Positions 1-64,000 of a stretch of 64,000 nt of DNA are shown here, in pieces. Under the pieces are notes generated by a model, which was not told the origin of the DNA, made no database searches, and saw only the letters and a program-made list of their open reading frames with translations. The translations under genes and the position numbers were made by a program. The stretch comes from Halorubrum sp. DM2 (lineage in GTDB: Archaea; Halobacteriota; Halobacteria; Halobacteriales; Haloferacaceae): contig NZ_LR594487.1 of assembly GCF_901686465.1 (NCBI RefSeq), forward strand, positions 1-64,000. Direction: 5' to 3'. The first letter of the stretch is position 1. Every line of letters begins with the position of its first letter.

Positions 1-193
1 GGGCCGCAAGCTCGATACGTAGCACCACAACCGACCGCAAATAACTATCAGACTTCAATATCGGGTTTAAATACTTGGGAAATAGTCAATCAGTATGGAT
101 TGTGTTCAGACAATCTTCTTGTCATCGGTTGTTTGCTAGGCACATTCGCAGCAAGCAGACTTTTTAACTAAGCTGCTTTGTGAAATAATGAGG

Positions 194-691
194 TTATGGG
201 CCTGTATATCGGTACACCCCACGTGCGACTCGTTCAACCAGATCCTTCTCAACAAGACTATTCAGAGCATTATAGATCGTCGATTCAGCATAATCCTCTA
301 CTCTAAAATCATTTTTAAAATCCTGTAGCACCACCCGTTCTTCATGGGTCTCCTCAATTGCTCTGAGAACGTCTAATTCACTGGTTGAGAATCCTTTGGC
401 GGACGAATATCGCTCGTGTTCATATAGGATTTTATATAAGTCTTCCAGATTAATTTTTATCCAACCAATATGATCGCCGTCGGGGTTGGGCTGGGTCTCC
501 TCAATCGGTTTTAGATTCTCACCTTGACCGGTGTGGTCGTTAAGTTGCCTCATAGTTCCATGTATCAATTGATTCCATTGCTTGGTCGTAAGCTTACAAT
601 CATCTGAGACAGTTACCAGGGTCCAATCGTCTCCTTCAAACTCATCAGCCTCTTCTGGATAGTCAAATGGTGGTGATCTGAACTCCGGCAT
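194..691 (-). CDS. Winged-helix C-terminal protein of unknown role
   Basis: A 165-residue protein whose last 65 residues look like a winged-helix DNA-binding domain of the kind that ends in a Tyr/Gly-rich wing (VLRAIEETHEE, then STIYNALNSLVEKDLVERVARGVYRY). The N-terminal 90 residues are acidic and unrecognised. The frame is open a further 58 codons upstream, but that part is Lys/Ile-rich and lies in AT-rich DNA, so I chose the ATG before PEFRSPPFD. The gene lies at the AT-rich left edge next to recombinase debris, which suggests accessory DNA. It could be a plasmid- or virus-derived regulator. The coding call is fairly safe; the function is not known. Confidence 0.65.
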   Translation of the reverse strand: MPEFRSPPFDYPEEADEFEGDDWTLVTVSDDCKLTTKQWNQLIHGTMRQLNDHTGQGENLKPIEETQPNPDGDHIGWIKINLEDLYKILYEHERYSSAKGFSTSELDVLRAIEETHEERVVLQDFKNDFRVEDYAESTIYNALNSLVEKDLVERVARGVYRYTGP

Positions 692-842
692 ATCTGTAAT
701 TAGTTTTGTGATTATTATAATCTTCACCTTAAGTTTTGTAGCTGTCAATAGAAAGTAAAACTTGAAATTGCGGTTATCAAATCTCAGCTTTGGGGTACAA
801 AAGTTATAGACGCTCTTGTATCGTATTTGTTCCCGCCCAACG

Positions 843-1016
843 ATGTTGATGGTCCTAGTCCCCATTTGCCTATTTATATTCTTTTGTCTACTTCTTGTAT
901 TAATTACAGCTTTGGTGCTAGCTGAAAAGGCTGAGAGACTTGATGTTCAGATAGAAACTGTTCTTGGCCGCATCTCTGTTCTTGTTAATTATAGTCGTAC
1001 AGATGAGGCCGATTAA
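843..1016 (+). CDS. Possible small single-span membrane protein
   Basis: A 57-codon frame starting MLMVLVPICLFIFF, with one strongly hydrophobic stretch (about residues 2-29) followed by a short charged tail (KAERLDVQIETVLGRI). Earlier in-frame starts exist at 816. It runs away from the winged-helix gene on the other strand. The composition is AT-rich like its surroundings. No family is recognised, and with this length and composition it could be chance, so the call is tentative. Confidence 0.3.
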   Translation: MLMVLVPICLFIFFCLLLVLITALVLAEKAERLDVQIETVLGRISVLVNYSRTDEAD

Positions 1017-1152
1017 TTCTGAGGACTCCAAACAACATTGAGTTCTCCCGCAACTGAGATTTTCTCAATTAAAACCGTCGAGAAGGTACTGGTAATAGAC
1101 ATCCACAAAAAGGAGTTTACTATTATATACTCAACCGGGCAAAACGGAAAGT

Positions 1153-1545
1153 GTGGCTCACGTCGCGTTATACGCCGGCGTCTCGACCGACCGCCAAGGT
1201 CACCAGCGACAGATCCGCGAGCTCGAGGAGTTTGTCGCCGAGTAGTATCCTGACGCAAACGTCGAGCGGTTCGCCGACATCATTTCGGGGACTGACGATG
1301 AGGACAGCACTGAGTATCGCCGGCTTCGCGAAGCGATCGCTAATGGGGAGGTCGATATCGTTGTTGTTCATGAATTGTCTTGATTCACTCGGCTCGGTGG
1401 TGGCGAGATACATAACTTCCTACAGCACGCTCTTGGACACGAGACGAGCGTCCAGGACCTTGAGGTCGACCTTGATCTTGACGTCGACGAGCGGATTCGA
1501 GTCTTAACCAATATCTATCCAGTGAGTGGGTTCTATGTTGGTTAA
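1153..1545 (+). pseudogene. Broken serine recombinase (resolvase) N-terminal domain
   Basis: Read from the GTG at 1153, the frame gives VAHVALYAGVSTDRQGHQRQ, the typical start of a small serine resolvase/invertase catalytic domain (Y-x-x-V-S-x-x-x-Q). It is interrupted by TAG at 1243-1245 and TGA at 1381-1383. Between and after the stops the reading stays family-like (YRRLREAIANGEVDIVVVHE, then FTRLGGGEIHNFLQHALG). The similarity fades near 1520, and no C-terminal helix-turn-helix part follows. This is a decayed mobile-element gene, consistent with the accessory nature of the left edge. Confidence 0.8.
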
Positions 1546-1596
1546 CACACTCTGCCGCTCCCCAGACACCCAGTTGAAGACTCGACGAGGTCGGTT

Positions 1597-1838
1597 CTAC
1601 AGTCCGAGCACGCCCGCGATTGCGCCCCCGGCGTCGATCGCGACGGCTGCAGCAGCAATGCCGACGCCCAAGAACGCGTAGTTCGCGATCGGATTCGCTG
1701 CCTTCGCGACGCCGAGGGAACAAAAATACTTGACACGGGGTCAAACGGGCGAATCTTCATCGACGTAGGGGCGTCGGCTACGAGGCGTCCGAGAACCGTG
1801 GTACCCACGACGCCACTAACGACAACGAGAGTAACCAT
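1597..1838 (-). pseudogene. Frameshifted small membrane protein remnant
   Basis: Two pieces on the minus strand read together. From the ATG at 1838 comes MVTLVVVSGVVGTTVLGRLV. After a shift of frame near 1710 comes VAKAANPIANYAFLG followed by GIAAAAVAIDAGGAIAGVLGL and a stop at 1597. Both parts are hydrophobic and Ala/Gly-rich like small haloviral or plasmid membrane proteins, but I cannot name the family. The joining frameshift is my inference; a chance pairing is possible. Confidence 0.35.
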
Positions 1839-2298
1839 CTCGGTAACCCTCCCGACAAGCTGAGAAGCGCGCCACCAGCCGCTCTAACAACACCCAAGAG
1901 GAGCGCGAATCAGATGATGTGCGTCAGCCCGCAGTGTGAGATGAACGGCACCCGTGATCTCAGTCGGGGATTAGTGCTCCGGCGACGGAGACGCCGCCGC
2001 TGGGCTCAATCTGGAGCCGTAGTCGCGCAGCTTGATTTCGGAACCCGGACTGAGATTGATGTCTGTTCGATTTGGCGTTCTGGGTCTTACTGGATACAGT
2101 GAAACAGCGAAATCTATCGGGTGATTGGTGGGTAGGTCAGTACAAAATATAATACTATATCGGTTATTTTTTGGACCGTGTGGGAAACTCGAAACCGTTC
2201 CGCCAGACCATTGAAAACCACAAAATCGACATACCAGCTCCCTTCTTTTACGCAATCTGGCTCTGCCCGATGTGATGACAAAAAACGCCAACACGGAG
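1839..2298. other. Intergenic stretch, no recognisable gene
   Basis: About 460 bases between the recombinase/membrane-gene debris and the methyltransferase. Frames here are short and Arg-rich, as expected of shadows in GC-rich DNA. I see no RNA gene, operator or clear repeat. Confidence 0.5.
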
Positions 2299-3090
2299 TT
2301 ACGGCTTTTCGGCAACGAGCGCAATCGCGTTCATATGTTGTTCGTGTTCTGTGAAGACTCTCCGCAGCTCCCGAACGCGCTCTCGAGCCGTTGGATGAGT
2401 GAGTACGTTGAATCCAAATTTGAGTGTACCGAGCACTCCCTCGTCGGCGAGCACTCGTCGCGGCTCCAGTAGGTGCATCGGTGCCGTCGATTGCCACGTC
2501 ACCGAAAACCCAGCCGACTCCAGAAGCCCAACCCATTCAGCCACCGTTTGTGGGTGCGCGTTCACATTCGTCGCACCGGCGACATCCCGCTGAATCGTTG
2601 TCTTTGTCTCCTCATCGAGATCATCTGGCGTGAGACCAAGTTCGTGGATTCCGTATCGGCCGCCGGAACGTAGCAGGCGAAACGCCTCGTTGACGATCGA
2701 CGCCTTCCCGTCGTCAGGATGCATCGTCAGCATCGCTTCACCGTACACGACATCCGCGGCCTCATCGGATAGCTCCGCGTTTGCCGCGTTGCCAACGATG
2801 AACTCTCGCCCCGGACCGCCGAATTTCGATTTGAGGTCAGCAACCGCTTCACGACTCAGGTCGATACCCGTGTAGGATTGCGGCTCGCAGTCGAAAACGC
2901 GCTCGGCGGTGAATCCGACGCCGGGCGCAAACTCGACGACATCGTCCTCGGAGTCAATTTCGAGGGCATCGAGCAACGAGAGCGTCAGCTCCTTTCCGCC
3001 AGGTCGGAGCACTCGCTTGCCGAGGTTTGCGAGGAGCCAGTGGGCGGGCTGATTGGCGATATCGGCGTCGTCCATCTTCTCAGTCAGCAT
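2299..3090 (-). CDS. Class I SAM-dependent methyltransferase
   Basis: A 263-residue Rossmann methyltransferase. Motif I is VVEFAPGVGFTAERV, the acidic end of the next strand is YTGIDLSREAV, and a later motif is EAFRLLRSGGRYGIHELG. The family moves a methyl group from S-adenosylmethionine to a small molecule or other acceptor; the substrate cannot be read. The start chosen (ATG at 3090) overlaps the preceding cupin gene by 11 bases; an ATG at 3075, preceded by a GAGAAG purine stretch, is also possible. It is the last of four tightly packed minus-strand genes behind the iron box at 4006-4019, so it is probably induced when iron is scarce. Confidence 0.85.
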   Translation of the reverse strand: MLTEKMDDADIANQPAHWLLANLGKRVLRPGGKELTLSLLDALEIDSEDDVVEFAPGVGFTAERVFDCEPQSYTGIDLSREAVADLKSKFGGPGREFIVGNAANAELSDEAADVVYGEAMLTMHPDDGKASIVNEAFRLLRSGGRYGIHELGLTPDDLDEETKTTIQRDVAGATNVNAHPQTVAEWVGLLESAGFSVTWQSTAPMHLLEPRRVLADEGVLGTLKFGFNVLTHPTARERVRELRRVFTEHEQHMNAIALVAEKP

Positions 3091-3379
3091 CCGGCGAGAG
3101 AATGAGTAATGCGCGACTATCGGTCTCGGCTTTCGGGGCGATCGACTGATTGCCATCGAACTGTGCGATCGCTCCCGCATGGAGCGTTTCGGTCTCGTCA
3201 CCAACGCGGAGCCTGATCTCGCCTTCGAGGACGTAGAAGACGATCGACCGGTCGGGATGTTCGTGTTCAGAAACTCCCTCACCAGCCGGGAGTTCCAAGA
3301 GATTTGTGTGCGGTTCCACGTTATCGAAGATTCGTTCGAGCGGCGATGCGTCCAGAGCAGATACGTTTGCGGTCTTCAT
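3080..3379 (-). CDS. Small cupin-domain protein
   Basis: A 99-residue single-domain cupin. The metal-site strand is EHEHPDRSIVFYVLEGE, and the second half has LHAGAIAQFDGNQSIAPKAE. Cupins of this size are often metal-binding sensors or small enzymes such as isomerases and dioxygenases; the reaction is not apparent. It overlaps the upstream cupin gene (ends at 3376) by 4 bases and the downstream methyltransferase by 11, so translation is likely coupled. It belongs to the iron-box operon starting at 4004. Confidence 0.85.
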   Translation of the reverse strand: MKTANVSALDASPLERIFDNVEPHTNLLELPAGEGVSEHEHPDRSIVFYVLEGEIRLRVGDETETLHAGAIAQFDGNQSIAPKAETDSRALLILSPDAD

Positions 3380-3759
3380 TGGTCGTGTTCAGGTTCGAAG
3401 TCGTTCGTTCGCAGTCCCTCTCGGACCGGTCGATGCTCAGCATCGGTCGGCGGCGGCGCAGTCACTAGCAGCGCTTCGAGTCGTTCTTCCTTGTTTGCGC
3501 GAATGCCGCGGTCGGCATCGGCAGGAACGACAACGACATCTCCGGAAGCGACACGACGATCCGTCTCGCCGTCCCGGATGGTTCCCGACCCTCGTTGAAT
3601 CGAGACGACGAGGTCACTCCCCGGCGCATGTACCGGGATAAACTGGTCCGGTTCGAAGTATCCGAGGACGATCTTCAGTCGCTCGGACCGGAAGATCTCC
3701 CGAGTGGAGAACCGTTCAGGGTTGTACTCGCGTTCGGTGTCGAAATTTGTCGCCGGCAT
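3376..3759 (-). CDS. Cupin-domain protein
   Basis: A 127-residue protein with a cupin core: FIPVHAPGSDLVVSIQRGSG in the first motif and RRVASGDVVVVPADADRGI in the second. The first motif has H-x-P but lacks the usual H-x-H pair, so metal binding may be altered. Its stop codon overlaps the next cupin by 4 bases, and its start at 3759 abuts the stop of the small membrane gene before it. Two adjacent cupins feeding into a methyltransferase suggest one pathway acting on one small molecule, but this is inference. Confidence 0.85.
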   Translation of the reverse strand: MPATNFDTEREYNPERFSTREIFRSERLKIVLGYFEPDQFIPVHAPGSDLVVSIQRGSGTIRDGETDRRVASGDVVVVPADADRGIRANKEERLEALLVTAPPPTDAEHRPVREGLRTNDFEPEHDQ

Positions 3760-4004
3760 TATTTTCCTCCGAACGTGTCACAGCCGAGCGACCACAGGGC
3801 AAGTCCAGCGATAAGCGCCGGGATGTGAGCAACGACGAGTAACGGGAGAACGGCGCGCCCAAGTGCGAGAACCTCCCCGAGATGTCGGACGCCGGCTCCG
3901 AACAGTGGGAGCGACGCGAGTGCGAGCACAGCAACGACAAGGCGAACTGCGGGTGGTTTGGTGTCGATTTTGTGCCACAGGTGGTGGACGTGATTTCGTA
4001 TCAT
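3759..4004 (-). CDS. Small membrane protein, first gene of iron-box operon
   Basis: An 81-residue protein with two hydrophobic spans (about residues 20-37 and 48-75) and a His-rich start (MIRNHVHHLWHK). The frame continues upstream, but the extension reads antisense to the cupin at 4116 and is not membrane-like. I therefore start at the ATG at 4004, which lies one base from the iron box 4006-4019. No family is recognised. Its position as leader of the cupin-cupin-methyltransferase operon suggests it serves the same pathway at the membrane. Confidence 0.75.
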   Translation of the reverse strand: MIRNHVHHLWHKIDTKPPAVRLVVAVLALASLPLFGAGVRHLGEVLALGRAVLPLLVVAHIPALIAGLALWSLGCDTFGGK

Positions 4005-4005
4005 T

Positions 4006-4019
4006 TTAGGCTGGCCTAA
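4006..4019. promoter_or_regulatory. Iron box (DtxR-type operator)
   Basis: TTAGGCTGGCCTAA, perfect arms. It touches the start codon at 4004, so a bound repressor would cover the transcription start of the membrane-cupin-cupin-methyltransferase operon. It could also affect the divergent cupin at 4116. Confidence 0.85.
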
Positions 4020-4115
4020 TCCAGTTTGAAATCTCTGAGGAAGGATCCTAAATTGACTCCCGAACATGTTCACTATTTGTTCTACTACGTTAATATCACT
4101 CAGACTTGTGTCGGA

Positions 4116-4466
4116 ATGAACGGGAGAGTTTTCACCGCAACAGAGGCAATTGAGTTTTCCGACGAACACGCCGAGAGCACGCAAATCGTCGAAACGTCCG
4201 ATTCGGCGGTCTTTGTCTGGAGAGTGAAACCCGGTCAGGAGCTCTCGGGCCATATCCACTCCGACGGCCAAGACACGTGGGTGATGATCCAAGGAACACT
4301 CACCTACTATCTTGGAGACGGGCAAACCAAGCAAATCACAGCCGGTCAGGTGGATGTCGATCCAGAGGAAATCGTCCACGGAGGCGTTAACGAAGGGACT
4401 GACAACGTGATCTTCGTCTCGATCCATTCAGGTCCGGACATCGGGTATGAAGAAGCTTCCCGGTAG
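4116..4466 (+). CDS. Cupin-domain protein
   Basis: A 116-residue cupin with a good first metal motif (GHIHSDGQDTWVMIQGTLTY; His-x-His) and a second motif around AGQVDVDPEEIVHGGVNEG, including the later His. The start at 4116 was chosen because upstream codons are AT-rich and unlike the family. It is transcribed away from the iron-box operon, with about 110 bases between their start codons. It may share the box at 4006-4019, although a TATA-like TTAATAT at about 4090 suggests its own promoter. Function within the cupin superfamily cannot be told. Confidence 0.8.
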   Translation: MNGRVFTATEAIEFSDEHAESTQIVETSDSAVFVWRVKPGQELSGHIHSDGQDTWVMIQGTLTYYLGDGQTKQITAGQVDVDPEEIVHGGVNEGTDNVIFVSIHSGPDIGYEEASR

Positions 4467-4667
4467 TCTCGATATCTCGTGTGATCGATGGCGGCGCACG
4501 GTTCGAAATCACCGGGATCGAGCCTGCTCAATAGATCCTCTACATCTTACACGCGACTTCTAACAACAATTAGGTAGTTGGATAAGTGGCTATAAGATAC
4601 AGGGCGCAAATTTAGTAGGAATTGATACACTTTACACCGATTCAACTCAGTTAATAAAGCCCTCCTA

Positions 4668-5846
4668 TCACCGCGGGTACCAAGCCATCGGGTGGTCCGC
4701 GGTGAGTTCCACCGAGACCGGCTGGTCGAGGTCGAACTCATCGACGTGGTTGTGGAGACAGTGGACCGCGCCGCCGGCGTCAAGCTCGATCCGATAGACG
4801 AATGAGGGGCCGACGTACTGCCGCGAGACGATGACGCCGTCCGCTAGGTCAGGGGTCACGGGCGTCGCACGAAGGTCGTCTGGCCGCACGAGGATGTCCA
4901 CGGATGCGCGGTCGTACACCGTCTCGTACCCCTCCAGTGTGACCGCGTCGACTCGACCGATCGCGGTCTCGACCGACCCGTCACTGAGCTCCCCTTCGAG
5001 GAAGGCGGCTTGTCCGAGAAAAGAGGCGACAAACTTCGACTCAGGCCGCTCAAACACCGTCTTCGGACTGCCGACCTGTTCGATCTGGCCGTTGTTCATG
5101 ACGGCGACGCGGTCGGAGATAGACAGCGCCTCCTCCTGATCGTGGGTGACGGAGACAGCGGTGACACCAGCCTCTTTCAGGATGCGACGAACCTCTTCGC
5201 GCATTTTGACGCGGAGGCGCACGTCGAGGTTCGAGAATGGCTCGTCCAAGAGGAGCACCTTGGGCTCGGGCGCAAGCGACCGCGCGAGCGCGATGCGCTG
5301 TTTCTGCCCGCCGGAGAGCTGGTCCGGCGTCTTCGCGCCATGGTCGCTCATCTCGACGAGCGCCAACAACTCGTCGACGCGTGCCTCGGTCTCGGTGGCG
5401 TCGGCGTCCGTCAGTCCGAACGCGATGTTCTCGCGGACGGTGAGGTGGGGAAACAGCGCGAAGTTCTGGAAGACGATACCCACGTCGCGCCGCTCCGGCG
5501 GGACGAACAACCCGTCGCCTGCGACGACCTCGCCGCCAAGCGAGATCCGCCCTTGGGTCGGCTCGTCGAGCCCTGCGATGGTGCGGAGCGTGGTCGTTTT
5601 CCCGCAGCCGGACGGGCCGAGGAAAGTCAGGAGCTCCCCGGAATAGACGTCAAGCGAAACATCGTCAACAGCGGTTTCGGGGCCGAACGACTTCGTGACG
5701 CCGGACAGCGACAGGACGGGATCGGCCGTCGCATCAGTCGGTCGCTCGTCCGTTTCGGCTGCCCACGGAGGGGCCCCGCGGTTGCCGGCTGTCTCATTAG
5801 TCTTGTCGATCGCTCGTGCCATATCGGCTGGGTCCGTGGATATCAT
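4668..5846 (-). CDS. ABC transporter ATPase, ferric iron type
   Basis: A 392-residue ATPase. Walker A is GPSGCGKTT (about residue 78), signature LSGGQKQRIALARSLA, Walker B VLLLDEPFSNLD, switch His in SVTHDQEEA, and a C-terminal TOBE-like region of about 120 residues. This layout is that of the FbpC/PotA/ThiQ importer branch that energises Fe(III), thiamine or polyamine uptake. The partner permease (16158-17768) and binding protein (23265-24401) lie 10 and 17 kb away, all three behind iron boxes, so Fe(III) uptake is the best reading. The start could also be the ATG at 5822. The box at 5899-5912 lies 53 bases upstream. Confidence 0.88.
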   Translation of the reverse strand: MISTDPADMARAIDKTNETAGNRGAPPWAAETDERPTDATADPVLSLSGVTKSFGPETAVDDVSLDVYSGELLTFLGPSGCGKTTTLRTIAGLDEPTQGRISLGGEVVAGDGLFVPPERRDVGIVFQNFALFPHLTVRENIAFGLTDADATETEARVDELLALVEMSDHGAKTPDQLSGGQKQRIALARSLAPEPKVLLLDEPFSNLDVRLRVKMREEVRRILKEAGVTAVSVTHDQEEALSISDRVAVMNNGQIEQVGSPKTVFERPESKFVASFLGQAAFLEGELSDGSVETAIGRVDAVTLEGYETVYDRASVDILVRPDDLRATPVTPDLADGVIVSRQYVGPSFVYRIELDAGGAVHCLHNHVDEFDLDQPVSVELTADHPMAWYPR

Positions 5847-5898
5847 CGGTAGTCAGCGGGCGCCGGAGACTAGCGTCCGATACGTACTGTTATACTCT

Positions 5899-5912
5899 TT
5901 AGGTATGCCTAA
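5899..5912. promoter_or_regulatory. Iron box
   Basis: TTAGGTATGCCTAA, perfect arms, upstream of the ABC ATPase that starts at 5846 (or 5822). It stands further from the start codon than most boxes here, so it may cover the core promoter instead. Confidence 0.85.
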
Positions 5913-6114
5913 AACTGTGTCGTTCGAGCCAGTCATAGAATAGTCCTCAACCAAAACATTTCGAGCAATTTTATCCGAATGGATTGTGAATTAAAGTGTC
6001 TCCCTCACTCAGGCGTGAAATAAAACAGTTAGAATCGCCCCGTAGAGAGTGTGAGATATATTCAATAAAAAGCACAGAACTGCTGAAACGCACCCTCGTA
6101 ATGGGTGACTCCCA

Positions 6115-7305
6115 TCAGACTAACAGGATTGTTGTCGCGAGCACACTCGTCACGATGGCGACCGGAAGCCCGACACGAATGAGGTGGACGACGGAGAGAT
6201 CGACCCCACGTCGACTCGCCTGATCGAGGACGATTAGCGTTGCCGCGCTCGCAATCGGCGTCGCATTCCCCGCAAGCGTGCTGACCGCTGCCAGAAGATA
6301 CCACCCAGTGAGATCGGATACGGCCGTCGACAACAACACGACGGCAGGCACGTTACTGACGAGGTTCGACAGGACGAACGTCACACCGGCTAAGCCCAAT
6401 CCGCTGCCGACCTGCTGAAGCGTTTCGACGAGGACGGTATCACGGACACTCCCCACGAGTACGAACAGTCCAACAAACAACACGAGGATTCCCCAGTCCA
6501 TCTCTGCGAGGATCTTCTGGCCGGGAAGTCGACGAAACAGTTGGAGCCACGCGAGGTGACAAATCCCCATCCCTGCGGCGATGATCCCGGCGGGTACCGT
6601 CGGAAGCGCAGCCATCAGTACGAACGTTCCGATCAGAAACGCGCCGCTTGAGATCGCCCACCGACGATCGAGATCGGGGACTGAAATAGTCGATTCAATT
6701 GGCGTGCCGTTATGCTGTACTGCGAGCATCGCCGTCGTAACGACGAGAGACACACCAGCGATCGGACCGAGTACACCCACGAACTCGAGCGTTGTGAGGC
6801 CGCTCTGGCTGAGGATGTACGCGTTCTGTGGGTTGCCGAGCGGCGTCGCGACGCTCCCGATGTTCGCCCCGAGGATGACCGCGACGAGCGGCCCGGTGGC
6901 GTCGACCTCGGCGTCTCGAACAGCCTGTATCAACACGGGCGTCATCAGAAGTACAATAGCGTCATTGAGCGCGAGTGCGCTCAAGATCGCAGCCAACCAG
7001 AGTGTCCCGATCACCAGTCGCCGAACCGTCCCCGTCCGTCGGACCAGTTGTGTGGCCGCCCACGGATAAAATCCACTTCTCGACAGCGCCTCGACGTGTG
7101 CGAGCATCCCGAACAGCAGCAGGATCGTTTCGCTGTCGATGCTGCGGAGTGCTTCTTCGGGAGAGATAGCTCCAAGTGCGACGACGACGACCGCCCCGGT
7201 CGCGGCTGTGATCGACCGAGTGAGCGGATAGACCCGGATCTGCCGGAAAAAGAGCAGCCCGAACGCCGCGAGAACAACGGAGATTACTATCGCGTCAGAA
7301 ACCAT
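6115..7305 (-). CDS. SLC13/ArsB-type ion transporter
   Basis: A 396-residue integral membrane protein with about ten hydrophobic spans. It carries the ion-transporter superfamily signature LGANIGSVATPLGNPQNAYI, and the NDAIVLLMTPV motif lies ahead of it, as in ArsB/NhaD/CitM relatives. Such carriers move anions, dicarboxylates, arsenite or Na+/H+; the substrate cannot be assigned. The start codon at 7305 is 84 bases from a degenerate iron box at 7390-7403, on the far side of which lies dpsA, so the two genes may share control. No operon partner follows. Confidence 0.8.
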   Translation of the reverse strand: MVSDAIVISVVLAAFGLLFFRQIRVYPLTRSITAATGAVVVVALGAISPEEALRSIDSETILLLFGMLAHVEALSRSGFYPWAATQLVRRTGTVRRLVIGTLWLAAILSALALNDAIVLLMTPVLIQAVRDAEVDATGPLVAVILGANIGSVATPLGNPQNAYILSQSGLTTLEFVGVLGPIAGVSLVVTTAMLAVQHNGTPIESTISVPDLDRRWAISSGAFLIGTFVLMAALPTVPAGIIAAGMGICHLAWLQLFRRLPGQKILAEMDWGILVLFVGLFVLVGSVRDTVLVETLQQVGSGLGLAGVTFVLSNLVSNVPAVVLLSTAVSDLTGWYLLAAVSTLAGNATPIASAATLIVLDQASRRGVDLSVVHLIRVGLPVAIVTSVLATTILLV

Positions 7306-7389
7306 TTTAATATATTTCTTCTGATAAATTATTTGCCGAGGCGGTCCCTATATCCACTGGTGTACGTTGAGCCAAACACAGACGCTGTT

Positions 7390-7403
7390 TTAGGTAATCC
7401 GAA
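7390..7403. promoter_or_regulatory. Degenerate iron box between transporter and dpsA
   Basis: TTAGGTAATCCGAA: a perfect left arm, one mismatch in the right arm (CCGAA for CCTAA). It lies between two divergent genes and could be a weak operator for dpsA, the transporter, or both. Confidence 0.45.
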
Positions 7404-7459
7404 AAATTATTTGTTAATTGAGAAGTTTGAAGTAGCCGGGGGACCTTGTTAGAGACGTA

Positions 7460-8005
7460 ATGAACACACAGAAGACTGTTCGACAGGAGCCGGGGACCGT
7501 CAAAGAGAACGCGCTCCGACTTGACACGGGCAAAGCCGAACAGATCGTCGAGGCGTTGAACGCAGACCTCGCGAACGCGTACACCCTCTACCACCAGCTC
7601 CACAAACACCACTGGAATGTCGAAGGCGCGGAGTTCCTCGAGGTTCACGTGTTCCTTCAGGAGGTCTACGAGGATGTCGAGGACGCAGCCGACGAGCTCG
7701 CGGAGCGGCTCCAGGCGCTCGGGGGCGTCCCGCATGGGAGCATGACCACGCTCGCGGAACACGCGACTGTCGAGGTCGAAGACGAGAACGTCTACGACAT
7801 CCGGACATCGTTGTCGAACGATCTTGAAGTGATGGGCGACATCATCGAGAGCTACCGTGAACACGTCGAACTGGCCGATAGCCTCGGCGACTACGCGACC
7901 GGTGAGATGCTTCGTGAACAGCTCGAAACGCTCGAAGAGCACACCCACCATATCGAGCACTACCTCGAAGACGATACGCTCGTGCTCGAATCGGCGACCC
8001 AGTAA
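7460..8005 (+). CDS. dpsA: DpsA ferritin-like DNA/iron protection protein
   Basis: A 181-residue member of the Dps/DpsA family. These form dodecameric cages that oxidise Fe(II), consume peroxide and store Fe(III) in the cytoplasm. The ferroxidase region is visible: LYHQLHKHHWNVEG, then FLEVHVFLQEVYEDVEDAADELAERL, giving the His and Asp/Glu set shared across subunits. The length is typical of the haloarchaeal protein. It stands alone on the plus strand, convergent with the amphi-Trp gene, with only a degenerate iron box about 57 bases upstream. In iron-rich cells it should be expressed opposite to the uptake genes around it. Confidence 0.95.
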   Translation: MNTQKTVRQEPGTVKENALRLDTGKAEQIVEALNADLANAYTLYHQLHKHHWNVEGAEFLEVHVFLQEVYEDVEDAADELAERLQALGGVPHGSMTTLAEHATVEVEDENVYDIRTSLSNDLEVMGDIIESYREHVELADSLGDYATGEMLREQLETLEEHTHHIEHYLEDDTLVLESATQ

Positions 8006-8006
8006 G

Positions 8007-8291
8007 CTACTTGATTTCGGGGCCACTTTCGTCGGTCCGCCCCGGAAGTTCGAGCTCGATTTCGAGTTCCGGCTCGTCGACGCCCTCGTACTCCACTTCC
8101 AGTTCGACCGGCTCTCCGAACGCGAAGGGGAGTTCCCACTCGTCGCCGACGATCGTCAGTTTATCGTCGTCACGAAGCTGTTCGCCGAGCGCGATCAGGA
8201 ACTCGCCCGCCTCACTCGCGTCCAGTCGATACTCCTCCTCGAAGTTCCGTCCCGACCGAATCGTCGATTGCTCGTCATCGACGTCGGACAT
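8007..8291 (-). CDS. Amphi-Trp domain protein
   Basis: A 94-residue acidic protein matching the small amphi-Trp domain: an N-terminal part ending in RNFEEEYRLDASEAGEFLIALGEQL, and strands with the conserved Trp in GDEWELPFAFGEPVELEVEY. The function of the domain is unknown. It follows the 55-residue gene at 8292-8459 without a gap, so the two form a small operon. This is controlled by the iron box at 8468-8481. Why iron should control an amphi-Trp protein is not apparent. Confidence 0.85.
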   Translation of the reverse strand: MSDVDDEQSTIRSGRNFEEEYRLDASEAGEFLIALGEQLRDDDKLTIVGDEWELPFAFGEPVELEVEYEGVDEPELEIELELPGRTDESGPEIK

Positions 8292-8459
8292 CTACAGGGC
8301 CACCTCGACGGGCTCGTCGATCGCGATCCAGCCGTCGCTGTTCTCACATTCGATGAACACTGCCTTGCCGGGAGCGCTCTCACAGACGGCAAGCTCCGGC
8401 CTGTCTTCGGAGGGCAATTCGACGGGTCGCCCCATCTCATCTTGCGTACCGGCTGACAT
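8292..8459 (-). CDS. Short conserved haloarchaeal protein
   Basis: A 55-residue protein (MSAGTQDEMGRPVELPSE, ending CENSDGWIAIDEPVEVAL). The pattern of a short acidic head, an Ala-Pro-Gly-x-Ala-Val-Phe strand and a GWIA-D end is one I associate with small haloarchaeal proteins of unknown function (DUF7331-like, from memory, not searched). Its stop is directly followed by the ATG of the amphi-Trp gene. The iron box 8468-8481 begins 9 bases before the start codon, which supports both the start and the reality of the gene. Confidence 0.75.
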   Translation of the reverse strand: MSAGTQDEMGRPVELPSEDRPELAVCESAPGKAVFIECENSDGWIAIDEPVEVAL

Positions 8460-8467
8460 GGATGTCT

Positions 8468-8481
8468 TTAGGCTAACCTAA
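8468..8481. promoter_or_regulatory. Iron box
   Basis: TTAGGCTAACCTAA, perfect arms, 9 bases upstream of the start codon of the 55-residue gene at 8459 (minus strand). Confidence 0.85.
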
Positions 8482-8575
8482 AACAAAACGGTTCCGATCC
8501 CGTACGGCCGTCAGCAAAGAGAACTTCGATTGGACAAACGCGTTCAAGACCGTGTAGCGTGGCACTTTTATATTT

Positions 8576-8589
8576 TTAGTCCAACCTAA
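8576..8589. promoter_or_regulatory. Iron box, one mismatch
   Basis: TTAGTCCAACCTAA: the left arm has T for G. It ends 5 bases before the GTG start of the halocyanin gene at 8594, the same spacing as the perfect boxes. The box at 8468-8481 is about 95 bases away on the divergent gene. Confidence 0.7.
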
Positions 8590-8593
8590 AAAT

Positions 8594-9163
8594 GTGACCG
8601 AAAAACTAACTCATCCTACCTGTGATCGTCGTGATCTCCTCACTACGACCGGTGTTCTCGGGAGTATAGCCGTGACGGGCTGTATGGGTACCGACGAGAC
8701 GTCACCAGATGCGACAGTAGTCGACTCGATGGATGATTTAGAGACACTGCCAGCTGATGACTACCCGCTCGTTGGACGCTGGCTCGACACCGACGAGGTG
8801 GGAGGTGCGGACGATACGTTCAACGGAACGATCGTCGATGCTCGTGGCCTCGATAACCCCGAGATCACGGTCGGTGCGGAGGGGAACGGCGGCCCGGTCG
8901 CGTTCGATCCCTCTGCCGTGATTATCTCTCCGGAAACCGTCGTCAAATGGGTCTGGACTGCCCACGGCCATCACAACGTCGTGTCGGATCCCAACGCGCA
9001 ATTGGGGGAATCGAACCGTGCGTTCTCCTCGGGGGAGATCGTCGAGCGAGAAAACAACCTACATACGGAGGTGTTCGACGAGGCGGGAACCGTTCTCTAC
9101 CAGTGTGAACCGCATCTGGATTTAGGCATGAAAGGAGCGCTCGTCGTCGACTCACAGGCATAG
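8594..9163 (+). CDS. Halocyanin-type blue copper lipoprotein
   Basis: A 189-residue exported protein. A twin-arginine motif (DRRDLL) and lipobox (VTGC, Cys about 30) mark Tat export and a lipid anchor. The C-terminal 100 residues are a plastocyanin-like domain with copper ligands His in GHHNVV, Cys and His in YQCEPHLDLG, and Met in MKGA. Such proteins carry single electrons at the outer face of the membrane. Iron-box control suggests it is made when iron-containing carriers are short, or that it serves ferric reduction or ferroxidation; both are inference. GTG is the only start next to the box. Confidence 0.9.
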   Translation: MTEKLTHPTCDRRDLLTTTGVLGSIAVTGCMGTDETSPDATVVDSMDDLETLPADDYPLVGRWLDTDEVGGADDTFNGTIVDARGLDNPEITVGAEGNGGPVAFDPSAVIISPETVVKWVWTAHGHHNVVSDPNAQLGESNRAFSSGEIVERENNLHTEVFDEAGTVLYQCEPHLDLGMKGALVVDSQA

Positions 9164-9245
9164 ACCACGTCCCCGATTCGACTGGACGATCGTGGTATCG
9201 GTGAAATTCATATCCTATTATGAACGGTTTTACCGAGTCGGCTAT

Positions 9246-9644
9246 TCAGTACTCGGAGAGAGATCCCGCCTCCTCGTCAGGCACCTCATCGGCCGGAACG
9301 AGCGTCTCTGCGAGTCGCTCGGCGACCGTCGGGCTGACTAGTCCGGCCATTCGCATCGCCTCGCGTTCGTGCGTATCGAGGTCCAGAACCGAGCGGAAAA
9401 ACCACGAGAGCGTCACGTAGGTCTCATGTAACGCTTCCGCCTGCTCACAGCCTGAGGACGTCAGTTTTGCCCCCTCGTACGGTTCGTATTCGACGAGCCC
9501 CTCTGTCTCAAGTCGCTGGAACATCTCGGTTGTCGCAGCCTGTGAGCGGTCGAGTGCCGTCGCGAGCTGTCCCGACGATATCGGTGGAGACGACTGCTGT
9601 TCGGCGATGAACAGAGCGAGGAGGTAGTCTGATTCTGCGGTCAT
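9246..9644 (-). CDS. DtxR-family regulator, degenerate metal site
   Basis: A 132-residue protein with the DtxR/MntR/SirR layout: an N-terminal winged helix (SSGQLATALDRSQAATTEMFQRLETEGLVEYEPYEGAKLTSSG in pieces of the family pattern), then a helical dimerisation part (SVLDLDTHEREAMRMAGLV). Aligned by eye with DtxR, the primary-site residues Cys102, Glu105 and His106 fall on Met, Ala and Gly, so canonical metal sensing looks lost. It has no SH3-like third domain. Its start overlaps the stop of a 52-residue gene by 4 bases. It could bind the iron boxes, or compete with or partner a full-length regulator encoded elsewhere. Confidence 0.85.
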   Translation of the reverse strand: MTAESDYLLALFIAEQQSSPPISSGQLATALDRSQAATTEMFQRLETEGLVEYEPYEGAKLTSSGCEQAEALHETYVTLSWFFRSVLDLDTHEREAMRMAGLVSPTVAERLAETLVPADEVPDEEAGSLSEY

Positions 9645-9799
9645 TTGAATTCCCCATCGGCGGTCTCTCCGGTTGTCCGTTGTCCCGCTTCGCGAACCTC
9701 TTCGGAAGTATCGTCGTCGTCATTTTCGGGGGTTCCGAACAGTTGGAGGTATAGCCACACCCAGACCTGGGCACGGTGAGAGCGAGGTGTTTCACCCAT
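9641..9799 (-). CDS. 52-residue protein coupled to DtxR-family gene
   Basis: A short frame from the ATG at 9799: MGETPRSHRAQVWVWLYLQL, then FGTPENDDDD and an acidic, Thr-rich tail ending DGEFK. Its stop overlaps the DtxR-family start in an ATGA, the usual sign of coupled translation here. It has an amphipathic Trp/Leu-rich head (about residues 10-21) and a disordered acidic tail. No family is recognised. The tight coupling suggests it acts with the regulator, for instance as a small partner. Confidence 0.6.
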   Translation of the reverse strand: MGETPRSHRAQVWVWLYLQLFGTPENDDDDTSEEVREAGQRTTGETADGEFK

Positions 9800-9802
9800 A
9801 GA

Positions 9803-10603
9803 TTATACCCTCTGGGTCAGATGATCGCGAACAGATCGCTGACAGTCCACCAACAGCCCGTTGAGACGCGTTACCGTCGACAGGACAGGATACGAGACCG
9901 GAAACTCTTGATAGAGAAACGTCATGAGTGAGCGATGTTTGAGTCCCGCGTTAGGCCCTCGGTTCGTTGTAGCCTGAATAGTCTTCTGTCGAACACGGAG
10001 GCGCTCATCACACCGTTCTCGGTGGGCCGATAGCTGTTCGTGGCGTCGCTGAAGCTCGGGGAACCCGAGTTTGAGGAGTGACGTCTGATTGTGCTTTTCT
10101 ACCCACTCGGTAACGGTTTGACAGTCTTGGGCAGCCGCTTGGAGCGACTCAGTCTCGCGATCGAGCGCACTGCTCATCGCAGTGAGTTCTTGGAGTCGCT
10201 GTTGGGCCTTCGAACAGATCGCGCTCTGAACCTGTGGGGTTACGTCGGCATCCGTTTCGGATGCGAGGACGAACGCAAGAGAGTCACCGAGTTCTTCGCG
10301 AATCGTTTCGAGGACCGGTTCCTCGCCGTCAAGATCGGCGACGCTGTGGGGACGAACGGTTTCGGTGAATAGCTCACGGACGCGATCGGCGTCGGTGGTC
10401 ACCGCCTCATGCCGTGATCCGCCTGCGACAGAGAGGGTCCCTCCATCGGCCGACAGGCCTGTCGAGGGCGTCGCTGCCGACTGTGGCGATAGCGACGCGA
10501 CTCCCGATCGGAAGCGCTCGTAGGCTTTACGCTCCGCGTCGAAGTGTGTCTGCTCCCGCTCGACACGCGTCATCGCACTATCGATGTGGGTCTCGATCGA
10601 CAT
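9803..10603 (-). CDS. Conserved coiled-coil protein of unknown function
   Basis: A 266-residue, largely helical protein. It begins MSIETHIDSAMTRVEREQTH and has two segments likely to form coiled coils (about residues 5-35 and 120-220), with repeated QRRHEQLSAHRERCDERL-type heptads. I associate such proteins with a haloarchaeal family of unknown function often placed beside signalling or transport genes (DUF7260-like, from memory). The start at 10603 was chosen over a long Arg-rich upstream extension. It follows the 10605-11552 gene with a one-base gap and is probably part of the iron-box transcript that begins at 14040. Confidence 0.75.
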   Translation of the reverse strand: MSIETHIDSAMTRVEREQTHFDAERKAYERFRSGVASLSPQSAATPSTGLSADGGTLSVAGGSRHEAVTTDADRVRELFTETVRPHSVADLDGEEPVLETIREELGDSLAFVLASETDADVTPQVQSAICSKAQQRLQELTAMSSALDRETESLQAAAQDCQTVTEWVEKHNQTSLLKLGFPELQRRHEQLSAHRERCDERLRVRQKTIQATTNRGPNAGLKHRSLMTFLYQEFPVSYPVLSTVTRLNGLLVDCQRSVRDHLTQRV

Positions 10604-10604
10604 C

Positions 10605-11552
10605 CTAGCGCACCTCCGGAGCGAAAACTGGACCGGACTGATCGAGCGTTTCCGAGTCCTCGACAGGTCGAAATGAGATCTGTATGTTATTCCCAGATGT
10701 ATCCACTCGGGTCGGAACCCACGCGTCGTCGCACCGGTGGACGGTGAGCGCAATTGGGAGCAGCGGCAAGCGGCCGTCGGACGGCTGGAGCGCGTACCCG
10801 GAGACATCAACGATAAGTTCCGCGGCACACCCGTCTGCCTCGCTGTCGGTGACTTGGCTCCCCCGAGAATAAAGACCGGTATTCTGAAGCACGGACAGCG
10901 ATTCGTCGACTGACTGTTCTCCAGAGGACCGCATCGGGGAGCCCGTTGCGTCTCTCGGCTCGTGTTCCAGTCGTTCTGCCGCCGCCGAGAGGAAGGCGAC
11001 CTGTTCGGACGAATTGAGGTGGTCGGCGAGTTCGACCGCCATGCTCTCCAGAAGCCGGATACAGAGTCCGTTGGGGTCGGAGAGCTCTTCGGCGTGTGCG
11101 AAGTACGCGTCCATGATCGCGGATTCGACGGCGTCGTACCCGCGCTCGGAGAGGGTCTCGAAGACCGCCGCGGCGACGCGGTGACAGAACTCGACGAGTT
11201 CGCGGGCGACCGACAGCGAGCGTTTCACGACCGGCTCGGCGAGTGCTGCCGGATAGGTGGACTGCGAGTCACAGCGCCGTCGCTCGATGCGCGCACACCG
11301 AGTCTGGATATCCACGGCCTGACACGCGACAATGTCGTAGTACGGAACCTGCGGGTCGTACCGACGGAGCGCCTGTCGGTACTGCGTGGTCGCCTGCGCG
11401 GCCGCCCTCGCGGTGGCTCGCGTGTCGAACCGGAGGTCCGAAGCAGGGACGGGGCGGTCGCCGTACCGCGCACAGATGAGGTAGTACTCGCCGTCGTCGC
11501 TGGCCAGCGACTCGATGTGGTCGCGGATTTCGGCGAGTGTGGTTCCAATCAC
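10605..11552 (-). CDS. Conserved haloarchaeal protein of unknown function
   Basis: A 315-residue soluble protein. The N-terminal 75 residues (LAEIRDHIESLASDDGEYYL, then ICARYGDRPVPASDLRFDTR) recall a haloarchaeal domain that often accompanies the coiled-coil family encoded next. The middle is helical, and the C-terminal 90 residues form likely strands (AELIVDVSGYALQPSDG). The GTG start at 11552 has a strong AAGGAGG ribosome site 6-9 bases upstream; the upstream open frame is antisense-like. It lies 22 bases after the 821-residue repeat protein, suggesting one transcript under the iron boxes near 14045. No function can be given. Confidence 0.8.
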   Translation of the reverse strand: MIGTTLAEIRDHIESLASDDGEYYLICARYGDRPVPASDLRFDTRATARAAAQATTQYRQALRRYDPQVPYYDIVACQAVDIQTRCARIERRRCDSQSTYPAALAEPVVKRSLSVARELVEFCHRVAAAVFETLSERGYDAVESAIMDAYFAHAEELSDPNGLCIRLLESMAVELADHLNSSEQVAFLSAAAERLEHEPRDATGSPMRSSGEQSVDESLSVLQNTGLYSRGSQVTDSEADGCAAELIVDVSGYALQPSDGRLPLLPIALTVHRCDDAWVPTRVDTSGNNIQISFRPVEDSETLDQSGPVFAPEVR

Positions 11553-11574
11553 AGATGTCCTCCTTGAATTGGAT

Positions 11575-14040
11575 TCATTCCACGGTGACTGATCCCACCA
11601 TGCCGGCGGCCTCATGCGGGACACAAAAGTACTCGTGTGTCCCGGCCGTTTCGAAGGTGCGTACGTACGACTGTCCGGACTGGACAGCTCCCTCCCCGTT
11701 CTCCCAGCCGGTTCGTGCGGCTTCCTCCGATTCGAACCCGCCGGACGCCCAGTAGTCGGCGGCTTCCGGGATTTCGTCCGCGTAGCCGACCACGTTGTGT
11801 GGCTCACCGGCGTTGTGCGCCCATGCGACTGTGTCTCCCTGTGAAACCGTGAGTTGCTCCGGCTCGAACGCGACGGCGTTCATCTCGACCACGTGGTCGG
11901 CATCGTCGGGTACTCCCTCGACGATGTTGGGGCCGCCTTCCAATTCTGACTCCCCATCCTCTTCGTCGCTCATTTCGGATCCGTCCACGGGAGCCGCGTC
12001 CGACGCGCCTGCGACCGCGAACTGCGCGCGCAGCGCCGCCTGTGCGAACCCCTCGGCGGACGCGTCAACGTCCGAGCCCGAGTCGAGCGCGCCGATGTAC
12101 TCCTCCAACATCCCCTCGAATCCCTCGTAGGCGTCCCGGTCGGCGTCCTCCAATGCCTCGTGGACGCGGGCCTCCTCGAAGTGAGCGAAGGTGTCCTGCA
12201 TCACCGACGCCGCCTCCGACCCGAACGAACCGCCGGCCGACGCCACCACGGCGTAGATGGCCCCGACCGCCTCGCCGTTGAACTCCTGAGCCTGCTCGGC
12301 GACGCTCCCGCCCTCCCGAGCGGCGCTCTCTGTCGCGCTGAGTGCGGCCTCGAAAGATTCGTAGCGGTCGTGATCGGCCTCCTCGAGGGCCTCGTGGAAG
12401 CCGCCGGCCCCAGCCTCGAAGTGCCGGAATACCGCCTGGACGACCGAAGCCGCGCGGTCGGAGTCACCGACGTCGTCGAGGACCCCGGCATCGAAGACCC
12501 GGGCCGCGGCGTAGCCGCTCTCGACGGCACTCACGTGAGCGGTCGTCCCCGCGGTCGTCTCGAAGGATAACAACGTCTCCCGGATCCCGGCCACGTGGTC
12601 CTCGACGGCCGCGTCGTCGCCGTCCTCGAAGGCCTCGATCAGTCCTGTCAGGTGCTCGTCTTCGAAGAGCTCGTAGAGGGACTCGTCGGTCTCTTCAAGC
12701 GTTTCGTGGAAGTCGGCCTCGTTTGCCTCGAAGGTCCCGAAGACATTGCGAGCAGTCTCGGCTGCGAGCCCTGCCTCCCCGAGTCGGTACCGCTCCAGTG
12801 CGTCTTCGATCCGAGCCTTGACGTAGCCCGCCTCGAGGAGGGCGGGTTCGTCACCGCTGCCGAGCGCTTCGATCCCGTCGACCAACGCGCCGTTGATCGT
12901 CTCGACCGCCGCCGTGACACTCTCCGAGTCGTCGTTGTCGATAGCCGTCGAGAGCGCGCTCAGTCCGTCGTCCTCGAACCGGTGGTACGCGTCTTCGCTA
13001 GACTCCTCTAACGCCTCGTGCGCTCTGGCGCCCTCGAAGTGGGCAAAGGTGTTTTCGACGCGTTCCGAGGCGGCGTCGGCGTGCCCGCGCTCGTACAGCC
13101 AGGCGGCGTCGTGGACGCGCGCCCGGTAGACGGTCAGGGCAGCAGCGTGGGCGAACTCCGTCGAGGCACCACCCAACCCCGTGAGCGCGGCAGCGTCCCA
13201 CCCCCGCCCCTGAAGGGTACTGATATGCGTAGCGCTGGCGACCGACTCCGGGAGGAGCGAGTAACTGCCCCGAGTAGCCGCCCCGACCACCTCGTTTGCG
13301 GCCGCAACAGCAGTCTCGCCATCCTCGCTGTCGGCCGCAGCGGCTCCTCGGTCGAGTGCGGTAACGAAGGCATCAGCGGCCTCCGCGTCGGCTCCAGCCA
13401 GCAGTTCGCGAAGCCCCTTCTCCTCGAACTTCGTACCGATATGCGAGAACTCCCCCGCCGCGTCCTCGAAGTCTCCGATCTGCGCGAGCAGTGCCGCGTC
13501 CGAGACGTGGGCACCCATCACGAGGACGTTCAGCGGCTTCACCGCCTCGGACCCGATGAGTGCGCCCTGTACACCCCGCAGATGTTCGTCGGCGGTACGC
13601 ATCGCGTCGTGTGCGCCTTCGAGGTCTTCGGCCTCCAGTGCCCCGCGGAGGTCGCCCAACCCTTCCTCGAACCCCTCGTAGTGTTCCTCGCTAGTGTCCT
13701 CGAGCACCTCGTGGGCGTTGTGTTCACCCGAAGCGGTCTCGAACCGCTCGAAGATGCGGCTCGCAACCGACGCGCCGGCGGTGAACTCCTCGGCGTGTCC
13801 GAGGATAACGGGGTCGCGCAGGCGGATTCGCATCGCGTTCCACTCCGAGACGACCGCCGCGTCCGTCGGGTCGGGATCCGCTATCCCTGACTCGTCGGTG
13901 GACTGTTCGGTTGTAGTGTCGCCGTTCGAGGGTTGATCTGTCTCGTCTCCATCGCTCCCGAGGATCCCAGAACACCCTGCGAGACCGGCGAGGAGTGCTG
14001 TACCAGTTCCGCCGAGCAACGTACGCCGTGTCCGTCGCAT
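11575..14040 (-). CDS. Large Tat lipoprotein: five His/Glu repeats plus cupredoxin
   Basis: An 821-residue surface protein. A twin-arginine leader (MRRTRRTLLGG) with lipobox LAGC (Cys23) is followed by an acidic linker. The body holds five copies of a helical motif with F-x-x-F-E, then H-E-x-L-E, then Y-x-x-F-E, at about residues 97-125, 332-356, 433-460, 537-564 and 617-642. It ends in a cupredoxin (about 717-821) with His748, Cys806, His809 and Met814. The repeat resembles haloarchaeal DUF5059-type proteins (from memory). Regularly spaced His/Glu pairs suggest metal or heme binding. A perfect iron box ends at the start codon. I infer a role in extracellular iron capture or redox. Confidence 0.88.
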   Translation of the reverse strand: MRRTRRTLLGGTGTALLAGLAGCSGILGSDGDETDQPSNGDTTTEQSTDESGIADPDPTDAAVVSEWNAMRIRLRDPVILGHAEEFTAGASVASRIFERFETASGEHNAHEVLEDTSEEHYEGFEEGLGDLRGALEAEDLEGAHDAMRTADEHLRGVQGALIGSEAVKPLNVLVMGAHVSDAALLAQIGDFEDAAGEFSHIGTKFEEKGLRELLAGADAEAADAFVTALDRGAAAADSEDGETAVAAANEVVGAATRGSYSLLPESVASATHISTLQGRGWDAAALTGLGGASTEFAHAAALTVYRARVHDAAWLYERGHADAASERVENTFAHFEGARAHEALEESSEDAYHRFEDDGLSALSTAIDNDDSESVTAAVETINGALVDGIEALGSGDEPALLEAGYVKARIEDALERYRLGEAGLAAETARNVFGTFEANEADFHETLEETDESLYELFEDEHLTGLIEAFEDGDDAAVEDHVAGIRETLLSFETTAGTTAHVSAVESGYAAARVFDAGVLDDVGDSDRAASVVQAVFRHFEAGAGGFHEALEEADHDRYESFEAALSATESAAREGGSVAEQAQEFNGEAVGAIYAVVASAGGSFGSEAASVMQDTFAHFEEARVHEALEDADRDAYEGFEGMLEEYIGALDSGSDVDASAEGFAQAALRAQFAVAGASDAAPVDGSEMSDEEDGESELEGGPNIVEGVPDDADHVVEMNAVAFEPEQLTVSQGDTVAWAHNAGEPHNVVGYADEIPEAADYWASGGFESEEAARTGWENGEGAVQSGQSYVRTFETAGTHEYFCVPHEAAGMVGSVTVE

Positions 14041-14044
14041 ATGT

Positions 14045-14058
14045 TTAGGTTAACCTAA
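14045..14058. promoter_or_regulatory. Iron box, fully palindromic
   Basis: TTAGGTTAACCTAA, a complete palindrome, 5 bases before the ATG at 14040. A TATA-like TTTATAC lies upstream on the minus strand (about 14060-14067), about 25 bases from the start codon. The box therefore covers a leaderless transcription start. Confidence 0.9.
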
Positions 14059-14080
14059 AAGTATAAATCAGTTCTGGTTT

Positions 14081-14094
14081 TTTGGCTGGCCTAA
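14081..14094. promoter_or_regulatory. Second, one-mismatch iron box
   Basis: TTTGGCTGGCCTAA, with T for A in the left arm, 36 bases beyond the perfect box of the same promoter. The pair may allow cooperative binding, covering both the transcription start and the region upstream of the TATA element. Confidence 0.6.
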
Positions 14095-14211
14095 AATAGG
14101 CCAATCACGGTGGCTGCCGCTGCTATCTTGGGTAATAGACGATACATTAGAATTAGGAGCGGAACGAGATTCTCTGATCGATAGATTCATTATCCACACA
14201 AACACGGTTCA

Positions 14212-14720
14212 TTAGTTCTCGAGATCTGGGTGTGTCTCCTCCTCGTTGGGGTGCGGCTCGGTGAAGCGGTCACACATCACTTCCAGCGAGGTATTTTCGC
14301 GCTCGCGTTGCTCCTCGTCGTCGATCTCCTTACAGCCGGGCGGGAGATCTCGGCCGCGGTCAGTGAAGTAGTCCTCAGGGGCGACCCAATCGTGGTAGAA
14401 CGGTCTGTCGTCGTCTTCGAGGATCGTCACGCCGACTTCCGCGTCGTGGCCGGCGCAGACGACCGCCTGATGGGGCTTATCGGCTAGTCGACCCGCCGCG
14501 TACAGTCCCTTGATATCGGTCCGGCCGCGCTCGTCGACGTCGACGAAAGCCTTCCCGCGTTCGATGATTCCGATACCGTCGACGCCGTCGAGGTAGCCGA
14601 CATCATTCTTCGTCGCCGCGACGACCTATTCTGTGCGGTAGCGGTCGTCCTCGTCGGTCTCGACCGAGATCCCCAAGACGGTCGTTGCTGAGACGTTGCC
14701 ACGGGTCGAAACGGCGGTAT
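14212..14720 (-). pseudogene. Truncated FAD/NAD(P) oxidoreductase, thioredoxin reductase-like
   Basis: The minus-strand frame gives TTVLGISVETDEDDRYRTE, a TAG in place of a likely Tyr codon (14630-14632), then VVAATKNDVGYLDGVDGIGI, and DIKGLYAAGRLADKPHQAVV with a C-terminal extension to 14212. GLYAAG is the second nucleotide-domain motif of thioredoxin reductase-like flavoproteins. The N-terminal FAD-binding half is missing: the frame breaks down near 14720, exactly where a second gene fragment starts on the other strand. It is a dead gene left by a rearrangement. Confidence 0.7.
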
Positions 14721-14722
14721 AG

Positions 14723-15028
14723 GAACTGCTTGAAAACGCTGTCGAACACGCTTGACCTCGACCGACTGTTGACATCACTGTCACTGTCGGCGACGAACGG
14801 GTACTGATCACGGTCGCTGATGAGGGTCCCGGGTTTCCTGAGGACGAACGACAAGTACTGGCGAACGGAAAAAAAGAAGCACTTGTTCACGGGCAGGGGG
14901 TTGGCCTGTACCTTGCCTACTGGGTCGTCAGGAGCCTTGATAGTGAAATCGAGGTGTCCGAGTCGCAGCCGGGCACGACGATCACGGTCAGACTTCCGGC
15001 TGCGTCGAGTTCCCCCCGTGAGCAGTGA
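14723..15028 (+). pseudogene. Truncated histidine kinase ATPase domain
   Basis: The plus-strand frame reads ELLENAVEHA, then a TGA (14753-14755) in place of a sense codon, then VLITVADEGPGFPEDERQVL and GVGLYLAYWVVRSL, ending TTITVRLPAAS. These are the N, G1 and G2 boxes of a HATPase domain from a haloarchaeal histidine kinase; everything before the N box is gone. It abuts the oxidoreductase fragment head to head. A further short AraC-like scrap (FGVTPTNYRRL, about 15078-15110) follows, marking a recombination scar. Confidence 0.75.
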
Positions 15029-15146
15029 GGGTTCAAACGGTCTGTTTTCTGGAGGACTTACGGACGAGACACGCGCACCGTGTTCGGCGTCACCCCGACG
15101 AACTATCGGCGACTGATTGGTTCGACAAATCCGAAACGACTACGCT

Positions 15147-16082
15147 CTATTTGACGAGTTCGGCGATAAGCTCTCGCGCGCTCCGCCGAACGGCCTCGTC
15201 GCTCTCAACCGACGGCTCCCAGCCGAGCGCGGACAGCTTCTCGATCGAAAGCCGCATCTTCGGCACGTCGCCGGTCCAACCGCGGTCGCCGCCGGTGTAG
15301 CTGTACTCGGGGTCGACGCCCAGCTCCTCACTGACGATGTCCGCGATTCGCGTCACCGAGGTGGTCGTCCGCGTCCCGAGGTTGTAGACGTTGTAGTCGT
15401 CGTCCGCGGCTTCGACGACGTGTTGGATCGCGTCGACGCACTCGGAGACGTACATGTACGACTTCTCCTGTCGGCCGTCACCGAGGATCTCCAGTTCGGC
15501 CGGGTCGGCGTCAAGCTTCTCGATGAAATCTGGGATGACGTTCCCGCGCTGGCGCGGCCCGACGATGTTCGCGAAGCGGAACACCCACGACTGGACATCG
15601 TAGGAGTGCGCGAACGTCGAGATCAGCGCCTCGTCCGCGAGCTTCGCGGAGCCGTACACGGAGATCGGCTCCATGGGCGCGTAGTCTTCGGGCGTCGGCC
15701 GCGGCGCCTCGCCATACACCGTCGACGAAGAGGTGAACGCGAAGCGATCGACGCCGACCTCCCGCATCCGCTCTAAGACGTTGTACGTCATCGCGGTGTT
15801 GTCCTCGAACAGCGTGCGGTCGTCGTCGTAGTTCGTGTCGGTGAACGCCGCGAAGTGGAAGACGATGTCGAGATCGTCGGTCACCGCGCGGGCGACGGCG
15901 GCGGGATCGGTCAGGTCCGCCTCGACGAATTCGGCATCGTCCGGTACGCGGTCGCGAGTCCCCTTCGAGAGGTCGTCGGCGACGCGAACGGTTGCGCCGC
16001 GACCGAGCAGGCTGGCGGCGAGGTGGCTTCCGACGAGTCCGGCGCCGCCCGTCACGAGAACGTGCGCATCGTCGAGATTCAT
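15147..16082 (-). CDS. NAD-dependent sugar epimerase/dehydratase
   Basis: A 311-residue extended short-chain dehydrogenase. It has the NAD motif VLVTGGAGLVGSHLA, a catalytic Ser/Thr segment TSSSTVYGEA, Tyr-x-x-x-Lys in VYGSAKLADEA, and NVYNLGT in the C-terminal sugar-binding half. The family interconverts nucleotide sugars (GalE-like 4-epimerases and relatives) in the cytoplasm. It follows the ferric-type permease gene by 75 bases on the same strand and probably shares its transcript. Together with the glycosyltransferases at 20-26 kb it points to a glycan pathway tied to iron. The exact sugar cannot be told. Confidence 0.9.
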   Translation of the reverse strand: MNLDDAHVLVTGGAGLVGSHLAASLLGRGATVRVADDLSKGTRDRVPDDAEFVEADLTDPAAVARAVTDDLDIVFHFAAFTDTNYDDDRTLFEDNTAMTYNVLERMREVGVDRFAFTSSSTVYGEAPRPTPEDYAPMEPISVYGSAKLADEALISTFAHSYDVQSWVFRFANIVGPRQRGNVIPDFIEKLDADPAELEILGDGRQEKSYMYVSECVDAIQHVVEAADDDYNVYNLGTRTTTSVTRIADIVSEELGVDPEYSYTGGDRGWTGDVPKMRLSIEKLSALGWEPSVESDEAVRRSARELIAELVK

Positions 16083-16157
16083 ACTGGCCCGTTAGCGGTG
16101 ACGAACAAATACGTGTGGAATCCGAACGCCGCGACGAGGACTGCCGCGCGGCCGCCG

Positions 16158-17768
16158 TTATAATCCCTCGTGCCCGCCTTCCTGCGCGAGGAGGACGACC
16201 ATCGAGAGCCCGGAGATGACAAGGAGGATGAGCGTCGGCACCACGGCGTACTGGTACAGCGCAGTCTCCTGTGCGCGCCAGATTTGCGTGACGATGGTGT
16301 CGAACTCGGACGGGCGGAGGATCAGCGTGACGGGCAGCTCCTTCATCGTCGTGAGGAAGACGAGCGCGGCACCCGCGACGATTCCCGACCGCGTGAGCGG
16401 GAACGTGACCCGTCTGAACGCTCCCATGGATGACTCCCCGAGGGTGCGACCGGCCTCAACCAACTTGGGGTCGACCTGAAGGATCGACGTCCGGCTCGAT
16501 CCGACGGCCTGCGGGAGAAAGCGGACAACGTACGCGAACACCAACAGCGGCAGCGTCTGGTAGAGCCGCGGCACGTAGCCGGACCCGAAGTAGACGAGCG
16601 CCAGCGCGAGCACGATGCCGGGCACCGCGAACCCGACGTACGTCGCGCGCTCGAAGACGACCGCGAGCGGCGAGTCGTGGTTCGCGGCGAAGTACGCGAT
16701 GGGGATAGCCGCCAGCGCGGCGACGACCGCCGCAGCCGCGGAGACTGAGACGGAGTTGACGACCTGTATCGGCTCGAACGCCATCGACGGCCGTCGACCC
16801 GCCTCCGAACGCACCAGCCACAGCCCGAGAATCCACAGCGGGACGAGGAGCGCGAGCGCCGAGACCCCCGCCGGCAGCAGCGTCGCCGGCCACCGGAGTC
16901 GTCCCAGCGACACCCGGTGGTCGGTGCGACCCGCGTCGTCGCCGTGCGACGACGCGTCAGAGCGGACGAGCCACTCCAACGCGAGCACGAACAGCACGAC
17001 AACGAGCAGCTGTAAGGAGAGCAGCGCGGCGTAGTCGCTCCCGAAAGAGTTGTACTCGACGTAGATCTGTCGGGTGAACACCGACAGCCGCATGATCGAG
17101 GGCGTCCCGAAGTCTGAGACCGCGTACAGCGCCGCAAGCAGCGACCCGGCGGCGATCGCCGGTCGGATCGCAGGGAGCGTCACCCGACGGAACGACGCGA
17201 GCCGGCCGTGGTTCAGCGTCCGGGCCGCCTCCAACAGCGTGGTGTCGAACGAGAGGAGCGCTGCCCGCGTCGTCAGGTAGACATACGGGTACGTGTACAG
17301 CGTAATGACGAGTATCGAGCCGGGCAGGCCGTATATCTCCGGAACGCGTTCGATGCCGAGCGGCGAAAGTACCTCGTGGAATTCGCCTCGAGGCCCGAAC
17401 GCCGAGACAAACGCGAACGCGCCGACGTAGCTCGGCACGACGAGCGGGAGCGCGGAGACGACCGACCAGAACCGACGGAAGGGGAGGTCAGTCCGGACCG
17501 TGAGGTACGCTAGCGGGACGCCCAACAGGATGCAAAAGACCGTGACGCCGGCCATCAACAGCAGGCTGTTGGCCAAGACCTCGGCTGTCGAACCGCTGAA
17601 GAGGAGCTCCAGCGCGCGCGACCGCTCGACGGTGACCGCCTCGATCACCAGCCACGCCAGCGGGAACACCATCGTCGCAGCGATGGCCGCGGACAGTAGG
17701 GTCAACCCCAGCGGTAGTCGGCCGTCGCCGTCTGTCAGGAAGTCGCGTATCCGGCGTGTCAGACTCAT
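16158..17768 (-). CDS. ABC transporter permease, fused two-domain ferric type
   Basis: A 536-residue permease with about twelve membrane spans and two copies of the EAA loop that docks the ATPase: EAARTLNHGRLASFRRVTLP (about residue 196) and EAGRTLGESSMGAFRRVTFP (about 455). Fused duplicates of this kind are typical of FbpB/SfuB Fe(III) permeases and some thiamine ones. The ATG at 17768 was chosen; an upstream in-frame ATG at 17807 adds 13 residues. The binding protein and ATPase are encoded elsewhere in the window. The iron box at 17862 lies in the gap to the divergent dehydrogenase operon and may serve both. Confidence 0.88.
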   Translation of the reverse strand: MSLTRRIRDFLTDGDGRLPLGLTLLSAAIAATMVFPLAWLVIEAVTVERSRALELLFSGSTAEVLANSLLLMAGVTVFCILLGVPLAYLTVRTDLPFRRFWSVVSALPLVVPSYVGAFAFVSAFGPRGEFHEVLSPLGIERVPEIYGLPGSILVITLYTYPYVYLTTRAALLSFDTTLLEAARTLNHGRLASFRRVTLPAIRPAIAAGSLLAALYAVSDFGTPSIMRLSVFTRQIYVEYNSFGSDYAALLSLQLLVVVLFVLALEWLVRSDASSHGDDAGRTDHRVSLGRLRWPATLLPAGVSALALLVPLWILGLWLVRSEAGRRPSMAFEPIQVVNSVSVSAAAAVVAALAAIPIAYFAANHDSPLAVVFERATYVGFAVPGIVLALALVYFGSGYVPRLYQTLPLLVFAYVVRFLPQAVGSSRTSILQVDPKLVEAGRTLGESSMGAFRRVTFPLTRSGIVAGAALVFLTTMKELPVTLILRPSEFDTIVTQIWRAQETALYQYAVVPTLILLVISGLSMVVLLAQEGGHEGL

Positions 17769-17861
17769 AATCCGGGAAGGGACGTACTTGTCAAGGGGCG
17801 GGCGCACCGACTGTTACAAGTTCCGATCCGGTCGTCAATCGGGTCCGACGGATATAATACT

Positions 17862-17875
17862 TTAGGGGAACCTAA
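17862..17875. promoter_or_regulatory. Iron box between permease and dehydrogenase genes
   Basis: TTAGGGGAACCTAA, perfect arms. It ends 7 bases before the ATG at 17883 and is preceded by GATATAATAC, a good TATA element for a leaderless transcript. It lies 93 bases from the divergent permease start. Confidence 0.85.
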
Positions 17876-17882
17876 ACCGGTT

Positions 17883-18446
17883 ATGAAACTGACGCGGCGC
17901 GACGCGGCGGCCGCGCTGGCCGCTGTCGGCGCGACCGGTGGGGTCGCCCTCGCGGCCCGACGCGCAGGCGACGGTCCTGGCGACGGCGGAAGATCGAGTG
18001 ACGCCGGTGAGGGGAACGACCAACCCCTCGACGAAGCGGCCGTCCGCGCGTCGATGGCCGGGGTCGCGACGGTCCTCTACCCGAGCGAAGTCGACGGCGT
18101 CGAGCCGTTCGTCGACGGGTTTCTCGACGGCCGGCTCGACGGATCGGGTCACGCCGAGGGGATCCGCGAGGCGATCGGAGAGCTCGACGGCGCGGCTCGA
18201 TCGTGGCACGGAGCCCCGATCACCGAGCTCTCCGAGGGCGACCGCGATCGGCTCCTCCGAGAGGTCGGCGCCGACACCGCCGAGGAGGATCCGGACGGGA
18301 CGCTCGCGGAGCGAGTGCGCTACTACGTCGTCAACGAGCTCCTGCTCGCGTTCTACGCCTCGCCGACCGGCGGCGAGCTAGTCGGACTGGAGAACCCGCA
18401 GGGGCACCCGGGCGGGATCAAGAGCTACCGGCGGGGGCCCCAATGA
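17883..18446 (+). CDS. Gluconate 2-dehydrogenase subunit 3-like, Tat exported
   Basis: A 187-residue protein with a twin-arginine leader (MKLTRRDAAAALAAVGATGG). The mature part fits the small subunit of membrane-bound GMC dehydrogenases (gluconate 2-dehydrogenase subunit 3 type): VATVLYPSEVDGVEPFVDGF, and a C-terminal segment where VRYYVVNELLLAFYASPTGG leads to GHPGGIKSY. This subunit escorts the FAD subunit across the membrane, because the large subunit usually has no leader of its own. Its stop overlaps the ATG of the GMC gene (ATGA). It is the first gene behind an iron box. Confidence 0.85.
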   Translation: MKLTRRDAAAALAAVGATGGVALAARRAGDGPGDGGRSSDAGEGNDQPLDEAAVRASMAGVATVLYPSEVDGVEPFVDGFLDGRLDGSGHAEGIREAIGELDGAARSWHGAPITELSEGDRDRLLREVGADTAEEDPDGTLAERVRYYVVNELLLAFYASPTGGELVGLENPQGHPGGIKSYRRGPQ

Positions 18447-20080
18447 GTGTGGAGGACGCCCAGGACGGGGAGATAACGCGGGCCGCGGTCCGCGACGTCG
18501 ACCGCTCCCCGGTCGCGAACGCGGACGTCTGCGTCGTCGGCGCGGGGCCCGCGGGCGGGCTCGTGGCGGACCGACTGGCCGCCGACTACGACGTGGTTGT
18601 CCTCGACGCCGGCCCCCGGTTCGACCCCGCGGACCGGCTCGCGCGACAGGAGCGGGCGATCCGTCCGAGCTACGACCGGCCCGACGTGTGGGACGTCGGG
18701 GGCGAGCGCGACGCCCACGCCAACAGCGGCGAGTGGTTCTACCCGCTGAATCACGCCCGCGTCAAGGGGGTCGGCGGGTCGACGCTCCACTGGCAGGGGA
18801 TGGTGATGCGGCTCCACGAGGACGACTTCGACTCCGAGACGGAACGCGGCGTCGGGGCGGACTGGCCGATAGAGTACGCCGACCTCCGGCCGTACTACGC
18901 CGAGGCGGAACGCGAGTTGGGCGTCGCGGGCGCCTCTGACAACCCTTACGCCCCGCCGCGCGAGGAGCCGCACCCGATGCCCGCGTTCGAGCCCTCCTAC
19001 AGCGACTCGCTGTTCGCGGAGGCCTGCGAGGAACTCGGGATCGACATGCACTCCGTGCCGAACGCACGCAACTCCGAGGCGTACGACGGGCGCTCCGCCT
19101 GCGTCGGTTACGGCACCTGCCAGCCCGTCTGTCCGGCCGGCGCGAAGTACGACGCGACGGTCCACGTCGAGCGCGCGGAGGAGCAGGGGGCGACAGTCAT
19201 CGACCGCGCGCCGGTCGAGCGGCTCGAACACGACGGGAACGACCGAGTCACCGCTGCCGTCTACGCGACTCCCGACGGCGAGACGCACAGGCAGGAGGCC
19301 GACGCCTTCGTCGTCGCCTGCGGGGGCGTGGAGACGCCGCGACTCCTGCTCTTGTCCGAGTCCGACAAGTATCCCGATGGTCTCGCCAACTCCAGCGGGA
19401 CCGTCGGGAAGTTCTTCATGGACCACCTGTTCGCGGGTGCCGGCGGCGTCCTTGACGAGCCCACTCGACAGAACCACGTCGGCTTCTACACCAGCGCCTG
19501 CGACCAGTTCTACGACGAGGCCGACGAGACGCAGGCCCCGTTCAAACTGGAGTTCTTCAACTACGCCGGCCCTTCGCCGGTCGGGATGGCACTTTCCGGC
19601 GACGACTGGGGGGACGAACTCGTAGAGCGGCTCCGCGACGGCTACGGCACCCACGTGGCGATGGGCGGGCTGGTCGAACAGCTCCCCCGGTCGGACAGCT
19701 ACATCGGGCTCGACCCCGACCGCACCGACGACCGCGGCAACCCCGTTCCCGAGATCAGCTGGACCGTCGGCGACCGCGCGCTCGACACGATCGAACGGGC
19801 GAACGAGATCCAAGTCGAGATTTTAGAGGAGCTCGGCGTCGATGTCCAGTGGGTCGCCGGCCCGGACGCCACCGGTCCCGCCTACCACCACATGGGCACC
19901 ACCCGGATGAGCGACGACCCCGATCGGGGCGTCGTCGACGCCGACTGTCGGACCCACGACCTGGACAACTGCTGGATCGCCTCCAGTTCGGTGTTCCCCA
20001 CGAGCGGCGCAATGAACCCCACACTTACGATCGCCGCGCTGGCACTCCGCGTCGCTGATAACGTTCGAGAGCGGCTCTAA
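18443..20080 (+). CDS. GMC-family FAD dehydrogenase, large subunit
   Basis: A 545-residue glucose-methanol-choline oxidoreductase. It has the FAD dinucleotide motif VCVVGAGPAGGLVADRL, the GMC signature GVGGSTLHWQG, a Cys pair in GTCQPVCPAGAK, and an active-site end in YHHMGTTRMSDDPDRG followed by TSGAMNPTLTIAALALR. The family oxidises alcohol or aldehyde groups of sugars, polyols or sugar acids and passes electrons to the respiratory chain. The start at 18443 is fixed by overlap with the subunit-3 gene. Iron-box control and glycosylation neighbours suggest a glycan or polyol substrate used under iron limitation. The substrate itself is unknown. Confidence 0.9.
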   Translation: MSVEDAQDGEITRAAVRDVDRSPVANADVCVVGAGPAGGLVADRLAADYDVVVLDAGPRFDPADRLARQERAIRPSYDRPDVWDVGGERDAHANSGEWFYPLNHARVKGVGGSTLHWQGMVMRLHEDDFDSETERGVGADWPIEYADLRPYYAEAERELGVAGASDNPYAPPREEPHPMPAFEPSYSDSLFAEACEELGIDMHSVPNARNSEAYDGRSACVGYGTCQPVCPAGAKYDATVHVERAEEQGATVIDRAPVERLEHDGNDRVTAAVYATPDGETHRQEADAFVVACGGVETPRLLLLSESDKYPDGLANSSGTVGKFFMDHLFAGAGGVLDEPTRQNHVGFYTSACDQFYDEADETQAPFKLEFFNYAGPSPVGMALSGDDWGDELVERLRDGYGTHVAMGGLVEQLPRSDSYIGLDPDRTDDRGNPVPEISWTVGDRALDTIERANEIQVEILEELGVDVQWVAGPDATGPAYHHMGTTRMSDDPDRGVVDADCRTHDLDNCWIASSSVFPTSGAMNPTLTIAALALRVADNVRERL

Positions 20081-20088
20081 CAATTGCT

Positions 20089-20102
20089 TTAGGTAAACCT
20101 AA
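20089..20102. promoter_or_regulatory. Iron box
   Basis: TTAGGTAAACCTAA, perfect arms, 34 bases before the ATG at 20137. Unlike most here, the gene also has a ribosome site (GAGG at about 20130), so this transcript has a leader. Confidence 0.85.
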
Positions 20103-20136
20103 AAGCTCAAGTGGGTAGAGGGGCGTCTTCGAGGTA

Positions 20137-20931
20137 ATGAGTTCACTCAGCGCGAACGGGTCGGCCGATGAGGTCGACGAGACGGAGGACGGAGCGGCAC
20201 CCGCGACCGACGACGAATCGGCGACCGACGACGCCAAGCACGTCGGGTACTACACCTTCGACGACCTCAGCGTCGTGATGGGGACGTACAACGAGGAGGA
20301 GGCGATCGCGACGGTCCTCGAAGACATCGACGAGGTCACCGACGGGAAGGCCGAGGTCGTCTGCGTCGACGGCTCCTCCGACCGCACCGCGGAGATCGCT
20401 CGCGAACACGGTGCGACAGTCATAGAGCAGGAGCCGCAGGGGTACGGCGTGGCGGTCCGGGAAGCGATCCTGACGCCCGACCGCCCCGTGGTCGTCACCA
20501 CAGACTGCGACGACACCTACCCGATGGAGGCGCTGCCGGAGTTCCTCGCCGAGATCAACGACGGGGCCGACGTCGTCAGCGGCGACCGGCTCTACCACGG
20601 CGCGGAGGCGATGCCGGCGTTCAACCGCCTCGGCAACCACGCGTTCGCGGCGCTCGCGAGCCTCCTGATGGGCGAGCGCGTCCACGACACCACGACCGGG
20701 ATGCGCGCGTACCGCCGCGACGTCGTCGAGGAGATCGGCTGGACAGAGAACACCGGGCTCTCAGCGGAACTCCTGATCCGGCCGCTGATGCGCGGCTACG
20801 ACGTGCGCGAGCGCCCGATCCACTACGCCGAGCGCCTCGGTGAGACGAAACTCGATCCGATCGGCGGCGGGGCCGCCATCGCGAAGTCGATCGTAACGGT
20901 GTGTCTGGAAGAACAGCTGCGTCGGTTGTAG
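20137..20931 (+). CDS. GT2 glycosyltransferase, dolichyl-phosphate sugar synthase-like
   Basis: A 264-residue GT-A glycosyltransferase. It contains LSVVMGTYNEEEAIATVLED, the nucleotide-sugar Asp in VCVDGSSDRTAEIA, and the D-x-D-like TTDCDDTYPMEALP. The later region resembles the polyprenyl-phosphate-mannose/glucose synthase group (NRLGNHAFAALASLLMGE, DTTTGMRAYRRDV). It probably loads a sugar on dolichyl phosphate at the inner membrane face. There are no C-terminal membrane spans. The first 40 residues are acidic and disordered. It follows the GMC gene but has its own iron box and a ribosome site. Confidence 0.88.
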   Translation: MSSLSANGSADEVDETEDGAAPATDDESATDDAKHVGYYTFDDLSVVMGTYNEEEAIATVLEDIDEVTDGKAEVVCVDGSSDRTAEIAREHGATVIEQEPQGYGVAVREAILTPDRPVVVTTDCDDTYPMEALPEFLAEINDGADVVSGDRLYHGAEAMPAFNRLGNHAFAALASLLMGERVHDTTTGMRAYRRDVVEEIGWTENTGLSAELLIRPLMRGYDVRERPIHYAERLGETKLDPIGGGAAIAKSIVTVCLEEQLRRL

Positions 20932-21011
20932 ACGAGGACAACTCTCCATCGGCGACCGACTGAGACACCGGCGGTTCGCGTCTCCGAACTCACGCCGCGA
21001 ACGCCCGCGGT

Positions 21012-23240
21012 TCACGCGTTCGCGTCCGATTCTGCGTCCGTCTCGAAGGCGACCCAGTCCGAGTGGGCGTCCGGATCCTCGGGGAGGTAGGTGCCCTCTG
21101 TCCCGCATTCCGTGGTGAGCCGACAGACGAACCGCTCCGGAGGCCAGATCGCCTCAACGCCCTCGTTCGTCGCTCGGACCGTCGCCTCCTGCCGGTAGGT
21201 GAACGTCGAGCCCGCGGGGTCGACGAGCGTCACCGTCACGATCACCTCGTCGCCCGCGGGGTCGATCGGGACGGTCGCGTTCGGCGCGCCGGCCAGCCGC
21301 GCGCCCTCAGGCGTCAGCAACCACTCGGCCGCAAACGAGTCGTTGAGGTCGCGCACGTCGTACTCGGCGTCGGCCGTCTCGCCGGTGCCGGAGGGCTCGC
21401 CGCGCATGGTCTCCAGTCGAACCGTCGCGCGTCGGACGCGGTTGGGAACGCCGACCGTCGCCGTCGCGTCGATCCGCGCTCCCTCGCGGACATCGAGCGG
21501 TTCGAGCTTCGGCGCGACGTGTCGGTTCGGGTCCGGAGTCCACGTGCCTCGATACGCGTACCGCCGCAGGTCGCGGTTGGGATACGCGTCGGTCACTGCG
21601 AAGTCCTCGGCCGGGTCGCGGTCGAGCGCGTACACCGCATCGCCGTCCAGCCCCGGCTCGTTCCGGAGCGGCTGGAAGGGATGGCCGAGCCACTCGCCGT
21701 ACGGGGTCGGAACGAAGACGAGGTCGTCGTCGAAGTCAGCCGACTCGATCGGATCGTAGGCCGCCTCGTGCTTGTCGGCGTGGGCCGCGTGACGGTCGAG
21801 GGGCCCCTCGGCCGCAGCCGCGGCACCGAGGGCACCGCCGAGGACCGCAAGCACTGCGACCGCCGCGACGACCGCCCGCGCCGTTTCCCCCGTGGTCCGA
21901 GACGCGAGCCACGCGCGGAGCCGAGAGAGCCCCCGACCGCCGGCAACGACGGCGACGCCGCCGAAGACCGACAGCGGAACGAGCAGGTCGAAGTGGTAGA
22001 ACGGCCCGAAGCCGGATATCAGTCCGTTGGTCGGGTCCGAAAACGTCGCGAGGAGATTGTTCGTCCCCCAGAAGAACAGGTTCCCGACGGCGACGGAGAC
22101 GACGACGCCGCTGAGGAGGAGTCCGGCGGTTCGCTCGAACGCCGGTTCCGCGGGAGCGTCGACGCCGCCGTCTCCCGGGGCCCCTGACGCGCGTCGCCCC
22201 GACAGCCAGGCCCACGCGGCCAGCCCGGCCCCCGCGAGCGCGAGCAGCGTGCCGAGCGGCCCGGCGACGATCCATCGAGTGGCGAGGTACCACAGCCCGT
22301 ACCCGTTCGACCGGAGCGCCAGCTCGGGCGTGTACTCCTCGCTGTGGCCGAGAATTCGCCGCTCGCCAAATCCGGGTCCGTCCATCGGTGCGAACGCCTC
22401 GTACGGGAACATCAGGAACGACCCCGTCATCCGGAGGTTGTACGCCAGCGTGACGCCGACGAAGAGGGTACCGAGAAACGCCGTGAGTCCGTGACGACGG
22501 ACCGGAACGGGGAGGGGGAGCGGCGGTAGTCCGGTGTCCCGAAGCGCGAGGGCGGTCCGAACGAGCGCGTGGAGGATGAACGGGGCCGCGAACAGCACCG
22601 CCGTGAACGGCCGGGCAAAGAAGGCGAGGCCAATCGCGAGGCCGGCGAGGCCGGCGAGCGGGAGCGACCGATCGCGGACGCCCCGGAGGTACGCGACCGC
22701 GAACAGCAGGTTCAGGAACGTCGTCGGCGCGTACGGGAGGAACACCGAAGAGGTGACGACCGCCATCGGCGACGCCGCGAACAGGACCGCGGCCGCAAGG
22801 CCGACCCGCCGGTCGAAGACGGTCGATCCGAGCAGGTACACGAGCGCGGCGTTGCCGGCGGCGACCGCCGCGAGCGTCACCCGCGGCTCGCCGAACAGCC
22901 ACATCGTCACCGCGTACATCGCGGCGGGAACCGGGTTGTACTTCGGGTAGAGTCGTCCGCCGTCCTCGACGAAGAACCACGGGTGGAAGGCGTCTGCGAG
23001 TGCGCCGGCATGGAACTCCAACTGACCCTCCAGAAGCAGCGCGGCCTGCGTGAGGTAGACGCCCTCGTCGTGGTTGAACGAATGGTACGCGAAGACGGTC
23101 GTCGCGATCGCGAACGTCAGGAGTCCGGCCGCGAGCGAGACCAGCGCCGCCGCGACGGTGAGCCGGTCGACGCGAGCGATGCGCTCGCGGATGCGGTTTG
23201 CGAGTCGGTCCGGAGAGACATCGTCGAAGCGAAGCGACAC
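21012..23240 (-). CDS. Membrane glycosyltransferase, ArnT/PMT-like
   Basis: A 742-residue protein with a N-terminal membrane region of about ten spans (residues 30-490) and a C-terminal globular part. The first external loop has FNHDEGVYLTQAALLL, the acidic catalytic motif of the GT-C ArnT/PMT family, which takes sugars from polyprenyl-phosphate donors. A YPKYNPVPAAMY segment fits the same fold. The C-terminal 230 residues (strand-rich, with VIVTVTLVDPAGSTFTYRQE) should lie outside the cell. It follows the ferric binding protein gene by 24 bases on one transcript, an unusual pairing. The GT2 at 20137 could supply its lipid-linked donor. Confidence 0.82.
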   Translation of the reverse strand: MSLRFDDVSPDRLANRIRERIARVDRLTVAAALVSLAAGLLTFAIATTVFAYHSFNHDEGVYLTQAALLLEGQLEFHAGALADAFHPWFFVEDGGRLYPKYNPVPAAMYAVTMWLFGEPRVTLAAVAAGNAALVYLLGSTVFDRRVGLAAAVLFAASPMAVVTSSVFLPYAPTTFLNLLFAVAYLRGVRDRSLPLAGLAGLAIGLAFFARPFTAVLFAAPFILHALVRTALALRDTGLPPLPLPVPVRRHGLTAFLGTLFVGVTLAYNLRMTGSFLMFPYEAFAPMDGPGFGERRILGHSEEYTPELALRSNGYGLWYLATRWIVAGPLGTLLALAGAGLAAWAWLSGRRASGAPGDGGVDAPAEPAFERTAGLLLSGVVVSVAVGNLFFWGTNNLLATFSDPTNGLISGFGPFYHFDLLVPLSVFGGVAVVAGGRGLSRLRAWLASRTTGETARAVVAAVAVLAVLGGALGAAAAAEGPLDRHAAHADKHEAAYDPIESADFDDDLVFVPTPYGEWLGHPFQPLRNEPGLDGDAVYALDRDPAEDFAVTDAYPNRDLRRYAYRGTWTPDPNRHVAPKLEPLDVREGARIDATATVGVPNRVRRATVRLETMRGEPSGTGETADAEYDVRDLNDSFAAEWLLTPEGARLAGAPNATVPIDPAGDEVIVTVTLVDPAGSTFTYRQEATVRATNEGVEAIWPPERFVCRLTTECGTEGTYLPEDPDAHSDWVAFETDAESDANA

Positions 23241-23264
23241 GGGTGAGGGAAACCGTTCGAACGC

Positions 23265-24401
23265 CTATAGCTCGGCGCCGGCCTCGCGCATGAGGTCGAT
23301 CGTCGGTTCCAGGTCGGAGAGCTGCGTCAGGTCGATGTCGGGGACGTCGAGCTCGTCGATCGTGGGGAGGCCGCCGATCGGCTCGACGTCCGGGATCAGC
23401 GGGTACTCGAAGGTCGTCCGAGCGAAGTAGTCCTGCGCCTCTGCCGACAGCAGGTGGCGGACGAAGTTCTCCGCGAGGGTCGCGTCCGAGGTGCTGTCGA
23501 CGACCGCGGCACCGGCGACGTTGAACACCGCACCGGCGTCACCGCGGGTGAAGGCCGTCGCGATGGAGGCCTCAGGATTGCCGTCGAGGACGCGCTGGAT
23601 GTAGTAGTGGTTCGTGAACGCCGCGTCGATCTCGCCGGCGGCGATCGCCTGACAGGCGGCGAACTCGTCGGGATAGCTGGTGATGCCGGAGTCGACGACA
23701 GCCTCGACCCACTCGCGGGTGGCTTCCTCGCCCTCGATCAGCCGCATCGCGGTGACGAATGCCTGACAGGAGCCGTAGGAGGGCGCCCATCCGAGGTCGC
23801 CGTCGAACTCCTCGGGGAACGCCATGATGTCATCCGGAATGTCTCCCTCGGAGTACTCGTCGGTGTTGTACGGGATCGTCCGCGCCCGCCCTGAGGTACC
23901 GATCCACTGGTCAGTGTGGAACTCGTCGCGGACCAAGTCAGTGATCTCGGAGGACAGCGCCGCCGTCCGCCCCTCGTTGGCGAGCGCGCCGAGCGACCCG
24001 GAGTTGACCGAGTAGAACACGTCGGCCGGGGAGCCCTCGCCCTCGTTGGCGATCTGGTTCACGAGGTCGGTTGAGCCGCCGTACCGGACCGTCAGGTCGA
24101 ACTCGTCGTACAGGTCCTCGATGTACTGGATGAGCTCGCCGACGAGGAACTCTCCCCGCCCGGAGTAGACGGTGAGTTCACCGGACAGGTCGGGCATCTC
24201 CGTCATCGACGTACCGCCGGGAAGCCCACGCCCCGAGCGGCCCGAGCCGATCTGTCCGACCGAGCCGGTGTCGCTGCCGTCGCCGCCAGAGTCGTTGTTC
24301 GTCCCGTTACAGCCCGCGAGTCCGACCGCGCCGACTGCGGCGGCGCTCGCGAGGTAGCGCCTACGGTTCATCCTCGTCTCGCTTCGGTCGTGGTTCGTCA
24401 T
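23265..24401 (-). CDS. Ferric iron-type ABC substrate-binding lipoprotein
   Basis: A 378-residue (or 368 from the ATG at 24371) Tat lipoprotein: MNRRRYLASAAAVGAVGLAG with Cys in the lipobox LAGC. The mature part is a periplasmic-binding fold of the FbpA/Fe(III)-thiamine class (LTVYSGRGEFLVGELIQYIE, FYSVNSGSLGALANEGRTA, RTIPYNTDEYSEGDIPDD). FbpA-type proteins use two adjacent tyrosines to hold Fe(III); I do not see an unmistakable pair. The iron box ends 6 bases before the ATG at 24401, which supports that start. It should deliver to the 16158-17768 permease and the 4668-5846 ATPase. Confidence 0.9.
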   Translation of the reverse strand: MTNHDRSETRMNRRRYLASAAAVGAVGLAGCNGTNNDSGGDGSDTGSVGQIGSGRSGRGLPGGTSMTEMPDLSGELTVYSGRGEFLVGELIQYIEDLYDEFDLTVRYGGSTDLVNQIANEGEGSPADVFYSVNSGSLGALANEGRTAALSSEITDLVRDEFHTDQWIGTSGRARTIPYNTDEYSEGDIPDDIMAFPEEFDGDLGWAPSYGSCQAFVTAMRLIEGEEATREWVEAVVDSGITSYPDEFAACQAIAAGEIDAAFTNHYYIQRVLDGNPEASIATAFTRGDAGAVFNVAGAAVVDSTSDATLAENFVRHLLSAEAQDYFARTTFEYPLIPDVEPIGGLPTIDELDVPDIDLTQLSDLEPTIDLMREAGAEL

Positions 24402-24406
24402 GTGCT

Positions 24407-24420
24407 TTAGGCTTGCCTAA
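24407..24420. promoter_or_regulatory. Iron box
   Basis: TTAGGCTTGCCTAA, perfect arms, 5 bases upstream of the ATG of the binding-protein gene at 24401 on the minus strand. It lies only 20 bases from the 3' end of the next gene. Confidence 0.85.
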
Positions 24421-24440
24421 ACACTCTTAGTCGTGTCGGT

Positions 24441-25622
24441 TCAGTCATCCGCGACCGCCGGCGCCCGATGGACCGCGTCGAGACAGTCGAGCCAGTCACG
24501 CATGTACTCGCCGCAGTGGTTGAGGAATGCGCCGTTGTTCCACTCGGAGAAGTCGCCCTCCACAAGCGCGTCGGCCATCTCTGCGAACGCCGCCTCGAAG
24601 GAGTCCGCGTCCTCGCCCGCCTCGTCGACTACCTCCCAGACGTGTTCGTTCAGCTCCAACCCCGCCACCTCGTTCGCGAGGTCGTCGAACGTCGAGCGCG
24701 GGGCCTTGTTGTGCTCACAGAGGGGATCTCCGTTGTAGATCCGCCTGTCGAGCACGTCGCAGGCGCGTTTCAGGAACAGTCCCGACCAGATGTCGTCGAA
24801 CCGACCGACGTCCCACTCGTTGTCGTCCATCGGGAGTTGATAAAATGCAGGGATCACCTCGCGGCGGAACGCAAGGTTCATTGAGCAGACGGTGAGGTAG
24901 TTGCCGCGCGCGGCGACAAAATCGCGTTCGAAGTCGTCTACAGTCGTCCGTGTCTGTGCCTGCCCCTCCAAGTCGCCGTCCATCAGAATTCGGACGGCAT
25001 CGAGGTCCGGGACGTTGGTCCACAGCCCCTGCGAGGCGACAATCTCACCGGCGTCGACCTCAACGGCATCGGTCTCGACTGTCTCGTCCATCGCGGAATA
25101 CGGATACCCGCGGGGGTACAGGCCGTGGTCGTCGGCGTTCTGGTAGAGGACGTTCACCCAATCTTCGTTGGAGCGCACGCGCTCGACCTCGCCCCCGAAC
25201 GCGAGGTTCGCCATGTGGCGGCCGAAGTAATTGACATCCTCGTGCGGAAGCGTGTCGTCGTCAATGAACAGACCGTACTCAAACGATTCGTTCGCCCACA
25301 TATACAGCAGGCCGAAGCTCGTCTCCGCGTGGCTCGCGGCCGGGACGACGTGCGAGTACTCCGCTACGCCGTTTGCCTCGTACCACTCCTCGCGGTGCGT
25401 CCCATCGAACACCTCACCAGAGACATCAAGGTCGGTAAGCATGTCGCGCATCGCGTCGACATCACAGAAGTCCTCCGTAACAAGTACGAAGTGGAGCCGT
25501 GAGATATCAAATCCGTGCTCCCGAGCGTTTGCGACGTACTCGCGGAGACACTCATACTCCCGGATTGTAGGAATGATTACACAGATGTCACCGCTTGCGG
25601 CGGCCGATCGACGTGCTTCCAT
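24441..25622 (-). CDS. GT75-like glycosyltransferase/sugar mutase homologue
   Basis: A 393-residue soluble protein that begins ICVIIPTIREYECLREYVAN and carries an Asp triplet in YGLFIDDDTLPHEDVNYFGR. Both features recall the reversibly glycosylated polypeptide/UDP-arabinopyranose mutase family (GT75). The C-terminal half has CSMNLAFRREVIPAFYQLPM and a helical end. It may transfer a nucleotide sugar or reshape one; distance from the plant family leaves this open. The iron box at 25635-25648 lies 12 bases upstream, so it is its own transcription unit within the glycan locus. Confidence 0.75.
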   Translation of the reverse strand: MEARRSAAASGDICVIIPTIREYECLREYVANAREHGFDISRLHFVLVTEDFCDVDAMRDMLTDLDVSGEVFDGTHREEWYEANGVAEYSHVVPAASHAETSFGLLYMWANESFEYGLFIDDDTLPHEDVNYFGRHMANLAFGGEVERVRSNEDWVNVLYQNADDHGLYPRGYPYSAMDETVETDAVEVDAGEIVASQGLWTNVPDLDAVRILMDGDLEGQAQTRTTVDDFERDFVAARGNYLTVCSMNLAFRREVIPAFYQLPMDDNEWDVGRFDDIWSGLFLKRACDVLDRRIYNGDPLCEHNKAPRSTFDDLANEVAGLELNEHVWEVVDEAGEDADSFEAAFAEMADALVEGDFSEWNNGAFLNHCGEYMRDWLDCLDAVHRAPAVADD

Positions 25623-25634
25623 ACTACTAAAATT

Positions 25635-25648
25635 TTAGGTTGTCCTAA
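25635..25648. promoter_or_regulatory. Iron box overlapping an upstream gene end
   Basis: TTAGGTTGTCCTAA, perfect arms, 12 bases before the ATG at 25622. It overlaps the last codon and stop of the flippase-like gene that ends at 25645. Confidence 0.85.
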
Positions 25649-26859
25649 AAATCTGGCGGTTCGGAGGTCGACGACTTGCTCTCCTCGATGGGGTCCGACG
25701 GCTCAGCGACGCCTTCTGTATCCGACGCTTCAGCAACATCCCCGCCGTCGGCTTTCGCTGCCCGATTCGGCTCATCGGTCTCCGTAGGACCGGCCGTTGG
25801 GGAGAGCCCGAGCGCGAGCGCCGCTGTCCCGCCACCAACGAGTGTGACCACGTTCTTTAGCGCGTGGTCGAGGATTGCGGCCGCGAGCGCTGTCTCGACT
25901 GGCAGTCCCGTCGCACTTACGACGAGACCGGTGAATGCCGCCTCATATAGCCCGATACCGCCCTGTGAGAGCGGGAGTACCTTCGCGAGGTTACCGACGC
26001 TAACCGCAAGCGTCCCGACGACAAGCAGCGTCGGCGTCGGGACAAACCCTCCAATTCCGCCCGTGAGCGCGGCGAGCACGAGGACGGCTGTAAGTACGTC
26101 AAGCGACCAGATGACGACACTCCAGAGGAACACTGTCCCAAGGCTCCGGGGGTCGGCGGCGACGACCCGAACCGACGAACCGAAATCGACGACGGACTTG
26201 ACGACCTTCTCCATGCGTTGGCCCGTAACCCGAGCGTAGAGTGTAGGGCCGAACTGGCGGTCACTCCGGGCGACTGCGACGGTGATAGCCGAGAGAGTCA
26301 CGGCGACAGCAGCGATGCCAGCCGCGGCCGAAAGTGCCGTTAATGGCGTGACAGTCCCGACCGATTCGCCCAATCCCAAGGATCGATCAGTCAGGAGTAG
26401 GAACGCAAGCGCGATGCCACCGAGGAGACCGATCGCCACGAGGTCGAACGCGCGCTCAACGGCGAGGGAGGCGACGCCAGTCGGATACGGTACATCCCGT
26501 CGCTCCTTGAGCAGGTACGCCCGAACGCCGTCACCGGCGCGGGCCGGGACGACGAGATTCGCAGTCTGACTCGCGAATACCGTCATGGTAAGGAACCCGG
26601 TCCAGCAGCGATGACCCATAGCCGCCAGCATGTCGCCGTAGCGACGCCCACGCACCGGCCACGACAGCACGTAGACGAGCAAAGCGCTGCCCAGAAGCGC
26701 CGGGTCCGCTACCATCGCTGCTGTAACAACCTCATTGAGATCGACTCTACGGACGAGGTACGCAGCGCCGAGTCCGAGGACTATGAACGTTCCGAGAAGC
26801 GTAAGACGCTCGCGCGAGGCCTCGGCGCGGAAGCGCGCTCGGAGGCTCCTCTCTGTCAT
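25645..26859 (-). CDS. Flippase-like/lysylphosphatidylglycerol synthase TM protein
   Basis: A 404-residue integral membrane protein with about eight spans and a disordered acidic C-terminus. It belongs to the UPF0104/LPG-synthase transmembrane family, which includes haloarchaeal glycosylation-associated proteins: AAYLVRRVDLNEVVTAAMVA, then ARAGDGVRAYLLKERRDVPY, and LPLSQGGIGLYEAAFTGLVV. Members are thought to move or modify lipid-linked substrates. An iron box lies 95 bases upstream at 26954-26967. With the glycosyltransferases it makes a plausible lipid-linked sugar module. Confidence 0.85.
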   Translation of the reverse strand: MTERSLRARFRAEASRERLTLLGTFIVLGLGAAYLVRRVDLNEVVTAAMVADPALLGSALLVYVLSWPVRGRRYGDMLAAMGHRCWTGFLTMTVFASQTANLVVPARAGDGVRAYLLKERRDVPYPTGVASLAVERAFDLVAIGLLGGIALAFLLLTDRSLGLGESVGTVTPLTALSAAAGIAAVAVTLSAITVAVARSDRQFGPTLYARVTGQRMEKVVKSVVDFGSSVRVVAADPRSLGTVFLWSVVIWSLDVLTAVLVLAALTGGIGGFVPTPTLLVVGTLAVSVGNLAKVLPLSQGGIGLYEAAFTGLVVSATGLPVETALAAAILDHALKNVVTLVGGGTAALALGLSPTAGPTETDEPNRAAKADGGDVAEASDTEGVAEPSDPIEESKSSTSEPPDF

Positions 26860-26953
26860 GGACGTGTGTCTCCACTTTGGGGCGGGTAAATTCGTCTGCC
26901 CGTCCAGTGAGTGTAAAGCCGCTCGGGGCCCCGTTCAAACATTATACACTGAT

Positions 26954-26967
26954 TTAGGTACACCTAA
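26954..26967. promoter_or_regulatory. Iron box
   Basis: TTAGGTACACCTAA, perfect arms. It lies 95 bases from the minus-strand start at 26859, with a TATA-like TATAAT on the gene-proximal side (26943-26948). Here the box would block promoter entry from upstream, not the transcription start. On the plus strand it faces no gene until 27318. Confidence 0.8.
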
Positions 26968-27317
26968 AACATATAATGGTAACGGTCCAGTAGTGTTTGA
27001 CACGCTCCAACCGGTACGGCAGTGATTAACTTTGTTTGACGCGATCGCCCCATCGAGTTCGACCGGTTTCGAGACTCATTCTATTATTGGATTCGTGGTG
27101 TTCAGCAGGTCGATACTCCAGATTCAGAAATATCCCTTGACAAGCATCGTAATAGTACCCACACTCATTATCTCACAGATCCTTTGAGACGATTTACCGA
27201 CCGATCTAAAACACAGCCTCAATAGAGAGTTATAAACAGGTATATCAAATCCGATTTCCAAGAACGTGAGTCAGACACTAATTGGGTTTTTTAATTTCCC
27301 CTCACTAACGGTAGTAT
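26968..27317. other. Intergenic stretch, nothing recognised
   Basis: About 350 AT-richer bases between the iron box and the ferritin-like gene. I find no frame with protein-like composition. A TATA-like AGTATAT lies just before the ATG at 27318. Confidence 0.5.
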
Positions 27318-27815
27318 ATGAATGTAAAGGCCCGTGTCGCTTCTGAGCACCAACTTGTCCGACTCTTACAGGTCGGCGTAGTGCTCGAAGAAGTAGTTGA
27401 AGCGCGGGCCGAGCAGCATTATCGGAATCTCTCTGACACTGAACATCAACCGGTGAGTGAAGAGGTTACCAATCTACTGACAGAGACGACAAAAGAATCG
27501 GCGGACCACCGACGCAGGCTCGAAGAGCTGATTGACGAACTCGACGCCGAGACGATTGCGTTCGAACAAATCCAGACGTTGGTCGCCGAGCAGTACGGCG
27601 CGACAAAACCTGACGACTTCGACGGTCTTCTATACGATCAACTCCACTCCGAAGAGTCGGCGTACAAGTTTTACGATGATCTGATCGAAAGTATTGAGCA
27701 GTCCGACGTAGCGTTCAGCCTACCACGGAAACGCCTGCTTGAGACGCTCAAAACTATCCGCGAGGAGGAAGCAGAGGGTGCCGAACGAGTGACGAACCTT
27801 ATGGACCAACAATGA
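27318..27815 (+). CDS. Ferritin-like helical-bundle protein
   Basis: A 165-residue, four-helix protein with metal-type residues on successive helices: EEVVEARAEQHY (about 24-35), ESADHRRRLEEL (60-71), LLYDQLHSEESAYKFYDDL (104-122) and IREEEAEGAERV (148-158). Spaced Glu and ExxH-like pairs suggest a di-iron site as in rubrerythrin/ferritin-like proteins, though no textbook EXXH is present. Its stop overlaps the ATG of a DtxR-family gene by 4 bases, so the pair is co-translated, linking an iron-handling protein to an iron-type regulator. No iron box precedes it. Confidence 0.7.
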   Translation: MNVKARVASEHQLVRLLQVGVVLEEVVEARAEQHYRNLSDTEHQPVSEEVTNLLTETTKESADHRRRLEELIDELDAETIAFEQIQTLVAEQYGATKPDDFDGLLYDQLHSEESAYKFYDDLIESIEQSDVAFSLPRKRLLETLKTIREEEAEGAERVTNLMDQQ

Positions 27816-28240
27816 ACACGAAAGACCGCTATCTCCGTGCGATCTACCTGATCCAGGTAACGACAAATGAACCGGCAGGAACGGGTGCTATCGCCGAGCG
27901 ACTTGATATAAGTCCGGCGAGTGCGAACGAGATGATCGGTAAACTCGAATCTGATAGCTTGGCTGAGCACGAGAAATACGAAGGGGTGACACTCACCGAG
28001 GCAGGCATTGAGCAGGCTCGTGAGTCCGTCGAGACTTATTGTATCATCGAGCGGTTCCTCCACTCGGTGTTAGGCATCGAAGCGTATCGCGAGGAAGCCA
28101 GCCAGTTGGAGGGCGTGATCGATGCGACAGTTGCGGAGCGATTAGATACGATCATCGATCGTCGCCCCGAATGCCCAGATTGCTTCGACGCTGAGACCGA
28201 CCAATGCGCGTTCTTGGGCGACAGCGAGACAGACGACTGA
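27812..28240 (+). CDS. DtxR-family regulator, two-domain
   Basis: A 142-residue DtxR/MntR/SirR-type regulator. The winged helix covers residues 1-65 (GTGAIAERLDISPASANEMI, GKLESDSLAEHEKYEGVTLT), followed by the helical dimerisation domain (FLHSVLGIEAYREEASQLEG) and a Cys-bearing end (CPDCFDAETDQC). Aligned by eye with DtxR, Cys102 and His106 of the primary metal site fall on Ser and Gly and only Glu105 is kept; the SH3-like domain is absent. The C-terminal Cys-x-x-Cys could be an alternative metal or redox site. It is the best in-window candidate to read the iron boxes, but may not sense iron alone. Confidence 0.9.
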   Translation: MNTKDRYLRAIYLIQVTTNEPAGTGAIAERLDISPASANEMIGKLESDSLAEHEKYEGVTLTEAGIEQARESVETYCIIERFLHSVLGIEAYREEASQLEGVIDATVAERLDTIIDRRPECPDCFDAETDQCAFLGDSETDD

Positions 28241-28248
28241 TCATATGG

Positions 28249-28258
28249 TTATTTTTTT
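28249..28258 (+). terminator. Probable T-run terminator
   Basis: A run of seven T (28252-28258) about 12 bases after the DtxR-family stop codon, as expected of an archaeal transcription terminator. Confidence 0.45.
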
Positions 28259-28267
28259 GATATCCTC

Positions 28268-28377
28268 ATAGTGATTAGTGCGAATAGTTTCGCAGACGGT
28301 GTCAAAAGACGCCGTTTCAGCAGTTTTTCGCACCGGTCCAGATCGTCACGGCGGTAAAGACTCGCACTAATCACTAT
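28268..28377. repeat. MITE-like element with 16-bp perfect terminal inverted repeats
   Basis: ATAGTGATTAGTGCGA at 28268-28283 is matched exactly in reverse complement at 28362-28377, enclosing 78 bases without a gene. A short, non-coding unit with perfect ends like this is typical of a miniature inverted-repeat transposable element. No clear target duplication is seen. It could instead be a long intrinsic hairpin. Confidence 0.65.
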
Positions 28378-28797
28378 CAGGGTCCTGAGAGTGTTACGTA
28401 CACAATCTTGAAGGATGGTTTGATCTGTGCCTTCTGTTCAAATCTACACGAATTCTATAGAATTGAGTCACATACCATCCTGTTTCTGTAGTTGTTCGAC
28501 CGGTAGTACGCTCGGTGATACCGTGTGAGCACTGAGCTGGTATCGACAGTTCCGCAAAATCGTCTTGATGTTTGTCATCACTAACAGAGAACCGCTATGT
28601 GAGCTTCTGTAATTGTGACTCAACGTCTATTCAGCAGAGCAGTCCAATCGGTCACGGTATTCGATATTCTGAGTGTGTACGGCCGTACAACAACGGTGAT
28701 CCTTATTAGTAGACTTCCACTCTATCCGCGCACAGCAGTAGTAGGACTTCAGTCGTGATCTGCTAGGTTCCTGCTACAGGCCGTCTATCAGTCGTAT
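28378..28797. other. Intergenic stretch downstream of MITE-like element
   Basis: About 420 bases between the inverted-repeat element and the end of the histidine kinase gene. It contains one perfect 14-base palindrome, AATTCTATAGAATT at 28451-28464, and otherwise no coding signal or RNA gene that I recognise. Confidence 0.45.
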
Positions 28798-30057
28798 CTA
28801 GCCGTTCAGACTTGAAGCGGCAGTAGGTTCGGACTGCGCTCGGAGGCGAACCGAGACGCAGGTACCTCCAAACTCACTTTCCCGTACGGTTATCGATCCA
28901 CCGGAACTCCGCACAATCCAGCGGGTAAGCCACAATCCCAATCCGCTACTGTGACTGAGCGATGTTTCAGTTTCGGATGTAAGCACCTCCTGTTCTATCG
29001 AGGGCAACCCTGGGCCGTTGTCCGCGACGCTCACGGTAACGTGGTTCTGAGAGGGTCCGACCTCTACAGCGACTGTCACCCTAGGAATCTCTGAATCGTT
29101 GTGCTCGATAGCATTATCAAGGATGTTATCGAATGCGTACGGCAACAGCTCGTGAGCCACGACGGAGAGCGATTCCGGTATCTCATCGGATATGTGCGAG
29201 TTCTGTGACTTGATACGAAGCTGCTCGACTCGTTTTCGCAGCATTACACCCAGATCGACTGTCGTACGTTCTGCCTCACTATCGTCCTGAAGCTGTTCGA
29301 TGTTCCGTGCTGTTTGACTCAGTTCGATAATATTCGATAGATGTTTATTTATTATGTCAGTATGCTCATTTTCGATAGATAAATCATCGACCAGCATCTC
29401 GAGGCGTCCCTGAATCACATTTACGTCGTTCCGTATATTGTGGCGCAGAACACGGTTGAGAACGGTAAGACGTTGTTCACGCTGTTTCTGATCGGTAATA
29501 TCACTTATAATGAGTACTGCGCCACTGAACTCCTCGTCTTGCGTTTGAACCGGGGCAGCCCAGATCCGGACGTCGAGCACACTTCCGTTCTTGTGGGTAT
29601 GCCGTGCCTCCACTCCGTGTAGTTGCTCGTTGTTCTGGAGGCGAGGAAGAATCTCCTCGGTGGTTCCCGACGATGAGGAAAGCACCTGTGGATACATCTG
29701 TCGGCGCACTTCGGTATCGGTCCACCCAAATATCCTCTCGGCACCGTTGTTCCAGACCTGAACCATGCCGTCCGCATCAACGACGAGGATAGCCACAGGA
29801 GCGGCTTCAACAACGGCCGTAAAGCGATTGAGAAGGCGCTCAACCGCTGTAGTGAGAATATCGACTTGAGCTTCGGTATCGAGCTGTCTGTGTAATACCG
29901 TAAGAAGATCTGAAAAGAGATCTTGGGTGAGCTCTTCACGCTCTGTAGTCGCTTGCGATTGATAGGCTTTCAACAGCGCTTGCTGGGTTTCTTCATGCCC
30001 CTCTTCGGAGAGAACACGGAATAGAGTCCCGACGAGCTGCTCCGCGTGATCCGCCAT
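28798..30057 (-). CDS. PAS-domain sensor histidine kinase
   Basis: A 419-residue soluble kinase. A helical N-terminus (1-75) is followed by a PAS domain (about 80-195; VVEAAPVAILVVDADGMVQV), then the phospho-acceptor helix VLRHNIRNDVNVIQGRLEML with His206. The ATPase domain has NILDNAIEHN, VADNGPGLPSIEQ and SSGLGLWLTRW. There is no membrane span and no receiver domain in the window. The ATG at 30057 touches an iron box, making this a kinase whose own synthesis is iron-controlled. A helical N-terminus as in some haloarchaeal sensors may bind a partner. Confidence 0.92.
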   Translation of the reverse strand: MADHAEQLVGTLFRVLSEEGHEETQQALLKAYQSQATTEREELTQDLFSDLLTVLHRQLDTEAQVDILTTAVERLLNRFTAVVEAAPVAILVVDADGMVQVWNNGAERIFGWTDTEVRRQMYPQVLSSSSGTTEEILPRLQNNEQLHGVEARHTHKNGSVLDVRIWAAPVQTQDEEFSGAVLIISDITDQKQREQRLTVLNRVLRHNIRNDVNVIQGRLEMLVDDLSIENEHTDIINKHLSNIIELSQTARNIEQLQDDSEAERTTVDLGVMLRKRVEQLRIKSQNSHISDEIPESLSVVAHELLPYAFDNILDNAIEHNDSEIPRVTVAVEVGPSQNHVTVSVADNGPGLPSIEQEVLTSETETSLSHSSGLGLWLTRWIVRSSGGSITVRESEFGGTCVSVRLRAQSEPTAASSLNG

Positions 30058-30058
30058 T

Positions 30059-30072
30059 TTAGGTAGACCTAA
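30059..30072. promoter_or_regulatory. Iron box
   Basis: TTAGGTAGACCTAA, perfect arms, one base from the ATG at 30057. On the minus strand a TATA-like TTTATAAT lies just upstream (about 30075-30085). This is the right-most iron box that I found. Confidence 0.88.
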
Positions 30073-30189
30073 AAGATTATAAAATATAAACGCTTCTTTT
30101 TACCGCCACCTCCTTCTACGAGCCGTATAGTTATTTTTGTTATATAAGGTACGCAATAATTATAAAAGAATACGAAAAAATACGCGACA

Positions 30190-30350
30190 CTCTTGTGGCG
30201 TAGATTGTTGGTGGAGAGCTGTCTTGCGATTTTGCGAGATTCTACTCTCTTGACCCACCCTACTAGAACGGACGTAAATCCGGCTAAATCGTGCTTTCTC
30301 GGAACCAACCGGAACTGACGAACTCTCACCAACAATCCTCTACCCAAGAG
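30190..30350. repeat. Imperfect inverted-repeat element (possible MITE)
   Basis: The 29-base left end at 30190-30218 (CTCTTGTGGCGTAGATTG...) and the reverse complement of 30323-30350 agree over most of their length, sharing CTCTTG, TAGA and TTGTTGGTG. The 105-base interior has no gene. The size and ends suggest a miniature transposon relic. The surrounding 30058-30497 stretch is AT-rich with no other feature. Confidence 0.45.
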
Positions 30351-30497
30351 CGTTTGCGGAACATCACATCTCCCTTCGCTTTAGACCGTCAAGAACCTCC
30401 CCTGTGGAACGGGCAGAAGAATCGAAATTGGATAGTTCACAACAGATCGGCTGACACAAGCGTTTATACGGTAGGAGAATCAAAGTTTAGCTAGCTA

Positions 30498-30602
30498 ATG
30501 AGCCTTGATCAAGCGGTTGACGAAGCGCTCGCGACGTACAATATGTCGCGCAGCGAAGAGGCCGAGGAAACGGGCCGAACAGTCGCCACGCTTCAAGATT
30601 AG
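30498..30602 (+). CDS. Very short ORF convergent with Doc-like gene
   Basis: A 34-codon frame, MSLDQAVDEALATYNMSRSE and an acidic/Thr tail ending TLQD. Codon use looks haloarchaeal, and a TATA-like TTTATACG lies about 30 bases upstream. It ends 9 bases before the stop of the Doc/Fic-like gene on the other strand. It might be the stump of a truncated gene or a small antitoxin-like peptide, but its orientation is not that of a classical toxin-antitoxin pair. Confidence 0.35.
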   Translation: MSLDQAVDEALATYNMSRSEEAEETGRTVATLQD

Positions 30603-30611
30603 TAGAACCGC

Positions 30612-31487
30612 TTAGTCGAGATCTCGGATTTTTTCCGCGAATTCTGCTTTTGAGAGGCCAGACGTCTCTTTTAACTCCGGATAGCCGGCACGTTCGACAG
30701 CCTCCTCAACGAACGTGACCCAGAGATCCTCGTGCTTCTCTGCGTAGACGACTTTCGCCTCACTCGGGTACATATCCAGCTCGTATTCAGTCAGGTCGAT
30801 CTCGACCGCGTGTTTTCGCTCAAGTGTTCTCGCACCGAAGCTATACAGGTGCTTGAAGAGGATGTTCTTCCGTCGAACGGTCAACAGTCGCTTCGATTCG
30901 TTGATGTACCCGTTTACCCATTCCCGCCAGTCGTAGGATTCTGGACCGGTCTCTACGGAGGTTTCTGGCATAGCGAAGTCCGGATTTAGGCGCCGAAGGT
31001 AGAACTGAATTAGCGCAACAGCGGTTCGATGATTGGCGTTCGGAAGTGCGTGTTTGAGGATCAGGTTCGAGGCGAGTTGGCCCGCTACGTCTGTTGCTGG
31101 TCCTTCCCACAATGTCCGATCGAGAACGTCTGGTAATACATCGACGTCGATATTCTTGTACGCCTCGACGAGCGTTCCCTCTTCTTTTTTGTTCTGAGCG
31201 AGCAGTGCACGGTAAATCTCGAGGAGACGAACGACGATGGTGCTGTTGTCGGCACTCATCTCTGAGAGTGACTCGTTCAGGTCAAAATCCATCTCCTGAA
31301 CAGACCCACCGCCAACGCGGGATGTGTAGATGACGTAGAAAGTTTCGTCTATATCGTATTTCTGGACCTTCACTGCGACGTCGTCGCCGTAGCCGACGAT
31401 CTGCGAGACGATTTTGTCAGGATCTGGATGGACGAAGTCAAGAGAGAACTGCTTGTCGCCGGGGTGGTGATAGTAGACGTGGCCCAT
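30612..31487 (-). CDS. Fic/Doc-fold protein
   Basis: A 291-residue protein with a Doc-type motif in its middle: HALPNANHRTA (His146 to Ala156), matching H-x-F-x-D-A-N-K-R-T-A of Doc kinases, with the motif's Phe, Asp and Lys replaced. Fic enzymes AMPylate and Doc enzymes phosphorylate protein targets; loss of the Asp makes activity uncertain. The first 85 residues (YYHHPGDKQFSLDFVHPDPD) and the C-terminal 100 are not recognised. No antitoxin gene lies upstream on the same strand. It could be a solitary regulator or an inactive toxin. Confidence 0.7.
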   Translation of the reverse strand: MGHVYYHHPGDKQFSLDFVHPDPDKIVSQIVGYGDDVAVKVQKYDIDETFYVIYTSRVGGGSVQEMDFDLNESLSEMSADNSTIVVRLLEIYRALLAQNKKEEGTLVEAYKNIDVDVLPDVLDRTLWEGPATDVAGQLASNLILKHALPNANHRTAVALIQFYLRRLNPDFAMPETSVETGPESYDWREWVNGYINESKRLLTVRRKNILFKHLYSFGARTLERKHAVEIDLTEYELDMYPSEAKVVYAEKHEDLWVTFVEEAVERAGYPELKETSGLSKAEFAEKIRDLD

Positions 31488-32094
31488 CTGCGTACGAAGT
31501 ACTCGTCAGTGCTGATTAATCAAGTTCACGAGCGGCATCGAACACCGCCCGCGTAAGTTGAGACCAACTATCTCAATGTATACGGCCACAGCTTCGGAGA
31601 ATGGAACTGATGCGTTCCTTTCTTTCGACGTCGGTAGGGGGTGCGTCACCCGTTCAGTATGTCTGCGTGCCGTCCTGTACTCGATCTGGCGAGGGATCGA
31701 TATGCTGTTCCAGTGTGAGAGAGGTGGTGTGTACGACCGTGAACCCGTTGTAACGGCGCAGAACACGCTGACATTGCTCCGGCAGGAGACAGGAATCGGG
31801 TAGCAGCTATCTGAGACTCAGGGGGTGCCCCAGTTCGTGAGCGGCAGCGCTCTCGTGACAGTCGGTCAGTTCCCGAAATAGTTCGATGGCCGACACGAAA
31901 CCGCTCTCGGAGGCATCGTCCAACCGGTATCTGCGTACCGATTCAGTCGAAATCACGCATCTCACACCCGCTAAACCCGCTATAGTCTCAACTTCCACAA
32001 TCTCGGAGGATGGATTTGATGCGTGCCTTCTTATCAAGCAGAATTAAAATGAACAAATCTAATCGAGGATCCTACTCTCTAGATCTCCCAGAGA
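31488..32094. other. Intergenic stretch with no firm gene
   Basis: About 600 bases. One minus-strand frame (31807-32037, 76 codons, VEIVEVETIAGL-like start region, ending HELGHPLSLR) has passable composition and might be a gene fragment, but I recognise no family. The rest carries no coding signal. The FeoB-like gene ends at 32095. Confidence 0.4.
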
Positions 32095-33816
32095 TCAGCC
32101 GAAGACAATTACACCTCCCCACGCGATCACGGCCGCAAAGCCGATCGCAGCAACCGCCTGCCGAATCATCATTGTCAGAGCCCATTGTGGTGAGACCTCG
32201 CGGGCAACGGTAAACGCTGTCACCAGACACGGCAGCAAGACCCCTGCGAGATAGACGACTACGAGAACCTGCACGGGAGAGAGTGCGGCCGCCGTCGACG
32301 CGCCGTCAGCAGTTAGCAGGGCGATTCCGTCCTTCCGAATCGACGCCAGCACGACTGTGAGCGCGGCATCCGCCGGGAGATTGAACAGGGCCATCGCCGG
32401 TCCAAGCACCGATCCCAGCGCGTCGATCACACCGAGACGGTCGAGCGCGGCGGCGACGAAGGTGATGACGACGAAGACAGGGAGTGCCTTCATAAAGAAC
32501 TCCCTGAGCGCGCTCCAGGCCTCGCGGGCGACCGCCTTCGGGTCTGGCCACTGGAGGAACGTTCGGCGGTCGATCACGGTGGTCGACTCTCGGGCTTCGG
32601 CGGGCGCGATCACCCCGACGTAGATGAACGTCGTGACCGCCAACACGAGGAGGTAGGGGCCGACGAGCCAGCCCATGCCGACCGCCGCGAACACCGCGAG
32701 CGTCGCGGGAAACTGGTACGAACAGGCCGAGCCGAACGAGATGGCCGAAATGGTCGTACACCGCGTACAGTCAGAACACGAGCGGGTGTTGACCACTGCG
32801 GGGACGTTACAGCCGAACCCCATCACGACGCGAATGAGGTCCCTCCCGGAGAGGCCGATCCGTCGCATCGTCGGATGTAGCGCAACGGTCATGCGGGTGA
32901 CGACGCCCGTGTTCTTGTACACGCCGAGAATCACCGCGAAGAGGAGCATCGTCGGCCCGGCCCAGACGAACAGAAATGGCCCCATCGACAACAGGCCGTA
33001 GTCGTTCGTCAACAGCACCGCGAGCGGCTCCGGAAGCCGCTCGGCGGCCGCGACCAGCGGCTCGAAAGCGGCTCCCACGATCGGATCGAGTTCACCGGCG
33101 AGCGTGTTGGCGAACCAGACCGCTGCGCCGGCCGGGACCAACAGGAGCAACAGGCTCACCAGCGGGCCGACAATCGGCCACTCAAACACCGTTTTCGGCG
33201 GTTCGATCCGCCGACCGACCTGCTTGCGCGCAGCGTTCGGGAAAATCCCCGGCTGAGCCAAGGCGTCCATGATCTGCCCGTAGGCGTCGGTCGACGTTCC
33301 GGCGCTCGACTCCGGCGTCCCGCCGTCGACTATCGGCCGCTCAACCGTGCGAGCGTCAACGGGGACGACCGGAACGCCGATGTCGGCGCTTAGTTCCTCA
33401 AGTGCTCGGCGGGTTTCGGTTCGTTCCTCGACTTTGTCCCAGAAGGTAACGACGACGGCTCCGAGATGGGATTCGACCAGCGGCAGTAGCGCGTCGAGGT
33501 CGTCGTCGACATCCGTCGCCGGAACGACGAGCAACACCGTCTCGTTCTCGTCGACCTGCGCCAGTGCGTCCCGCGTCCCCTCGGTGTCGGCATCGAGGAC
33601 GATCCCAGGCGTGTCGACGAACTCGTACCCGTCGGTCGTGTACCGCTCACTGCGGGTGGTGGTGCCCCGAAAGTTCCCACTGGTCGGCCGGTCGCCCGTG
33701 ACCGAGGAGATGAGTTCGGACTTCCCGACACTCTCCTTCCCGACGACCACGACGGTCTCTCTGTCGGCGTCCTCCGCAGCCGGTGTGTCGCCCGGTCGCT
33801 CCCGGCTTTCAGTCAT
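32095..33816 (-). CDS. FeoB-like GTPase-linked metal transporter
   Basis: A 573-residue protein: a G domain (residues 20-180) with P-loop GKESVGKSE and switch DTPG in [10 protein letters not shown], then a membrane part with two Gate segments. The first Gate has the FeoB-type [20 protein letters not shown], here with a CxxC insert and more Cys in [10 protein letters not shown]. The fourth G motif, normally NKxD, reads WDKVE, so nucleotide choice may differ. FeoB proteins import Fe(II). This copy has no FeoA and no iron box, and is coupled (8-base overlap) to a zinc-free S14 paralogue, so zinc or another divalent metal is a real alternative. Confidence 0.88.
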
Positions 33817-33994
33817 ACTTCTCGAACCCGATTGCGGGGGCCAGTTCGCGGAACGACTGCCGACAGAGCCAGATATCGTACTTCCCAACGAGACCCTGTT
33901 CGCGGCCGGTCACCCGACAGACGTGTCGATCGTCGTTACTCGCTCCGGTTGATTGCTCGATGCTACTGTCTTCGTTCGATGTGTCTCGTGTCAT
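33809..33994 (-). CDS. uS14 ribosomal protein paralogue lacking zinc ligands
   Basis: A 61-residue protein whose C-terminal 38 residues are archaeal/eukaryal uS14: [20 protein letters not shown], then [18 protein letters not shown]. Normal uS14 holds zinc with two Cys-x-x-Cys pairs; here the second Cys of each pair is Thr and Ser, so the tetrahedral site is gone while the rRNA-binding residues remain. In bacteria such C-minus paralogues replace the zinc form when zinc is scarce. It starts 2 bases after the CzcO-like gene and overlaps the FeoB-like gene. A zinc-sparing ribosomal protein is the best reading; a decaying duplicate is less likely given the intact frame. Confidence 0.9.
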
Positions 33995-33996
33995 GA

Positions 33997-35154
33997 TCAG
34001 CAGTCGCACATGTCGGGCTCACAGCAGGACAGGTCCTCGAGGAACATATCCTTCTCACGGTACTCCCCAATGGGGGCGCGGTCGATATCGAGTCTGGCAG
34101 CGATCTCGTCAGCGACGACGGCGAAGCGCTGTCTGAACTTATAAACAAAGCAGAACAGTTGGCCGTTGTGTGCGACCTGTGGGCCGACCAGAAACATGCC
34201 GGGAGTCGTCGTCGATTCGTCCCGCTCGGTCAGTTCCGGTCGACCGTCGTCGAACGCGAAGTGTTCGTCTGCGGGGCCGAGTCCGCTTTGGAACCCCGTC
34301 GCCAGCACGGGTTGGTTTTGCGTCGCAAACGTCTCACCGTCCGTACTGACGACCTCGAACGACTCGCTATCACTCTCAACGCGTTCGACCCGTTCGACGC
34401 GGACGCCGTCTTCGAGCGTGATCGGCGCGTCCCGTTCGAACGCTTCGCGCAGCTGTTGGCTCGTGTACGGTGAGAGCACTTCGCTCGGGTCGGGGCCACG
34501 GAACCGCCACGGCCCCTCCTCGTCGAGAACGATCGTCTCTTGCCCCTCGTCGGCGAGCGTGAGCGCCGCGTCGATCCCGCTCTCGTACCCGCCGACGACC
34601 ACGACCGGATCGTCGACGCACTCGTCGGCGAACGAGCTCCACGACCCGACCCGAGTGTTGTGAATACAGTGGCTCGCACCCGGGAACGGCTCGTCGTTCG
34701 GCCGGCCGAACTGGCCGGCCGCCCAGACGACGAACTGACTCTGGATCGGACCATTCGACGTATGAAGCATGAACTCGTCGTCGTGACCCTGTACCGACTC
34801 CACGTCGACGCCGGTCTGGACGGGGAGGTCGTAGAACTCGGCAACCCCCTCGAGGTATTCGGCGTACTCGTCACCGCTCGGATGCTCGCTATCGAGCGCG
34901 AACGCCGGCGATGTATCAGTGGTCACAGCGTTCAAGTCTCGACAGCCGAAGCTGTTGCTCGGAAACGAGGGCGTGATCAGTTGCATCTCGTCGGGCCACC
35001 CTCTGAACGACGCGCCGACCGCCTCTCGGTCGAGGATCGCGTAGGAGTCGAGACCGAGATCCTCGAGGACGACGCCGGTTCCGACGCCGGCAGCGCCCGC
35101 GCCGACGATCACCGCATCGAGCGACTCGCACTTTCGGAGGTTTGTCGATGCCAT
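33997..35154 (-). CDS. CzcO-like flavoprotein with Cys-rich tail
   Basis: A 385-residue FAD/NAD(P)-binding protein: FAD motif [20 protein letters not shown], the [14 protein letters not shown] segment of the CzcO/monooxygenase-like group, and a second nucleotide motif [20 protein letters not shown]. The C-terminus ends in [12 protein letters not shown], four Cys in nine residues, a likely soft-metal or disulfide centre. CzcO relatives associate with cation-efflux or metal genes, but their reaction is not settled. It heads an operon with the S14 paralogue and the FeoB-like gene. Its ATG lies one base from a TTAGCAA motif shared with znuA. Confidence 0.85.
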
Positions 35155-35165
35155 TTTAGCAACAA
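35155..35165. promoter_or_regulatory. Candidate zinc-regulon motif (TTAGCAA core)
   Basis: TTTAGCAACAA directly upstream of the ATG at 35154, with the core TTAGCAA at 35156-35162. The same core with better symmetry stands at the same distance from the znuA start (42557-42567) and before the SsuA-like gene (53715-53727). The 63-base gap also serves the divergent GTPase gene. Confidence 0.5.
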
Positions 35166-35217
35166 TTGAATCTTAATAGCCAAATATAAATAATATACGC
35201 TATAGTCTTAATAACAG

Positions 35218-36504
35218 ATGAGTCGAGAGACGATCCCCGTCACGGTACTGAGCGGCAACCTCGGCGCGGGAAAGACGACCGTGTTGAACAACCTTCTGAA
35301 CACGCGAACGGACCTCGATATCGCGGTCCTCGTCAACGACATGGGGGAGGTGAACGTCGACGCGGAACACGTCGCCGAGCACTCGGATATCTCCGAAGAC
35401 GACGAGGACCTGATCGAACTGTCGAACGGCTGTATCTGCTGTGAGTTGCACGGCGACCTGCTGGACGCGCTCGCGAAGCTCGCTCAGGCCCGCGAGTTCG
35501 ACTATCTCGTTATCGAATCGACGGGCGTCGCTGAACCGTTACCCGTCGCACAGACCCTCACGATGGGGTTCGATCAGGGCGACCTCGACCCGACGGAGTT
35601 CTACGAGGAGACCGGCATCGAGGTGATGGACTACTACGAACTCGACACGACGGTCACCGTGGTCGACGCCCATCAGTTCTGGACGGCGTTCGACTCGAAG
35701 GAGTCGCTCATGGACGGAGACACCGAGAAAGACCTCGGCAGCCTGCTCATCGAGCAGATCGAGTTCTGTGACGTCCTCCTGTTGAACAAGTGCGACCTCG
35801 TCGGCGAGGCGACGCTCGACGAGATCGAGGAGATGATCGAGGTCCTCCAGCCGCGTGCGAAAATCATCCGGACGGAACACGGCGCGGTCGATCCCGACAA
35901 GATCCTCGACACGGGCCGGTTCGACTTCGAGGAAGCGAGTCAGTCCGCGGGATGGGTACGGGAACTCCAGCAGCCACACGAGTCCGCCGAGGAGGAACAC
36001 GGCGTTACGTCGTTCGTTTACACGTCGCGCCGTCCGTTCCACCCCGAGCGGTTCGCCGATCTGCTCGACGCGTTCCCCGCGAACGTCGTCCGCTCGAAGG
36101 GCCACTTCTGGGTGGCGGGTCGCGAGAGGACGGCGCTCGGCCTGAACGTCGCGGGACGGTCGATCCGAGTCGGATCGGCCGGCGACTGGATCGCGACGCT
36201 ACCGGAAGAAGAGCGCGAGACCTACTTCGAGGCCAATCCGGGACTCGAAGAGATATGGGACGACGAGTGGGGCGACAGGGGGACCCAACTCGTGCTCATC
36301 GGGACGGAGATGGACCACGACGCGCTCCGTGCCGACCTTGACGCGACCCTGCTGACCGACGAGGAGATAGACGCCGACTGGAACGCCTTCGACGACCGGT
36401 TCCCGACGTGGGAGATCGAGGATGACGCCGAACCCGGCGAGGGTACCGAAGGGTCGGCTGGGACGACCGACGACAGCGCCGAGGAGGTCGGCCTCGCGGA
36501 CTGA
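35218..36504 (+). CDS. CobW/COG0523 GTPase (metallochaperone family)
   Basis: A 428-residue G3E GTPase: P-loop GNLGAGKT (13-20), metal motif GCICC (71-75), NKCD in DVLLLNKCDLV, and the C-terminal CobW_C domain (FHPERFADLLDAFPANVVRS). Members insert or deliver metals (CobW for cobalt, ZigA/ZNG1 for zinc, YjiA). Divergent transcription from the CzcO-S14-FeoB operon across a promoter gap with a zinc-type motif suggests the zinc branch. The C-terminal 30 residues are acidic and disordered. The next gene starts 3 bases after the stop. Confidence 0.92.
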   Translation: MSRETIPVTVLSGNLGAGKTTVLNNLLNTRTDLDIAVLVNDMGEVNVDAEHVAEHSDISEDDEDLIELSNGCICCELHGDLLDALAKLAQAREFDYLVIESTGVAEPLPVAQTLTMGFDQGDLDPTEFYEETGIEVMDYYELDTTVTVVDAHQFWTAFDSKESLMDGDTEKDLGSLLIEQIEFCDVLLLNKCDLVGEATLDEIEEMIEVLQPRAKIIRTEHGAVDPDKILDTGRFDFEEASQSAGWVRELQQPHESAEEEHGVTSFVYTSRRPFHPERFADLLDAFPANVVRSKGHFWVAGRERTALGLNVAGRSIRVGSAGDWIATLPEEERETYFEANPGLEEIWDDEWGDRGTQLVLIGTEMDHDALRADLDATLLTDEEIDADWNAFDDRFPTWEIEDDAEPGEGTEGSAGTTDDSAEEVGLAD

Positions 36505-36506
36505 CG

Positions 36507-36773
36507 ATGTCCTCGCCACGCTCCCTCTTCCGGACGGCCGTCGACAAGAACGCGCCACGCGAGACCCGCACAACGGCGATCAATGAACTCGCTGAGATCG
36601 CCGCGACGACGCAGCTCCGCGTTATCGTCGTCGCGGACGGATTTAACGGGTCGTTCCGCCGGCAGGCGTTGAACGGGCTGGGTCGGTGCCGAGCGACGAC
36701 AGAGCTCGCGGCGCTGGCCGATGACGCGAGCCTGCCGACAGCGCTCCGAGAGCGGGCAGACCAGCTGCGCTAA
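36507..36773 (+). CDS. Small HEAT-like helical protein
   Basis: An 88-residue protein made of paired helices (RETRTTAINELAEIAATTQL, then FRRQALNGLGRCRATTELAA), resembling one or two HEAT/PBS-lyase repeats. It starts 2 bases after the GTPase stop, so it is co-transcribed and probably co-translated. HEAT-repeat peptides usually act as protein-binding partners; a role with the GTPase is inference. I know no named family with this pairing. Confidence 0.7.
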   Translation: MSSPRSLFRTAVDKNAPRETRTTAINELAEIAATTQLRVIVVADGFNGSFRRQALNGLGRCRATTELAALADDASLPTALRERADQLR

Positions 36774-36911
36774 CGCTTCGTCTGGCTCGTCGGTTCTCGC
36801 CGTGCGCACGGGAATTAGTTAGCTGATAGCCCCAATTAATATTCTAAAGCAGTTATCGTGTCCCATTTCTTAATAAGATTCTTGTATATATGGTCCCGAA
36901 TTGTTAATGTA

Positions 36912-37064
36912 ATGTCGTACGCATGTACCAACTGCGATGCACAGTTCCAGAGCGCTGCCGGTGTGACCCAGCACGTCGCCTTACACCACGACCGATGTGC
37001 CGTGTGCGATGAGGAGTTCGAAGGGACCGACTCGCTACGCGAGCACGTCCACGAGAGTCACTGA
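36912..37064 (+). CDS. Small two-finger C2H2 zinc finger protein
   Basis: A 50-residue protein with two tandem fingers: CTNCDAQFQSAAGVTQHVAL-HH and CAVCDEEFEGTDSLREHVHE-SH (Cys-x2-Cys, then His pairs). I start at the ATG at 36912, since codons before it are AT-rich and hydrophobic. It is monocistronic, with a TATA-like TTGTATATA about 25 bases upstream (36883-36891). Small zinc finger proteins are numerous in haloarchaea, with regulatory roles in the few studied. Lying between two zinc operons it might report zinc status, but that is inference. Confidence 0.8.
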   Translation: MSYACTNCDAQFQSAAGVTQHVALHHDRCAVCDEEFEGTDSLREHVHESH

Positions 37065-37315
37065 TCGGTACTCCTCAGTACGGTACCGCCGCAACCCCGA
37101 TCGCGATACTGGGTTTCCTTCGCAGACGGAGTCACACATCCAAACACACGTTCGGCTACGACCCGATCAGAGCGATTCGGCTTCGTTGAAGTCCTTATCT
37201 GCCGATGAATCTAGGTAGTCATGCTGAATATAGAGGTTCAGTCAGCAGCCGAACTTGGCTCGGTATCTGAGTCGGATTACCCGCCAGATATGACTCGAGA
37301 CGGAAGAGTTACGCA

Positions 37316-37358
37316 GAATCGAGGAGAAGACCTCAACCTCCAGCGCGGGGAGAATGTT
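37316..37358 (+). mobile_element. Relic of IS200/IS605-type tnpB 3' end (copy A)
   Basis: A 43-base core starting GAATCGAGGAGAAGACCTC is the most diverged of three equal-length copies (others at 54451 and 60552). Its frame still reads TQNRGEDLNLQRGENV, the C-terminal end of a haloarchaeal TnpB protein. The frame is open from about 37220 but has no TnpB catalytic part. Confidence 0.7.
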
Positions 37359-37362
37359 GCCG

Positions 37363-37746
37363 CTACGGCCAGTCGCGGTTCACACTAGAGGGAGTCGACA
37401 GTTTCCAGTCCGCAGCCGTCGCGGCGTCCACAATCGGCTGATATGTCCAGCCGGAGACCGCCTCCACCGCCCCGCTGGTCTCATCGGTTCCGACGAACAC
37501 GTACCGCTCCGTCTGGAAGTTGTTTCGAACGGCCGAGAGCGCCTCTGCTACGGAACGCGGCCCGGACAGAAACTCCTGATGATAGCCGGCCTCTCGCACT
37601 CGCCGTCGTTCGATGTATGACGGCTCCGAGGAGACGATTCCGACGTGACTTGCCCACGTTGCGGCGTCTTCGAGCGCGCGGTCGGGCCGTGCGAGTCGAT
37701 CGAGTGCGCCCAACGAGACGGCCAGCGTGAGATCGGTCGAAGCCAC
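37363..37746 (-). CDS. Conserved small protein, last gene of znu operon
   Basis: A 127-residue soluble protein: GTG start (VASTDLTLAVSLGALDRLAR), a Pro/Arg-rich middle with EPSYIERRRVREAGYHQEFL, and FQTERYVFVGTDETSGAVEA. I recall similar haloarchaeal proteins (DUF7124-like, from memory) but no function. It starts one base after the stop of the flavoprotein gene, so it belongs to the znuA-to-flavoprotein operon. The tnpB relic sits just past its stop codon. Confidence 0.75.
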   Translation of the reverse strand: MASTDLTLAVSLGALDRLARPDRALEDAATWASHVGIVSSEPSYIERRRVREAGYHQEFLSGPRSVAEALSAVRNNFQTERYVFVGTDETSGAVEAVSGWTYQPIVDAATAADWKLSTPSSVNRDWP

Positions 37747-37747
37747 G

Positions 37748-39040
37748 TCAGGACCCGCTTCGAGAGCTCATCGGGAGCGACTCTGCCCGCGCCTGGTCTG
37801 GGGGATCGAGGATTCGTTCCGCGGCGCGTCGAGCGCCGACGATGTTGCGAGCGAAGGGGCCGACGCTGGGCTCCGCGAGCGCGCCCGAAACGTACACCGC
37901 GGACTCGTCGCCGTCGGTCCGTCTCCACGCGAGTGTTCGATCGTCGAGGACGGGAAACCCCTCCGCCCCACGTGCGAGCGACAGCGACTCGCTGACGCGT
38001 TTGACCACCGGCCGCTCCGGAACCGGTTCGAGTCCGGTGGCGAGGACGACCCGTGCGCCTGTCGCCCTCGTACCGTCGTCGAAGCGGAGGGACAACCCCT
38101 CGTCTGTCGCGTGCGCAGACGTGATTTCGCCTCGCCGGAGTTCGAGTGCACCGTCGTCACACGCTTCGGACAGTCGCTGTTCGACGTATGGCGGGATGGT
38201 GGCGTCGTTTCTGACGGCCCGAATCCGATCGAGACGAGCCTCCGACCCCGGTGGCAGCGTGTGGATTTCCTTGCCGATGTGACGCCAGTTGATCCAGTAC
38301 GGGTCGGCCTCGGTCAGCTCGATATCGAGTTCGTGACGCGACAGGAGCGTCACGTCAGTCTGTTCTGCCAGGCGACAGGCGAGCTGCCCGGCCGTGATGC
38401 CGCCTCCGACGACGAACGTCCGCCCCTCGAATTCGCTCGTCGTTGTCGGATCGAACTCGTCGTCCCACACGTGTGCGAGCGGCGTGTCCTCCGAGAGCGA
38501 CGTCGTCCACTCCGGGAGCGTGGGCGTCGCGCCGAGTCCGACGGCCAGGACGACGCGGTGGGCCTCAATCGTCTCCGCGTCTGTTTCCACGACATAGGCC
38601 TCCTGAGACGTAGATCGGGAAATTCCTATCACCCTTGACCGGTAGTGACAGTTATCGAGGTCACGGCGGTCGATGATGTCGCGCGCGTGGTCGAGAAAGA
38701 GGTCAAGCGTCGGTCGATCGGGGTGATTCTCCGTCGACACGAGCTCGTGCGCTCGGTGGTGTCCTTCCGCGAACGACTCGAGCGAGAACGACTCGGTATC
38801 GATATGATGGACGAACGTCGACCGAAGCGTCTCAATCCCACACTGACGAGCCTTTTTGCCGAACGACGCGAGTAACTCCTCGCGCGGATCGAGTATTCGA
38901 ATCTCGTCGTGCGTGTATTCTCCTTCTGTGAGGAGGTAGTTCGCGAGACACGTGCCGTGGATCCCGCCGCCGACGATCACATATTCGTACGGCTGACGGT
39001 TGGGGGCCGGGTGTTCTTCGAGAGCGTCGTTGGTCGTCAC
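37748..39040 (-). CDS. FAD/NAD(P)-binding protein in znu operon
   Basis: A 430-residue flavoprotein: FAD motif EYVIVGGGIHGTCLANYLLT, second nucleotide motif GRTFVVGGGITAGQLACRLA, and VVLATGLEPVPERPVVKRVS toward the end. The layout recalls lysine/ornithine N-hydroxylase-like and CzcO-like proteins. It starts with a GTG overlapping the znuB stop (GTGA), so it is translated with the zinc permease. It is the second flavoprotein in this zinc island, next to the CzcO-like gene at 33997. A redox role in freeing or trapping zinc, or making a metallophore, is possible but unproven. Confidence 0.85.
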   Translation of the reverse strand: MTTNDALEEHPAPNRQPYEYVIVGGGIHGTCLANYLLTEGEYTHDEIRILDPREELLASFGKKARQCGIETLRSTFVHHIDTESFSLESFAEGHHRAHELVSTENHPDRPTLDLFLDHARDIIDRRDLDNCHYRSRVIGISRSTSQEAYVVETDAETIEAHRVVLAVGLGATPTLPEWTTSLSEDTPLAHVWDDEFDPTTTSEFEGRTFVVGGGITAGQLACRLAEQTDVTLLSRHELDIELTEADPYWINWRHIGKEIHTLPPGSEARLDRIRAVRNDATIPPYVEQRLSEACDDGALELRRGEITSAHATDEGLSLRFDDGTRATGARVVLATGLEPVPERPVVKRVSESLSLARGAEGFPVLDDRTLAWRRTDGDESAVYVSGALAEPSVGPFARNIVGARRAAERILDPPDQARAESLPMSSRSGS

Positions 39041-40092
39041 TCTCGCTCACCGCCATCGGCTTCGAGCCCCTGCTCCGCATGCTCGACTGAGGGTCCGGAA
39101 CGCGTCGGGAGCAGCCGAAGCACCCACCGGATGTCGACTTTGGTCACCACGAGAACCGTCGCGTAGACCGCTGCCGCCGAGAGGACAATTGAGCCCCCAG
39201 CCGCGATTCCATATACATACGCGAGTGTCACGCCCGACAGCACGGCGAACTCGGCGGCAAGGATCGCCAGCAGTATCGACTGTTTGAAACTCTGTGCGAC
39301 GAATCCCGCCGTGGCGACCGGCACGACGAGCATCGCCGCGACCAAGATGACCCCCATGATCTGCATCGCGCTGACGACGACGAGCGCCGTAAGCACGACC
39401 ATCAGGCGCTTGTAGAGCCGAACGTTGATCCGGGCGGCCCGTGCCGCGGTTGCGTCAACGGTGACGTACAACAGCGGGCGGTACGCGACTGTGACGAGCG
39501 TGCCGATGAGGAGGCTCATCGCGACGAGCAACCCGACGTTGTCCTTCGAGACGGTCGAGAGACTGCCGAAGAGGTACGCGTCGATTCCGACGGCGATCCC
39601 ACCGTCCGTCGCGGTGATGAGGACACTTCCGAGTGCGAACCCGGTCGTGAGGACGATCGCCAGCGACGTGTCACTGTAGGCGTCCGCGTAATCGATCAGC
39701 AGTTCGACGAGCAGCGCCGTTCCGACGGCGACGATCATTGCGGTCAACAGCGGCGACAGCGACAGCGATAATGCCGCGTTGAGAAACAGCCCGACCGCCA
39801 CGCCCGCGAAGGCGGTGTGAGCGAGCGTGTCGGCGAGCATCGACAGTTCGCGGTGGACGAGAAACGTGCCGACGAGCGGGCCGATCACCGCGATACAGAC
39901 CGCCGCGAGATAGGCTCGCTGCATATACGGATAGCCGAGCATCCGCACGCCCAACAGCTCGGACAGGAGGTTCATTCCGGTTCCGTACACGTCGACGAGC
40001 AACCACTCGAAGAGCCGCCACAAGCTCTCGATCGGTGAAAAGCTATCTGTCGATCCCTGTAACAGAATCGTCGCGAGGTGGTGGGAAGTCAT
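39037..40092 (-). CDS. znuB: Zinc/manganese ABC permease
   Basis: A 351-residue membrane protein of the ABC-3 family (ZnuB/MntB/TroC) with about eight spans: FLVHRELSMLADTLAHTAFA (the conserved SLADALSHA-like loop), VGTALLVELLIDYADAYSDT, and ALVVVSAMQIMGVILVAAML. It carries Zn(II) or Mn(II) through the cytoplasmic membrane. The first 65 residues hold an extra span. It follows znuC by 2 bases and overlaps the flavoprotein start. Zinc is favoured by the His-rich binding protein in the same operon. Confidence 0.92.
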   Translation of the reverse strand: MTSHHLATILLQGSTDSFSPIESLWRLFEWLLVDVYGTGMNLLSELLGVRMLGYPYMQRAYLAAVCIAVIGPLVGTFLVHRELSMLADTLAHTAFAGVAVGLFLNAALSLSLSPLLTAMIVAVGTALLVELLIDYADAYSDTSLAIVLTTGFALGSVLITATDGGIAVGIDAYLFGSLSTVSKDNVGLLVAMSLLIGTLVTVAYRPLLYVTVDATAARAARINVRLYKRLMVVLTALVVVSAMQIMGVILVAAMLVVPVATAGFVAQSFKQSILLAILAAEFAVLSGVTLAYVYGIAAGGSIVLSAAAVYATVLVVTKVDIRWVLRLLPTRSGPSVEHAEQGLEADGGERE

Positions 40093-40094
40093 AC

Positions 40095-40880
40095 TCAGTG
40101 ATCGTGAGTTAACACGTGTTGATCGGTGCCGTACGCGGCTGCGAGAGCGTCAGTGGCGACGAAGTCCTCGGGATCGCCGTCGAAGTACAGTCGTCGGTTG
40201 AGACAGGCGATCTCGCTGGCGTAGGTCGTGACGACACCGATATCGTGTTCGATCAACAGGATAGTGAGCCCCGAGTCGTTGAGGTCAGCTAACAGCTCGT
40301 AGAAGGCCTCTCTGGACTCGGCATCGACGCCGACCGTCGGCTCGTCGAGCGCGAGCAGGTCGGCTTCGGCGGCGAGCGCACGCGCGATGAAGACGCGCTG
40401 GCGCTGGCCTCCGGAGAGCTGACCGACCCGACGGTCGGCCAGGTCCGTGATCTCGACCGCGCGGAGCGCATCGTCGATCGCGCGGCGGTCTTCATCCGAG
40501 AACCGACCGACGAGCCGCCGGGGGTATCGCCCCATCGTGACGAGTTCGCGAACGGTCACTGGCATTCGATCGGCGGCGGCCGTGGCGTTCTGTGGGACGT
40601 AGCCGATCCGCTCGCCGGCGTCGAACTCGCCTGCGGGCTCACCGAACAGCTGAACCGTCCCCGTGTCCGGTTTCTGGAGACCGAGCATCAGGTTCAGCAA
40701 CGTGCTCTTTCCGCTGCCGTTCGGCCCGACGAGCCCGAGAAACGCCCCCGGCTCGACATCGATCGACACCGATTCGATCACGGGGAGGTCCCCGTACGCG
40801 AAGCTGACATCATCGACGCTGACGACGAGTTCTTCCGAACGCCTTCGGAGCGATTCAGCCCCTGCTGTTTCGGTTGTCAT
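40095..40880 (-). CDS. znuC: Zinc/manganese ABC transporter ATPase
   Basis: A 261-residue ATPase: Walker A GPNGSGKST, Q-loop in GYVPQNATA, signature LSGGQRQRVFIARALA, Walker B LLALDEPTVGVD, and H-loop LLIEHDIGVV. The C-terminal end is His-bearing (GTDQHVLTHDH), as in many ZnuC proteins. It overlaps the small gene before it by 4 bases and is followed by znuB after 2 bases. It powers the permease from the cytoplasmic side. Confidence 0.93.
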   Translation of the reverse strand: MTTETAGAESLRRRSEELVVSVDDVSFAYGDLPVIESVSIDVEPGAFLGLVGPNGSGKSTLLNLMLGLQKPDTGTVQLFGEPAGEFDAGERIGYVPQNATAAADRMPVTVRELVTMGRYPRRLVGRFSDEDRRAIDDALRAVEITDLADRRVGQLSGGQRQRVFIARALAAEADLLALDEPTVGVDAESREAFYELLADLNDSGLTILLIEHDIGVVTTYASEIACLNRRLYFDGDPEDFVATDALAAAYGTDQHVLTHDH

Positions 40881-41098
40881 CGGTGCTGTTCGAGACGTAC
40901 GAAGCCGTCACCGGACGCGCTGATCCAGGTCGTCGACCGGTATGGAGCCGCCACATCCGGCGGGTAGATCGTACACGTCGGCTCGTCTGTGGACCCGACG
41001 ACGAGCGCGAGGAGTTCCGGTCGCTGGCGGTCAGACGGACCGGGCGTTTCTGTTCCGTCCCAGCTCGGACGCGTGCTGTCGGGGTCCGTATTATTCAT
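40877..41098 (-). CDS. Small conserved protein between znuA and znuC
   Basis: A 73-residue protein (MNNTDPDSTRPSWDGTETPG, then ELLALVVGSTDEPTCTIYPP and a GDGFVRLEQHR end). The C-terminal half resembles a short haloarchaeal domain of unknown function (DUF7511-like, from memory). ATGA overlaps at both ends couple it to znuA and znuC, which fixes the start and shows it is a real gene. No catalytic or metal motif beyond one Cys is visible. Confidence 0.8.
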   Translation of the reverse strand: MNNTDPDSTRPSWDGTETPGPSDRQRPELLALVVGSTDEPTCTIYPPDVAAPYRSTTWISASGDGFVRLEQHR

Positions 41099-42555
41099 GC
41101 GTTGAGCGCGGTTTCGAGCGTGTCGAGGTTGATGTTCTCCATGATCTCGATGTACCCCCAATCGTTGTCGGCCCACTCGCTTGTCTGCCCCGGGATCGCC
41201 GTCAGCGGTAGCATCCCAGTCGCGTCGGTTTCCTCGACGAGCTGTTCGGCCGCGGTCTGATCTTCCAGCGGATCGGCACAGACGTGCGCGAGCCCGTGTT
41301 CGTCGATGATGTCTTGGGCGCGCTCGATGTCTCGCGGCGTGGGCTGGTCGTCCGGCGAGAGGTCCGTCAGCGACTCGACACGCAGGCCGTAGCGGTCTTC
41401 GAGGTACTGGAACGCGTCGTGACCGGCGACGAACAGCGTCTCCTTCGGCGCGTCGTCGACGATCGACTGGATCTCGCCGTCGAGTTCCTCGAGCTGGTCG
41501 CGGTAGGCGGCCGCGTTGTCGGCGTACACCTCGGCGTTTTCGCCGTCCATCTCGGCGAACGTCGCCTCAAGTTTACCGACCGCTTGGGCGGCTCGCTGGG
41601 GGTCGAGCCAGAAATGCGGGTCCATCGCTCCGTGGTCGTGTTCGTCCTCGCTTTCGTGGTCGTGTTCGTCCTCGCTTTCGTGGTCGTGTTCGTCCTCGCT
41701 TTCGTGGTCGTGTCCACCAGCCGTCTCACTCGCCTCGGGCTTGACAACAGCCCCACCGCTATCAGTGAGCGCTGCATCGAACTCGGCCGGAACGTGCTGG
41801 CTGAACAGCACGTAATGACCCTCCGTATCGATGTCGAGGCTAAAGTTCGTCTCGCCCGAGTCCGTAAACTCTAGCACGTAGAGGCTCTCCTGCGAGGGCG
41901 TAAGTGTATCCCCGCCCTCGACTGTGGTATGTGCCTCGTGATCGCTTGTATAGAGTTCTTTCGCCGTCTCTTCGACGTGTTCGATCCCGTGATCGCCGCC
42001 TTCGTCGGTTGCGAGCACCGCGAGTGACATCTCCGGATCCGGCCCTTCCCCAAACGTGTAGCTGTACGATCCTGCTTCGAGATGGTACAGTCCGGCGTGC
42101 TCCCATGGAGTTTCACCTTCTTTCTCGTGGTCGTGCTCGTCTTCGCCCCCGTGATCGTGACCCCCCTCGATGAGGTCAACCCCTTCGCCGACGGAAACCA
42201 TTTCGACGTCTGCTTCGTCGTCACGGAGGCTCGTAATGAGGTCGCCGACCCACGGCTGGAACCCGTCGGTACCGTAGATGAACAGATCGGATTCGAGGAT
42301 GGTTCCCTGAATATCTGGACCGGGCTCCCAGCCGTGGCCGTGTTGGCCGACCGGCACGAGCGTCTCGGCAGTCGCGGCGTCGCCCGCGACGTGTGTGGCG
42401 AAGTCGCCGAACACGAAGAACGAAGACTGGGCTCCCGGTCCATCTCCAGTTGAGTCACCGCTGTCGGCGTCATTCGACGTACAGCCAGCGAGTGCGCTGA
42501 TAGCGGTGAATCCAATTCCGGTTGCGACGAGGCGTCGCCGAGTGTATTGAGGCAT
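41095..42555 (-). CDS. znuA: Zinc-binding lipoprotein with inserted domain and His-rich linker
   Basis: A 486-residue Tat lipoprotein (TRRRLV leader, lipobox LAGC at Cys25) of the ZnuA/TroA class: QHGHGWEPGPDIQ, DPHFWLDPQRAAQAVGKLEA and FVAGHDAFQYLEDRYGLRV carry the three metal His regions. Between the first and second lies an extra domain (about 151-280; WEHAGLYHLEAGSYSYTFGE) and a His-acid linker (281-309) made by a threefold 24-base tandem repeat (ESEDEHDH units). The usual family length is about 300. It captures Zn(II) outside the cell. The TTGCTAA motif is one base upstream of the ATG. Confidence 0.92.
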   Translation of the reverse strand: MPQYTRRRLVATGIGFTAISALAGCTSNDADSGDSTGDGPGAQSSFFVFGDFATHVAGDAATAETLVPVGQHGHGWEPGPDIQGTILESDLFIYGTDGFQPWVGDLITSLRDDEADVEMVSVGEGVDLIEGGHDHGGEDEHDHEKEGETPWEHAGLYHLEAGSYSYTFGEGPDPEMSLAVLATDEGGDHGIEHVEETAKELYTSDHEAHTTVEGGDTLTPSQESLYVLEFTDSGETNFSLDIDTEGHYVLFSQHVPAEFDAALTDSGGAVVKPEASETAGGHDHESEDEHDHESEDEHDHESEDEHDHGAMDPHFWLDPQRAAQAVGKLEATFAEMDGENAEVYADNAAAYRDQLEELDGEIQSIVDDAPKETLFVAGHDAFQYLEDRYGLRVESLTDLSPDDQPTPRDIERAQDIIDEHGLAHVCADPLEDQTAAEQLVEETDATGMLPLTAIPGQTSEWADNDWGYIEIMENINLDTLETALNA

Positions 42556-42556
42556 C

Positions 42557-42567
42557 TATTGCTAATA
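42557..42567. promoter_or_regulatory. Candidate zinc-regulon operator before znuA
   Basis: TATTGCTAATA, a near-perfect dyad around GCT, one base upstream of the znuA start codon at 42555. The placement is the same as that of the iron boxes in the other half of the window. It shares its core with 35155-35165 and 53715-53727. Confidence 0.55.
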
Positions 42568-42663
42568 CTGTGAGACTAAATAATAAATGCTATGATTTGA
42601 GATAGTAGATTTAGTAATTAATCACTAGATAGACAGTAGTCTTACTAAATAATGCGGGTCCTA

Positions 42664-42682
42664 GAATTGCTAATAGTTGCTA
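42664..42682. promoter_or_regulatory. Second TTGCTAA cluster upstream of znuA
   Basis: GAATTGCTAATAGTTGCTA: two tandem TTGCTA cores 9 bases apart, in the 205-base AT-rich gap between znuA and the small MCHC gene. It could be a further binding site for the same regulator. Confidence 0.4.
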
Positions 42683-42760
42683 TCCCAGATACTGTATTAC
42701 ATAAGCGTAAGAAGCGTGCTAACAGGCATTTTGTATCTATGAGCCTCAGATACGATCGCA

Positions 42761-42895
42761 ATGTGCCACTGCTTCAGCGAACTGACCGAAATGAGCGACG
42801 AAGAGCAAGCGGAAATTGTTGACGAACACTCTACCGAAGAACTCCGCGCCGAATACTCCACCGAGGAACTAGAGAGTCTCGGCGTTACTGCCTGA
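42761..42895 (+). CDS. 44-residue protein starting Met-Cys-His-Cys
   Basis: A short frame: MCHCFSELTEMSDEEQAEIV, an acidic helix, and an end in ESLGVTA. The Cys-His-Cys at the very N-terminus could bind zinc, and the rest is an amphipathic acidic helix with repeated TEEL. It is divergent from znuA, and the tandem TTGCTA sites stand between them, so it may belong to the zinc response. It has haloarchaeal codon use but no known family; the start is fixed by the Cys-His-Cys. Confidence 0.5.
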   Translation: MCHCFSELTEMSDEEQAEIVDEHSTEELRAEYSTEELESLGVTA

Positions 42896-42938
42896 TTTCC
42901 CCATCTCGGCCCGGTCTGAACGACCGATAGGGCTCGCG

Positions 42939-43604
42939 TCACTCGGGGTCGGTTGCGTTCCGTTTCTCAGCGTACGCGAGCGTGTAGTAGTCCCGGTCGG
43001 TCACATCGGTGGGGTCGTTCGAAACGAGTGTCTCTTCTGTATCCATGAAGAGTCGCCGACCGAACGTCACGTCGTACCCTGCCTCGACCAGTTTTTTGTG
43101 GGTCGTCGGTGCGTCGGTCACTTTGAACAGGATCAACCGGTCCGGTCCGATCGGCGCTGTACCGCCGGTCGCCTCGCGGAGCGTCAACTCCGCGCCGGCA
43201 TCGATATCGACCCCGAGGACGGAGGCGAACGCCGTCATACTACTGACTCCCGGGACGACCTCGACGTCGACGTCCGGGTGCTGGTCACGGAGCGTCCGAC
43301 GTAGGTGTCCAAACGTCGAATAGATACAGGGATCGCCGAGCGTAACGAACGCCGCGTCAGCGTCTCGCACGTTCGGTGCGACTTCGGCGGCCGCTGTCTT
43401 CCACGCCGCCTGTAGTTCGTCGGGATCGGTCGTCATCGGGAAATCGAGGTCGCCCAGTTTCGAGTCGGGAACGTACTCGGCCGCGACGCGCCGCGACAAT
43501 CGCCCCGGCGAGTAGACGACGCCGACCGATTCGAGTCGTCGCTTGCCGCGAACTGTAAGCAGGTCGGTCGCACCCGGTCCCAGTCCGATTCCGTAGAGCG
43601 TCAT
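42939..43604 (-). CDS. cbiL: Precorrin-2/cobalt-factor II C20-methyltransferase
   Basis: A 221-residue tetrapyrrole methylase: YGIGLGPGATDLLTVRGKRR at the start, GDPCIYSTFGHLRRTLRDQH, and EVVPGVSSMTAFASVLGV. These are the SAM-binding loops of the CobI/CbiL branch, which methylates C20 of the corrin ring during cobalamin synthesis. It is the last gene of a minus-strand operon with the MoaB-like gene and two CobW GTPases. No other cbi ring enzyme is in the window, so the rest of the pathway must be elsewhere. Confidence 0.9.
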   Translation of the reverse strand: MTLYGIGLGPGATDLLTVRGKRRLESVGVVYSPGRLSRRVAAEYVPDSKLGDLDFPMTTDPDELQAAWKTAAAEVAPNVRDADAAFVTLGDPCIYSTFGHLRRTLRDQHPDVDVEVVPGVSSMTAFASVLGVDIDAGAELTLREATGGTAPIGPDRLILFKVTDAPTTHKKLVEAGYDVTFGRRLFMDTEETLVSNDPTDVTDRDYYTLAYAEKRNATDPE

Positions 43605-43643
43605 GATTAACGCCTCCGTGGGGTCGAAACTCGGCTCACGTAT

Positions 43644-44228
43644 TCACGCATCGGTCTCACCGACTGTGTGTCGCGTCGCGAGTCCGGCGAGATGCGGGGC
43701 TTCTTCGGCGATGATCTCCACCGTGGCGAGTTCGACGGCGTTCACGCTTCCCGGTAACACGAACACCGGGACGTCGCGAGCGATACCCGCCGTCGCGCGG
43801 GTCGCGACGACCCGTGTTCCGACCTCCTCCCACGAGAGCCGTCTGAACGCTTCCCCGAAGCCTGGGAGCTCGCGGTCGAAGAGTTCGCCCACTGCGTCCG
43901 GAGTGATGTCATCGACGGTGACCCCTGTCCCGCCAGTAGTCACGACGAGGTCGACATTCGGACGTTCGAGGCACTCGCCCACGGTGGTCTTGATCTGGAC
44001 GTAGTCGTCGGGAATCGTTCGGCGTGACGTGACGACGTGACCCGCATCGACGAGAATGGTCTCGACAGCGTCACCACCGGGATCGGACGGATCTACTTCC
44101 GTAGCGGTTCCCCGAGACGACGAGACGGTTACGACGGCGACGCCGAGCGGATCGACACAGTCGTGACCATCAGCGTCTGTCGTCCGTCGATCCGCCGGGG
44201 ACGGGAGTTCCGAGTGACTCTCGGTCAT
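43644..44228 (-). CDS. MoaB/MogA-like molybdopterin-binding protein
   Basis: A 194-residue protein with the MoCF-binding fold: VAVVTVSSSRGTATEVDPSD, VVTTGGTGVTVDDITPDAVG (the TTGGTG loop), and VFVLPGSVNAVELATVEIIA. Relatives adenylylate molybdopterin or bind it. The insertion in a cobalamin/CobW operon is odd; it may serve molybdoenzymes in parallel or have a new role. Its ATG overlaps the stop of the upstream GTPase by 4 bases, and cbiL follows after 39 bases. Confidence 0.85.
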   Translation of the reverse strand: MTESHSELPSPADRRTTDADGHDCVDPLGVAVVTVSSSRGTATEVDPSDPGGDAVETILVDAGHVVTSRRTIPDDYVQIKTTVGECLERPNVDLVVTTGGTGVTVDDITPDAVGELFDRELPGFGEAFRRLSWEEVGTRVVATRATAGIARDVPVFVLPGSVNAVELATVEIIAEEAPHLAGLATRHTVGETDA

Positions 44229-45571
44229 GGTCCGTCACCGACCACGAGACGTTGTTCCATCGGTGGTTTAGACCACTCTCTCGTCCCCGGAAACGGATTC
44301 TTGAGTTCGTCCCAGTTGTCCTCCATCTCCGGCTCCGAGAGGAGACAGTCGTCGAGGGCGGCAGTAATCGCCGACTCGTCCATTCCGGCGCCGATAAAGA
44401 CGAGTTTCACTTCGCGGTCCCCCCATTGCTCGTCCCAGTGGAGGTCCGGTCGCGACTCCCGGTAGGAGTCCTGTTGAAACTCGGGGACTGTGGCCGCCCA
44501 TCGACCGTTGACTTCGACGTGTGTCTGCGTGCCCGCTTGGCTCAAGTCGAGCGCGTATCGTTCGCGTCCGGCGACCCACAGATGCCCTTTCGCTCTCACA
44601 ACGGACTCAGGGAATGAGCTGAGCCACTCATTGAATCGTTCAGGGTGCAACGGCCGGTGGCGCTCGTACACGAACGAGTCGACGCCGAACTCTTCGGGCG
44701 GGTGGAGGTGGTCATGGTCGTCACCGGCGTCTTCGTTGTGGGCATGATCGTGATCGTCCACGCGTCCAGAGCCGTCGTCGTGTCCGGACCCGTCCTCATG
44801 GCCGTGATCGTCACCGTGTCCGTGTTCACTCGATTCTGTGGCACCCTCGTGGTCGGTTGAGAGTACCTGTTTCCACCGGGCGGACTGTTTTGCTTGCTCT
44901 CTGTCGAATCGTCCGGTTCCGAGAACGTCGTTGGGTTCGACGGCGCTCTCAGTCGTGCGGACGATGTCGACGCCTGGATGAAGCGTTTCAAGCACGCGTT
45001 CGACCGCCTCACACTCTTCATCCGAGACGAGATCGCACTTGTTGAGGACGAGCACGTCGCAGAACTCAACCTGTTCGGCAAGGAGGTCCGAGAGCGGTCG
45101 AGCCTCGTCGTCCGTCGACTTGACCGGGTGACCATCGACGAACACGCGGTGAAACTGTGCGGCGTCGACTACGGTAACGGTCGTGTCGAGTTCGTACAGT
45201 GTGGCGGCACGTGCGGGGGAAACGAACCGCTGAGCAATGGGGACCGGATCGCTGATCCCCGAGGCTTCGATGACGAGGTGATCGAACTCCTCGTCGAAGG
45301 CGAGACGCAGTAGCTCCTGATCGAGCTCGTTCTGGAGCCCACAGCAGATACACCCGTTTGAAAGTTCAGTAACGCCGCCGTCTTCCATCGAAAGCTCGGA
45401 ACCGTTCTCGATGAGTTCGGCGTCGACGTTCATTTCTCCGACGTCGTTGACGAGGACGGCGATATCGCGCTGCTCGCCAGCGACCCGAAGCAGGTGGTTC
45501 AGCAGGGTCGTCTTGCCGGCGCCGAGCCCGCCACTGAGGATCGTTACGGGAGGTTGCTCGTCGACGGCCAT
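44225..45571 (-). CDS. CobW/COG0523 GTPase with His-rich linker
   Basis: A 448-residue G3E GTPase: GGLGAGKT (14-21), GCICC (73-77), VLVLNKCDLV, and a C-terminal CobW_C domain (LHPERFNEWLSSFPESVVRA). Between the domains lies a His/Asp-rich segment (about 241-290) with over a dozen His, a feature of CobW/HypB-like proteins that store or hand over metal. In an operon with cbiL it is likely the cobalt chaperone for cobalamin synthesis. It follows the other GTPase with stop and start sharing a base (TAATG). Confidence 0.92.
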   Translation of the reverse strand: MAVDEQPPVTILSGGLGAGKTTLLNHLLRVAGEQRDIAVLVNDVGEMNVDAELIENGSELSMEDGGVTELSNGCICCGLQNELDQELLRLAFDEEFDHLVIEASGISDPVPIAQRFVSPARAATLYELDTTVTVVDAAQFHRVFVDGHPVKSTDDEARPLSDLLAEQVEFCDVLVLNKCDLVSDEECEAVERVLETLHPGVDIVRTTESAVEPNDVLGTGRFDREQAKQSARWKQVLSTDHEGATESSEHGHGDDHGHEDGSGHDDGSGRVDDHDHAHNEDAGDDHDHLHPPEEFGVDSFVYERHRPLHPERFNEWLSSFPESVVRAKGHLWVAGRERYALDLSQAGTQTHVEVNGRWAATVPEFQQDSYRESRPDLHWDEQWGDREVKLVFIGAGMDESAITAALDDCLLSEPEMEDNWDELKNPFPGTREWSKPPMEQRLVVGDGP

Positions 45572-46788
45572 TAGTCGTCGGCTAACACGAGTTCGCGCTG
45601 CTCGTCACGACCGAACGGATCCGGGTACTCGTTCCAGTTCTCGTCCATTTCCGCGTCTGAGAGGACACAGTCTTCGAGGTCTGTGACAAGTGACTCCTGG
45701 TCGAACTCGCGACCGATGAACACGAGTTCCGACCCCCGATCGCCCCACTGTTCGTCCCAGTTCTCTTTGATCCCGGGACGCGCGGCGAAGTAGCGCTCCT
45801 GTTGTGCCTTCGGGAGCGTGGCGACCCACGTCCCCTTCGGACCGGCTCGGACCGACTGCCCGGACTTATCCAGCCCCATCGCGACATCTTCGCGACCCGC
45901 CGACCAGAAGAAGCCCTTCGCGCGGATGATCCCGTCTGGGAGGCCCGTAAACAGTTCCGAGAGGCGTTCGGGGTGGAACGGTCGGTCAGCGTCGAAGACG
46001 AACGACGCGACGCCGTGTTCGTCGGAGGCCGACTCGTGGTGATGTCCCTCCTGGAGTTCGCGCTTCCACCCGGCCGACTGACTGGCACGGTTGAAGTCGA
46101 ACCGACCAGTGTTGAGGATTTCCTCGGGAGCGACCGCACCGTGTTCGGTCCGAATGATCTTTGCCCGCGGTTGTAGCGTCTTCAGCACCGCCTCGATTTC
46201 GTCGAGTTCGTCGTCCGGGACGAGGTCGCACTTGTTCAACAGGAGGATGTCACAGAACTCGATCTGGTCCATGAGCGCTTCTTCCGGAACGCGATTCCCT
46301 TGTGGGTCGACCGAGTCGTCGGTGAGTGCCTGCCCGGAGTCGAACGCTTTCCAGAAGCTGTGTGCGTCGACGACGCTAACCATTGTGTCGAGCTCGTACA
46401 CTCCCGTGGGATCGAAGTCAGCGTCCTCGAACCCACGAGCGAACGTCTGGGCGACCGGAATCGGCTCGCTGATCCCGGACGACTCGACGAGGAGATACTC
46501 AAAGTCGCGTTCGTCTGCTAGCCGCCCCACTTCGTCGAGCATGTCGCCGCGAAGCCGACAGCAGATACACCCGTTCGACATCTCGATGATCTCGTCGTCG
46601 TTCTGCGTGAGGTCCGATTCACGCTCGACGAGGTCGGCGTCGACGTTCACCTCCCCCATGTCGTTGACGAGGACGGCAGCGTTCAGTTCCTGCTCGCTCT
46701 CAAGAATGTGATTGAGGGTCGTCGTCTTTCCCGCGCCGAGGCTTCCGCTGAGGACCGTCACTGGAATCGGATCGTTGTTAGACAGCAC
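45571..46788 (-). CDS. CobW/COG0523 GTPase, operon leader
   Basis: A 405-residue G3E GTPase without a His-rich linker: GSLGAGKTT, GCICC, ILLLNKCDLV, and CobW_C (FHPERLSELFTGLPDGIIRA). It is closer in sequence to the GTPase at 35218 than to its downstream neighbour (compare SQSAGWKRELQEGHHHESAS). I start at the GTG at 46788, which has a TATA-like AGTATTTTA about 27 bases upstream; an in-frame ATG at 46845 would add 19 AT-coded residues. It heads the GTPase-GTPase-MoaB-cbiL operon. Metal choice is unknown; the divergent NikR-type regulator hints at nickel/cobalt control. Confidence 0.9.
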   Translation of the reverse strand: MLSNNDPIPVTVLSGSLGAGKTTTLNHILESEQELNAAVLVNDMGEVNVDADLVERESDLTQNDDEIIEMSNGCICCRLRGDMLDEVGRLADERDFEYLLVESSGISEPIPVAQTFARGFEDADFDPTGVYELDTMVSVVDAHSFWKAFDSGQALTDDSVDPQGNRVPEEALMDQIEFCDILLLNKCDLVPDDELDEIEAVLKTLQPRAKIIRTEHGAVAPEEILNTGRFDFNRASQSAGWKRELQEGHHHESASDEHGVASFVFDADRPFHPERLSELFTGLPDGIIRAKGFFWSAGREDVAMGLDKSGQSVRAGPKGTWVATLPKAQQERYFAARPGIKENWDEQWGDRGSELVFIGREFDQESLVTDLEDCVLSDAEMDENWNEYPDPFGRDEQRELVLADD

Positions 46789-46891
46789 ATCCGTCTTATG
46801 AAAGTCGAAGGTTAAAATACTAATTATTACGTTGTGAGGCATCAAGTAATAACAGGAAATAATATATTAGAATATTAGTTTAGTATAGTAT

Positions 46892-47323
46892 ATGAGCGTA
46901 GTTAGCATTTCGATGCCAGAAGTGTTACTCGAACATATCGACGAGTTCGCCGACAAACACGGGTACAGTGGGCGGAGCGAGGTCGTACGCGAAGGCACAC
47001 GCACGCTGCTCGAAGAGTTCCAAGGGCAAGGTGTCGACGGACAAAAACAGATGTGTACAGTGACAGTGTTCTTTGAGTACTGTCAGCCCGCGGTCCAGCA
47101 GCGTCTCACGAGTGTGCGTCACGAGTACGACGGTATCGTCTCTGCGACTACCCACGTACACGTACAGGACCAGTACTGTATGGAGTTGTACGTCTTGGAA
47201 GGAATCACAAAGGAACTGTCCGGATTTGTCAACGCGGTCCGAGCAGTGCCAGATGTCCAGACAGTCAAGTACTCGATTACCTCGCTCAATAATGTACCTC
47301 TTAACCAAGCTATCGAGTCGTGA
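46892..47323 (+). CDS. nikR: NikR-family regulator
   Basis: A 143-residue regulator: ribbon-helix-helix head (MSVVSISMPEVLLEHIDEFA) and ACT-like nickel domain. The NikR ligands are all present: His77 in RHEYDGIV, His88 and His90 in TTHVHVQDQYC, and Cys96. In nickel, NikR tetramers bind dyads and repress uptake genes. It is divergent from the CobW-CobW-MoaB-cbiL operon across a short AT-rich gap, so it may control that operon. It is one of four NikR-type genes within 8 kb. Confidence 0.92.
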   Translation: MSVVSISMPEVLLEHIDEFADKHGYSGRSEVVREGTRTLLEEFQGQGVDGQKQMCTVTVFFEYCQPAVQQRLTSVRHEYDGIVSATTHVHVQDQYCMELYVLEGITKELSGFVNAVRAVPDVQTVKYSITSLNNVPLNQAIES

Positions 47324-47328
47324 ACGCG

Positions 47329-47718
47329 CTACTGCTCCGCGAGAAGCATCAGTTTGACTTGACTTACCGTATCGAAGTTACGCAAGCGATACGTGAGGTC
47401 TCTGACGCGTGATGCAGCCCCGCTACAAAAGAGCGTCTCGAGACACCATTCTCCTTCGTGGATATGATTCGTCGTCGTGATAACGTCCTGAAATCGGTGT
47501 TGTACGTCATGAATGTCTTCGATGACTGCTTCGTGTTCGTAATCGAAGGAGATGATGACGACGACATCGCCTTCGATATCCTCCAGTCTCGCGTGGTCTT
47601 CGATGTACTCTTGCATCGCCTCGCGAACGCCGCGCGAACGCGAGTCTAATCCCTCCGACTGCCACGTTTCGTCGAACTCAGCGAGGAGATCATCGGATAT
47701 ATTGAAACTCGTCCGCAT
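47329..47718 (-). CDS. NikR-like regulator with altered ligand spacing
   Basis: A 129-residue protein with a ribbon-helix-helix start (MRTSFNISDDLLAEFDETWQ) and a NikR-like C-domain. Putative ligands are His74, His85, His87 and Cys92 (VQHRFQDVITTTNHIHEGEW, then Cys). The spacing from the second His pair to Cys is one residue shorter than in classical NikR. It is the last gene of the cbiM-N-Q-O operon (4 bases after cbiO), so it may sense the metal that the transporter brings in. Confidence 0.85.
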   Translation of the reverse strand: MRTSFNISDDLLAEFDETWQSEGLDSRSRGVREAMQEYIEDHARLEDIEGDVVVIISFDYEHEAVIEDIHDVQHRFQDVITTTNHIHEGEWCLETLFCSGAASRVRDLTYRLRNFDTVSQVKLMLLAEQ

Positions 47719-47722
47719 TGGT

Positions 47723-48604
47723 CTACTGATTCGTTTGGGTGGTATCGACAGATGAGACTTGATTCGAGTTCACATCCTCAACTGCCGCTGTGAGGTGCCT
47801 GACAAGCTCAGATTCTGTGACAGGCTGTGCTTTCTCTCCCAGCCCTGTATCGCGAGCTATACGAACTGTACTCGGAGCATGAAGATTGGCTTCTGCTAAT
47901 AATGCGTCGTCGTAGAACACCTCTCTAGGCGTTCCGTTTCCGATGACGTTGCCGTCGGCCATTACACAGACGCGGTCTGCGATCGTAGCAGCAAAGTCCA
48001 GATCGTGCGTCGAGAGAACGACGCTAATACCCTCCTGATGGACCTGTTCGATTCGGTCGGCCACGAGTTGTGACCGCTCGGGATCGAGTCCCGCGAGTGG
48101 TTCGTCCAGCACGACCACGCTCGGTTCAAGTACCAGCACACCGGCGAGACCGACGAGACGTTTTTCCCCGCCACTTAGGTAGTGGGGAATCCGGTCTTCG
48201 AGGTGGCTCGCGTCGACGGTCGCGAGCGCTTCACGGGCGCGTTCTTTCGCTTCGTCACTAGGTACGCCGTAGTTTTGGAGACCAAACATGACATCGTCAA
48301 GAACTGTGGGGGCGACCAGTTGCGTATCGGCGTCCTGAAAGACGAATCCGACCTCCTTTCGAGCATATGACTTGTTGTCTTCGGTGATTGGCGTGTCGTC
48401 AACGACGAGCTCGCCGACATCGGGAACGAGCGTCGCGTTCAGGTGTTCGAGCAGCGTCGACTTCCCGGCACCGTTGCCACCGACAAGCGCGACGACTTCG
48501 TTGGGGTACACCGAGAAGTCGACGTCATGCATGCCGACTGTCCCGTCAGGATAGGTGTGAGCTTCACACTGAAGCTCGACCAACGGTGAATCGTCTTGGC
48601 TCAT
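47723..48604 (-). CDS. cbiO: Cobalt/nickel ECF transporter ATPase
   Basis: A 293-residue ATPase: Walker A GGNGAGKST, Q-loop FVFQDADTQL, signature YLSGGEKRLVGLAGVL, Walker B VVVLDEPLAGLD, and H-loop STHDLDFA. The DADTQ and LSGGEK patterns are typical of ECF ATPases such as CbiO. The C-terminal 50 residues are an acidic extension. Its ATG overlaps the cbiQ stop (ATGA). It powers import of Co(II) or Ni(II) through the CbiM-N-Q membrane part. Confidence 0.92.
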   Translation of the reverse strand: MSQDDSPLVELQCEAHTYPDGTVGMHDVDFSVYPNEVVALVGGNGAGKSTLLEHLNATLVPDVGELVVDDTPITEDNKSYARKEVGFVFQDADTQLVAPTVLDDVMFGLQNYGVPSDEAKERAREALATVDASHLEDRIPHYLSGGEKRLVGLAGVLVLEPSVVVLDEPLAGLDPERSQLVADRIEQVHQEGISVVLSTHDLDFAATIADRVCVMADGNVIGNGTPREVFYDDALLAEANLHAPSTVRIARDTGLGEKAQPVTESELVRHLTAAVEDVNSNQVSSVDTTQTNQ

Positions 48605-49413
48605 AGCCCCACCTCGTAGACCGCAATCAGCGCGTACCCCACAACGGCGACGTACGAACCGGCGACGACAAACAGTTCGTGGATCGGCGGTCGCGAAACG
48701 TCCCCGTACAGCACGATATCTCCGTCATAACCGCGAGCCTCCATCGATTTGACCAGCCGTTCGGACTGCTCGATCGCTGATAGCATCGTCATGCCGAGAA
48801 TTCTCGCGTACAGCCGCTTGTTCGACCAAAACTCCGAGAAGTTCGCTCCACGGGAGAGTGCGGCTTTCACGAGGTCTTCAAGCGTCTCAAGCATGACAAA
48901 GGTGAACCGGTACGTGAGTAACGCGACCTGATCGATCGGTCTGGGGAGTAACCGTCCAAGCATATACGCCACGTCGGTGTACTTCGTCGTCATTGATGCC
49001 GTCAGTGCGAACGTGACGACAGTGAGTGACCGACAGCTGAGCTCGAAGAAGAGGACGAGCCCAGCCCACGTGACCGAGATATTTCCGAGTGGCGTCGAAA
49101 GCGCACCACCGATCGGCGTACCCGGTTCGAAAAACGCTAGCGGCCCTGCAACGGAGACGATGAATAACATCGGGAGTGTGTACCAGCCGACGAGACGCCG
49201 ATACGGTAGCTCAGCAAGACCGTAGACGATGAGGACGGTCCCGTACAGTCCCGCGAGGAGTGCGAGCCGGTCAAACACCGTAACTGCGAGGACAAGCGCG
49301 CCGATAATCCCGACCTTCGTCCAAGGGTTAACCTGGTGTAGCGGCCCGTCCCGCCGCTCGGCGAACGCAGTAATAAGTCGTGGGTCCGGGACGTGATTTG
49401 AGAGCGTTGTCAC
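48601..49413 (-). CDS. cbiQ: Cobalt/nickel ECF transporter T-component
   Basis: A 270-residue membrane protein with five or six spans and the two Ala-Arg-Gly coupling motifs of ECF T-proteins: KAALSRGANFSEFWSN and VKSMEARGYDGDIVLYG. It starts with a GTG 2 bases after the CbiN-like gene. It couples the ATPase to the substrate-binding CbiM. Confidence 0.9.
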   Translation of the reverse strand: MTTLSNHVPDPRLITAFAERRDGPLHQVNPWTKVGIIGALVLAVTVFDRLALLAGLYGTVLIVYGLAELPYRRLVGWYTLPMLFIVSVAGPLAFFEPGTPIGGALSTPLGNISVTWAGLVLFFELSCRSLTVVTFALTASMTTKYTDVAYMLGRLLPRPIDQVALLTYRFTFVMLETLEDLVKAALSRGANFSEFWSNKRLYARILGMTMLSAIEQSERLVKSMEARGYDGDIVLYGDVSRPPIHELFVVAGSYVAVVGYALIAVYEVGL

Positions 49414-49415
49414 GA

Positions 49416-49739
49416 TTACCGGGACGCGCGTTCCCCGCCCCCAAAGCCGCCGTAGCGGTCGACATAAACGTACATCCCGATACCGAGGAACAGCAGTAAA
49501 AGAAAGAGCCCAGCGAACTCAAGCATCATTCCTCCTTTTCGGATAGGGCCTGCTACGAGGATACCACGTCCCAAATTGACAAGTCCTCCACCACCCTCTT
49601 GAATACCGCGCTGAAGCGCCTGTGAGGAGCGCTTTGCCCATGGAAGGGCGCCGCCGGTCGCAGTGAAACCCCAGTATCCAGCAGCAAGAAAGGCTGCGAA
49701 GAGAGCAGACAACGCGCCGTACTGCTTCCAGCGCTGCAT
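49416..49739 (-). CDS. CbiN/PDGLE-like small transporter subunit
   Basis: A 107-residue protein with two spans (about 8-28 and 72-92) and a Gly-rich loop between. In the CbiM-x-Q-O order this position is held by CbiN or by a PDGLE-like NikN/NikL subunit, which helps load metal. The sequence LPWAKRSSQALQRGIQEGGG matches neither closely by eye, so I leave the gene unnamed. Its ATG overlaps the CbiM stop (TGATG). Confidence 0.75.
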   Translation of the reverse strand: MQRWKQYGALSALFAAFLAAGYWGFTATGGALPWAKRSSQALQRGIQEGGGGLVNLGRGILVAGPIRKGGMMLEFAGLFLLLLFLGIGMYVYVDRYGGFGGGERASR

Positions 49740-50419
49740 CAGGCCGTCACCCCCGTGGCTTCCTCTTGGGTGTCGCGGTCCGTGAGCCCAACAAGATCGG
49801 GGCGCACGGAGGCAAGGAATTGAACGATGAGACCGGTGAGAATTCCCTCAACAACGGCGACACCGAGGTTGAGTCCTGCGAGTCCGGCCACGGCAATTGT
49901 CAGGTCACCACGCGGTAGCGCGCTTCCGTTTACCCCACTAATGACGATGATCGCAGCCATCAGGAAGGAACCCACCGAAAGACCGAGTGTTGTTGCACTC
50001 GCGCCAGCAGGAAAGACGTCCCAGTCCATTCCAATCAGAATTTTAAATGCGTAGTAGGCGACAATCGCCTCACTGGCGTTGATGAGGGTGTTTGCTCCGA
50101 TGAGGCCGACTGCTCCATGGCCGAGAGCAGCCGAGAACACGTTAACGACAAGTGCGACGATTGCGCCGAGTAGCGGTCCAGCGATGATACCCACTAAACC
50201 GGTGAGATTCATATGAATCCCACCCCAGACGGGGATATTCAGTTGAAAAATTGCGAAACTCGCGGCCGCTCCAATACCCGCGAGCGCAATCTGATGTGTT
50301 TTGATACCGCCTTTCCGGACCCGGTAGACCACAGTGCTGATCAACGCGGTCCCGATCAGCGTCCAAAGCACTAGCGCCCAGAGGGGGAACGAACCTTCTC
50401 CAAGGTGGATGTGTGGCAT
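49739..50419 (-). CDS. cbiM: Cobalt/nickel ECF transporter substrate component
   Basis: A 226-residue membrane protein with seven or so spans. CbiM/NikM proteins bind Co or Ni through their extreme N-terminus (Met-His-Ile); here it reads MPHIHLGEG, with an extra Pro and a second His, so the site is rearranged. Other family blocks are seen in VWGGIHMNLTGLVGIIAGPL and GHGAVGLIGANTLINASEAI. It is the first gene of the M-N-Q-O-NikR-like operon. Metal selectivity cannot be read and may differ from classical CbiM. Confidence 0.9.
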   Translation of the reverse strand: MPHIHLGEGSFPLWALVLWTLIGTALISTVVYRVRKGGIKTHQIALAGIGAAASFAIFQLNIPVWGGIHMNLTGLVGIIAGPLLGAIVALVVNVFSAALGHGAVGLIGANTLINASEAIVAYYAFKILIGMDWDVFPAGASATTLGLSVGSFLMAAIIVISGVNGSALPRGDLTIAVAGLAGLNLGVAVVEGILTGLIVQFLASVRPDLVGLTDRDTQEEATGVTA

Positions 50420-50556
50420 GTCTGTTTCACAATTCTAAGACCTGTTATAATAAACTTGTCGCAATAAATGGATCCAAATAACAATAGTAGTACAGAGTAG
50501 GCTCAAGTATTGATAAGTAGAAGCGATGCTTTCGTTTCTATTGTTATATACCGGAC

Positions 50557-50988
50557 TCAGTCTTCACTGGGTTCCGCGTGTAACTCATCGACGGGTATGA
50601 CTGTGTATTCGACTGAAACCGACTCGTCCGTTCCCCGAATGGTCCCGATGAATCTCAACACATCGTCACCAGTCGCTTCGATGACGAACGTCTCGACACA
50701 TCCGGCATTACTTTCCAAGCAGTTGTGCGAATTCGACCGGATCAGCGATTCAAATTCATGCCGAATATCCATCATTTTGTGTTCGATATCCGGTGCATCA
50801 TATTCAAATCCGGCAGTAACTGTCGCTAAGACACGTCGGTTCTCGTAATCGCTCTTTTGATATTCTTCAAGCAGTCCCTGACACGCTTCGCGTATGACCT
50901 CGCTGCGCCCGCTATAGCCATGTTCTTCCGCGAAACTGTCGAGGTCCTCGCGGAGTTGCTCCGTCATCGAAGAGCTCACAATGGGCAT
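50557..50988 (-). CDS. NikR-like regulator with a His-to-Cys ligand change
   Basis: A 143-residue NikR homologue (MPIVSSSMTEQLREDLDSFA; C-domain with MMDIRHEFESLIRSNSHNC). Ligand positions are His77, His88, Cys90 (His in NikR) and Cys97, one residue later than the usual Cys. A two-His, two-Cys set would favour Zn(II), Co(II) or Cu(I) over square-planar Ni(II). It lies just upstream of cbiM on the same strand, with 137 bases between, and is a good candidate to control the transporter. Confidence 0.88.
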   Translation of the reverse strand: MPIVSSSMTEQLREDLDSFAEEHGYSGRSEVIREACQGLLEEYQKSDYENRRVLATVTAGFEYDAPDIEHKMMDIRHEFESLIRSNSHNCLESNAGCVETFVIEATGDDVLRFIGTIRGTDESVSVEYTVIPVDELHAEPSED

Positions 50989-51071
50989 ATATTAAATAAT
51001 AACTCAGAGATAATAGATATAACGATATAAAGAATATTGTTAATAACTATATCTCAGCGGGAGATCCTCGA

Positions 51072-51854
51072 CTAACGCGGCTCAGGCTCCCCGAGTTCGG
51101 CCCGAATCTGTGCAACGTACTCGACGAAGTCGTGTGCTGTCCGTTCGCGTGGGCGCTCTACGTCGATCGAGACGGTCGACTGGACCATTCCCGGCTCGGC
51201 ATCCATAACAACCACACGGTCGGCGAGCTTTACTGCCTCGTCGATGTCATGTGTGACGAAGACGACCGTCTGTTCCGTCTGCGCCCAGATATCGAGCAGT
51301 TCGGTGTGTAGTCGGTCGCGCGTCCGGGCGTCGACGCTGCCGAACGGCTCGTCCATCAAGAGTATCTCTGGATCGGGCGCGAGCGCGCGAGCGATCCCGA
51401 CGCGCTGTTTCATCCCGCCGGACAGCTCTTTGGGATACGCGTCCTCGAATCCGTCGAGTCCCACTAACTCGATCAGCTCTCGAGCCCGCGCCTCGCAGTC
51501 GGGACAGCCACACGCGGGTCGGTCGAGGCCGAACCGGATGTTGCCACGGACCGTTCGCCACGGGAACAGCGCGTATTCCTGAAAGACCATCCCCCGGTCC
51601 AGTCCGGGGCCGGTAACCGGGTCCCCGCCGACCAGTATCGACCCGGTATCGGGGTCATCGAGGCCCGCTATCGCCCGCAACAGCGTCGTCTTTCCGCATC
51701 CCGACGGGCCGACGATACAGCAGAACTCACCCTCCCCGACCGAGAGCGAGACACCCTCGAGCGCTTGGGTGGAGTCGTACGCCCTGCTGACGTTCTGGAC
51801 AGTAATCTTCTCGCGTGACTCTCGATTGACTGGCGACTCGGAACTCAGCGCCAT
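51072..51854 (-). CDS. ABC ATPase, nitrate/sulfonate/taurine type
   Basis: A 260-residue ATPase: Walker A GPSGCGKTT, signature LSGGMKQRVGIARALA, Walker B ILLMDEPFGSVD, and FVTHDIDEAVKLADRVVVM, typical of the SsuB/TauB/NrtD branch. A short Cys-rich insert (RPACGCPDCEARA) follows the Q-loop. The start at 51854 overlaps the permease stop; an earlier frame opening is antisense-like. Last gene of the SBP-permease-ATPase operon. The Cys insert may bind metal, in keeping with the location. Confidence 0.88.
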   Translation of the reverse strand: MALSSESPVNRESREKITVQNVSRAYDSTQALEGVSLSVGEGEFCCIVGPSGCGKTTLLRAIAGLDDPDTGSILVGGDPVTGPGLDRGMVFQEYALFPWRTVRGNIRFGLDRPACGCPDCEARARELIELVGLDGFEDAYPKELSGGMKQRVGIARALAPDPEILLMDEPFGSVDARTRDRLHTELLDIWAQTEQTVVFVTHDIDEAVKLADRVVVMDAEPGMVQSTVSIDVERPRERTAHDFVEYVAQIRAELGEPEPR

Positions 51855-52687
51855 GCGAGAACCCTCCCTTCGAAAAGGCGAAAACCGATGTCCATACACA
51901 GGAACGCTAGGCTGATCAGAAACATGTAGGCGACGCTCGTCGCCATCGCGAGGTTGTTCGAGGCGTTGATGATCTCGTACCCGACGCCGGGCGCGCCGAA
52001 CAGCTCGGCACCGACGACGATCATCCAGCACCGACCGATGCTCGTCCGGAACCCAGTCAACACTTGGGGCGCTGCGCTCGGGAGGGCGACGAGTTTCAGC
52101 ATCGAGAGATCGCGTTCCACGCCGAGCGTCGATGCGGCATCGGTCAAGTCGCCTGCGACGCCTTCGACGCCACCGTAGGCGGCGTAAAAGTTTATCCAGA
52201 ACGCCCCGATGAAGACGATGAACGCCGCACCGGTGTGATGAATGCCGAACCAGACAATCGCGAAGACGATCCACGCAAGCGGCGGGATCGGGCGAAGGAC
52301 CCGAACGAGTGGGCGTAACCAGTCGTCGAGTGCGCCGTTCCAACCCATTAATAGTCCGAGTCCAATGCCACCGCCAGCTCCGAGAAGAAGGCCAGGAACG
52401 TAGTGGAACAGCGTCTCCGTGAGGTGCGCGAGCCCGGTCGGCAGCACTAGACTCGATCCCGAGACGGGGACGACAATCGCGGTCGTGGTCGCGAACAGAT
52501 CGATGAACGCGCGGACCGAGTCGAGCGGGCTCGGCACCAGGTATGACGGTTGAGTCAGCATCGCGCCGACCCACCAGACGAGAAGGAACACAATGAGTCC
52601 GCCCAGTCCGCGGAGATACCGCCGCAGATTCCCCTCAAAACCGTAGGCGACCGGCGTGTCGGATCTGGTGTCAGTACGCGTGCTCAT
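51845..52687 (-). CDS. ABC permease, nitrate/sulfonate/taurine type
   Basis: A 280-residue permease with six spans and an EAA-like loop (DAASTLGVERDLSMLKLVAL followed by PSAAPQVLTGFRTSIGRCW). It is a SsuC/TauC-type protein. It overlaps the binding-protein stop (ATGA at 52684-52687) and the ATPase start. Substrates in this branch are small organic anions. Here NikR genes on both sides and a metal-type motif in the promoter suggest a metal chelate instead, which is inference. Confidence 0.88.
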   Translation of the reverse strand: MSTRTDTRSDTPVAYGFEGNLRRYLRGLGGLIVFLLVWWVGAMLTQPSYLVPSPLDSVRAFIDLFATTTAIVVPVSGSSLVLPTGLAHLTETLFHYVPGLLLGAGGGIGLGLLMGWNGALDDWLRPLVRVLRPIPPLAWIVFAIVWFGIHHTGAAFIVFIGAFWINFYAAYGGVEGVAGDLTDAASTLGVERDLSMLKLVALPSAAPQVLTGFRTSIGRCWMIVVGAELFGAPGVGYEIINASNNLAMATSVAYMFLISLAFLCMDIGFRLFEGRVLAWR

Positions 52688-53712
52688 TCTTGAATGGTGT
52701 CGTAGGGATCGAACGCAAATAGGTTCTCAGTCGCGACCGGTTTCTCGATGTTGCCGACGTTCGCGACGAATTCCCCCATCGTCGTGGCTTGGTCGGTAAT
52801 CGCGTGCGGATCCGAGAGGAAATCTGACGCCTTGGACTCCATAGCGGCTTTCGCGAGGTCCTCGCTCACACCGGAGCCGATCACCGATGCGGCGTGGGCA
52901 GCAGCTCGATCCGGCGAGCCTGTCGTGAACTCGGTCGCAGCAGTGTGTTGTTCAGCGAGTGATTGGGAAACTTCGGTGTCGTCGAGGATTTTCCGGTTCG
53001 CGAACAGTACCGTGACTGGATGGTTTTCGAGTATGTTCCCGGACCACGCGAGCTCCCCAAAGTTATCATTCTGACTGATAATCGTCGCGAACGGCTCTTG
53101 GATGATCGTCGCGTCGATATCGCCCGACTGGATCGTCTGGACCGCCTTCGCCGGTGGGACTTTCGATTTGGCAATGACCGATTCCATCTCTCCGAGGTCG
53201 AGATCCTCCTGGATCCAGTATCGAAGGACGATGTCGGGCACACTCCCGTCGGGCGGCGCACCGAACCGGACCTTGCGGCCGCGCTCCTGCTCGAAGTGCT
53301 CGAACGCCGCTTTACCTTCCTGCTCGTAGCGATCGACGAGTTCGGTCGCCCCCATGATCTTGAACCCGTTCCTCGAATTCGCCGCGAGGATACCGGCGTC
53401 GGTACCTTTGTCGGCGAGAACCATCGCAGGAGTAATGCCGAAGAGCGCGACGTCTACTTCACCGCTGGCGAACGCCTTGACAACGCTAGGGCCAGAGTTG
53501 AACCGTTCTATCGCGACCTCTGCCGGGATATCCTCGTAGTAGCCCTCCCGTTCCATCACATAGTGTTGCATATTCGGATAGATCGGGACGTACGCGATGG
53601 TAACCGAGTCGAGTGAGTTGCCACCCTGACCGAGGCAACCGGCTATTCCCGTCGCAGCGACTGTGGTTGCGCCTGCACTCTGTAGCAGTTTTCGGCGCGA
53701 GATCTGATTCAT
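52684..53712 (-). CDS. ABC binding lipoprotein, SsuA/NMT1 type
   Basis: A 342-residue Tat lipoprotein: SRRKLLQSAGATTVAATGIA with Cys in the lipobox IAGC. The mature part is a NMT1/SsuA-like fold (VTIAYVPIYPNMQHYVMERE, VVKAFASGEVDVALFGITPA, VRFGAPPDGSVPDIVLRYWI). I start at the ATG at 53712; a GTG five codons upstream would overlap the palindrome at 53715-53727. It leads the three-gene ABC operon. The substrate cannot be read from the sequence. Confidence 0.88.
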   Translation of the reverse strand: MNQISRRKLLQSAGATTVAATGIAGCLGQGGNSLDSVTIAYVPIYPNMQHYVMEREGYYEDIPAEVAIERFNSGPSVVKAFASGEVDVALFGITPAMVLADKGTDAGILAANSRNGFKIMGATELVDRYEQEGKAAFEHFEQERGRKVRFGAPPDGSVPDIVLRYWIQEDLDLGEMESVIAKSKVPPAKAVQTIQSGDIDATIIQEPFATIISQNDNFGELAWSGNILENHPVTVLFANRKILDDTEVSQSLAEQHTAATEFTTGSPDRAAAHAASVIGSGVSEDLAKAAMESKASDFLSDPHAITDQATTMGEFVANVGNIEKPVATENLFAFDPYDTIQE

Positions 53713-53714
53713 CA

Positions 53715-53727
53715 GTGTTGCTAACAC
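53715..53727. promoter_or_regulatory. Palindrome before SsuA-like operon (TTGCTAA core)
   Basis: GTGTTGCTAACAC, arms GTGTT/AACAC around GCT, 2 bases upstream of the ATG at 53712. It shares its core and position with the motif at znuA, so this transporter may belong to the same metal regulon. Confidence 0.6.
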
Positions 53728-53839
53728 TAATCTGAATTATAATAATTCCTGTGATTTGAGAAGATATAGTTAACATATTAGATACTCTTGACGTAGGAGT
53801 TGCTAGAGAGACATAATTTCCGCGAGAAGTGCGGAAGAA

Positions 53840-54268
53840 TTAATTTATGTCTGCCAGCGGGCCGAAGTCGTCTACCGGCGATACAGAGTAGTCGATCGTG
53901 ATCGTATCTTGTGTCGCTCGAATCTTTCCGACGAACGTCGAAATGTCTTCGAGTGATCCTTCTAATACGAACAGTTCCATACAGTGGTGACCCCCCACGT
54001 GACTGTGGAAGTTCGAGGCGACGATGTCTTCGTGTTCGTGACGGAGATGCATCATTTTCTCCTCAACGCTTGTCGTCTCGTAATCGAAAAGCACTGTGAC
54101 AACACCCATCAAGTCGCGACCTTCGAGCTTCTTGTCCTCGAACTCGCCGAGCAAATTCCGGCTCCCCTCACGGACCACTTCGCTGCGACCGGTATACCCG
54201 TGGTCATCTGCGAATTGGTCGATCCGCTCAAGCAACTCTTCCGGCATTGAAACGCTGACGACGCTCAT
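53840..54268 (-). CDS. nikR: NikR, canonical nickel regulator
   Basis: A 142-residue NikR: ribbon-helix-helix [20 protein letters not shown], and a C-domain with His77 ([12 protein letters not shown]), His88, His90 and Cys96 ([14 protein letters not shown]), the complete nickel set at classical spacing. It is the most canonical of the four paralogues. It is transcribed toward the SsuA-like operon (127 bases between its stop and the motif-bearing promoter), which it or its paralogues may control. Confidence 0.93.
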
Positions 54269-54811
54269 ATAACAAGATAGCGGTTCTTATTTATTAAAGA
54301 TTGTTGTCTAGGCTATCCCAATTATCGTAGCTCGATCTAGACAACACAAACAAATACACAAGTGAACTGCTCTGTCCTACCGCGCTCGGGCCTACCCGGC
54401 TCTCACTTGTTGGGGACGGAACTTCCTGCTTCTGTGTCGGAACTTATGCGGAATCGAGGAGAAAGCCTCACGCTTCAGCGCGGGGAGGATGTCAAAAATA
54501 AACGACGAGAGCGAGATAGAGTTAGCTGGCGCCTGTGACGATAATTACGACGCCAGCAGGTTGTTTTAACGCCCCGACGCGAGCCCTCACGAGTAGCGCT
54601 GCTCAGGAGGTCGACACCTGTCGCAACCGCAGTCGCGGCTTAGGATTGCGACGACCCCAGCGTGGATTCTCACTACGAGCGCGGCGGTCTCTATCGTCAG
54701 TGTGGCAGCATGGGCAATAACTGCGAGGAAGACGAGCACGACACAGCCCGACTCTACCAGCGCATACCCTTCCACCAAAGACACCGAGCCCGAGTACGCT
54801 AGACCGGCGCT
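54269..54811. other. Intergenic region holding a tnpB relic
   Basis: About 540 bases with no intact gene. A 43-base tnpB 3'-end relic lies at 54451-54493; the frame through it runs from about 54424 to 54533. Other frames are short and Arg- or Ser-rich. The flanks carry no other repeat or RNA that I recognise. Confidence 0.55.
54451..54493 (+). mobile_element. Relic of IS200/IS605-type tnpB 3' end (copy B)
   Basis: GAATCGAGGAGAAAGCCTCA with a following hairpin (CCTC...GAGG around CGCTTCAGCG). The frame reads RNRGESLTLQRGEDVKNKRR, a TnpB C-terminus. In live elements this end supplies the 3' scaffold of the TnpB guide RNA, with the flanking DNA as guide. Here no tnpB remains. Confidence 0.75.
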
Positions 54812-55537
54812 TCATGTCGTGGCAACCCGTTCGACATCGTTCACGAGCCGTTCGATGTCCGTTTGCGGCCCTCTCGGGTACGCACGCTCCACGATCCCCT
54901 GCTTATTTGCGAGGAGGATCAGCCCATAGTGCGGGAATTGGTACTCCAGAGTCCCGTGCTCATCGTCGTGCCCATCGTTCTCGTGCTCGTCGTCGTGCTC
55001 ATCGGCCGAAATCTTCTCGATCACGAGCCCAAACTTCTCGTCTAGCAGTTCCTGGCCCCGTTCGTAGCTTTCTGGGCGGAGGAAGTGCCAGTTGCTCGCA
55101 TCAAGATTCACTCCCTGCTGACCGGCGTACTCATGGAGCGTCTCGGCAGTGTCGCGTTCAGGATCGAATGTGATCGCAAGAGACATTATCCTGTCACTGT
55201 ATTCCTCCTCGGAAGCAGCCTCCTGTGCCCGACGAAGGCGGAGGATGAGCGCGGGACACACCCCGTCCGGGCAGTTCGTGTAGAACGACGTCCAGAGGAT
55301 GGCACGCTCACCCTCATACTCACTAATTGAGATCTCTTCGTTCGTGATCGGGTCCGGAACGGTGAAATGTGGCATCTCATCGCCGTAGCTCGGGTGAACG
55401 GCCTCGCTTAGGTCCTGTTCTGGGGGACCGAGGACAGTTCCCTCAGCACCTTCGTTACCGAGCACGCCGAGACAACCAGCGGTACCGATAGTCGCACCTA
55501 TTGCTCCAGTCGATTTACAAAACGTTCGTCGATCCAT
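54812..55537 (-). CDS. SCO1/SenC-type copper lipoprotein
   Basis: A 241-residue Tat-type lipoprotein (MDRRTFCKSTGAIGATIGTA; Cys in TAGC). It has a thioredoxin-like SCO fold (HFTVPDPITNEEISISEYEG, RAILWTSFYTNCPDGVCPAL). The copper motif Cys-x-x-x-Cys appears as CPDGVC (Cys-x4-Cys), one residue longer than usual, and the later conserved His is seen in PHYGLILLANKQG. A His/Asp-rich insert (DEHDDEHENDGHDDEH) precedes it. SCO proteins load the Cu-A site of oxidases or N2O reductase; the nos genes nearby favour the latter. I chose the ATG at 55537 as leader start. Confidence 0.88.
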   Translation of the reverse strand: MDRRTFCKSTGAIGATIGTAGCLGVLGNEGAEGTVLGPPEQDLSEAVHPSYGDEMPHFTVPDPITNEEISISEYEGERAILWTSFYTNCPDGVCPALILRLRRAQEAASEEEYSDRIMSLAITFDPERDTAETLHEYAGQQGVNLDASNWHFLRPESYERGQELLDEKFGLVIEKISADEHDDEHENDGHDDEHGTLEYQFPHYGLILLANKQGIVERAYPRGPQTDIERLVNDVERVATT

Positions 55538-55644
55538 ACTCGATCGTGGTCGATCTGAGGACTTGAGGTATCTGGTGTGATCCTCGAATGCGTGTTCCCG
55601 TATCCGATCTGTGCGTATAATCAACTCGGCGAGGCGGTGATCAC

Positions 55645-56145
55645 TCAAAAGAACTCGTCGACGGTCCGGACGAACCGATCGACGAGCCGGTCCGGTAGCG
55701 ACGGCGACACGATCTCGATGAGTTCGGCCGTGCGGTCCGGACGGTTCAATGTGAGTGTCATCGGCCGATCGTCGGACTTCTCAACGATCCCGTTTTCCGC
55801 GAGCGTCGAGACGTGCCACGAGATCGTACTTCGTGCGAGATCGAGATCGCTCGCGAGCGTTTTCGGTCGCTTCGGGCCGTCGGCATGAAGCCGGATGAGG
55901 ATCTCCCGGGGGGTCTCTCGTCTGAGAAACGCAAGAGCCTGTCGTTCCCACGGATCGAACGACGGGTCGAAGTAGTGTGTGCGGCCGCCGATCCGCTCGA
56001 CGGCGAGTTCGTCGTTACGGACGAGACGGCGGAGATGGTACTGGACTTGCCCGGTCGCGATATCGAGATCGCGGCCGACCTGGTTGAAGTGGACACCGGG
56101 TGTGTCGCAAACGTGGCGTCGGATCTGCGTCCGGGTGTCCGGCAT
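55645..56145 (-). CDS. Transcription regulator with two winged helices
   Basis: A 166-residue protein with two MarR/ArsR-like winged helices: TPGVHFNQVGRDLDIATGQV-QYHLRRL and ASDLDLARSTISWHVSTLAENG. This duplicated layout is common in haloarchaeal regulators next to respiratory and copper-enzyme genes. No metal-binding Cys cluster is present. It lies 107 bases upstream of the SCO1-like gene on the same strand and may control it or the nos genes. Confidence 0.85.
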   Translation of the reverse strand: MPDTRTQIRRHVCDTPGVHFNQVGRDLDIATGQVQYHLRRLVRNDELAVERIGGRTHYFDPSFDPWERQALAFLRRETPREILIRLHADGPKRPKTLASDLDLARSTISWHVSTLAENGIVEKSDDRPMTLTLNRPDRTAELIEIVSPSLPDRLVDRFVRTVDEFF

Positions 56146-56309
56146 CTGTGGTCAGCCGACCTAACCGTTACCCGAGTAAAACGTGTGCGTTCGTTATCTC
56201 TGCTTGGGAACGGACGAAACCGGGACGTTAGCCGACAAATCGGCTCAGAACGACACAGGAGTCCCGATCGAAGGGTCGTTTTCTTATTCGTCCCCGTTCA
56301 AAGCCCGTT

Positions 56310-56663
56310 GTGACGCAGCCAATCGCCCTCCTGTTGTCCGCGATCGATGGGTGGTCCGTGGAGGGATCACTACTGCTGCTCGCGGCTGCACTCGTCGCCG
56401 GAATGGGTACGGGTATCCTTTTCGTCGTCAGCGCCGTCGCGTATCGTCGCCGCCAAGGGGCACAGTACCAGTTGATCGCTGTCGCGGTCAGCATGTTGTT
56501 GTTCCGGTCGATTGTGGGCACAGGAACGATCCTCGGTATCGTGCCGATGCCGATCCACCACTTCGTCGGACATGGTCTCGACTTTTTGATCGCAGCGATC
56601 ATTCTCTACACGGTGTACGCATATGCGCCAGGATCGGTCGGGAACGACACCGTCTCAGACTGA
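56310..56663 (+). CDS. Small four-span membrane protein
   Basis: A 117-residue protein with three or four hydrophobic spans (about 6-50, 58-78, 85-103). Met/His-containing loops (IVPMPIHHFVGHGLDF) recall copper-linked membrane proteins, but no family is named. It starts with a GTG and is transcribed away from the winged-helix gene. Its neighbours (SCO1-like, NosDFY) suggest a role in copper or denitrification assembly; that is inference. Confidence 0.75.
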   Translation: MTQPIALLLSAIDGWSVEGSLLLLAAALVAGMGTGILFVVSAVAYRRRQGAQYQLIAVAVSMLLFRSIVGTGTILGIVPMPIHHFVGHGLDFLIAAIILYTVYAYAPGSVGNDTVSD

Positions 56664-56704
56664 ACAGCGATATTTGCCGAAGCGATTGGGAATCGAATTT
56701 CGTC

Positions 56705-57571
56705 TCAGTATTCTCCGAACCGCTCGCGGGCCCGCTCGACGACGACATCAACCCGAGCGGCGTACGTGAGCGTCGTGACAGCGACCGCGATCCCGGCGAG
56801 GATCCAGACGACGAGTGAGCCGACCGCGCGGCTAGTTTGAACAAACCTGCCGTCAGGGGTGAAAGCGACGCCGATAACGTGTTCGAAGATCAGTCCGCGA
56901 AACGCCCCGTTCGGAGTCAGCGTGATCGCTCCGGCGATCTCTTCCGGAGACATACCTCCCGCCAGCGACCGGAGGATCGCGAGGTCGCCGCCGAGGACGC
57001 CGACGAGCAGTGCGAGGAGACCGAGTGCGATCGCGCTCCGTCGGCTCGACGCCAGCGCCGAGACCGCTGCCGCCAGCGACAGGTACGCGGTCCCGAAGAG
57101 GAGGACGAACGCGAGGAACCGCACGAAAAGAAGCGGCGAGTCTACTCCGCTATGCGTCGCGAAGATTCCTGTGTCCGGCGTCGCAGTTATCCAGACGTAT
57201 AGCCCGACCAGCGCGAAGGGAACGCCCACGATCGCGACGAGCGCCGCGATACGCGCCAGTAACACGCCGAGAACGTAGCCGACGGTACTCACGGGATAGG
57301 TCCGTATCACAGCGAACTCGCCGCTCGTGGCGTCCGTGAGCAGCGCACGGTACCCGAGCACTATCGCGAGAAGCGGGACGAGTAGCTCTGTCGGGAGCAG
57401 AAGATCGACGACTGCCGGCACGAACCCGGTCCCCCCGCCCCCACCGACCGCGACGAGTCCGCCGAGCACGATGAGAAGTCCTGCTGCGAGGACGGCGTAG
57501 CCAGGAGTCCGTCGAACGGTTACCAGTTCGCGACGGAACACGGTCCCGATGTCCGCGAGCAACCGACTCAT
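56705..57571 (-). CDS. nosY: ABC-2 permease of Nos system
   Basis: A 288-residue permease with six spans and a ABC-2 fold: RRELVTVRRTPGYAVLAAGL, LVPLLAIVLGYRALLTDATS and SLAAAVSALASSRRSAIALG. NosY works with NosF and NosD to supply sulfur or copper-cluster components to periplasmic N2O reductase. It overlaps the ATPase stop (ATGA), completing the D-F-Y order. A C-terminal TM returns near AVGSLVVWILAGIAVAVTTL. Confidence 0.88.
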   Translation of the reverse strand: MSRLLADIGTVFRRELVTVRRTPGYAVLAAGLLIVLGGLVAVGGGGGTGFVPAVVDLLLPTELLVPLLAIVLGYRALLTDATSGEFAVIRTYPVSTVGYVLGVLLARIAALVAIVGVPFALVGLYVWITATPDTGIFATHSGVDSPLLFVRFLAFVLLFGTAYLSLAAAVSALASSRRSAIALGLLALLVGVLGGDLAILRSLAGGMSPEEIAGAITLTPNGAFRGLIFEHVIGVAFTPDGRFVQTSRAVGSLVVWILAGIAVAVTTLTYAARVDVVVERARERFGEY

Positions 57572-58383
57572 CGGTCCGACACCCCCGTGACGTGGACGGA
57601 CTCCGACACGGTCTCATCCGCATCCGTAGAGCCGTCGTCGCCGTCCGTGTCACCGGTACCGATATCGCTCTCGGCGCTCACGCTATCGTTGACGACCGCG
57701 CGGTACAGCCCCTTCACGTCGTCAACCCCGTAGTCGTTGATCAGACGATCGCGGGAGCCCGCCGCGGCCACGCGACCCCGGTCGAGTACGACGACGTCGT
57801 CGGCGTACGCGTCGACGAGGTCGAGGTCGTGGGAGCTGACAACGACGGCAGTGTCGTCGCTCGCACGGGCCGCTGCGGCTCGGAATGCTCGCTCGCGCAT
57901 CTCCGGATCGAGCCCGCTCGTCGGCTCGTCGAGCACCGCGATCGTCGGATTCCCGAGCGTCGCCTGTGCGATCCCGAGGAGGCGTCGCATCCCGCCCGAG
58001 AGCGCCGAGACGCGCTTGTCGCCTGCGTCGGCAAGTCCCACGTCCGCCAGCGCCGCATCGGGATCGTCACCGACGAGCGCCGCGTAGAAGCCGAGGGTCT
58101 CTCGGGCCGTGAACTCACCACGGAACGGGACCCGTTGCGGGAGGTAGCCGATCCGCTTGTCACTCCCGTCGTCAGCACTACCCTCGTGAGCGTACCGTAC
58201 CGCTCCGGCAGTCGGCTCAACTGCTCCCGCGAGGACGCCGAGCAGCGTCGACTTCCCGGAGCCGTTCGGACCGACGACCGTGGTGATACCGGGGGTAATC
58301 GAGAGCGAGACCTCGTCGAGAACCCGGACCCCGCCGTAGGTCCGAGTCAGGTCGACGACTTCAGCGTGCGCGCGCTCACTCAT
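57568..58383 (-). CDS. nosF: ABC ATPase of Nos system
   Basis: A 271-residue ATPase: Walker A GPNGSGKST, Q-loop YLPQRVPF, signature ALSGGMRRLLGIAQATL, Walker B IAVLDEPTSGLD, and H-loop SSHDLDLV. A C-terminal extension of about 55 residues is acidic and disordered. Its ATG overlaps the nosD stop. It energises NosY. Confidence 0.9.
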   Translation of the reverse strand: MSERAHAEVVDLTRTYGGVRVLDEVSLSITPGITTVVGPNGSGKSTLLGVLAGAVEPTAGAVRYAHEGSADDGSDKRIGYLPQRVPFRGEFTARETLGFYAALVGDDPDAALADVGLADAGDKRVSALSGGMRRLLGIAQATLGNPTIAVLDEPTSGLDPEMRERAFRAAAARASDDTAVVVSSHDLDLVDAYADDVVVLDRGRVAAAGSRDRLINDYGVDDVKGLYRAVVNDSVSAESDIGTGDTDGDDGSTDADETVSESVHVTGVSDR

Positions 58384-60437
58384 CTGTAGTCACCCACGGC
58401 TCTGGCACTGTTCCGATTTGTCATACTCTGATCCGTCGTGTTCTCATGAGTCGTGTCCTGCTCGTCGGTGAGCGAGCCGAGTTCGGCTCGCCAGTCCGCG
58501 TGGATCGGTCCCTCACGTTCGGCGTCGGAACCGGTCACCGCGTCGATTCGTTCGGGATCGTAGGGCTCAGACGCCGGTATCGGATCGATGATGCTTCCGG
58601 AGCGGGCACCGGGGACGGTGCCGCGGAGTTGATCGAGTAGAGCCGCCGCGGGCGACTCGCGCACGGTAACGGCCGATGCCTCGCGGTGGAGCGCGGCGTC
58701 GACCGGCGAGGTCGGACGGTACGCCCGCTCTCCGGACGGCCGCGGTCCGACGTTCGCTCCCTCCCAGTAGTTACCGCGATCGCCGTCGGCCCAGACGCGG
58801 AGCGCGCCCGCACCGGCGGCGGCGTGGTCGTCGTTGCCGACGAAGTCGTTCGCGACGACGCGACTCGACGGGACGACCGTCGTCGCACGCGCGCCGAATT
58901 CGTTGTCGACGACCACGTTGCGTTCGTACAGCGATCTGCGCGCACTCGTCGAGAACCCGAGTTCGTTGTCGACCAGCGTGTTGTACGCGATGTACGTCCG
59001 CGTCCCCGACGACTGGATCCCCGCACTGGAGTTCCGCACGTCGTTGCCGACGATCGCGTTTCCGGACGGACGGGTCATCACGGTGATCCCCGCGAACAGC
59101 TCGTTGCGGGCGGTGTTGTCCGCGACCAGCGCGTCGCCGGTGTACATGAGATGGACGCCGTACCGGTTGTCAGTGAACGTCGAGTTCCGGATGATCGAGC
59201 CGTCCGCGCGATGGAGGTAGATCCCGTCACGACCGCCCTCGAACCGGCTGTCAGTCACGGTCACGCGCGACTCCATCCCCGTGATCCCCATGAATCCGTT
59301 CCGCCAGGTTTCGGACCCGTCGACGCGGAGGTCGCGGACGACCGCGTGCGATCCTTCACGCAACAGGAGTCCGCTCGCGTTCGTTTCGATCACGACGTCG
59401 TCGACGACGAGCCCCGGTGCGGCGATCGCTCGGATCCCGGCGTCGCCGTGGCCGTACCCGCTCTGGATGTTCGCGTCCCACGGCTCGATCTCCTCGTCTC
59501 TGGAGGCACGCGCCGCCTCCGGGTCTCGCGTCCGGTTTCCGACACCGTCGATCCGGAGTCCCCGTATGGCGACATCGGCCGCGCGAACGGTGACGACCGA
59601 TCCGTTGCCGTCGCCGGTGATCCGCGCGCCGTCACCCGCGATAGTTACGGATTCGTTGACCGTCACCGTCTCACGATACACTCCCTCTGGGACGACGACC
59701 GTCGTGTTCGACGGTGCCACCTCAACCGCTGCGTCGATCGTCGGCGCGTCCTCGCCAACGACCACCGAAACGGGGCGGTCCGCAGTCCGTTCCGCCCTCG
59801 CGATCCGATCGTCGGCCGCCTGCCACCGATCCGGTGCGAGCGACCGCACCGTTGCCGCGGAGTCGACGTCGAACGAGCGGTTCCGGACTGATTCCCAGCC
59901 GACCGCCGATCCGTCGTGGTCAGCCGCGAACGACTCGGCCGCCTCTCGACTTCGGAAGGGGATCACGGCCTCGCCGGCCGGCGTGCGGGCGTCGCTGTCG
60001 ACGACGTAGTGCGCTTCCTCGGCCGGAGTCCACCCGCCGGCTCCGGTCGCCGTGAACAGCCCGTCGCTGGTCGTGTCCGGATTCTGGTGATCGAAGGTCT
60101 CGACGTACGCGACGAGCGGGTAGCCGAACTGGCGCTCGGTCCGTCCATCCGACAGAGATGTCACGAACGAGCCGATCCCGTTGTATCCGACAACGTACTG
60201 TAGCTGCGAGTAGAACACCTGCGTCCGCGGGAGCGTCGCGTTTCCGGCCATCAGCTCGTCGGTCTCCGACGAGAGCCCCAGTTCGGTGGTGTCGTCGTAC
60301 GCCACCGGATCGGGAACCGACTTGGCCGGATCGGCGACGAACGCGCCCGCAGTTACGACCATAGCGAGAGCCACGACCGCGGCGACCGCGAGACGAACGC
60401 GTCGCGACCGGTCGTCATCAGGAGCGAAAACTGCCAC
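58380..60437 (-). CDS. nosD: NosD with N-terminal NosL-like domain
   Basis: A 685-residue exported protein with an N-terminal anchor (about 15-36). Residues 40-190 look NosL-like (TQVFYSQLQYVVGYNGIGSF; GEAVIPFRSREAAESFAADH). From 215 to 560 come right-handed β-helix repeats of the CASH/NosD type, visible as spaced N-x-I/V runs (GNAIVGNDVRNSSAGIQSSG; SLYERNVVVDNEFGARATTV). NosD passes cluster material from NosFY to N2O reductase. The fusion would bring a copper chaperone domain to the same protein. It starts with a GTG and leads the D-F-Y operon; nosZ is not in the window. Confidence 0.88.
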   Translation of the reverse strand: MAVFAPDDDRSRRVRLAVAAVVALAMVVTAGAFVADPAKSVPDPVAYDDTTELGLSSETDELMAGNATLPRTQVFYSQLQYVVGYNGIGSFVTSLSDGRTERQFGYPLVAYVETFDHQNPDTTSDGLFTATGAGGWTPAEEAHYVVDSDARTPAGEAVIPFRSREAAESFAADHDGSAVGWESVRNRSFDVDSAATVRSLAPDRWQAADDRIARAERTADRPVSVVVGEDAPTIDAAVEVAPSNTTVVVPEGVYRETVTVNESVTIAGDGARITGDGNGSVVTVRAADVAIRGLRIDGVGNRTRDPEAARASRDEEIEPWDANIQSGYGHGDAGIRAIAAPGLVVDDVVIETNASGLLLREGSHAVVRDLRVDGSETWRNGFMGITGMESRVTVTDSRFEGGRDGIYLHRADGSIIRNSTFTDNRYGVHLMYTGDALVADNTARNELFAGITVMTRPSGNAIVGNDVRNSSAGIQSSGTRTYIAYNTLVDNELGFSTSARRSLYERNVVVDNEFGARATTVVPSSRVVANDFVGNDDHAAAGAGALRVWADGDRGNYWEGANVGPRPSGERAYRPTSPVDAALHREASAVTVRESPAAALLDQLRGTVPGARSGSIIDPIPASEPYDPERIDAVTGSDAEREGPIHADWRAELGSLTDEQDTTHENTTDQSMTNRNSARAVGDYR

Positions 60438-60551
60438 ACGGTGGTTTCGGCTTACACCGACTTATCGGATCTGGTGCGACTCTCGAACGCGTAGTTCGGG
60501 TCAACTGCGAGATTCACCCCCGAGAGGGTACTGTACCGGGAGTGTTACGGA

Positions 60552-60594
60552 GAATCGAGGAGAGGGCCTCGCGCTTCAGCGCGGGGAGGGTGTC
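60552..60594 (+). mobile_element. Relic of IS200/IS605-type tnpB 3' end (copy C)
   Basis: GAATCGAGGAGAGGGCCTCG with a hairpin as in copy B. The frame reads TENRGEGLALQRGEGVNV and then stops. It overlaps the last bases of the deoxyhypusine synthase gene on the other strand, so the element ended exactly at that stop codon. Confidence 0.75.
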
Positions 60595-61567
60595 AACGTT
60601 TGAATGCCTCCGCCACGAGCAGCGGGAAGACGAGCGTCGCCTCCGCTTCGACCTGTGTGTAGTTCGTCTGTTTCTCCTTGATTTTTCCCCAAGAGACCGC
60701 CTCGTTCGGCGGTGCACCCGATAACGATCCGTCGCCCTCCATCCCCGTCGAAATGTAGACGACGTAATCCGCTCCTCCGCGGAAGAGGTTCGTCATGATC
60801 GCGTGGTGTTTCGGCACGCCACCACCGACCGCGATGAGGCCCGTCGTGTCCGCCAACAACCCATCCTCAATGAGCGAGTCGTAGTCGTCCAGTATCTCGA
60901 TACCGACGTCTGAGTCGTACCCCTGACGGTAGTAGTAGAGGAAGTTGCCGACTTCGGCGTCCGTCAGTGCCGGACAGTACACCGGCACGTCGTTGTCTGC
61001 CGCCTGCTTCAGGACCGAGTCCTCATCGTCGAGGGTTTCGCCTAACTCGCGTGCGAACGCCGTCGGCGTCCTGATCTTCTCTTCTGCGAAGAAGTCGTCG
61101 AAGAAGTCGTAGAGATACTCCTCCAGCCAGACGTACCGGTCGGAGGGGACGAAGAGATTGCCGAGCCGATTGATTCCACGCTCACGGAGCGACGCCTCGT
61201 CTGCGTCCCATTTCCCCATCTTGAACGGCTTCGCCGTTTTGATCACGTCCTCGGTCAGCGATCCGGACGTCGTGATAAGTACGTCCACGTACCCCTCTCG
61301 AACGAGGTACGCGACGGTCTCGCGCAGCCCCGACGAGATGATGTTCGACGTGAACGTGAGGTAGACGGTGGCGTCCGCCTCCTGTATGCGTTCGGCGATG
61401 TCGATGGCCTCCGCGAGTTGCGTTGCCTGGAACCCCGTCGTCGCGTAGGCGTCGAGCATCTCGCCAAAATCAAATTCCCCACGGAAATCGTAGCCGCGAA
61501 CGTTCGCCGTGTCGAGTTCCTCATCACTCCCAGGGACGACGTTCGTGTGAGAGCTATCTTCGTCCAT
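60593..61567 (-). CDS. dys: Deoxyhypusine synthase
   Basis: A 324-residue DHS: RGYDFRGEFDFGEMLDAYAT, LTFTSNIISSGLRETVAYLV, GNFLYYYRQGYDSDVGIEIL, and NEAVSWGKIKEKQTNYTQVE with the catalytic Lys of the family. The enzyme moves the aminobutyl group of spermidine (or a relative) to aIF5A. I start at the ATG at 61567; the upstream extension is not family-like. It stands alone between nosD and a UreH-like gene, a chromosome-type housekeeping gene in an otherwise metal-related neighbourhood. Confidence 0.93.
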   Translation of the reverse strand: MDEDSSHTNVVPGSDEELDTANVRGYDFRGEFDFGEMLDAYATTGFQATQLAEAIDIAERIQEADATVYLTFTSNIISSGLRETVAYLVREGYVDVLITTSGSLTEDVIKTAKPFKMGKWDADEASLRERGINRLGNLFVPSDRYVWLEEYLYDFFDDFFAEEKIRTPTAFARELGETLDDEDSVLKQAADNDVPVYCPALTDAEVGNFLYYYRQGYDSDVGIEILDDYDSLIEDGLLADTTGLIAVGGGVPKHHAIMTNLFRGGADYVVYISTGMEGDGSLSGAPPNEAVSWGKIKEKQTNYTQVEAEATLVFPLLVAEAFKR

Positions 61568-61833
61568 ACTACCGAATAGTCTGACAGCCGGCTTGAATAA
61601 CTCGGAATCGGCCACCAGTCTCTCGGTACGTCCGAGTCGACCCGGCGTCAGGCCATCCGTATTGACCGGAACCGGGTCAAGAATTGTCTCTGTAACGGAT
61701 TTCACAGACCTAACGCGCACAATCGCGGGCTCCACAGGGTGACAATTCTCGGATATCGTCGCGACACTCGACGAGGTCTGTTTGTCGAGGATCGCACCAG
61801 ACGACACAAACCGGTCGGCGACTAACACCACCT

Positions 61834-62625
61834 ATGATCGAATCGCTGTTCCGGATCGACGTCGCGCTGTTCGTTCTCATCGGCGTCCTCGGCGGCGCAC
61901 ACTGCATCGGGATGTGCGGTCCGCTCGTCACGATGTACTCGAAACAGATGACGCCGCAGCCGGACGGCGGAACCGCGACGGTCAACGACGGACGGGCCGG
62001 GCATCTCACGACCTACGAAGTTCGACAGCACTTCCTGTTCAACGTCGGCCGAGCGACGACGTACGCGATTCTCGGGGCGGGCTTCGGTGCGCTCGGGAGC
62101 GTCGTGTTCGTTACCGCCGACCAGCTGACGCCGGTCGCCGACCTCCTGCGCGGTACCGTCGGCCTCGCGGTGGGCGGATTCATCGTGGCGACGGGAGTTC
62201 GGTACGTTATCGGGGGGAGTGGCGGCGATATTCGCATACCGGGCGTCCAGCGCGTGACGTCGTGGCTCGCGGCGCGAGTTCACCGTCACGTGAACAGCCC
62301 GAGTATCGTCGGTCTCGGTGCCGTCCACGCGTTTCTCCCCTGTCCGATGCTGTATCCCGCGTACCTGTTCGCCTTCGCGAGCGGTTCCCCGACGACCGGC
62401 GGGATCGCTCTCGGTGCCCTCGGTGTCGGAACGATCCCGGCCGTCTTCCTCTACGGAACCGTCATCCAGTCTATCGACGTCGCCCACCGGCGTCGCGTCC
62501 ATCGCCTGCTCGGTGTCGTGTTCGTCGTCTTAGGGTACGTCCTGTTCGCACACGGACTGATGGCGCTCGGCGTCCATCTCCCGCACCCGATGTTCCCCCA
62601 CTACCAGCCGCTCGGCGGGATGTGA
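61834..62625 (+). CDS. UreH/SafE-like copper-assembly membrane protein
   Basis: A 263-residue membrane protein with about six spans of the DsbD-like UreH/SafE family: VLGGAHCIGMCGPLVTMYSK, with a Cys pair in CIGMC, and FLPCPMLYPAYLFAFASGSP with a third. Relatives help insert copper or other metal into oxidases and similar enzymes. Orientation toward the nosL gene 95 bases later suggests a shared role in supplying copper to N2O reductase. Confidence 0.85.
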   Translation: MIESLFRIDVALFVLIGVLGGAHCIGMCGPLVTMYSKQMTPQPDGGTATVNDGRAGHLTTYEVRQHFLFNVGRATTYAILGAGFGALGSVVFVTADQLTPVADLLRGTVGLAVGGFIVATGVRYVIGGSGGDIRIPGVQRVTSWLAARVHRHVNSPSIVGLGAVHAFLPCPMLYPAYLFAFASGSPTTGGIALGALGVGTIPAVFLYGTVIQSIDVAHRRRVHRLLGVVFVVLGYVLFAHGLMALGVHLPHPMFPHYQPLGGM

Positions 62626-62720
62626 CACTGACACGTTCTGCGGGTCGCTCGCTCTACTGGGGAGACGGCGTTCGACGGCCGCACCAGAATGGTATTCGGT
62701 ACGTGGGCGAACGGTAACGT

Positions 62721-63350
62721 ATGGATCTCAAGTTCAATCAGCGGTCAGTGTCGCGTCGACACGCTGTTCACGCGATCGGTCTAGGAGCTACGATGGGTCT
62801 CGCCGGTTGTCTCGGTAGCTCTGCCGAGTCGACTCCCGAACCGGTAGATCTGTCGGGACAAAAAACGGACTACCAAGGCGGAATGGTGATCGGAGACCAC
62901 GGTGGACCGAACGGACAGATCTTCTACGCCGACACACAGCCGGAACCCAAACAGGGACCTGCCGAGGACGCTGAAGAGACAGCGTACCTCGCTTGGTTCC
63001 ACACGCTCGCACACGGGCTCTTTCCGTATCACTTCGACATGGTGGATGACGGTGCGGAGGCGACCGCAATCTACGTTACGGACTACTCTCGCGTAAACTG
63101 GGAGATCCCTGAAGGAACTGAACGGAAGAAGATGCCAGCGCCGACCGCACCGGAGACCTTTGCGGATGCGACTGATCTCACCTACGCCGTCGAAACGGAC
63201 GTGATGGGGGGAATGGGTCCGGACCTACTGCCGTTCTCTGACAGTGATGAAGCCGAAACGTTCGCGAATAATCACGGTGGGCGCACTCTCGGGTACGACG
63301 ATATTGACAGATCACTCGTTGAGGGGATCCAAATGACTGGGATGAAGTAG
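62721..63350 (+). CDS. nosL: NosL-like copper chaperone lipoprotein
   Basis: A 209-residue Tat lipoprotein (VSRRHAVHAIGLGATMGLAG; Cys30). The mature part fits NosL: DYQGGMVIGDHGGPNGQIFY near the start and LLPFSDSDEAETFANNHGGR at the end. In bacterial NosL a Cys-Gly-Met motif binds Cu(I); here the Cys is replaced (GGM), so copper binding must differ. NosL delivers copper to N2O reductase. It is the last intact gene before the transposase. Confidence 0.88.
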   Translation: MDLKFNQRSVSRRHAVHAIGLGATMGLAGCLGSSAESTPEPVDLSGQKTDYQGGMVIGDHGGPNGQIFYADTQPEPKQGPAEDAEETAYLAWFHTLAHGLFPYHFDMVDDGAEATAIYVTDYSRVNWEIPEGTERKKMPAPTAPETFADATDLTYAVETDVMGGMGPDLLPFSDSDEAETFANNHGGRTLGYDDIDRSLVEGIQMTGMK

Positions 63351-63388
63351 GTCTGCCTCTTCACCCCGATCTCCACCTCAGCAATCCT

Positions 63389-64000
63389 ATGAACGGTTTT
63401 GATAGCCAAGCTTGTGATGAGCATCCGCAAATGCGCTCTTTGTGCGAAGCGTACAAATTCGGGATCGCCATCCGGAACGAACTCGGAGGATCGGACCTCG
63501 TCACTGCGTTCGAGAGCCTCGACCACTCGATTGACGCGATCGAAGACGAGTATCCAGCGTGGCATCCTGCGCCACTCTCCTTTCGTGCGATGGTCTTTTC
63601 GTCTGTGTTCATGGAGATCACGGGCGATTCGTACGCCGAGTTCACTCGACGACTTACACGGCAACCAGAAGTAGCCAGTATTCTCGGCTTCAGCCGAGTG
63701 CCAGACGAATCAGCCTTCTCGCGGGCGTGGCGGAACCGGTTCAACGACACGACCCACGAATATGTCCACGCCACCGCCAACTTCGTTGTCAAAGAGGTCC
63801 ACGATCGCAACATCCTAGCGCCCGAGGTTCGGCCAAAGGCAGAGATCGTCGACGATACTGAGGAATCCGCAGACTCAGTAGAAGACGAATCCTTCTCACA
63901 GGAGAAAATCGGCCAGATGACGCGCCTCGCACGCGACCACGCCTTCGGTCACTTCGACTCTGGCCGGGCCTCAAACGCCTCTTATGAGGACACACAATTC
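63389..64000 (+). CDS. Transposase N-terminal part, cut by window edge
   Basis: An open frame of 204 codons from the ATG at 63389 to the end of the window: MNGFDSQACDEHPQMRSLCE, then RQPEVASILGFSRVPDESAF and SRAWRNRF, a pattern of haloarchaeal IS5/IS1182-like DDE transposases. The catalytic Asp and Glu should lie beyond the edge. No left inverted repeat was recognised between nosL and the start codon. It marks the right end of the nos/copper block as a site of insertion. Confidence 0.8.
   Translation, partial: MNGFDSQACDEHPQMRSLCEAYKFGIAIRNELGGSDLVTAFESLDHSIDAIEDEYPAWHPAPLSFRAMVFSSVFMEITGDSYAEFTRRLTRQPEVASILGFSRVPDESAFSRAWRNRFNDTTHEYVHATANFVVKEVHDRNILAPEVRPKAEIVDDTEESADSVEDESFSQEKIGQMTRLARDHAFGHFDSGRASNASYEDTQF

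Follow-up and report, generated by a model that had tools for sequence, protein, structure and literature searches.

A Tat Lipoprotein of Halorubrum sp. DM2 with DUF5059 Helical Repeats and a Type-1 Copper Domain, Encoded behind Conserved Iron Boxes

Organization of the Gene and Its Product

The window analyzed here is a stretch of 64,000 nucleotides from Halorubrum sp. DM2 (positions 1 to 64,000 of contig NZ_LR594487.1). At 11575–14040, on the minus strand, ORF calling, Pfam searches and homologue alignment identified a gene for a Tat lipoprotein of 821 amino acids in which a DUF5059 domain and a type-1 copper domain are combined. A first-pass annotation had described a single 821-residue protein joining helical repeats, a lipobox and a blue-copper domain, and this observation was confirmed. 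Residues 1–23 (13972–14040, minus strand), containing RRTRRTLLGG...LAGC, are a Tat-type signal peptide and lipobox, and R5, R6, A21, G22 and C23 do not vary among the 22 homologues. Residues 62–684 (11989–13857, minus strand), all-helical in the predicted structure, match PF16502 (DUF5059) from position 1 to 619 of the 619 positions of the model (E = 6.7e-204; 679.6 bits, cut-off 25). The family is already known to Pfam as DUF5059, without an assigned function.

Repeat alignment and structure models place, all on the minus strand, repeat 1 at aa 58–162 (13555–13869; E101/H110/E114/Y121/E125), repeat 3 at aa 294–393 (12862–13161; E336/H341/E345/Y352/E356), repeat 4 at aa 398–497 (12550–12849; E438/H445/E449/Y456/E460) and repeat 5 at aa 500–601 (12238–12543; E542/H549/E553/Y560/E564). 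Repeat 6 (aa 607–677, 12010–12222, minus strand; E622/H627/E631/Y638/E642) has its first helix in common with repeat 5. These five units carry intact copies of the motif FxxFE...HExLE...YxxFE, as had been claimed, but the units number six in all: repeat 2 (aa 164–262, 13255–13551, minus strand) is degenerate, with E206 kept in its unit 191–262 and R211, A215, A222 and V226 in place of the H, E, Y and E. An extra helix (aa 265–287, 13180–13248, minus strand) lies between repeats 2 and 3 in the structure model. The anchor Glu residues of consecutive units are 105, 130, 102, 104 and 80 residues apart, and matches of single repeats to a single-unit profile reach E = 2e-31, so that the repeat pattern lies far beyond what chance would give.

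The copper domain (aa 714–821, 11578–11901, minus strand) follows the last repeat and matches Copper-bind of Pfam (E = 1.8e-19); the domain search delimited it at aa 717–821. Its ligands H748, C806 and H809 are invariant, and M814 is found in 20 of the 22 homologues. In structural comparison it aligned with plastocyanin 2plt over 91 residues (Z = 14.3, rmsd 1.1). The plastocyanin fold and the His, Cys, His and Met ligands by which a type-1 cupredoxin is recognized are both present, which bears out the C-terminal blue-copper domain of the first-pass annotation. The protein scored below the NCBIfam cut-off for halocyanins (TIGR03102; 36.4 bits against 93.8), and likewise below that for plastocyanins.

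Downstream of the DUF5059 gene, domain searches identified three further genes on the minus strand. A DUF7552 and DUF7551 gene (10605–11552) starts 22 nt after the DUF5059 stop and is likely on the same transcript; a DUF7260 gene (9803–10603) adjoins the stop of the DUF7552/7551 gene; and a gene for a DtxR-type iron-dependent repressor (9246–9644; PF01325, E = 2.3e-10) follows in the same direction about 160 bp after the DUF7260 gene. Related genes occur at about 1.207–1.210 Mb behind a box-controlled gene for a siderophore-binding protein, where DtxR is 93% and DUF7260 83% identical. The presence of related downstream genes behind a second box-controlled iron gene suggests that the DUF7260/DtxR genes are a feedback module attached to iron operons in DM2. 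No neighbor of DUF5059, the downstream module included, is conserved across genera, and thus no import partner was identified.

Conserved Residues and Predicted Structure of the Repeats

Conservation was assessed over 126 repeat units pooled from 22 proteins, with the numbering of repeat 3. The seven most conserved positions, at 94–99%, are F-E, H, E, Y and F-E. Among them are E336 (99%), H341 (94%), E345 (96%), Y352 (98%) and E356 (98%), which outrank every other polar position of the repeat; the next-ranked position is an Asp of the first helix, present in 90% of the units having that position, and the others are lower. The repeats are otherwise only about 25–58% identical. In repeat 6, the five residues are kept in 22, 22, 21, 22 and 22 of the 22 homologues (in the order E/H/E/Y/E). 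Given that the first helix of repeat 6 is without the R/D pair found in repeats 1, 3, 4 and 5, the five residues are not simply the partners of that pair. Conversely, the helices of repeat 2 are still predicted at high confidence despite the joint loss of four of these residues, which suggests, as far as alignment and modeling can tell, that the E/H/E/Y/E set has a functional rather than a structural role. The loss in repeat 2 of the DM2 protein is common to one Halovenus sequence, and repeat 2 of Haloarcula has Tyr in place of the His.

The full-length model, built with 22 sequences, has a pLDDT of 87. In this model, a repeat consists of helix A of about 24 residues, helix B of about 17, a short helix C of about 9, helix D of about 20 and helix E of about 22. 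When repeats 3–5 were modeled alone, consecutive helical bundles were obtained (pLDDT 96, pTM 0.93). A span of 21–25 residues around two tight turns holds the closing Glu of helix B, the HxxxE motif in helix C and the YxxxE motif in helix D. By helix-face analysis, each of the five intact units has E/H/E/Y/E along one flank of its helices and close to the hydrophobic face; the exception is the Tyr in repeats 3 and 4, which points directly into that face. It is from this arrangement in sequence and models that the five side chains are expected to converge. The repeated putative metal sites proposed earlier are backed by both the near invariance of the set over the 126 units and its common flank in the intact ones.

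In structural searches with the full-length model, matches were dominated by the copper domain. With the three-repeat model, no Foldseek match was found below E = 0.001, and the best VIA-align match was a menaquinone-binding reductase subunit (Z 7.4, rmsd 5.4, 190 aligned). The iron-uptake protein EfeO (7wgu) ranked 13th in Foldseek (E = 0.69, prob 0.75) and was absent among the VIA-align matches listed. Neither program returned a convincing solved-structure relative of the repeat domain. Because middling VIA-align scores are common for helical bundles, novelty of the fold is not claimed. A comparison of the unit profile with solved structures returned a designed protein (E = 0.0005), aIF2-alpha and cytochrome b562 fragments, which were judged to be chance matches.

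Iron Boxes and the Iron Regulon

A proximal iron box, TTTAGGTTAACCTAAA, is a perfect palindrome at 14044–14059, 3 nt before the ATG, and a distal box, TTTTGGCTGGCCTAAA, at 14080–14095 agrees with the consensus at 11 of 12 bases and is spaced exactly 36 bp from the proximal one. The motif scan thus recovered both the fully palindromic box directly before the gene and the second, weaker box of the first-pass annotation. A TATA-like element (14062–14067, minus strand) lies between the two boxes, and this arrangement is repeated in homologues. The perfect box TTAGGNNNNCCTAA occurs 28 times genome-wide, compared to once for a reversed control. Ten perfect boxes are in the window, all between 4.0 and 30.1 kb and none beyond. 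Perfect boxes precede or adjoin genes for FecCD permeases, Peripla_BP_2 siderophore-binding proteins, ABC ATPases and other solute-binding proteins as well as the DUF7260/DtxR pair, and both DUF5059 genes of the DM2 genome have one directly upstream.

We further compared 31 DUF5059 promoters (one genome counted twice), with a box defined as having at least 11 of the 12 consensus bases. A box starts 18–23 bp before the ATG in 31 of 31 promoters. Of these, 28 have another box 34–37 bp upstream of the first, the two being separated by a BRE/TATA-like stretch. A conserved promoter palindrome common to iron-uptake genes, by which operators of a DtxR-type iron regulon are recognized, is therefore present, and on this sequence evidence the DUF5059 gene is a member of the iron-uptake regulon. 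The layout, with the boxes bracketing the TATA element, would fit occlusion of the promoter by two repressor dimers.

Within 120 bp of a perfect box in the DM2 genome, all second sites but one, at 108 bp, are spaced exactly 36 bp from it. Seven 36-bp doublets were found, at 14044/14080 of the window and at C1 1186841/1186877, 1191029/1191065, 1493818/1493854, 2403594/2403630, 2408130/2408166 and 3309699/3309735. Genes behind doublets are those for DUF5059, FecCD/siderophore functions and DUF7260-DtxR; boxes in the Fe ABC/glycosyltransferase islands are single.

Distribution and Expression of DUF5059

DUF5059 was found in 22 of 146 related haloarchaeal genomes and in 11 of 59 genera, among them Halobacterium, Haloarcula, Haloferax, Natrinema, Halohasta and Haloarchaeobius. 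Given that so few of these genomes have it, DUF5059 is optional for iron uptake. The DM2 genome has a second copy at 3309894–3311762. When 393 genomes of the phylum were searched with a single-repeat profile, strong matches were confined to the order, with none outside Halobacteria; of five weak matches, the three inspected turned out to be a HEAT-like protein and two DnaK proteins and were judged to be chance. FeoB co-occurrence was uninformative because the FeoB_N model matched background GTPases in every genome. Halopiger, Halobiforma and one further genome encode a shorter version of the protein (503 aa, three repeats). The three-repeat short forms (L054, L055 and L023) have the same iron box, and in L054 and L055 the axial copper Met is replaced by Gln or His.

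The DM2 protein resembles PF16502 proteins such as HVO_1228 of Haloferax volcanii in its full-length match, six-repeat layout, copper domain and promoter box. It differs from these relatives in that its repeat 2 is without the conserved residues and that its gene is closely trailed by the DUF7552/7551, DUF7260 and DtxR repressor genes. In a published study of H. volcanii, HVO_1228 ("DUF5059 domain") ranked in the top ten of the genes induced (log2 4.2) upon knock-down of the splicing endonuclease (endA), a condition that is not iron limitation, and the siderophore synthesis genes IucA, IucB and IucD were induced with it, as were the genes of two proteins of Fe(III) ABC transporters (PMC7714728). 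This co-expression, although under endA knock-down, ties DUF5059 to the iron response in a second genus. Together with the conservation of the boxes and the regulon that they define, it lends strong support to the iron regulation claimed in the first-pass annotation.

HVO_1228 is absent from the main text of the iron-starvation proteome paper, and the accessible text of the publications that name DUF5059, found by a full-text literature search, gives no iron role for it. As far as could be searched, both the regulation and the repeat-site reading are new, though the published FerR regulon list (Leyn and Rodionov, 2015) may include the gene. The name hcpG, which one paper equated with DUF5059 in Hfx. 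mediterranei, is not used here, given that HVO_2150 hcpG is described as a copper protein of the denitrification cluster.

Comparison with Known Systems and Proposed Function

Bacterial EfeO, of the EfeUOB iron transport system, pairs a cupredoxin with a helical M75 domain, whose candidate ligands include HxxE, Glu/Asp and Tyr (PMC9174327; PMC3143127). Like EfeO, the DM2 protein is extracytoplasmic and iron-regulated, and in both a cupredoxin is fused to a helical domain that has His/Glu/Tyr candidates. Its copper domain is, however, C-terminal rather than N-terminal, and its five candidate sites are in a repeat array. No match to M75 (PF09375) was found in the DM2 protein at E ≤ 1 or in the 146 relatives, with positive controls. 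An FTR1-type permease, the EfeU partner of EfeUOB, was above the cut-off in none of the 146 haloarchaeal genomes, also with positive controls, and the single sub-cut-off fragment was from an incomplete genome. The missing M75 and FTR1 rule out membership of EfeO/EfeUOB. Halocyanins and plastocyanins share the type-1 copper domain and lipid anchor with the DM2 protein, which differs from them in scoring below their NCBIfam cut-offs, in its large repeat domain and in its position behind iron boxes. Four-helix iron proteins of the ferritin-like and hemerythrin-like kinds are also helical bundles with Glu/His candidates, whereas the DUF5059 repeat domain has no match to them in Pfam, no convincing structural match and a different ligand-like pattern, FE...HxxxE...YxxxE.

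With moderate confidence, we propose that the DM2 protein is a lipid-anchored surface protein for iron capture that is induced by iron starvation and carries a copper redox domain, EfeO-like in its layout but not a member of EfeO. This reading builds on the lipoprotein anatomy, the copper ligands, the repeat conservation, the iron-box control and the co-expression of the orthologue. It retains the iron regulation, type-1 copper domain and repeated candidate sites of the earlier interpretation and drops heme capture, for which no specific support was obtained. In iron-replete cells, both boxes would be occupied by an iron-loaded repressor of the DtxR family, which would block the promoter; under iron shortage, the lipoprotein would be produced and anchored on the outer side of the membrane. 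Iron might then be bound in every intact repeat by the Glu/His/Glu/Tyr/Glu set, where helices B, C and D meet, which would allow the repeat chain to buffer several iron ions close to the importers. The copper domain could alter the oxidation state of repeat-bound iron, either as a ferroxidase or for reductive release, or could instead pass electrons to or from the respiratory chain, and the captured iron would be handed over to the co-regulated ABC importers. More tentatively, DUF5059 may be a multi-site iron-binding repeat unrelated to M75, ferritin and transferrin, that is, a convergent haloarchaeal counterpart of EfeO with carboxylate/His/Tyr sites wired to a surface copper redox center.

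The main rival to iron capture is that the protein is an iron-sparing electron carrier, in which blue copper replaces iron carriers at low iron and the repeats are a stalk or docking scaffold with structural or partner-contacting residues. We consider it rather unlikely, although halocyanins are one-electron carriers in haloarchaea (PMC8305020), respiratory iron proteins drop in iron starvation (PMC11349517) and a second, small halocyanin of the window (8594–9163) also has near-perfect and perfect iron boxes. The conserved polar set could indeed be a structural or protein-binding network. A scaffold, however, leaves unexplained why Glu/His/Glu/Tyr/Glu are conserved at 94–99% in repeats otherwise so divergent, and why these residues were lost jointly from repeat 2 with the fold apparently retained.

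It is improbable that the protein is instead a receptor for iron chelates, ferric siderophores among them, which the repeats would dock in place of bare iron and the copper domain would reduce. The DUF5059 gene does share its regulon with FecCD/FhuD-type systems in the DM2 genome, and the Haloferax study reports induction of the orthologue alongside siderophore synthesis (PMC7714728). IucA/IucC, however, was found in only 5 of the 22 DUF5059 genomes, a co-occurrence that is not significant (Fisher p = 0.07), and in DM2 there is none. The conserved set is also acidic, unlike typical ferric-siderophore pockets. A role in heme capture, with the repeated His/Tyr as axial ligands, appears very improbable. 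In its favor are the near invariance of His and Tyr within every repeat and a resemblance of single repeats to common four-helix bundles, heme-binding ones included, but the bundle matches are generic (Z under 8 in VIA-align), the three near-invariant Glu beside His/Tyr seem unsuited to a heme pocket, and no heme-transport gene was found adjoining the DUF5059 gene.

The iron-capture reading bears on how iron passes across the surface layer to ABC importers in archaea without EfeUOB, for which this single-gene, iron-box-controlled copper/helical-repeat lipoprotein provides a defined and testable candidate. If correct, a Pfam family without a function would gain one, and copper chemistry would have been coupled with iron uptake convergently. 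The naturally dead repeat 2 and the three-repeat forms of other genera are ready tests of site number.

Other Iron Loci in the DM2 Genome

The gene of the small halocyanin lipoprotein at 8594–9163 is immediately preceded by a near-perfect box (8575), and a perfect one lies at 8467, 108 bp (3 × 36) from it. Window positions 6115–9644 and C1 1207772–1212032 are near-identical duplicates, with a permease, an Amphi-Trp protein (96%), DtxR (93%) and DUF7260 (83%). Paralogous iron islands with single boxes, at 4006–30072 of the window and C1 1950739–1960042, encode an ABC permease, a solute-binding lipoprotein and RGP-like, GMC oxidoreductase, GT2 and PMT-like proteins, which places glycosyltransferase and PMT-like genes in an iron regulon. 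A FeoB-like protein with FeoB_N and Gate domains (32095–33888) is encoded close to the iron island, and its gene has no perfect box. At 28798–30057, a PAS histidine kinase gene lies directly behind a perfect iron box, and the N-terminus of the kinase contains a DUF7551-like stretch, below the Pfam cut-off, that recalls the DUF7551 of the gene following DUF5059.
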